From the IMG/VR virus record IMGVR_UViG_3300025767_000119, positions 1 to 25,061 of that record: DNA of 25,061 nt; one strand, written 5' to 3'. The notes below the pieces were generated by a model. The model had not been told where the DNA came from. It saw only the letters and a list, made by a program, of their open reading frames with translations, and made no database searches. The DNA comes from a virus. Positions within the stretch are counted from its first letter, which is position 1. Every line of letters begins with the position of its first letter. The position numbers and the translations under genes were made by a program. Positions 1 through 25,061 of the stretch are shown piece after piece.

Positions 1-25
1 TAGATAACCAACTTCCATAAAAGAA

Positions 26-36
26 CTATTTATTAT
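26..36 (+). promoter_or_regulatory. Candidate late promoter element (CTATTTATWAK), copy 1
   Basis: The sequence here is CTATTTATTAT. It matches the 11-nt consensus CTATTTATWAK shared by six sites in the window, all upstream of start codons. This copy begins only 12 nt before the ATG of the first baseplate-module gene, so a transcript starting just downstream would have almost no leader. The motif has the composition and length of a phage late -10 element, but it is not the exact T4 TATAAATA box on this strand. The promoter role is inferred. Confidence 0.4.
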
Positions 37-37
37 T

Positions 38-406
38 ATGAAAGTAGACGCTTTAAAAAAATTAATTAAAGAAGCTGTAAGAGAAGCTATCAAAGAAGAG
101 CTTGGAACACTGCAGGACGAGAAACCAGTCATCAACACGGTTAAAGAACAAGCACCTGCAGCTAAGAAACCTCTATTCAACAATAGTAACCCTCTTGCAG
201 CAATGCTAAACCAGACTGCTGCCTCAATGACTAACGAAGATTTTGATAGAACAATCTCCTACGATAGTACTCAAGCCAGATCTTTTAGCGCATCTCCATC
301 TGGAGCACAACCCGGACTAGATTTAAGTCAATTAGACTTTACAAAGAAAGCAGGAGCTATATTAAAAGCTTCTAACGAGAAAGATAAACAGAGACATGGC
401 GTATAA
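38..406 (+). CDS. Small helical protein preceding gp25; unknown function
   Basis: A 122-aa protein that I do not recognise by function. Residues 1-24 form a charged amphipathic helix (KKLIKEAVREAIKEEL) that resembles the N-terminal peptides of several proteins further along the window. It is followed by a Pro/Ala/Asn-rich low-complexity stretch and a Ser-rich middle, and ends in a short basic tail. It begins 5 nt after a candidate late promoter element and overlaps the gp25 gene by 11 nt, so it is probably a late, virion- or assembly-related protein co-translated with the baseplate genes. There is no Shine-Dalgarno sequence; the ATG sits in a TATTATT context. The coding call is good and the function is open. 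Confidence 0.75.
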   Translation: MKVDALKKLIKEAVREAIKEELGTLQDEKPVINTVKEQAPAAKKPLFNNSNPLAAMLNQTAASMTNEDFDRTISYDSTQARSFSASPSGAQPGLDLSQLDFTKKAGAILKASNEKDKQRHGV

Positions 407-806
407 CGTTGGTAAGATAAGTCCGATAGATTTCGAAAAAAGTACAGCCGTTGGGGTAGCTCTACCTTTCAGCGGTCTTGCTGTTTTTAATCAAACGTAT
501 ACTAGCCAAGAAGCAATAAAGACTAATATTATAAACTTCTTCCTAACAGGAGTAGGTGAACGTTATATGAATCCAACTTTCGGGACTCGATTACGTAATC
601 TACTTTTTGAACAAATCGAAGAAGAAGTAATAGAAGACCTTAAGGATACCGTCCGAGAGGATATGGGAATATACTTCCCAACAGTAGACATCAGGAAACT
701 AAGCTTAATAGCTTACCCAGATTACAATACAGTAACTTTCACAATAAGTTATGCAGTAGAGAATACTAATATAGAGGATGAAGTAGTAATTAATTTTGAA
801 CAATAA
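396..806 (+). CDS. 25: Baseplate wedge protein, gp25-like (GPW/gp25 family)
   Basis: A 136-aa protein, close to the roughly 130-aa length of T4 gp25. The family signature is present: a helix that places the protein in the wedge (EAIKTNIINFFLTGVGER), then the Y-x-N-P-x-F-G-T-x-L motif at about residues 53-62, and a C-terminal beta region with PDYNTVTFTISY. In T4, gp25 joins the gp6 dimer to the sheath-initiating part of the baseplate and carries the sheath-like handshake fold. The older label 'lysozyme-like' does not indicate lytic activity. The gene overlaps its upstream neighbour by 11 nt and shares one base with the following gp6-like gene (TAATG), in keeping with tight co-expression of wedge parts. 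Confidence 0.93.
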   Translation: MAYNVGKISPIDFEKSTAVGVALPFSGLAVFNQTYTSQEAIKTNIINFFLTGVGERYMNPTFGTRLRNLLFEQIEEEVIEDLKDTVREDMGIYFPTVDIRKLSLIAYPDYNTVTFTISYAVENTNIEDEVVINFEQ

Positions 807-2611
807 TGGCTCAAGACAGAGATATTAAATACATTAACAGAGATTTTGGCGACTTTAGAGCACAGCTCATAGAGTACGCTAAGAACTACTTCCCTGAGAC
901 CTACAACGACTTCTCTCCAACATCACCAGGTATGATGTTTATGGAGATGGCTGCATACGTTGGAGACATACTCTCCTTCTACCAAGATACTCAGCTACAA
1001 GAGACATACCTACAGTATGCTAAAGAACCTGGTAACTTATACGCATTAGCGTATATGATGGGATATACTCCAAAAGTAACTTCTGTATCTGAAGTAGAGT
1101 TAGAAGTATCCCACACTGTAGCAGCAACAGCAGGATCCGCACCTGATACATCTCAAGCTTTATTAATAGCTGCTAACGCACAACTTACATCAACCACACA
1201 GGGTCAGGTAAAGTTCTTTATCGATAGAGAGATAGATTTTGCATTTGAATCCTCAACTGATCCTACTGAAGTAACTGTAGCATCTACCGTAGGAGGTTCC
1301 CCTGCATCATTCCAATTAAAAAAGAAAGTCAAAGCATTCTCCGGTGAAGTTGTGACTACTCAACAGGCATTTAATTCCGTAGAGAAGTTTGCTACATTTA
1401 ATATCGAAGATGATAATATCGTCGGTATACTTGATATTGTTGACAGTAACGGTAATGTATGGACAGAAGTTCCTTTCTTAGCTCAAGATACAGTCTTTAA
1501 TAAAACAACTAACACTGGAGCAGATGCTGCAACTGTACCATATATACTAACATTACAGAAAGTAGAGAGGAGATTTGTTACACGATTTAACTCACAAGGT
1601 ACCCTAACAGTCCAATTTGGAGCCGGCATTACCGGACAAGATCCAGAGACATTTGTAGTTGATCCAAAACATGTTGGTTCGAATACCCCTCAAGGTATCT
1701 CCAGATTAGATTACGCTTACGATCCTTCTAACTTCTTATTCTCTAAATCTTACGGCTTAGCTCCCTCCAATACAACATTAACAGTACGTTACATAAAAGG
1801 AGGAGGAATTCAAGCAAATGTTCCTGCTAATACAATCACAGAGCAGACTGCTGTAGTAGTTAGCGGTACAGGAACAGGATTAACATTCAACAATCCACAG
1901 CCTGCAGCAGGAGGTAGAGGAGGTGATTCCATCGAAGAACTTCGTCAAAACTCATTAAGAGCATTTAACGAACAGAAGAGGGCAGTAACTAAGGAAGATT
2001 ACGCAATTAGAGCGCTATCGTTACCGAGTACATACGGAAACGTTGCTAAAGTATATGTAACTCAAGATCAATTAAGATCTAAGAACAGTACTACCGATAA
2101 CGTTATCGATAGCAACCCGTTAGCACTTTCAATGTATGTAGCTGCTTACGATCAAGATGGTAAGTTAATTAATGCTACAAACGGATTGAAGCAGAACCTC
2201 AGAACATACTTATCTCAGTACAGACTAGTAACAGATGCTCTAAATATAAAAGACGCTTTTGTAGTTAATATTGGAGTAAAATTTGATATAATAACATTAC
2301 CAGGCTACTCTGGTAGAGACGTTTTATTAGCATGTAGTGAGAAGTTAAGATCTCATTTTGAAATCGCTAAATGGAATATCAACCAACCTATCAACTTATC
2401 TACAATCTATACTTTGCTAGACCAAGTTAAAGGAGTTCAGACAGTACAGAAAGTAGAAGTAGAAAATTTATCAGGAGGTAATTACTCTGAATTCGAATAT
2501 GATGTAAAAGGAGCTACAAGGAATAACATTGTATATCCTTCTTACGATCCATGTATCTTTGAAGTTAAGTTCCCTGATACAGATATTAAAGGAAGAATAA
2601 CAACATTGTAA
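806..2611 (+). CDS. 6: Baseplate wedge protein, gp6-like (gpJ family)
   Basis: A 601-aa protein, slightly shorter than T4 gp6 (about 660 aa). The N-terminus (DIKYINRDFGDFRAQL, then NDFSPTSPGMMFMEMAAYVGD) is the typical start of the gp6/gpJ wedge family, in which helices pack against gp25 and gp7. A beta-rich middle is followed by a conserved segment GRGGDSIEELRQNSLRAF near residue 373 and a helical domain with TKEDYAIRALSLP, the hallmark of baseplate J-like proteins. In T4, gp6 dimers form the ring linking the six wedges around the hub. It is placed directly after gp25, as in many contractile-tail systems, and is followed one base later by the next structural gene. Confidence 0.92.
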   Translation: MAQDRDIKYINRDFGDFRAQLIEYAKNYFPETYNDFSPTSPGMMFMEMAAYVGDILSFYQDTQLQETYLQYAKEPGNLYALAYMMGYTPKVTSVSEVELEVSHTVAATAGSAPDTSQALLIAANAQLTSTTQGQVKFFIDREIDFAFESSTDPTEVTVASTVGGSPASFQLKKKVKAFSGEVVTTQQAFNSVEKFATFNIEDDNIVGILDIVDSNGNVWTEVPFLAQDTVFNKTTNTGADAATVPYILTLQKVERRFVTRFNSQGTLTVQFGAGITGQDPETFVVDPKHVGSNTPQGISRLDYAYDPSNFLFSKSYGLAPSNTTLTVRYIKGGGIQANVPANTITEQTAVVVSGTGTGLTFNNPQPAAGGRGGDSIEELRQNSLRAFNEQKRAVTKEDYAIRALSLPSTYGNVAKVYVTQDQLRSKNSTTDNVIDSNPLALSMYVAAYDQDGKLINATNGLKQNLRTYLSQYRLVTDALNIKDAFVVNIGVKFDIITLPGYSGRDVLLACSEKLRSHFEIAKWNINQPINLSTIYTLLDQVKGVQTVQKVEVENLSGGNYSEFEYDVKGATRNNIVYPSYDPCIFEVKFPDTDIKGRITTL

Positions 2612-2612
2612 G

Positions 2613-3701
2613 ATGGCAGTATACAAGGTATTTTTAGAAAAAGACGCTTTTATTTACAGCGAAATTCCAACCGGAAGCGCTGGTAGAGATGAGATACTTG
2701 AGATCGGAAGCTACCCTAGAGCAGGTGTAGGTCAATCTAAGAGAACGTTAATAAAGTACGATAGTACTGAACTACACAGTATTATTGATAACTACTCCGA
2801 CATCGGCTCAGTATCAACCGAACTACAACTAAACCTTGCAGAAGCATCTGAAGTACCTACTTCCTATACTATCGAAGGATATCCTTTAGCAGAAGCTTGG
2901 ATAGAGGGTATCGGAAGATATGGGAGTAATCCAATCGACACGTCTGGTGTCAGTTGGTACAAATCTGACGGAATAAGTAACTGGAGTACTTTACCAATCA
3001 CCGGAGTAGAAGAATACCAGAACCCATCAGGACAATCAGGTGGCGGAATCTGGCTCTCAGACAATACTTTACATGTATCTCAGACACATACAGTAACTTC
3101 TACTCACGATGTAAAGCTAGATATTACTCCGATCGTTACTGCATTCTATAATGACACTATCGACAATCACGGTATATTACTTAAATTACAGGATGACTTA
3201 GAATTTCTAGCTGACCGTCAGTTTATCTTAAAATACTTCTCTACACAGACTCATACAGTATATCCTCCTACTATTAATATCAAGTGGGATGATAGTACAT
3301 ACAACTCTAACTTAACAGAAATATCCGATGCAGATGCTGTTATCACAGTTAAAGGAAATAAAGGAGAGTACGTAGATACCGGTAAGCAGAGATTTAGGCT
3401 AAATATTAGACCTAGATATCCTCAGAGAGTATTCCAAACCACTTCTGTATACCTAGATAACTTTAAGTTACCTGAAGCATCACACTGGGGGATAAGAGAC
3501 GAACATACAGAAGAGATGGTAATCGACTTTGATACGACTTATACTAAGATTAGCGCAGACAACACCTCCAGTTACTTCGATATTTTCATGGAAGGGTTGC
3601 AGCCGGAAAGATATTATCGTATATTGGTAAAAACTGAGATTGATGGAAGTACTGTGGTACTTGATAATAACCAAGTATTTAAAGTAATAAGAAATGGCTA
3701 A
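2613..3701 (+). CDS. Tail/baseplate structural protein with DNRLRE-like (carbohydrate-binding type) domain
   Basis: A 362-aa protein, mostly beta-strand by inspection. The first half resembles DNRLRE/CBM96-type jelly-roll domains: an opening DAFIYSEIPTGSAGRDEIL, a strand GQSKRTLIKYD, an aromatic-rich region with W residues, and a closing pattern VKLDITPIVTAFYND...NHGILLKL at about residues 168-190. The second half is a separate beta domain with RFRLNIRPRYPQRVFQ and ends in a fibronectin-like stretch (LQPERYYRILVKTEID). Its location between gp6-like and the giant wedge proteins points to a baseplate or fibre-attachment role, perhaps binding surface glycans. The function is inferred from fold resemblance and position. 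It overlaps the next gene by 8 nt. Confidence 0.7.
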   Translation: MAVYKVFLEKDAFIYSEIPTGSAGRDEILEIGSYPRAGVGQSKRTLIKYDSTELHSIIDNYSDIGSVSTELQLNLAEASEVPTSYTIEGYPLAEAWIEGIGRYGSNPIDTSGVSWYKSDGISNWSTLPITGVEEYQNPSGQSGGGIWLSDNTLHVSQTHTVTSTHDVKLDITPIVTAFYNDTIDNHGILLKLQDDLEFLADRQFILKYFSTQTHTVYPPTINIKWDDSTYNSNLTEISDADAVITVKGNKGEYVDTGKQRFRLNIRPRYPQRVFQTTSVYLDNFKLPEASHWGIRDEHTEEMVIDFDTTYTKISADNTSSYFDIFMEGLQPERYYRILVKTEIDGSTVVLDNNQVFKVIRNG

Positions 3702-4026
3702 CGAGGTTAAGATTCAAAAGACAGTATTTAACAGTGATGATTTTAAGAAAGTAGTTGATACAGAGTTTAAGACTTTTACTCAACCTGAAATCATAGAAAA
3801 CGTTGAAACTGTTGATGAGCTTTTTCGATTATATGATAAGCTGTTTTACAGTATTCCTATCGAAGGACCTAACTCCCATCAATATTTAGTTGAGAGAAGT
3901 ATGGAGCTATATAAATTCGAACAGACTCAAGAAGAGATTCAACCTCTATTAGATGAGATAGCAGATCTACGGAGTAGGTTACTAGCAGCCAATCAAGAGA
4001 TTATAACAATTCAGACAAACAGGTAA
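3694..4026 (+). CDS. Small structural-region protein with C-terminal coiled coil
   Basis: A 110-aa protein of unknown function. It is acidic, with an N-terminal region containing FKTFTQPEIIENVETVDELF and a C-terminal heptad-like helix from about residue 75 to the end (EIQPLLDEIADLRSRLLAANQ) that should form a coiled coil. The start overlaps the upstream gene by 8 nt, and the gap to the next gene is 4 nt, so translation is probably coupled. Within this cluster a small coiled-coil protein could be a wedge adaptor or an assembly chaperone. That is inference from context only. Confidence 0.7.
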   Translation: MANEVKIQKTVFNSDDFKKVVDTEFKTFTQPEIIENVETVDELFRLYDKLFYSIPIEGPNSHQYLVERSMELYKFEQTQEEIQPLLDEIADLRSRLLAANQEIITIQTNR

Positions 4027-4030
4027 TTAG

Positions 4031-7006
4031 ATGTCGGTATATAAACACACAGTTACTCCTACAGAAGTATCTATATTAGGATACGAAAACTATACTGATA
4101 AAGATCTGAAGGTATTAGAAGCTTATAAAGTTAATAAGTTATTTAATCCTGATATCGATCAAGTACAGTTACATATCTACTCTTTAGGACAGGAGTTACT
4201 GTATTCTGATTACGGGTATAAAGGACATAGGCAATTACTTAACTCTGCTAGCGCTAATAAAGCAGGAGCATCTTCTCTATTTCTAGACCCAGCAACCGAC
4301 GCAGTTAAGTATGGATTTGAAAAAGGAGATGTAAACTTACTTTACATATTCTACAAAAATATCTTCGGTAGAGAGAACAACAAAGCTTTCTACATCGAAG
4401 ATATCTCTCCAGATAGAACAGAATTAAAGATTAATTCAATAAAAGTACCATCAGGTACAGTTACTGATCTAATTACAAAATACAAGCAAGACTTATCTGA
4501 AGGAATCGTTGAAGAGTTACGACTAGATTTAGGGAGCAATGACCTCTTCATCGTTGTAAATCTAGATATATTACCTGACAACTCAGTCGCTATTAAGCTA
4601 TACGAACCTCTTCCTGTACAGTATAGTACGAAAGATTTATTAGACGTAGTTGAGTTAGTAGCAGATTCTGTACAATATAGTATTTCTACAGAAGTAACAT
4701 TAGACAAACCTAAGACTAAGAAACTTAGAGAAGCTAATTTTAATCTAGAGATCCTAGATGAATCTATACAACCTAGCGAGTACTTCACTTTCGATGAATT
4801 ATTCAGCCTACCTACTAATAGTACTAACTACCAAGCTATTGCTTTAGCAAATAAAGAGAATGTAGAGCTAACAGTAGATTATACTAAGTTTAGCGATTTC
4901 GTCCACTTCTCTTCTGCTGTAGAAAGGTTAAAAAACTTTAAGTATAAGTTAGACTTAATCCAACAGTACGAAGGATTCATAAGTACATTACAAGCCTCTT
5001 CAACAGTAGCAACTGTAGCAGGTAAGAATGTAGAGTATTACGAAAAGCTAATTAAAGGTATTATCGGAAATTTCGATGGATACGAAAGGTATCTTTTCTT
5101 CGAAAATACCGCTAACGCCTGGCCAAAGACTGGGAACACAAAACCGTACATCAATCAAGCTTCTACTACAGCAGCATCAGTAACATTCTACAGCGCTCAA
5201 CTAGAAGCTGCCGATACATTTGATATTGGTAACTACAACAGTCTAAGAAATACTATCCCAGCATTCATTAAAGAGGATGCTTCTAATGAGAAGTACACCC
5301 TGTTTATCGATATGATCGCTCAACACTTCGATAACTTATGGCTTTACGCTAAAGAAGTTACTAAGAAGTACGATGGTGATAACAGACCTGACGCAGGTAT
5401 CCCAGTAGAGTTAGTAGAGACTGCATTAAAGAATTTCGGAGTAAAGTTATATACTTCTAATCTGAGTCTAGAGAATCTATTAGCATACTTTAGCGGAGAA
5501 GCTTACAACCAGGGAGATGAAGTAATTAACAATTACGAGGTAGCAACAACAGGCATTACTGGAGAATTCCAACCAATGCCATATAAGAACTACCAACAGG
5601 AAGTTTACAAGAGACTTTACCACAACTTACCACACTTACTTAAGACAAAAGGTACTCCTAGAGGACTAAAAGCTCTTATGAACTGCTTCGGTATCCCACC
5701 GGAGATATTAACTATCAAGGAATTCGGCGGTATTGAAGAGAATGCAGGCTACTACGTTGGCTACGATAAAGCTATTACAGATAGTAGAGGTAAGATTAGA
5801 GTAAGAGATTTAGAGAAAGAAGGTAGTACTTTATCAAATCTTGCATCAATACAAAAAGACGAGACCAAATTTAACCAGGACCTTCATATTGTAGAAGTAG
5901 GATTCTCACCGAACGAATCTGTTAATGCTTTAATTGAAGATACTCTAACCGGGAACTACGTAGCAGCAAATTACGTAGTAACAGGTTACGTATTACAAGG
6001 AGCTTTCGACATAGATGATTTTATTGGGGATCCTTTAAATGCTCAAGCTACACAATACAGTGCACTAAGTAAACTTTCCTCTAACATTCTAGATAGTTTA
6101 GACTCCTACGATATATTTGATTTTGTAAGAATTATTAAGTTCTTAGATAATACTATCTTCAAGATGGTAAAGGACTTTATTCCTGCAAGAGATAGCATCA
6201 GTACTGGCATTATTATAAAACCTCACCACTTAGACCGGAGTAAAATTATAATCCCTTCTGCAGAATGGGAGAGAGTAGAGTACGATGGCTTAATAGAAGT
6301 AGGAGAGTATAGCGGTAGTGATGGAGGTATTCTAACAGACCTTAACACAGACCATAGTCTTACATTCAGCAATAAAGACAGTTTCACAACTAAAGCTATA
6401 GATAGAGATACACCTAAATATGACGGTGAACTATCAGGCAGTACTGTAAGTGTATTAGGAGCTGATTTAAACGGCACTAATCCTTTCTTAGGTAAGTTCC
6501 AACCAGAAACTACATACCTAACTACGACTATCACAAACAGTTCTACATTCAACTCTACAACACCTGCACCAGGGCAGATAGTGTTATTCTATAATGAAAT
6601 ATCTTTTGAAACGTCTCCAATCGACACTGGAGGTATAGGAGATAGCGGTGCATCTGGACCTGCAGGAGGTGGAGGCAGTAGTAGCGGAGGAGGATCATCT
6701 CCAACTACATACACATTAACCGTTAATATCCTAGAAGAAACTAATGAAGATTTTTCTACACTCCTACCACTCATTAACGTAACTAAAAACGGCACAGGAG
6801 TCTTTAGCGGGAATACAACATACACAGCAACAGTAAGTTCAGGAGATGTAATAGGAGTAACCGGAACTTGGGCAAATACTGATTTCCCACTACTCCAATC
6901 TGAACTCGATGGCGCGATAGTAGTAAGCCCATCTAACAGCTCTCCTAAATCCGGTACAGTGACCGTATCAAGTAATACATCAGTAACATTCAGAATACGA
7001 AACTAA
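4031..7006 (+). CDS. Large baseplate/tail protein with tail-protein-I-like segment and Gly-rich linker to C-terminal beta domain
   Basis: A 991-aa structural protein. By position, after gp25 and gp6, it is the likely counterpart of T4 gp7, but I see no direct sequence link. The N-terminal half is helix-rich. The segment QQEVYKRLYHNLPHLLKTKG followed by GTPRGLKALMNCFGIPPE (about residues 521-560) matches the LLxTKGTxxGL pattern seen in tail-protein-I-type proteins. A later conserved stretch is FKMVKDFIPARDSISTG then PHHLDRSKI. From about residue 865 there is a collagen-like, Gly/Ser-rich linker (GASGPAGGGGSSSGGG), then a roughly 95-aa Thr/Ser-rich beta domain resembling an Ig-like appendage. 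That tail domain looks like an added module exposed on the virion surface. Two bases separate it from the next gene. Confidence 0.8.
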   Translation: MSVYKHTVTPTEVSILGYENYTDKDLKVLEAYKVNKLFNPDIDQVQLHIYSLGQELLYSDYGYKGHRQLLNSASANKAGASSLFLDPATDAVKYGFEKGDVNLLYIFYKNIFGRENNKAFYIEDISPDRTELKINSIKVPSGTVTDLITKYKQDLSEGIVEELRLDLGSNDLFIVVNLDILPDNSVAIKLYEPLPVQYSTKDLLDVVELVADSVQYSISTEVTLDKPKTKKLREANFNLEILDESIQPSEYFTFDELFSLPTNSTNYQAIALANKENVELTVDYTKFSDFVHFSSAVERLKNFKYKLDLIQQYEGFISTLQASSTVATVAGKNVEYYEKLIKGIIGNFDGYERYLFFENTANAWPKTGNTKPYINQASTTAASVTFYSAQLEAADTFDIGNYNSLRNTIPAFIKEDASNEKYTLFIDMIAQHFDNLWLYAKEVTKKYDGDNRPDAGIPVELVETALKNFGVKLYTSNLSLENLLAYFSGEAYNQGDEVINNYEVATTGITGEFQPMPYKNYQQEVYKRLYHNLPHLLKTKGTPRGLKALMNCFGIPPEILTIKEFGGIEENAGYYVGYDKAITDSRGKIRVRDLEKEGSTLSNLASIQKDETKFNQDLHIVEVGFSPNESVNALIEDTLTGNYVAANYVVTGYVLQGAFDIDDFIGDPLNAQATQYSALSKLSSNILDSLDSYDIFDFVRIIKFLDNTIFKMVKDFIPARDSISTGIIIKPHHLDRSKIIIPSAEWERVEYDGLIEVGEYSGSDGGILTDLNTDHSLTFSNKDSFTTKAIDRDTPKYDGELSGSTVSVLGADLNGTNPFLGKFQPETTYLTTTITNSSTFNSTTPAPGQIVLFYNEISFETSPIDTGGIGDSGASGPAGGGGSSSGGGSSPTTYTLTVNILEETNEDFSTLLPLINVTKNGTGVFSGNTTYTATVSSGDVIGVTGTWANTDFPLLQSELDGAIVVSPSNSSPKSGTVTVSSNTSVTFRIRN

Positions 7007-7007
7007 T

Positions 7008-9224
7008 ATGCCAGCACTATCTACAATAACGGAATCGGTAAAAAGGCTGAAAATACACAAATCATCTTTAGAAGCTACCGACAATAGCAGTCTCATCCCG
7101 AATATCGATTCACTGACTATCGTACACAGTAACGTCACTATAGTGTATCAAGTAAACAGCGTACTACTGGATACTGCTGATACGTACTTACTAGAAGTTA
7201 CCCCATCTACAAGTGCTAAACCCGCCAGTACTAATAGTGCATTAACCATCTTCGTACCATACTCTACTTCAAAATTTAGCAATAGTGATTACAATACCCT
7301 GTACGGCAACTACACCGAAAACAAGAGATCAAATCTCTTTATGGAAGCTAGTTACAATACAGGAACCGTACACCCTACAAACTTAGCAGAGATCCTTAAC
7401 TTAAGAGCATCATCCGCCGAAACACAGGACAGTAACTACACCTCAATAGGCTTTGCAAATGCAAGATACTATGGCAGTAGAAATATGAGTCCTGATTTTA
7501 ATATCACATCTCCATATTCCGTATACGGAGAACAGTTAGTAGGAGACCCTAGAGTTGTATCCGGATTAAAGCCTGCTGTTGAGCAGACTAGTCCATATAT
7601 GTTAATCTTTGATAGAATTGAAACTACCTACAATGAATACAATGGAGGATTAGCCGCTAAGATTGCTTACATAATCGACGAAGATAGTAATGTGATTACA
7701 CCGAATAAAGGTAGAGAAGGGTTTAACATTATAACCCAAGGATTCCCCGCCAGCGCAGAGATTGATATTGAACTATCAGATAACACCTTATTTGGAGTTA
7801 ATATGGCAGGTATTAACGGAACCTATGATGTTAAGTTTTCCGGTCAAGCACCATCTACCTACCTATATACTCACACAGGGTCTCTAGGAGGTTATGAGAG
7901 GTTAGATGAGTTAGTATTTGATGACCCAAATCCAATAGGTCCAGGTTTCATTAGTCCAGATTTAGCAAACCCTAATAACACAGACCCTCTAATAACGTAT
8001 CAACGTTCTACTTCTCCTACACCTAGCCAAGTTAAAAAAGGGTACATCTTCACAGGAGCTGAACTCTTTGATAACGGCAGTGCTCCTTACGACTTTATCT
8101 TCACATCAGACGGTACACAGAAAGGTATATTCACTACTGAGATTGAAGTAATAGGAGAAGGAAGAGCAAGCTTATTTAGTGTATACGATAAAATCGAAGC
8201 ACGACTTGTTCGTATTGACAGTTCAAATAACAGGCACATACTAGATGCTGAGATCCATAAATTCCCGGAAAAAGATCCTGAATCATACACATTCAGACTA
8301 GAGAGTATTCCGATCGATGTAAAAGCCGGAGAGAAGGTTACAGTAGAATTAGAACTATTAGAAGACTTTTCAGAAGTTACAGTAGCAGCTAAGATGTTTG
8401 AATTACGCTCTGCCGTACCAGCAGGGGAAAAGACAGTTAAGTACTTTGAAGGATCGCTAATATCCATCCCAGCAACTAGTGGACCAGGCAACGGTGTAGA
8501 AGGAAGTTATGTGGATGTAGCTGTTACTACTAACGGTGCAGGTTACGGAGGAACAGTAAACGTTGTAGTAAATACTGATGGAGATATTGTAGATCTATCT
8601 GTAGCATATAGAGGGTTTAATTACGTTGACGGCGACACTATAACAATACCAGCTGGATCTCTAGGAGGTAATTTTAGTGGAGCAACTATAACACTAGCCT
8701 CCTCAAATCTTAGAACTAAGCAATACTTTATCTACATAGACTCCAATATAATCGCTCTTAACCCAGATACATTACAAAAGACAGTAGGACGTTTTTACGA
8801 AGGTCCATATGATATAGATACTTTAGATGAAGATAAAGACTTTGACCCTGTTATCTTTCCATTAGTACCTCGAGTAGGGGATATAATAAGATTCAATAAC
8901 GACCAGACTACAGCAAGTAAGATTACCGAGATCGTAAACATACCTACTACAAACATAACGATAGGATCCTTTACAATAACGATACCGCAGACAACGGCAT
9001 ACGTTTTAGACAAAGACATCCCAGGATACGACGCAACTACAAAAACAGGTCCACAGAATATAACTTTCTCTAGAATGGTAGAAGAGCCCGTAGTTATTGT
9101 TGATGGTTTTAAACCTGCAGGACAAACTTCAAGAGGATTAATTAAGCCTCAATACATGAGCGATAAACTTAAAGATAACTTTTCGAAGATCGTTGGAGAT
9201 CTAAAAGAAAAGAATTTGATATAA
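7008..9224 (+). CDS. Large virion structural protein (baseplate/tail fibre region)
   Basis: A 738-aa protein, mainly beta-strand. It contains several domains by inspection: an N-terminal region with VYQVNSVLLDTADTYLLEV, a middle with repeated Asn/Ser/Thr-rich strands, and near residues 500-560 a Gly-rich strand repeat (VAVTTNGAGYGGTVNVVV, then DLSVAYRGFNYVDGDTITIP). The GYxxGDxITI pattern occurs in many phage structural proteins. The C-terminus has an unusual conserved-looking tail (FKPAGQTSRGLIKPQYMSDK) with a short basic/acidic helix at the end. It lies last in the first co-transcribed block: the next gene begins after a 34-nt gap carrying a candidate promoter. A baseplate outer-wedge or fibre-attachment role is likely; an exact T4 equivalent cannot be named from sequence alone. 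Confidence 0.78.
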   Translation: MPALSTITESVKRLKIHKSSLEATDNSSLIPNIDSLTIVHSNVTIVYQVNSVLLDTADTYLLEVTPSTSAKPASTNSALTIFVPYSTSKFSNSDYNTLYGNYTENKRSNLFMEASYNTGTVHPTNLAEILNLRASSAETQDSNYTSIGFANARYYGSRNMSPDFNITSPYSVYGEQLVGDPRVVSGLKPAVEQTSPYMLIFDRIETTYNEYNGGLAAKIAYIIDEDSNVITPNKGREGFNIITQGFPASAEIDIELSDNTLFGVNMAGINGTYDVKFSGQAPSTYLYTHTGSLGGYERLDELVFDDPNPIGPGFISPDLANPNNTDPLITYQRSTSPTPSQVKKGYIFTGAELFDNGSAPYDFIFTSDGTQKGIFTTEIEVIGEGRASLFSVYDKIEARLVRIDSSNNRHILDAEIHKFPEKDPESYTFRLESIPIDVKAGEKVTVELELLEDFSEVTVAAKMFELRSAVPAGEKTVKYFEGSLISIPATSGPGNGVEGSYVDVAVTTNGAGYGGTVNVVVNTDGDIVDLSVAYRGFNYVDGDTITIPAGSLGGNFSGATITLASSNLRTKQYFIYIDSNIIALNPDTLQKTVGRFYEGPYDIDTLDEDKDFDPVIFPLVPRVGDIIRFNNDQTTASKITEIVNIPTTNITIGSFTITIPQTTAYVLDKDIPGYDATTKTGPQNITFSRMVEEPVVIVDGFKPAGQTSRGLIKPQYMSDKLKDNFSKIVGDLKEKNLI

Positions 9225-9228
9225 AACT

Positions 9229-9239
9229 CTATTTATAAT
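9229..9239 (+). promoter_or_regulatory. Candidate late promoter element (CTATTTATWAK), copy 2
   Basis: CTATTTATAAT lies in the 34-nt gap between two structural genes, beginning 30 nt upstream of the ATG at 9259. It fits the six-site consensus and is followed by AT-rich sequence (ATATACTAAAAAC). No Shine-Dalgarno lies between it and the start codon. Read on the opposite strand it contains TATAAATA, but there is no minus-strand gene here to serve. Confidence 0.45.
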
Positions 9240-9258
9240 ATATACTAAAAACAGTACA

Positions 9259-9915
9259 ATGGCATTTTTAAACAATTCAGTAGTCACAGTTGACGCTATT
9301 CTCACTAAGAAAGGTAGAGAGTTACTAGCTAGAGGCGACGGTTCATTTAGAATCACACAGTTTGCATTAGCCGATGATGAGATTGATTATACACTATATA
9401 ATCCAACACACCCATCGGGCTCTGCATACTACGGTGAAGCAATTGAGAACTTACCGCTATTAGAAGCATTCCCAGATGAAAATCAGATCATGAAGTATAA
9501 GTTAGTAACCTTACCAAGGGGTACTGCAAGACTTCCTATTCTAGATTTAGGTTATGCTGCTATCGAACTTAAGCAAGGTGCTGCAATCTCAATTACTCCA
9601 CAAACTTTAAATTACTTAGGATCTAATCAAACATTCGAAACCAACGGATACGTTGCAACGATTGCAGATGCTAGAGTGCTAAATGTGTTTAACGGAGTAG
9701 GCGTTAACTCAGAAGAAGCGGAAAGACTCAACTCAGTAGAAACATTAGGTACTAATATCTCTAAGACAGTTATCGGTACTTCAATCAACTTGACCGCTAC
9801 TACTGTTAATACCCTATTCGGTTCGAATACTCAGTTAAAAACCACGATTACAGTTATCGGTAGAGATTCAGGAGCAAGAATGACCATTCCAGTAACCATC
9901 AAGAAAGTAAATTAA
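9259..9915 (+). CDS. Conserved tail structural protein
   Basis: A 218-aa protein. The N-terminus (MAFLNNSVVTVDAILTKKGR, then RITQFALADDEIDYTLY) is a pattern I associate with structural proteins of marine T4-like phages: a short helix-forming Leu/Lys/Gly segment followed by a strand carrying a DDEIDY signature. The rest alternates beta strands (KLVTLPRGTARLPIL, later TTITVIGRDSGARMTIPVTI) and ends in a basic KKVN tail. It is the first gene after a candidate late promoter and lies 6 nt before the next tail gene. A tail or baseplate-associated role is inferred from neighbours; no enzymatic motif is visible. Confidence 0.75.
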   Translation: MAFLNNSVVTVDAILTKKGRELLARGDGSFRITQFALADDEIDYTLYNPTHPSGSAYYGEAIENLPLLEAFPDENQIMKYKLVTLPRGTARLPILDLGYAAIELKQGAAISITPQTLNYLGSNQTFETNGYVATIADARVLNVFNGVGVNSEEAERLNSVETLGTNISKTVIGTSINLTATTVNTLFGSNTQLKTTITVIGRDSGARMTIPVTIKKVN

Positions 9916-9921
9916 TAGCAT

Positions 9922-10878
9922 ATGTCGTTTAAAAGATTTGATGCAGAAGATATCGTAATCAGTGCTGAAGCCATTGCAGCACCACTATGGTCAACAGGTT
10001 CACCTGAATTAACAACATTTGAAACTAGCTCAGTACAAGCAGCTAGTGTATCAGGAAAGTACTACTTAGATGTATACCAATCCGACCCAGCTCAAAACGC
10101 AGATGCTGAGGTTCAATTCTCTTTAGCTTATGCTAATAAAACAGGAGCCGGTTCACTAGACTTCAATCCTGCAGTACCGGGTAAATCCCCTTCAGCCGCT
10201 ATATACGGTCAGCTAAGGACTCTAATACTAGGAGACGAAAATACAGATTTCACTTTAACCGGGAGTGTCACTCCATCGTTTTTTGCAATCTCTATTGACA
10301 GAGCTAGATTTAAAGAGAAGATTCTTCCTGCTTCACTACTATTAGAACTAGACGGAGTACAATACACTGACGATAGTTTAGATGTTACAACAGTAACTTA
10401 TAAAGATGCTGGAAGAGTCTACAACTTAGGTGAAGTAGCAACCGCAGATACTCCTGGATCTATCACAGGTACTCCAATCGGATGGGTACTTCCTGATATC
10501 GGTATAATTCTTATAGACAGTCTTCTTGTAAGCGGATTTGCTGCGATCAACGAAAGTGCTAATGCCGGGGGTACTAACCCTAGTGTACTTAAGCCGTACA
10601 TTACATCTTTTACTCTAAGCTCAGAAGAAACAGTAACATCAGATTTCATATTCGTAAGAGTTAAGAACTCAGAGTTTAACTATTCAATGAATCCATCTTA
10701 CGTAGATTCAAATGGAGAATTAACTCACGGTAATATGATTAACGCTCCACAATCGTACCTTACTACAGTAGGATTATATAATGACAATAACGATTTAGTA
10801 GCCGTAGCCAAACTATCTAAACCCTTATTAAAAGACTTCACAAAAGAAGCTTTAGTACGTATCAAGTTAGACTTCTAA
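9922..10878 (+). CDS. Tail/baseplate structural protein, paralogous C-terminal module (copy A)
   Basis: A 318-aa structural protein. The N-terminal part begins MSFKRFDAEDIVISAEAIAA and contains Gly/Ser-rich beta segments. The last 75-80 residues have a module shared with the following gene: FNYSMNPSY, then SYLTTVGLYNDNNDLVAVAK and a closing KLDF. The same order of motifs in the neighbour (FTQNPSS, YITAVGLYNDANELVAVGK, KFDA) shows that the two are paralogues at least in this module. The module is probably a shared docking or trimerisation domain for attachment to the baseplate, while the divergent N-terminal parts do different jobs. Three bases separate the two genes. Confidence 0.75.
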   Translation: MSFKRFDAEDIVISAEAIAAPLWSTGSPELTTFETSSVQAASVSGKYYLDVYQSDPAQNADAEVQFSLAYANKTGAGSLDFNPAVPGKSPSAAIYGQLRTLILGDENTDFTLTGSVTPSFFAISIDRARFKEKILPASLLLELDGVQYTDDSLDVTTVTYKDAGRVYNLGEVATADTPGSITGTPIGWVLPDIGIILIDSLLVSGFAAINESANAGGTNPSVLKPYITSFTLSSEETVTSDFIFVRVKNSEFNYSMNPSYVDSNGELTHGNMINAPQSYLTTVGLYNDNNDLVAVAKLSKPLLKDFTKEALVRIKLDF

Positions 10879-10881
10879 TGA

Positions 10882-11676
10882 ATGAGTGCATTTTTAAGAC
10901 TGAATACTCAAGATGCGTTTGTTGCACCTTATGTTGCACACAAACTATATAACTTTCAAACCAGCAGTGACTTCCAAGCTGCTGGTATTGATAGGTTCTA
11001 TTCTGATATCTCTACTACAAGCACAATTGGAGACATAAGCAGCTACAAGTCCGATCTAGTATACAAGACAATCAACCACCTATACTACAGTACCTTTAGT
11101 GATGCTGATGCTCAAGAAGGAGCATACGAACATTATACTCAAAGCTCTCTTTCACCAAAGAGAACATTAGGTACAGAATTTGCACTAATAACAATACCGA
11201 AAGAAGTATACGGTGAAGCTATTCAACCAGGAACCTTACGTATTGAAGATTCTGGAGATGTTATTACCGATGACGGAGAAGGAGTCTTATATGTAGACGG
11301 AAACATCTGCGGTAACGTAATCTATAGCCACGGTATGATTATTATTACAGAAGAGCAAGATTTTTCTGTAACAAGCTTTACATCTCTAACCGCAAGCAAT
11401 ACTGTTGAGATTTCCTTTAGGAACACTTATACGATATACGAACATCAATACAGATGTAAAGTAAATCAATCACAATTAAACTTTACACAAAATCCAAGCT
11501 CCCATACTGACGGAGTTGTATCTGCAGATCTAACAGGAAACGAATTCCAACCTTATATTACAGCAGTAGGATTATATAACGATGCAAACGAGTTAGTTGC
11601 AGTAGGAAAGCTAAGCATGCCAATTCCAAAATCGCAATATAACGATATGACGTTTGCTGTAAAATTTGACGCATAA
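10882..11676 (+). CDS. Tail/baseplate structural protein, paralogous C-terminal module (copy B)
   Basis: A 264-aa structural protein. The N-terminal part (FLRLNTQDAFVAPYVAHKLY) differs from the upstream paralogue, but the C-terminal 75-80 residues follow the same scheme: VNQSQLNFTQNPSSH, then YITAVGLYNDANELVAVGK and AVKFDA at the end. A central stretch (GEGVLYVDGNICGNVIYSHG) looks like Gly-turn beta hairpins. It is the last structural gene of the tail cluster. Its stop shares one base with the start of the GIY-YIG-like gene (TAATG). The start chosen is the ATG in TAATGAATGAG, immediately after the upstream stop. Confidence 0.75.
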   Translation: MSAFLRLNTQDAFVAPYVAHKLYNFQTSSDFQAAGIDRFYSDISTTSTIGDISSYKSDLVYKTINHLYYSTFSDADAQEGAYEHYTQSSLSPKRTLGTEFALITIPKEVYGEAIQPGTLRIEDSGDVITDDGEGVLYVDGNICGNVIYSHGMIIITEEQDFSVTSFTSLTASNTVEISFRNTYTIYEHQYRCKVNQSQLNFTQNPSSHTDGVVSADLTGNEFQPYITAVGLYNDANELVAVGKLSMPIPKSQYNDMTFAVKFDA

Positions 11677-12152
11677 TGGCATTAACCCCAGTAACCTGGA
11701 GGTATAAAGATAAACTTATTACTGAAATATCCGACATGCCGGAAGGTACGTATGGATTTATCTATAGAGTTACTCACGTACCGACCAAGAAAAAGTATAT
11801 AGGAAAGAAAGTTTTATTTTTCGAACGTAACGTAAAGTTAGGAAAGAAAGAAACAGAAGCTTTAAAGGAAGAACGGAAAGCAGCTGGTATTGGAGGTAGG
11901 GTACCTGCTAAGAAGAAGGTGGTTAAGGAATCTGACTGGAAGACTTACTACGGATCACAAGAAGAGATTAAGAAACTCGTTAAAGAATCCAAACCAGAGG
12001 ACTGGTCTAGAGAGATTTTAGAATTCGTTCCAACAAAAAAACTGTTGACTTATTACGAAATAAAGCATATATTTATCAACGATGCTTTAGAGAATGGAGA
12101 TTTCCTAAATGATAACATCTTAGGTAAGTTTTACCAGAAAGACTTTTTATAA
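11676..12152 (+). CDS. GIY-YIG nuclease-like protein (Seg-type)
   Basis: A 158-aa protein with a GIY-YIG-like core: GFIY at residues 27-30, YIGKK at 41-45, an Arg at 51, a Glu in YYEIKHIF (E128) and NDN at 145-147. These match in order the Tyr, Tyr-Ile-Gly, Arg, Glu and Asn positions of the family, including the small Seg endonucleases of T4. A Lys-rich insert (about residues 54-86) separates the strands from the WKTYYGSQEEI motif. Such enzymes make site-preferring double-strand breaks and often behave as free-standing homing genes. Here the gene is neatly fitted (1-nt overlaps at both ends) rather than disrupting anything, so it may be a resident nuclease rather than a recent invader. GFIY instead of GIY is the only departure in the core. 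Confidence 0.78.
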   Translation: MALTPVTWRYKDKLITEISDMPEGTYGFIYRVTHVPTKKKYIGKKVLFFERNVKLGKKETEALKEERKAAGIGGRVPAKKKVVKESDWKTYYGSQEEIKKLVKESKPEDWSREILEFVPTKKLLTYYEIKHIFINDALENGDFLNDNILGKFYQKDFL

Positions 12153-12628
12153 TGGATGCATATACAGACTTATTAGATAAGTATAGATTTGATACTGAAT
12201 GGAACTATGTAGGTCACGGTCAAAACGGATCTGTATACCATAAAGGAGATGTAGCGGTAAAAGTGACTACTGACGAAGTAGAGTTAGAGCACGCTAAGCA
12301 AGCTGAAGGAAAGACTTTCCCATCCCTTAATCCAATCTCAAACGTAGAAATATATTCCCCAGATCTAGGAACATATCAATCCCCATTCTTATCACCAGTT
12401 CCTAATCAAGTAAGAGACGCTATCAACAAGTATGCTAAAGAGATCACAGAGTATATCGAAGTAAAAGATGATTCCCTATTAGACGGACTTCCAACTCTAC
12501 TTCAAAAATTCTTCAAACAAGTAAGAATCGATTTTCAAAAAGCAAGCATACCGTTAGATGAAACCGATATACAAGGCGATAATGTAATGGTAGATTCTAA
12601 AGGAAAGCTTAAAATGATCGACTATTAA
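12152..12628 (+). CDS. Minimal protein-kinase-like protein ending at the metal-binding Asp
   Basis: A 158-aa protein with the kinase-fold motifs in order: a glycine loop GHGQNGSVY (residues 21-29), the Lys of VAVK (K37), a possible helix-C Glu (E43 or E45), a catalytic-loop pattern D-I-Q-G-D-N (D139, N144; compare D-L-K-P-E-N), and a final MIDY whose Asp157 takes the place of the DFG Asp. The protein stops one residue later, so the activation segment and the rest of the C-lobe are absent. All residues needed to bind ATP and metal are kept, which argues against simple decay. It could be a mini-kinase, an ATP-binding regulator, or a subunit completed by another protein. It shares one base with the upstream gene, and a 54-nt gap follows. 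Confidence 0.7.
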   Translation: MDAYTDLLDKYRFDTEWNYVGHGQNGSVYHKGDVAVKVTTDEVELEHAKQAEGKTFPSLNPISNVEIYSPDLGTYQSPFLSPVPNQVRDAINKYAKEITEYIEVKDDSLLDGLPTLLQKFFKQVRIDFQKASIPLDETDIQGDNVMVDSKGKLKMIDY

Positions 12629-12643
12629 GTTGGATTCGTAAAG

Positions 12644-12669
12644 TATTATTCGTATATTACGGTATAATA
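12644..12669 (+). promoter_or_regulatory. Hairpin and TATAAT box upstream of the primase gene
   Basis: In the 54-nt gap before the primase gene, TATTAT (12644-12649) and ATAATA (12664-12669) form an outer inverted repeat, and CGTA (12651-12654) and TACG (12658-12661) an inner one around a TAT loop. This gives an imperfect stem-loop of about 10 base pairs. The right arm overlaps a consensus-like -10 box, TATAAT at 12663-12668, 15 nt before the ATG, with no clear -35 at standard spacing. It could be a middle/early promoter or an operator-like site. It is too AT-rich, and has no T-tract, so it is not a convincing terminator. Confidence 0.35.
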
Positions 12670-12682
12670 AGTTATGTAGTCT

Positions 12683-13612
12683 ATGGAAGTAAACCCTATG
12701 GTGCTTACGCACCTCGAAGGAATTTTAGGAAAAGGAAGTAAGAAAGCAAGAAATAACTATGCTTTTCACTGTTCATTCTGCAACCATAGAAAGCCTAAGT
12801 TAGAGATCCAGATGCAGACCAATGAAAAAGGTCACAATCCATGGGAATGCTGGGTATGTAACACCAGAGGACGTACTATAAAATCTTTACTACGTCAACT
12901 CAAAGTAGACCGTTCAACCTCTGCTGAGATCCTAAAGTACATAAAGAAGGGAGATAAGGTTGAATACCATGATCTAGAGTTTGTAGAACTACCTAAAGAG
13001 TTTCAAGCCCTATCTTCCGCATCAACTACTTCAATAATTGCAAATAAAGTAAGACGGTACCTCTATAAGAGAGGCTTAACTGATTACGACTTTATAAAAT
13101 ATAACATCGGGTACTGTACCTCAGGAGAATACCAAGATCGAATCATCGTACCTTCCTACGATGACAACAACAACCTCAACTTTTTTGTAGCACGATCTTT
13201 TGCCGACGCTTTTATTAAATATAAAAATCCGTCTGCATCTAAGGATATTATAGGGTTTGAGAATACTATCAATTGGGACCAACCTATCGTATTAGTAGAA
13301 GGAGTATTTGATGCAATGGCAGTTAGAAGAAACGCTGTACCTATTCTGGGTAAGAGTATCTCTAATTCTTTAATGAAGAAACTGGTTTTAAACAAGGTTC
13401 AAGACATATACATAGCACTAGATAGAGATGCGTTTAAACATGCGCTCTCTTATTGTGAGAAGTTCCTTTCCATGGGAAAGAAGGTATATCTAGTCGATAT
13501 GCAGGATAAAGATCCAAGCGATATGGGATTTGAAAATTTCACTCGTCACGTACAAACCGCTGAAGAGCTAAATCTAACAAAGCTACTACAGTATAAACTA
13601 TTTGGAATATGA
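12683..13612 (+). CDS. 61: DNA primase (T4 gp61-like), zinc finger plus TOPRIM
   Basis: A 309-aa DnaG-type primase, similar in length to T4 gp61 (about 340 aa). An N-terminal zinc finger has C30-S-F-C33 and C56-W-V-C59. The TOPRIM core follows: VLVEGVFDAM with E206, ALDRDA with D247 and D249, and MQDKDPSDMG with D275 and D277, the acidic residues that hold the catalytic metals. A strand with RIIVPSYDDN and a GYCTSGEYQDR segment precede TOPRIM, as usual. It should make RNA primers at the replication fork with a gp41-type helicase, which is not in this window. It follows a 54-nt gap with its own possible promoter, and overlaps the next gene by 4 nt (ATGA). Confidence 0.9.
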   Translation: MEVNPMVLTHLEGILGKGSKKARNNYAFHCSFCNHRKPKLEIQMQTNEKGHNPWECWVCNTRGRTIKSLLRQLKVDRSTSAEILKYIKKGDKVEYHDLEFVELPKEFQALSSASTTSIIANKVRRYLYKRGLTDYDFIKYNIGYCTSGEYQDRIIVPSYDDNNNLNFFVARSFADAFIKYKNPSASKDIIGFENTINWDQPIVLVEGVFDAMAVRRNAVPILGKSISNSLMKKLVLNKVQDIYIALDRDAFKHALSYCEKFLSMGKKVYLVDMQDKDPSDMGFENFTRHVQTAEELNLTKLLQYKLFGI

Positions 13613-14391
13613 TTTATAAAGGTGCAAACGTCCTTAACGAACATAAGAGAAAGAATCTTATGTACGACGGACAACTAGAACAGATTACCTTTTTAGATAA
13701 ACGAGTCTACAAGAAAGAAGAAGGAGTATACTACCCTTCAGTTACTACCGTTTTACAGTACATGCCAAAGAATAAGTTCTTTGATAACTGGCTAAAAGAC
13801 GTAGGCCACAATGCCGACCTTATCATGAGAAAAGCAGCTCAAGAAGGTACTGCTGTTCATGAAGCTGTAGAAGATTTGATAGCAGGAAAAGAGATTACTT
13901 GGATGGATGACTTTGGGAATGCTAAGTACAATCTTAGAGTATGGCAGATGATCTTGAAAGCAGCAGAGTTCTTCAAGAAGCATAAACCAACCGTTATTGC
14001 TGCTGAAGAGTTTACCTTCTCAGATAAATACAAGTATGCAGGTACTGCCGATTTGATTGTAGAGATGGATGGAGAGATCTGGTTACTTGATGTTAAGACG
14101 TCTAACAACCTTCACCGTTCTTACGACTTGCAATTAGCAGCTTACGCTAAAGCCTGGGAAGAGATGTTCGGTCAAAAGATCGAAAGAACTGGTATCTTAT
14201 GGCTGAAATCTTCTAAGAGATCAGAATCTAAGAAAGAAGGAGTTTACCAAGGTAAGGGATGGGAGATTAAGCAGATTGGAGACATCGATAAAAACTTTGA
14301 CCTCTTTAAGACTATTTACAGTCTATACGAATTAGATAACCCGACTACCGAACCTATTTATAATAGTTACCCTATCAAAGTGAAACTATGA
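13609..14391 (+). CDS. PD-(D/E)XK exonuclease, RecB/Cas4-like
   Basis: A 260-aa nuclease of the PD-(D/E)XK superfamily. Motifs are complete and in order: TAVHEAVEDL with H84, the Glu pair E133-E134 in AAEEF, GTADLI with D148, LLDVKTS with D161 and K163, and QLAAYA with Q175 and Y179. The last motif is the Q-xxx-Y signature of RecB/Cas4-type nucleases. I see no Fe-S cysteine cluster of the Cas4 kind. It overlaps the primase gene by 4 nt and the kinase-like gene by 4 nt, so it may act in replication, recombination or end processing of phage DNA. A candidate late promoter for the next gene lies inside its 3' end. Confidence 0.85.
   Translation: MIYKGANVLNEHKRKNLMYDGQLEQITFLDKRVYKKEEGVYYPSVTTVLQYMPKNKFFDNWLKDVGHNADLIMRKAAQEGTAVHEAVEDLIAGKEITWMDDFGNAKYNLRVWQMILKAAEFFKKHKPTVIAAEEFTFSDKYKYAGTADLIVEMDGEIWLLDVKTSNNLHRSYDLQLAAYAKAWEEMFGQKIERTGILWLKSSKRSESKKEGVYQGKGWEIKQIGDIDKNFDLFKTIYSLYELDNPTTEPIYNSYPIKVKL
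14354..14364 (+). promoter_or_regulatory. Candidate late promoter element (CTATTTATWAK), copy 3, inside the nuclease gene
   Basis: CTATTTATAAT lies within the last codons of the PD-(D/E)XK nuclease gene, 34 nt before the ATG of the P-loop kinase gene. Codons there could have been chosen freely, yet the full 11-nt consensus is present at the same distance from a start as the intergenic copies. If real, it would allow the enzyme cassette 14388-18386 to be made late, separately from the primase/nuclease pair. Confidence 0.4.
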
Positions 14392-15374
14392 AATTAATCG
14401 AAGCTTTACTCCAAGAAGCAAGAGTCCCTAAAGCTATTATTATGGGAGGTGGAGCAGGTGCCGGTAAAACGCACTTAGCTGGACAGTTTATAAAAATAGC
14501 AGAAGAAAATGGATGGCAATACCTTAACCCGGATACTTACGCAAGAAACCCGGATAAAGAAAAGAGATTACCTCTATCATCAGCCTCTAAAAAGATCAAT
14601 CAAGAACTTGAAGACGCTGTCACTGGAGACGCTAAACCAAACTTAGTATGGGATACTACAGCAAGTAATCCAAACGCAGTTCTAGGAGTAAAGCAAAACG
14701 GCTACAACGTTCTAATGATTATGGTGTACGCTCATCCAATGGCTGCTTTCCAATCTAATTTTGAGAGAGCAGATAAAGAAGGAGAAGCTGCGATACCGAC
14801 ACAGGGAGTATTCGCTACCTGGTTAAAATCATACAACCCAGAAAACATTGAAGCATATAAGAAAGCTTTCGGAGATAATTTCTTACTAGTAAACAATACC
14901 TCTAAACCAGGTATTGATATGAAGCTTATTGAAGACTTCAACCAAGCAGTTCAAGCAGGTCCAAAAGCAATACAGAAGTATATTGAAGACTTAGTAGCAG
15001 AACATCCTGACAAATATCAGCAGACAATGTTCGATAGAGGTGAAGTAAAGTTACCTCCTGAAGCAGCTGAAGCATTCACAGCAGGTATAGCACAAGCGAG
15101 TATCACTTTCCAAGACGAGAGAGAAGAGGACAATCTTAAGAAAGCAGCTTTAAAGTATTTCGAAAAGAAAGGCGAGCCAATGCCCCCGGCAAAGATTGGA
15201 AGAACTAACGGAATGGAAGAAACCTTAGAAACTCTTCGTAAAAAAGCAAAAGCAGCACAAGAGACTAAGCAAAGAATGTATGTAGAATTACATGCAGCTT
15301 TATCAAAAGTAATCTCTGCTGACTCTACAATTGACGAAGCAGTAGATAGAGCAAAAGCATTTATTGAATCATGA
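14388..15374 (+). CDS. Zeta-toxin-like P-loop kinase with N-terminal capsid-targeting-like peptide
   Basis: A 328-aa protein. A clear Walker A, GGGAGAGKTH (residues 20-29), is followed by LNPDTYARN with D49 and VWDTTASNPNAV (D89), the layout of zeta-toxin/polynucleotide-kinase-type P-loop phosphotransferases. The C-terminal part is Lys/Glu-rich helix. The first residues MKLIEALLQEAR look very like the T4 capsid-targeting peptide of internal proteins, and LLQE-A fits the (L/I)xxE prohead-protease site. This suggests, as inference, packaging in the head and injection. The substrate could be a nucleotide sugar, a nucleic-acid end or a small nucleotide. It overlaps both neighbours by 4 nt (ATGA). 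The kinase-type fold is secure and the substrate is not. Confidence 0.78.
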   Translation: MKLIEALLQEARVPKAIIMGGGAGAGKTHLAGQFIKIAEENGWQYLNPDTYARNPDKEKRLPLSSASKKINQELEDAVTGDAKPNLVWDTTASNPNAVLGVKQNGYNVLMIMVYAHPMAAFQSNFERADKEGEAAIPTQGVFATWLKSYNPENIEAYKKAFGDNFLLVNNTSKPGIDMKLIEDFNQAVQAGPKAIQKYIEDLVAEHPDKYQQTMFDRGEVKLPPEAAEAFTAGIAQASITFQDEREEDNLKKAALKYFEKKGEPMPPAKIGRTNGMEETLETLRKKAKAAQETKQRMYVELHAALSKVISADSTIDEAVDRAKAFIES

Positions 15375-17230
15375 AGATAGGAATTCTAGGAGGAGGGTTT
15401 AAACCTCCACATAAAGGACATTTTGATTTAGCTAAACAAGCTTTTGATCACGGTATTTCTGAATTGAGAATTTACATAGGACCGAAAGCAAGATCAGGAG
15501 CTAATATTACTCAGGATCAAGCTGTAGAGATCTGGCAAGAATACGCTAAAGCACTACCTGGGAAAGTAGTACTAGAAAAACATCCCATACCTATCCGTGC
15601 TCCGTATACTTTTGCAAGAGAGAATCCCGATCATGAGGTACTATGGTTTCTAGGTCAAAGAGAAGGAGACGAAGAAGATACTAAAGATATTAAGAGTAGA
15701 ACTTCATCTCTACGTAAAGATAGAGAAAAACCTGAAGAAGAACAGAAGTATCCAAACCTAGACTTTCAACCTATCTCCGGAAGAACTACAGTATCAGGTA
15801 CTGCTGCACGACAAGCACTACAAGCAGGAGATAAAGAAGGCATTGCAGATATGCTACCAGACGGAATAGATAAGGAAAAAGTACTAGGAATAATCCAGTC
15901 CCCAGAAACTAAGATAGCAGAAGCTATTGACAATATTTTTGCAGGATTTTTATTCGAAGAAGATGAAGTAGAAGAAGGTTCTGGAGGGGTACCTATTGAT
16001 GCTATTGGAGCAGTACCATCGAAGGATAAAGCTAAAATGGATAATAGGTTTGAATACTTTATGAAACTCACTCCTCCGGATATGGTAATATCTAGAAGAG
16101 GAATGGAAATTATCATTACAGATAAAAAGTACGCAGAAGGACCTAACGCTGAAGCTGAAGATCTTACACCTACTCAGAATCAACTACCTGAATCAGTGGA
16201 AGAGACTAGGTTCAACTATACTCCGTATATTGCTTCAATCTTAGAGTACTGTATAGACAGGAAACTGAAAGTGCTTCCTCTACCAGAGATTAAGATTAAG
16301 TACGATGAAGAAAATGCATCTAACTTATTTGGACGTACAGGATATTATCAACCACAGACCTGTGAGATCTGTTTGTACGCCTCAGGACGTCACCCTAAAG
16401 ATGTATTAAGAAGCTTCTGCCACGAACTCATCCATCACATTCAAAACATGGAAGGGAAGGACTTAGAGTTCACAACTACCGATGTGCATGCTGATGAAGC
16501 ATTAATGGAGATTGAAAAAGAAGCTCACTCTAAAGGCAGTCTACTATTTAGAGAATGGGAGAATGCTCAGAAAGAGCAAGAATCTATCGAAGAAAAAAAA
16601 AGTTTAACTGAGAAGAGAGGCAGGTTAAATCCTATCTCGAATAAACTCTCTTCGATCGCCTTTAAAATCATTAAAACTGCTTACGAAAAAGGAAAGACTA
16701 TTGACCATACGTTAATGATCGGTCCTTACGAAGATGCTGATATTCAATTAGAAGACTTAGAATTTGATCTTAGAATTATCCTACGTAAAGGAGATTACAA
16801 CTACACAGGAGGAGCTGATTCAGGACAAGTAACAGAAGACGATCCTTATGTGGAGGTAGTAGTTACATTACCAGAAGATTATACTAACTGGTCTGAACTA
16901 TCCATGCACTTAAAAGATCTTATTAGACATGAGATCGAACATCTCAAGCAAGGTGGAATCAATGTAAGAAGTGGTGGCGAGATGGAAGACGATGCTCTAA
17001 TCAGATCTCTAATTAATATAGGTAATATCCCAGAAAAAGAATACTACAAACTACCTAAAGAAGTAGACGCTATGATCCAGGGGCTATATTTCCAAGCTCA
17101 GAAATCAAGAAGACCTTTTATAGAGGTAGCAAAAGAATACCTAGAAAGTCAAGGAGTTAGTTTGAAAGATCAAGAAGAAATCTTATCTTTATGGACCAAA
17201 AGACTACCTGCACTAGGAATTAATTTATAA
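15371..17230 (+). CDS. Fusion: nucleotidyltransferase plus two HExxH metallopeptidase-like domains
   Basis: A 619-aa multidomain protein. Residues 1 to about 165 are a cytidylyltransferase/NMNAT-type domain: GGGFKPPHKGH at 7-17 (the HxGH site, H14 and H17) and the C-terminal SGTAARQAL motif. A middle segment (GVPIDAIGAVPSKDKAKM) links to a first zinc-peptidase-like domain with HELIHH at 351-356 and a downstream EIEKEA that could supply the third ligand. A second domain has HEIEH at 520-524, followed by KLPKEVDAMIQGLYFQ, again with a candidate Glu ligand. It could adenylylate or cytidylylate a small molecule or protein and cleave host proteins. It overlaps the kinase gene by 4 nt, and the reading frame is unbroken across the domains, so this is a true fusion in this sequence. 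Confidence 0.75.
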   Translation: MKIGILGGGFKPPHKGHFDLAKQAFDHGISELRIYIGPKARSGANITQDQAVEIWQEYAKALPGKVVLEKHPIPIRAPYTFARENPDHEVLWFLGQREGDEEDTKDIKSRTSSLRKDREKPEEEQKYPNLDFQPISGRTTVSGTAARQALQAGDKEGIADMLPDGIDKEKVLGIIQSPETKIAEAIDNIFAGFLFEEDEVEEGSGGVPIDAIGAVPSKDKAKMDNRFEYFMKLTPPDMVISRRGMEIIITDKKYAEGPNAEAEDLTPTQNQLPESVEETRFNYTPYIASILEYCIDRKLKVLPLPEIKIKYDEENASNLFGRTGYYQPQTCEICLYASGRHPKDVLRSFCHELIHHIQNMEGKDLEFTTTDVHADEALMEIEKEAHSKGSLLFREWENAQKEQESIEEKKSLTEKRGRLNPISNKLSSIAFKIIKTAYEKGKTIDHTLMIGPYEDADIQLEDLEFDLRIILRKGDYNYTGGADSGQVTEDDPYVEVVVTLPEDYTNWSELSMHLKDLIRHEIEHLKQGGINVRSGGEMEDDALIRSLINIGNIPEKEYYKLPKEVDAMIQGLYFQAQKSRRPFIEVAKEYLESQGVSLKDQEEILSLWTKRLPALGINL

Positions 17231-17233
17231 TAT

Positions 17234-17845
17234 ATGCAACAAAGCTTAATAGACTTATTCGAAGTTACTAAAGATGATCTTAACCCTGATCGAAAAAACC
17301 TGCGTTTATATTGCGATATGGACGGAGTACTGTGTGATTTTAGAGGTAGGTTTGAAGACCTATTCGGAAGAGGTCCTAGAGAGGTAGAGGCAGATAAAGG
17401 AGCTCCATACTTTTGGGCGATGATTCGAAATGTCGGAGTTAAGTACTGGTCAAGAATGCCATGGACCCCAGGAGGTAAAACCTTATGGAGTGCTATCAAA
17501 GAATATGAACCTAAACTACTCACAGCTCCCCCTCGAAAGAAAGGAGATTTCCACGCATTAGATCCAATTACAATGCAAGGAAAGACAGAGTGGGCAGAAA
17601 GTAATCTAAATCTATCTGCATCTGATATCGTATTTAAGAAATCTAAGGACAAGAAACTAATCGCTCAACAAGATGTAGCGAATGGATTAATACCAATCCT
17701 TATTGATGACAGAGAAGACAACATTGCAGGATGGGAAGCAGCAGGCGGGGTAGGTATACTTCACCCAGAAAACGGTAATCCATCTGAAGTTATAAAGAAG
17801 ATAAAAGAGTTATATGAAGGAGAATCAACTCAAGAAGGAGTTTAA
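17234..17845 (+). CDS. HAD-superfamily phosphatase (5'-nucleotidase-like)
   Basis: A 203-aa HAD hydrolase. Motif I is YCDMDGVLCDF (nucleophile D28, acid D30), motif II is LLTAPP (T97), motif III is in KKSKDKKLIA (about 135-144), and motif IV is ILIDDREDN (D158, D159). The layout resembles small deoxyribonucleotidases and the phosphatase half of T4 polynucleotide kinase. An N-terminal extension MQQSLIDLFEV precedes the domain and has the amphipathic character seen in neighbouring proteins. It lies 3 nt after the nucleotidyltransferase/peptidase gene and overlaps the next gene by 32 nt. Together with the upstream P-loop kinase it recreates the kinase-plus-phosphatase pairing of end-healing enzymes, but nucleotide salvage is equally possible. 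Confidence 0.82.
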   Translation: MQQSLIDLFEVTKDDLNPDRKNLRLYCDMDGVLCDFRGRFEDLFGRGPREVEADKGAPYFWAMIRNVGVKYWSRMPWTPGGKTLWSAIKEYEPKLLTAPPRKKGDFHALDPITMQGKTEWAESNLNLSASDIVFKKSKDKKLIAQQDVANGLIPILIDDREDNIAGWEAAGGVGILHPENGNPSEVIKKIKELYEGESTQEGV

Positions 17846-18386
17846 GACCCGGGACGTTGAAAGAGCTCGAAATATAGTCAAGAAAGACTACACTAGTAAA
17901 ACTGTAGCTGGAACAGGTTATAAGAAACAGAGAGAGAAGCATAGTGAAGGAGATACCTGGGAAGAAGACGGGAAGACTTGGACTATAAAGAACGGTATTA
18001 GACAAACTATAACTAAGTTAGATGCTGCTAAAAAAGCAGCTCAAGTACCGTTAAAATGTCCTAAGTGTAGCGGACCGATGAATTACCATCTAAGTAAGAA
18101 GATGTATAAGATTCATAAGATGTGCTTTGACTGTGTTATAGATATGGAAGCAGGATTACGTCGAGCAGGATTATACGATGCTTATGAAAAAGCAATGGTT
18201 ACTGGAGGTATCCGAGCATTTGCAAAAGATATTGAACAGTGGGTTTTAGAGGCATATGAGAGTGAAAACTACGTTACAGAAGACGGAGTTGTCGAAGAAT
18301 GGAATTCAAATGATCAAGCAAAGCAACGTGCTTTAGCCAACGTAAAGGAGTTTATAGACCATGTAAACGAGTCATTAGAAGAGTAG
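17814..18386 (+). CDS. Zinc-ribbon-like conserved phage protein, unknown function
   Basis: A 190-aa protein. A Lys/Arg-rich N-terminus (EFKTRDVERARNIVKKDY) is followed by a small strand motif GDTWEEDGKTWTIKNGI and then a probable zinc site made of C82-P-K-C85 and C104-F-D-C107. The C-terminal half is acidic helix. I associate this architecture with proteins found in many marine T4-like phages, but I know of no established function. DNA- or RNA-binding is a reasonable guess from the basic N-terminus and zinc knuckle. The start lies 32 nt inside the HAD gene; a later start would lose the conserved-looking basic region, so I keep it. A promoter-bearing gap follows. Confidence 0.72.
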   Translation: MKENQLKKEFKTRDVERARNIVKKDYTSKTVAGTGYKKQREKHSEGDTWEEDGKTWTIKNGIRQTITKLDAAKKAAQVPLKCPKCSGPMNYHLSKKMYKIHKMCFDCVIDMEAGLRRAGLYDAYEKAMVTGGIRAFAKDIEQWVLEAYESENYVTEDGVVEEWNSNDQAKQRALANVKEFIDHVNESLEE

Positions 18387-18387
18387 G

Positions 18388-18398
18388 CTATTTATTAG
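18388..18398 (+). promoter_or_regulatory. Candidate late promoter element (CTATTTATWAK), copy 4
   Basis: CTATTTATTAG starts 2 nt after the upstream stop codon and 36 nt before the ATG at 18424. It fits the six-site consensus. The intervening leader is AT-rich (TATACTG, then ACAAAAAATACT) with no Shine-Dalgarno. Confidence 0.45.
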
Positions 18399-18423
18399 TA
18401 TACTGTTTCTTACAAAAAATACT

Positions 18424-18795
18424 ATGACTCAGAAAGAATTGCTAGAAAATGTATTAAGTGAGCTAGGTTCCATTAAAAAGGGAATGCCTAACGGAGAGCT
18501 TAAACACATGGCAAGAACTATAGACGAACTAAGAGATAATCAATCACTAATGAAAGACGATATCTCAGATTTAAAAAAGACGTTATTAGATCCTAACGAC
18601 GGAGTCATTGTGAACACTAATAAGAACACAGACTTCAGACGAGAGCGTGAACGTAAGATTGAGTACTACGACAATATTATCGTAGAATTCAAAAAAATGC
18701 AAGACTGGAAAAACGGCGTCACAAGAGCATTATGGATCGTATTCACAGTATTAGCAGGAATTATTATTAAGTTTTTAGCCGAAATGCAACCGTGA
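18424..18795 (+). CDS. Tail-anchored membrane protein with coiled coil (XhlA/holin-accessory-like)
   Basis: A 123-aa protein with a helical, charged N-terminal part (ELLENVLSELG, then a heptad-like ARTIDELRDNQSLMKDDI), a basic middle (DFRRERERKIEY), and a single C-terminal membrane segment at about residues 100-118 (ALWIVFTVLAGIIIKFLA). The shape, an N-terminal coiled coil and C-terminal anchor, is that of XhlA-type lysis-associated proteins, but it also fits a membrane-docked virion or takeover protein. It is the first gene after a candidate late promoter, and its stop overlaps the GTG start of the next gene. Lysis function is a guess from topology. Confidence 0.68.
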   Translation: MTQKELLENVLSELGSIKKGMPNGELKHMARTIDELRDNQSLMKDDISDLKKTLLDPNDGVIVNTNKNTDFRRERERKIEYYDNIIVEFKKMQDWKNGVTRALWIVFTVLAGIIIKFLAEMQP

Positions 18796-19010
18796 ATAAG
18801 ATAGATAAGAAATACGGCATCGGCACAACAGCTCTAATGAGAGATGTACTGCAGGAGATGGTTAGAAAGATCTTAGCAGAAAAGAAGAGGCCTGGACTCT
18901 GGGCTAATATTAATGCTAAGAAAAAGAGAGGTGAGAAAGCTTCTCACGGTAACTCTAAGGCACATAAAGATGCAGTAGCAGCTGGTAAGAAGATTAAGAA
19001 AAGTAGCTGA
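18792..19010 (+). CDS. Small basic protein with GTG start, unknown function
   Basis: A 72-aa, strongly basic protein. It starts with GTG inside GTGA, overlapping the upstream stop by 4 nt. An N-terminal helix (LMRDVLQEMVRKILAEKKR) resembles the amphipathic leaders of neighbouring proteins, with LQE and LAE steps. The rest (PGLWANINAKKKRGEKA, then SHGNSKAHKDAVAAGKKIKK) is Lys/Gly-rich and probably nucleic-acid-binding. The PGLWANINAKKKR stretch is a pattern I recall from many phage proteins without a known role. It might be a DNA-condensing internal head protein. The next possible short ORF starts in its stop codon (TGATG). Confidence 0.65.
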   Translation: MNKIDKKYGIGTTALMRDVLQEMVRKILAEKKRPGLWANINAKKKRGEKASHGNSKAHKDAVAAGKKIKKSS

Positions 19011-19087
19011 TGAAGTTTCCTATTCCATTTTCACCGGAGAAGAACTACGCCAGGGGATGTAGGAGATCAAATATAATGTTTTTGTAG
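19010..19087 (+). CDS. Possible 25-residue ORF overlapping the previous stop (TGATG)
   Basis: A short open frame starts at the ATG formed by the upstream TGA (TGATG) and runs 25 codons to a TAG. Its product is basic and contains SPEKNYARGCRRSNI. The stop-start overlap is the same device used by real neighbours, but the length gives little statistical support. It may be a small peptide, or the remnant of a longer gene. It occupies most of the 93-nt gap before the next clear gene. A TATAAT at 19072-19077 is also present in this gap. Confidence 0.22.
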   Translation: MKFPIPFSPEKNYARGCRRSNIMFL

Positions 19088-19103
19088 TTTCCATTATACA
19101 GCT

Positions 19104-19319
19104 ATGACCAGAGGAGAATTAACAGAGATTATAAAAGAAGTACTTGTAGAGATGCAAGAAGCTGAAAGTGTACATAAGCCAATGAATCCCGGTATATTGA
19201 AGAACCGGTTAGGTAAATTATCTTGCACTAAAGTGAGGAAAGAGCGTGGTAAACTTAAAGACAAAGGTACTACGTTCGCAAAAGCTTTACAAAGATACCT
19301 TAACTACCATTGCAAATAA
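19104..19319 (+). CDS. Small basic protein with amphipathic N-terminus, unknown function
   Basis: A 71-aa protein. Residues 1-20 form an amphipathic, acidic helix (RGELTEIIKEVLVEMQEAE) with an (L/I)xE step, LVE, that could be a prohead-protease site. The remainder is basic (PGILKNRLGKLSCTKVRKER) and ends in ALQRYLNYHCK with a conserved-looking NYHC. I recall similar short proteins from marine phages but no assigned function. The acidic leader plus basic body is what an internal head protein would look like. It is preceded by a 93-nt gap with no CTATTTAT motif and followed by copy 5 of that motif immediately after its stop. Confidence 0.68.
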   Translation: MTRGELTEIIKEVLVEMQEAESVHKPMNPGILKNRLGKLSCTKVRKERGKLKDKGTTFAKALQRYLNYHCK

Positions 19320-19330
19320 CTATTTATTAG
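19320..19330 (+). promoter_or_regulatory. Candidate late promoter element (CTATTTATWAK), copy 5
   Basis: CTATTTATTAG begins directly after the TAA of the upstream gene, 30 nt before the ATG at 19350. It fits the six-site consensus. A second partial copy, CTATTTCTA (about 19335), follows within the leader. Confidence 0.45.
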
Positions 19331-19349
19331 AAACTATTTCTATAGAATT

Positions 19350-20345
19350 ATGACTTACGAAGAATTACAGAACAGGTTAAGTAGAGTTGAGACAGCTATC
19401 ACAGCTCTAAAAACTGGTAGTTATCACGATCTAGATTTTAATGTAGAGCAGACTCTCGGACAATTAGAGCATACAAAAACAGCTTTACAAGAACAGCTAA
19501 GCACTCTATCAGAGGATAAGGAACCAGAGCACCTACTAAAGCCATTAGAAAAGAAAATCGATAAAGCAGTAGATAAGCAAAAAGCATCACCAGATACTGC
19601 AGCATTAGCTTTATTAGCAAACATCAATAAAAATGTAGCTTTAGACCATAATATCACCTTTAAAACCTGGACTGATGATTTAAGAGCTCATGCTCCACAA
19701 GTTGTAAACAGATTAAAAGCAGCATTAGAAGGTAAGTTTAAATATTACGGAGACCTATTAGATGTAGATTATGCAGGATTAGAGAGAGAATTAGAGAAAG
19801 CAGAGTACACCGGTACTAGAAGCTTACCTGATAACACAGCTGCATTAAAAGCTTTGATGATCAAGAAAGTAGAAGAAGGTGAGACAACAGATAGCCACGT
19901 TATCACTAAAGATCAAACATCTAGAAGAGAAGTAGAAAAGGTAGCGAGAGAGAAAGGAGTATCTACTCCAGAATTTAAGAAGAAGGTACAGAACGCTAAA
20001 CCAGGTGATACGTTTAATCTAGAGGAAGATCACCAACACAATCCAAACGACGATTCAGATATGGCTAAGATTCAATTACTACAAGTAGCTGAGTATGCTC
20101 ATGAATTGTTAGAAATGATTAAGAACGGTCAAGAATTGGATGCTTGGATTCAAGCTAAGATTACTAAGATTGCTGATTACATCGGAACAGTAAAACATTA
20201 TTTAGAAGGAGAAGAGTACTTAGATGCTGAGTACGGTAAAGATCATCCAGCACACGGCGACTCAAATTTCTATAACGATATCCCAGAAGAATATAAAGCA
20301 ATGTATGAATCATGGGTAGCTTCTCAAAAGACGATCAATGAATAA
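19350..20345 (+). CDS. Helical protein with C-terminal QLLxVAEYAxEL module, probable virion/head-associated
   Basis: A 331-aa, strongly helical, charged protein. Residues 1 to about 75 are coiled-coil-like (LSRVETAITALKTG, then LGQLEHTKTALQEQLSTL). The middle contains TDSHVITKDQTSRREVEKVA. Near residues 236-290 is a compact helical module (QLLQVAEYAHELLEMI, then LDAWIQAKITKIADYIGTVK and HYLEGEEY) that I recall as a recurring segment in structural or unknown proteins of marine T4-like phages. There is no catalytic motif. A scaffold or internal head role is plausible given the preceding candidate late promoter, the position just upstream of terminase and portal, and the acidic helical composition. 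It overlaps the next gene by 8 nt. Confidence 0.7.
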   Translation: MTYEELQNRLSRVETAITALKTGSYHDLDFNVEQTLGQLEHTKTALQEQLSTLSEDKEPEHLLKPLEKKIDKAVDKQKASPDTAALALLANINKNVALDHNITFKTWTDDLRAHAPQVVNRLKAALEGKFKYYGDLLDVDYAGLERELEKAEYTGTRSLPDNTAALKALMIKKVEEGETTDSHVITKDQTSRREVEKVAREKGVSTPEFKKKVQNAKPGDTFNLEEDHQHNPNDDSDMAKIQLLQVAEYAHELLEMIKNGQELDAWIQAKITKIADYIGTVKHYLEGEEYLDAEYGKDHPAHGDSNFYNDIPEEYKAMYESWVASQKTINE

Positions 20346-20835
20346 GCAAGAGATTAGACAATTACTAGAAGAAGTTTACTTTGAAGTATTAGAGGAAAAC
20401 TTACTTAAAGAGGATACTCTAAAGACATCTACTCAGATGATCTTAGGAAAGTTTCCTACATTACGAGATACTATTGAAAAACTCTTAACAAAAGAGTACG
20501 ATCATTTTATTGACGAGATTCATTGGGTATCTCCTAAACCCTCTACCTTTAAGGTACAGTTTAAGAGTGGTCAGTCATTCATCTTAAAGTGGTTAGGAAA
20601 AGGATTTCAAGCACAAGTAGAGGGCAAGAGATTCTTTCTCAACAACGTATCTGAATATCAATCAGCACTAGATAGAATCAACGAACTATTAAAGAACGGC
20701 CCTGTTAGTGCTGCTGATGAATTCGGAGAAGATGAAGGATTTGATGACTCTGGAGCATTTGACTCAGAACCATCAGCAGATTCAGGAACAACAGACGCTG
20801 AAGGAGAAGACGTATTTGACACAGGAGAAGAGTAG
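20338..20835 (+). CDS. Protein with amphipathic N-terminus and acidic C-terminal tail, unknown function
   Basis: A 165-aa protein in three parts. The first is an N-terminal amphipathic helix (KQEIRQLLEEVYFEVLEENL). The second is a folded middle of about 90 residues with beta strands (STFKVQFKSGQSFILKWLG). The third is a low-complexity acidic tail from about residue 125 made of Asp, Glu, Ser, Gly and Ala. Such tails are common in DNA mimics and scaffold-like proteins, but nothing here fixes the function. The start overlaps the upstream gene by 8 nt; the stop is one base before the ATG of the next gene. Confidence 0.7.
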   Translation: MNKQEIRQLLEEVYFEVLEENLLKEDTLKTSTQMILGKFPTLRDTIEKLLTKEYDHFIDEIHWVSPKPSTFKVQFKSGQSFILKWLGKGFQAQVEGKRFFLNNVSEYQSALDRINELLKNGPVSAADEFGEDEGFDDSGAFDSEPSADSGTTDAEGEDVFDTGEE

Positions 20836-20836
20836 T

Positions 20837-21802
20837 ATGGAGTTGATCGATAAGATTTTACAGGAATGGTCTTGGAGAACTGAGAAAGGATACCCCGATC
20901 TTAATAATGAAGAAGATCTTAAGATACTGAGAGAAGTTTTTGATATTGATCTTGTTAACGAAGCTGATAACAGCTCTTTCGACGCTATTATAGAAGAGAC
21001 TTTCAAAGAAAGTATCCCCGCAGTAAAAGGAAAGTACAGATTACCAGAAGCAACCTCAGAATTTAAAATCGACAGTGCCGATCAAGAAGCATTTAAAGCA
21101 CTCTTTTACAAAGCACCTGATAAGAGTGTAGGAAACGGAGAGGTAGCTTTATACTGGTTGTTTAATTACGCTAACCCAAAGAACCCAGCCGATAGAGCTA
21201 AAGAGAATAGAGGAGCAGATGATCCTGACCTACTGGTGGATGGAAGCGGTCTTGAAGTTAAATCTTATAATTCACATGATAAAAAGAGTACTTTAGGTAA
21301 ATTTAAGAGTGATGTTGAATCGAGAAAGTTAATAAACGCTCTCTTCGGTATTACGAACATGTATAAGGTATTCGGAGAAGAAGGTTCTTTTAATTCTGAA
21401 GTAGTATTTAATATGGCGATCTTACGAGACGCTTTTCAGGAAGTACTTAATATTCAAAAGATCTTTGCAGAAGATAATGTCAGGGAAGTTTTAGGATCGT
21501 ATGCCGTATTTGCAGATATGCAAAAACAGGTTAACACCTTGCTAAGTATGGTAGAATCTAAAGATCCTGAAGAGTTAGCGAAAAAGGTAATGGTAACGTT
21601 ACTTAAGACAAAGCTTGAGAAAAAGCCCGGAGCCGGTAACTACATTATAAACTTAAAAGAAAGTAACCCATTTGACATCAAGGTATTTAGAATACCTGAA
21701 GATATTGAAGGAGGGTTGATGGAGAAGTCTTTCGAACACTTAGCAAAAAACACAGCAGTTAACTCTGCAGAGATTCAATTTAAGTACAGTATATTTGATT
21801 AA
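20837..21802 (+). CDS. PD-(D/E)XK nuclease-like protein
   Basis: A 321-aa protein. I place the start at 20837, one base after the upstream stop, rather than at an ATG further upstream (20708) that would need a 128-nt overlap through the acidic tail of the neighbour. The N-terminus (MELIDKILQEWSWRTEKGYP) again has the amphipathic LxE step. A nuclease-type core is visible: GEVALYWLF with E102, then ADDPDLLVDGSG (P130, D131) and LEVKSY (E140, K142), matching PD-x8-ExK. The following TLGKFKSDVESRKL and the C-terminal domain are unassigned. It might be a virion-borne or host-DNA-degrading nuclease. Six bases separate it from the membrane-protein gene pair. Confidence 0.68.
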   Translation: MELIDKILQEWSWRTEKGYPDLNNEEDLKILREVFDIDLVNEADNSSFDAIIEETFKESIPAVKGKYRLPEATSEFKIDSADQEAFKALFYKAPDKSVGNGEVALYWLFNYANPKNPADRAKENRGADDPDLLVDGSGLEVKSYNSHDKKSTLGKFKSDVESRKLINALFGITNMYKVFGEEGSFNSEVVFNMAILRDAFQEVLNIQKIFAEDNVREVLGSYAVFADMQKQVNTLLSMVESKDPEELAKKVMVTLLKTKLEKKPGAGNYIINLKESNPFDIKVFRIPEDIEGGLMEKSFEHLAKNTAVNSAEIQFKYSIFD

Positions 21803-21807
21803 CAAAT

Positions 21808-22152
21808 ATGAAATTAAAGGTTAATAATTTAATGGTTCTAGTAGCAGTAGCAATTGCTGCAATGTATGCTTTCGGTTTACTCACTCCAATGAATAACAGA
21901 GCTAAGGAGAAGTTAGACGCTTATATAGAAAAGAGTCAAGCAGTAGTAGATTCCTTAGAGAACCATATTACTCTATTAGACATAGAGAATGATATGTTAC
22001 AGTCACAAGTCGACAGTGCTTTAGCTGCTATTGGTATTGAGGAAGAAAAACGTAAACAACAAAGAGATGCATTCGATCGTAAAATTGCTAAGCTTAATAA
22101 GCTTTCTGCTTCTGAGCTTTCCAGCTATTTCACAGAACGTTATAGTAAATAA
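21808..22152 (+). CDS. Membrane-anchored coiled-coil protein, candidate inner-membrane spanin
   Basis: A 114-aa protein with one N-terminal membrane segment (about residues 8-26, LMVLVAVAIAAMYAFGLL) after two Lys residues, which predicts a cytoplasmic N-terminus and periplasmic body. Residues 33-98 are a long charged coiled coil (AYIEKSQAVVDSLENHITLL), and the end carries SASELSSYFTERY. This is the topology of Rz-type inner-membrane spanins. The following gene starts inside it in another frame with an 85-nt overlap, another spanin-like feature. Spanin function is inferred from topology and arrangement; a structural tail-anchored role cannot be excluded. Confidence 0.65.
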   Translation: MKLKVNNLMVLVAVAIAAMYAFGLLTPMNNRAKEKLDAYIEKSQAVVDSLENHITLLDIENDMLQSQVDSALAAIGIEEEKRKQQRDAFDRKIAKLNKLSASELSSYFTERYSK

Positions 22153-22483
22153 CGGCGATACTTTAGTTTGCATTCCCTCAAAGATTGCAAAAGAAATTAT
22201 TACTGATCTAGAACAAGGAGACCTCTGTCAAGCAGAGTTAGAAAGTTACTTAAGAGACATTCAAAGTCTTAATCAAGCAATGACTGCTAAAGACGGTCAG
22301 ATCGCCAATCTCATTGGTATTAAAAACAACCTCAATGGCGTCATTGACGAAAAGAATAGTCAAATAGAAAAGCAAAAGAAGTACCAAGCTACCTTAAGAA
22401 GACAGCGCAAATGGAATCTATATAAAGGCTGGATGGGAGGTACAGTCGTAGGAACTGTTATTGGAATAATTATAATGTTATGA
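22067..22483 (+). CDS. Secreted coiled-coil protein with C-terminal membrane segment, candidate spanin partner
   Basis: From the ATG at 22067 the product is 138 aa. It starts with a signal-peptide-like stretch (MHSIVKLLSLISFLLLSF, then PAIS-Q as a likely signal peptidase I site), continues as a periplasmic coiled coil (about residues 40-108) with two Cys (36 and 53), and ends in a hydrophobic segment (WMGGTVVGTVIGIIIML) preceded by basic RRQRKW. An upstream ATG at 22031 would add 12 charged residues and spoil the signal peptide, so I prefer 22067. It lacks a lipobox Cys, so it is not a classical Rz1, but a protein tethered at its C-terminus and exported at its N-terminus could bridge the envelope with the upstream gene product. 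The stop overlaps the terminase start (ATGA). Confidence 0.62.
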   Translation: MHSIVKLLSLISFLLLSFPAISQNVIVNNGDTLVCIPSKIAKEIITDLEQGDLCQAELESYLRDIQSLNQAMTAKDGQIANLIGIKNNLNGVIDEKNSQIEKQKKYQATLRRQRKWNLYKGWMGGTVVGTVIGIIIML

Positions 22484-24057
22484 GTCAACAAGACGTAAAA
22501 AAGATTATCATACAGGAGTACGCTAAGTGTGCAAAGGATCCCGAGTACTTCATGAAGAAGTATTGCTACATCCAGCACCCACAGAGAGGCCGTATCTTAT
22601 TTAACCTGTATCCATTCCAAGGAAAGGTACTACATTTATTTAAGGATCATCAATTTCTTATTACTCTTAAGTCTAGGCAGTTAGGTATTTCTACTTTAGC
22701 AGCAGGGTATAGTCTATGGTTAATGATCTTTCATAAGGATAAAAACGTCCTTGCTCTTGCAACTACTCAAGCTACAGCTCGAAACTTAGTAAACAAGGTA
22801 CAGTTTATGTACAAAGAGCTTCCGAGCTGGCTAAGATTGAAAGCAGTAGAAGACAACAAACTGTCCTTAAGACTCACAAACGGTTCAAGAATATCTGCTA
22901 AATCTTCTAATTCAGATGCAGCACGTTCAGAAGCAGTATCACTACTGCTTATTGATGAGGCAGCATTTATTGACAATATTGACGAAACGTTTGCAGCAGC
23001 TCAACAAACACTAGCTACTGGAGGTCAATGTATGGCTCTATCAACTCCTAACGGTATTGGTAACTGGTTCCACCAGACTTGGGAAAAAGCTGAAACTGGA
23101 GAAAATAGTTTCATACCAATTAAGCTACCGTGGACAGTACATCCTGAAAGAGATCAAACTTGGAGAGACCAACAGGATAGAGACCTAGGTCCTAGAATGG
23201 CTGCTCAAGAATGTGACTGTGACTTCTTATCATCAGGTGATACAGTATTTGAACCAGAAGATCTTATCTACATGGAGACTACTACTAAAAAGGATCCAAT
23301 AGAAAGAAGAGGTGTGGACAGTAACTTATGGATATGGGAATACCCAGACTACATGAAATCTTATATGGTCGTAGCTGATGTCGCTAGAGGTGATGGACAG
23401 GATTTTTCTACCTTCCACGTTTTTGATATTGAAGCCTCTTGTCAAGTAGCAGAGTTTAGGAGTAAGATCCCTCCTAAAGAATTCGGAAACATATTGGTAG
23501 GGATATCCACAGAGTACAATAACGCTCTATTAGTAGTAGAGAATGCATCTATTGGATGGGCTACTATCGACCAGATTATTACTAGAGAATATTCAAACCT
23601 ATATTACTCATCTAAATCAGATCAAGAGACCGTACAATCGTATATGTCTAAGTTTGAGAACGATAAACTAGTACCTGGATTCTCTATGACAGCACGCACT
23701 CGTCCATTAGTTATCGCTAAGATGATGGAGTACATAAGAGAGAAAGCCGTTACTGTTCAATCAGATAGGCTCTTAAAAGAGATGAGGGTATTTGTATGGA
23801 AGAACGGTAAAGCACAGGCACAGACAAGTTATAATGATGATTTAGTAATGGCATTTGCTACCGGCCTATACGTTAGAGATACAGCTCTACGACTAAGGCA
23901 GCAAGGAATGGATTTAGCTAGAGCTCAACTATCCTCATTTAATAACCTAAATAATCGCAACTCCGCTATAATAAATGTTGCTAATACGCAAAATAATCCG
24001 TATATTATAGATAATGGATCCGGTACCCAAGAGGATATATCTTGGTTATTTAAGTAA
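22480..24057 (+). CDS. 17: Large terminase subunit, gp17-like
   Basis: A 525-aa packaging motor (T4 gp17 is about 610 aa). The ATPase half has an adenine-binding region YPFQGKVLHLF, a Walker A of the form KSRQLGIST (residues 64-72), a Walker B LLLIDEAAF with D159 and E160, and the coupling motif STPNG (188-192). The nuclease half has VVADVARGDG with D300, VVENASIGW with E354, and NDDLVMAF with D453/D454, corresponding to the T4 catalytic Asp-Glu-Asp. The Walker A lacks the usual Lys before S/T (Ile70 in its place), so Lys64 or Arg66 may take over. It cuts concatemers and drives DNA into the prohead through the portal encoded next door. It overlaps the upstream gene by 4 nt. Confidence 0.95.
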   Translation: MSQQDVKKIIIQEYAKCAKDPEYFMKKYCYIQHPQRGRILFNLYPFQGKVLHLFKDHQFLITLKSRQLGISTLAAGYSLWLMIFHKDKNVLALATTQATARNLVNKVQFMYKELPSWLRLKAVEDNKLSLRLTNGSRISAKSSNSDAARSEAVSLLLIDEAAFIDNIDETFAAAQQTLATGGQCMALSTPNGIGNWFHQTWEKAETGENSFIPIKLPWTVHPERDQTWRDQQDRDLGPRMAAQECDCDFLSSGDTVFEPEDLIYMETTTKKDPIERRGVDSNLWIWEYPDYMKSYMVVADVARGDGQDFSTFHVFDIEASCQVAEFRSKIPPKEFGNILVGISTEYNNALLVVENASIGWATIDQIITREYSNLYYSSKSDQETVQSYMSKFENDKLVPGFSMTARTRPLVIAKMMEYIREKAVTVQSDRLLKEMRVFVWKNGKAQAQTSYNDDLVMAFATGLYVRDTALRLRQQGMDLARAQLSSFNNLNNRNSAIINVANTQNNPYIIDNGSGTQEDISWLFK

Positions 24058-24060
24058 GAT

Positions 24061-24071
24061 CTATTTATAAT
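24061..24071 (+). promoter_or_regulatory. Candidate late promoter element (CTATTTATWAK), copy 6
   Basis: CTATTTATAAT begins 3 nt after the terminase stop and 26 nt before the ATG of the portal gene. It fits the six-site consensus. The portal is a late gene in every T4-like phage, which is the strongest functional anchor for the motif. Confidence 0.5.
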
Positions 24072-24086
24072 TAAACTATACCGTAA

Positions 24087-25061
24087 ATGGCGGACAAATC
24101 TCTATTTGGCAGATTACAGCGATTATTCGCTACAGACGTAGTAATCAGGAACGTTGGTGGTAACCAGCTTAAGATTGCTGACGTTAATCAGATTCAGACT
24201 ACTGGAAAGTATCAGACGAATTCCTTGATGGATAGATTCTCTCGTCTATACATCTATAACAATAAGAATATCTTTAATCCGAACCTTAACTATCAGACGT
24301 TAAGAATTCAATTATACTCGGATTACGAAGCGATGGACACAGATCCAATTATCTCTTCTACTCTAGATATTATTGCAGATGAAGCAACGTTGAAGAACGA
24401 TACCGGAGACATGTTAACGGTAAAGTCATCTGATGAGAATATTCAAAAGATCCTCAACAACCTATTTTACGACGTCCTCAACATTGAGTTTAACTTATGG
24501 TCATGGACTCGTCAAATGTGTAAGTACGGGGATTTCTTTTTGAAATTAGAAATCGCAGAAGACTTTGGAGTATACAATGCACTTCCATATACCGTGTACC
24601 ACATGGTACGTCATGAAGGACAGGATCCTGAAGAGCCTACCAAAGTACAATTCTCAATCGATCCAGATGGTTTAGCATCATCTGCAGATCCAAACTTCAT
24701 GCCTAAGTCTAACAAAAAAGTTATCCACTTAGACAACTATGAAGTTGCTCACTTCAGATTAATCTCTGATACTAACTACCTGCCATACGGTAGATCATTT
24801 ATCGAACCTGCTAGAAAGATCTTCAAGCAGTTGACGTTAATGGAAGATGCGATGTTAATTCACCGTATCATGAGAGCTCCTGAGAAGAGAGTCTTTTATG
24901 TAAACGTTGGTCAGATCCCTCCTACAGAGGTTGAGCAGTTTATGCAAAAGACTATCAACCAGATGAAGAAGACTCCTTATGTTGATCCACAAACCGGTCA
25001 ATATAACCTCAAGTTCAATATGCAGAACATGATGGAGGACTTCTACCTACCAGTAAGAGGT
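24087..25061 (+). CDS. 20: Portal protein, gp20-like (partial, runs off the window)
   Basis: The first 325 codons of a T4 gp20-type portal (T4 gp20 is about 524 aa); the frame is open to the window's last base. The start is the ATG in CCGTAAATGGCGG, giving MADKSLFGRLQRLF. Family features include YSDYEAMDTDPIISSTLDIIADE, NLWSWTRQMCKYGDFFLK, YEVAHFRLISDTNYLPYGRS and the conserved RIMRAPEKRVFYVNVGQIPP. The dodecameric portal sits at the unique head vertex, nucleates prohead assembly, and is the docking site for the terminase encoded just upstream. It follows a 29-nt gap with a candidate late promoter. Confidence 0.95.
   Translation, partial: MADKSLFGRLQRLFATDVVIRNVGGNQLKIADVNQIQTTGKYQTNSLMDRFSRLYIYNNKNIFNPNLNYQTLRIQLYSDYEAMDTDPIISSTLDIIADEATLKNDTGDMLTVKSSDENIQKILNNLFYDVLNIEFNLWSWTRQMCKYGDFFLKLEIAEDFGVYNALPYTVYHMVRHEGQDPEEPTKVQFSIDPDGLASSADPNFMPKSNKKVIHLDNYEVAHFRLISDTNYLPYGRSFIEPARKIFKQLTLMEDAMLIHRIMRAPEKRVFYVNVGQIPPTEVEQFMQKTINQMKKTPYVDPQTGQYNLKFNMQNMMEDFYLPVRG

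Follow-up and report, generated by a model that had tools for sequence, protein, structure and literature searches.

Conserved N-terminal leaders ending at LxE on unrelated proteins of T4-like phages, candidate capsid-targeting tags for head-packed cargo

The window analysed here is a 25,061-base virus fragment (IMG/VR record IMGVR_UViG_3300025767_000119) of a T4-like phage, carrying baseplate genes of the gp25 and gp6 types, primase and exonuclease genes, the terminase large subunit gene terL (gp17, 22480..24057) and the start of a portal gene (gp20, 24087..25061, truncated by the record end and assigned by synteny with immuto); all features given here with coordinates are on the plus strand. 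Among described phages, Flavobacterium phage immuto is the nearest relative, judged by synteny and by terL, which is 73% identical and was our anchor for fetching relatives. The immuto block that matches the one studied here lies directly upstream of terL, with the prohead protease, scaffold and gp23-type major capsid protein (MCP) genes just downstream. The window record stops upstream of these three genes, which would be expected beyond its portal gene.

The gene at 14388..15374 encodes a 328-aa zeta-type kinase-like protein, for which Pfam, homologues, an AlphaFold model and PDB comparison predict a P-loop and a zeta-toxin fold (Pfam Zeta_toxin PF06414, 2.4e-9, 37.4 bits against a cut-off of 22.3; top PDB fold matches 1gvn, 3q8x and 2p5t, all zeta/PezT, with modest TM-scores of 0.33-0.43). 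It begins with a class-A leader (14388..14417), MKLIEALLQE/ARVPKAIIMGGGAGAGKT, where a slash here and below marks the predicted cut; residues 4, 7 and 8 are hydrophobic and residue 10 is Glu, as in the T4 capsid-targeting sequence (CTS) MKTYQEFIAE/A. In the AlphaFold model the leader is a separate helix (residues 2-11) ahead of strand 15-21, and 63 kinase homologues keep M(I/V)KLxxLLxE, followed by a variable linker and then the P-loop strand. Positions 4 and 7 of the T4 CTS matter for targeting, and 8 and 10 for processing (PMC9026906). A resemblance to T4 targeting sequences had been claimed from the sequence alone, and it holds at every T4-important position: the kinase MKLIEALLQE/ARV and T4 internal protein II (IPII) MKTYQEFIAE/ARV agree at 4, 7, 8, 10 and P1' (I4, L7, L8, E10/A11 in the kinase). 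The remaining leaders fall into longer classes, which likewise terminate in (L/I/V)xE.

The next gene (15371..17230) encodes a 619-aa NMNAT-like nucleotidyltransferase plus putative metallopeptidase without a leader; elsewhere its homologues are leader-bearing (MKSLVKSLITPFLAE/...) or fused behind a leader-bearing kinase. At 17234..17845 lies a 203-aa NT5C-like 5'(3')-deoxyribonucleotidase (phrog_2643, 1.3e-24) that starts MQQSLIDLFE/ (17234-17263), a further leader candidate that the earlier reading overlooked. The N-termini of its relatives include MNTSIVDLLE, MGKLADLLLTE and MIKLTDILNE. NT5C-type proteins of the cargo module have an N-terminal extension with LxE; those outside it (phiM9, Cr30, Atu_ph07, OLIVR1, CcrRogue, phiXF1, Phosso) begin directly at the catalytic strand. 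Since some phages with a leaderless NT5C also encode an S77 (gp21-type) prohead protease, the leader follows the module and not the protease alone. The gene order kinase-NMNAT-NT5C recurs in Pelagibacter phage HTVC008M, whose kinase is homologous to that of the window (E = 1e-9). The 190-aa companion protein at 17814..18386, which aligns end to end with immuto 185 at 61% identity, probably has no tag.

Among the small proteins that follow, the XhlA/hemolysin-like membrane protein at 18424..18795 (phrog_937) shows conservation over its entire length, starting at residue 1, so that its N-terminus (ELLENVLSELG) is not a separable leader, and its use as a leader example was probably a false positive. 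A small basic protein (18792..19010), starting at GTG 18792 or ATG 18837, carries the leader ...LMRDVLQEMVRKILAE/ (18792-18881 or 18837-18881, depending on the start) ahead of KKRPGLWANINAKKKRGEKASHGNSKAHK, and its relatives read MHAFMRDLIREVLTE/EKPGLWANIRAKRARGEK and MKNFKQALKELQE/EKPGLWANIRAKRARGEK. The 71-aa protein at 19104..19319 has a class-B leader, MTRGELTEIIKEVLVE(MQE)/ (about 19104-19160), and a body, PGILKNRLGKLSCTKVR...ALQRYLNYHC, common to immuto 191 (71% identity); immuto 191 has a different, longer N-terminal half, yet a class-B leader at its start, and other relatives of this protein carry other leaders. The 331-aa head-region protein at 19350..20345, which has no clear leader, contains a domain repeated in immuto 192. 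A 165-aa protein (20338..20835) begins with the leader MNKQEIRQLLEEVYFEVLEE, which occurs in immuto 192 (841 aa, fused) internally, at the joint between modules. The class-B leader of the 19104 and 20338 proteins appears in immuto as MKKSQLRQIIKEAL and related forms on several unrelated proteins.

The gene next to terL (20837..21802) encodes a 321-aa PD-(D/E)XK-type protein at what appears to be a payload-swap site, behind a class-E leader of ~42 residues, MELIDKILQEWSWRTEKGYPDLNNEEDLKILREVFDIDLVNE/ (20837-20962). The peptide MELIDKILQEW quoted for this gene is indeed there, but the start was misplaced: the gene begins at ATG 20837, just past the stop of the 20338 gene, and not at GTG 20708. 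Residues E102, D131, E140 and K142 are invariant across 13 divergent sequences, and P130 likewise among the 9 closest, which fits E...PD...(D/E)xK. The protein has no Pfam match, and a PDB fold search with a moderate-confidence model returned nothing significant. Its leader is common to 86 relatives whose bodies fall into eight unrelated families, and [LIVF]xE occurs at residues 35-52 in 87/87 terL-adjacent leaders (background 0.26). A Pfam search of the terL-adjacent bodies from ten relatives gave no significant family; similar motifs can be seen by eye in several of the other terL-adjacent bodies. Far from this block, the gene at 38..406, adjoining the gp25/gp6 tail genes, has a leader-like N-terminus, MKVDALKKLIKEAVREAIKEEL; its sole recognisable homologue is its orthologue, immuto 157.

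The quoted (L/I)xE peptides are all present in the window. One reading is coincidence: amphipathic N-terminal helices with L/I and E would be common, and a pattern would have been read into AT-rich, E/K-rich proteins. The leader-type pattern occurs in 6/10 block proteins, against 1.2 expected on residue shuffling, and 0/2000 shuffles reached 6; the contrast between the block and the rest of the window is marginal (6/10 vs 4/18, P = 0.057). TerL matches the pattern by accident. The idea of a tag on each gene in the operon was rejected, 15371, 17814, 18424 and 19350 having no leader or no clear one. Because the shuffle signal of a single window is merely suggestive, relatives were examined in a comparative set from IMG/VR, with 80 loci anchored on terL and 76 on the kinase. 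When N-termini were aligned across relatives, leaders were conserved on unrelated bodies, and five of the six proteins named as leader-bearing kept the leader while the bodies differed, the 18424 protein being the exception. Among 802 genes of the terL-anchored loci, 84 start with a class-A leader (0.1-0.3 expected), on 11 body families that include the MCP N-terminus itself (MELNSLLNES), and 18 with the class-C leader FDLKKFLVEN, on 10 body families (0 expected).

A DNA pattern for the class-B leader, searched in IMG/VR, matched at least 120 stretches and at least 144 genes, with MKKSELRQIIKEE..LNE on at least 93 unrelated body clusters; the codon-scrambled version of the pattern had 0 matches there. 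Among the matches listed, residues 13-24, which were left free in the search, contain [VIAL]LxE in 43/93 (shuffled: 5.5, maximum 13), and conservation collapses right after E20. Six class-B leader genes lie close together on one contig (L274). A tblastn search of isolates with the 20-residue leader gave one weak match only, and ten class-B bodies had no significant Pfam family. The class-D leader, FLKMQKLAGLITE/S (ending ITE/S), is N-terminal on at least 57 unrelated body clusters, and its motif RMQKLAGI(I) coincides with the tail at the C-terminus of the scaffold protein: all 45 of 45 C-terminal instances are scaffold proteins, usually with the MCP gene next. This reuse of the scaffold tail as an N-terminal leader suggests that leaders imitate the termini by which core proteins join during assembly. 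Class D is absent from the window; a few copies of its motif are internal to long proteins, often with NE before them, as if separating modules.

The leaders are thus conserved apart from the bodies they precede, and they end at LxE. For the leaders taken together, chance as an explanation is contradicted and can be considered extremely improbable, since neither shuffles, nor internal-Met controls, nor the scrambled pattern reproduce the signal; the marginal contrast within the window, the accidental terL match and the false example at 18424 speak for chance in single cases, and the N-termini of gene 38 and of the 18424 protein could possibly be such cases.

The leaders are also linked to the head. 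Immuto and 22/23 large contigs among the relatives encode an S77 protease. Among the matches listed, S77 was found in 29/38 class-B contigs of at least 30 kb (14/15 at 100 kb or more; 15/23 at 30-100 kb) and in 11/14 class-D contigs, and the S78 protease in 0/23 contigs; with a signal-peptide-like control pattern of the same form, S77 was found in 1/15 contigs (difference: P = 4e-6). Likewise among the matches listed, a class-B leader lies at most 5 kb from the S77 gene in 7/14 S77-encoding contigs of at least 100 kb (1.0 expected, P = 5e-5). Position-specific scores for all immuto N-termini are enriched in the head block (8/35 vs 10/204, P = 0.0014), an enrichment that is only modest because the leaders split into several classes. 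Beside the protease, the small core protein of the im199 family has the leader ...ELNE/MSTTGTGASFSPG, and the MCP reads ...KQIVAE/ANTTGTGGTFTAG; after the predicted cut, im199 MSTTGTGASFSPGxGEQYATP resembles MCP ANTTGTGGTFTAGxGEQWAGV, and the predicted cut therefore seems to be of one kind in this class-B leader and in a genuine capsid precursor. LxE sites are found as well in the scaffold, protease, MCP and gp67/68-position proteins of the same block.

Virion data exist for a related enzyme. An NMNAT/cytidylyltransferase (T4-GC190), which shares its superfamily with the 15371 protein of the window, was detected by mass spectrometry in virions of cyanophages S-SM1 (PMC3037559), S-SCSM1 (PMC9602691) and S-CREM2 (PMC10665884), where co-purification is allowed for by the authors (PMC10665884). 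These enzymes have T4-type starts: S-SM1 MKKFSAFLNE/A, S-SCSM1 MKSFLQFLKE/A and S-CREM2 MKNFSSFLTE/A. No other annotated gene start fits the T4-CTS pattern in all of S-SCSM1 and in the parts of S-SM1 and S-CREM2 searched, and the available sections of PMC3037559, PMC9602691 and PMC10665884 make no mention of the leader. In contrast to the cyanophage enzyme, the window's 15371 copy has none, and the two are only remotely similar, the similarity to the S-SM1 enzyme being confined to the signature motif. A literature search for virion proteomics or N-terminal peptides of the window phage, immuto and close relatives returned none; in the openly accessible papers searched, the class-B and class-D leader strings were absent, as was any extension of the T4 CTS to such sets.

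The reading we consider quite probable is that these N-terminal helices are removable capsid-targeting leaders, cut by S77 after (L/I)xE, and that the proteins behind them are packed in the head and then delivered. Capsid targeting and cleavage after LxE appear well supported for the leader set by the IPII match, the unrelated bodies, the S77 link, the identity of one class with the scaffold tail, and the T4-type leader on the cyanophage enzyme found in virions; delivery of the cargo to the host is likely. We infer the docking, the cutting, the presence in virions and the delivery as parts of this reading. During head assembly each leader would let the protein behind it dock in the prohead core, probably through mimicry of the termini through which core and shell proteins assemble, the models being the scaffold C-terminal tail for class D and the MCP N-terminus for another leader class that resembles it. 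The T4 gp21-type (S77) protease would then cut after (L/I)xE, and the freed cargo would stay in the head with the DNA until delivery at infection. The window's cargo would comprise the zeta-fold kinase-like protein, the NT5C-type deoxyribonucleotidase, the PD-(D/E)XK-type protein and, besides the small basic protein, a pair of small proteins without an assigned role; enzymes among the cargo had been proposed, and the first three of these are predicted to be such.

The strongest competitor, which we hold to be unlikely, takes the tagged proteins as structural or scaffolding parts of the prohead core, with the leader as an assembly element and nothing delivered; many of these proteins would be degraded and disappear at maturation. 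The LxE sites in scaffold, protease, MCP and gp67/68-position proteins would be natural under it, as would small proteins such as 19104 that have no enzymatic domain, and in T4 most prohead core proteins are degraded (PMC9026906). It sits poorly with the folded, enzyme-like members of the cargo, whose active-site residues are conserved, and with a leader-bearing enzyme in mature cyanophage virions. Moreover, bodies change while leaders persist, and in the T-even internal proteins, too, bodies turn over and leaders stay.

Considerably less probable is a leader that stays uncut and serves some other kind of addressing or regulation (targeting to a membrane or to the replication compartment, a degron, adaptor binding). 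Short amphipathic helices have many possible roles, and some leader-bearing genes lie outside the head block and far from head genes, e.g., immuto 3, 40, 41 and 103; yet such a role would not account for the S77 link against a matched control, for leaders and conservation both ending at LxE, or for one class being the scaffold tail and another sharing its post-cut sequence with the MCP.

If the leaders are indeed removable capsid-targeting tags, a short N-terminal sequence would suffice to predict which of the many "hypothetical" proteins in T4-like phages are carried by the virion and are the first to act on the host. Dozens of orphan families would gain testable functions, the entry of enzymes such as NMNAT into cyanophage heads would be explained, and protein loading into phage heads would gain new tags defined by sequence. 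Furthermore, the old question of how leaders are recognised would become directly testable, because in one class the leader and the scaffold tail are the same. More broadly, we lean somewhat towards a modular loading code in T4-type phages of many aquatic bacteria, in which several interchangeable leader classes, at least some derived from head-core termini (scaffold tail, capsid-protein N-terminus), on many unrelated proteins equip one virion with a large and rapidly changing set of injected effectors, with a swap site at terL where divergent proteins of PD-(D/E)XK type are exchanged.

T4 already offers a known precedent for the mechanism; what appears new is the range of tag classes, the scale and the reuse of the scaffold tail. 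As with the CTS of T4 internal proteins I-III, which gp21 cuts, there is a leader of ~10 residues with hydrophobic positions 4, 7 and 8 and Glu 10 followed by A/S, conserved on unrelated bodies, and relatives encode an S77 protease. Unlike the T4 set of three or four bodies, the leaders described here form distinct classes of 10 to ~42 residues on dozens of bodies, with enzymes, tandem arrays and one leader copied from the scaffold tail. T4 Alt is an injected ADP-ribosyltransferase. It is loaded via a short N-terminal propeptide that gp21 cuts (PMC9026906); the cargo here belongs to different enzyme families, with no Alt homologue seen. A large head-packed set cut by the prohead protease also recalls the ejection (E) proteins of giant phages such as SPN3US (PMC5694885, PMC7411985), which belong to another phage lineage and are likened here by description.

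Eight unrelated body families stand behind one leader, a putative capsid-targeting peptide at the N-terminus, at a fixed terL-side site (20837-21802 in the window; in relatives, the gene that precedes terL), and several of these families carry motifs that, judged by eye, are PD-(D/E)XK-like. A domain with the motif (D/E)AWxQAKxTKxxDY is present as a single copy in the window protein at 19350-20345 and is repeated within protein 192 of Flavobacterium phage immuto (L001:19007-21532). Lysis-type genes lie among the head genes of the window: one encoding an XhlA-like protein (18424-18795) and two spanin-like genes (21808-22152 and 22067-22483). The protein at 38-406, encoded immediately upstream of gp25, has a leader-like N-terminus; its orthologue is immuto 157.

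At four loci (L086:9983-13321, L087:3917-7144, L145:9998-11329, and L138:5022-6353), the leader-bearing kinase is apparently joined to a second enzyme domain, so a single leader would carry two enzymes. One form of the fusion is ~1,100 aa long, its second domain being NMNAT-like by position; the other is 443 aa long and includes NT5C. The genes for the S77 (T4 gp21-type) prohead protease contain one to three in-frame TGA codons on the contigs of L145 (record G019), L254 (G057), and L263 (G059), all of which carry leaders or the kinase; this suggests that TGA is decoded as an amino acid in these phages.

The scaffold-tail motif NE|SFLKMQKLAGxITE (predicted cut at the bar) was found at the C-termini of longer proteins in L412, L407, L447, and L450, and internally in L233 and L389; these copies, terminal and internal, are possibly C-terminal propeptides or module separators. 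The 69-aa virion protein S-SCSM1_93 of cyanophage S-SCSM1 (L318:31627-31836) has KRTFKEFLEYIE as its last residues; this segment resembles a T4-type capsid targeting sequence, but located at the C-terminus.
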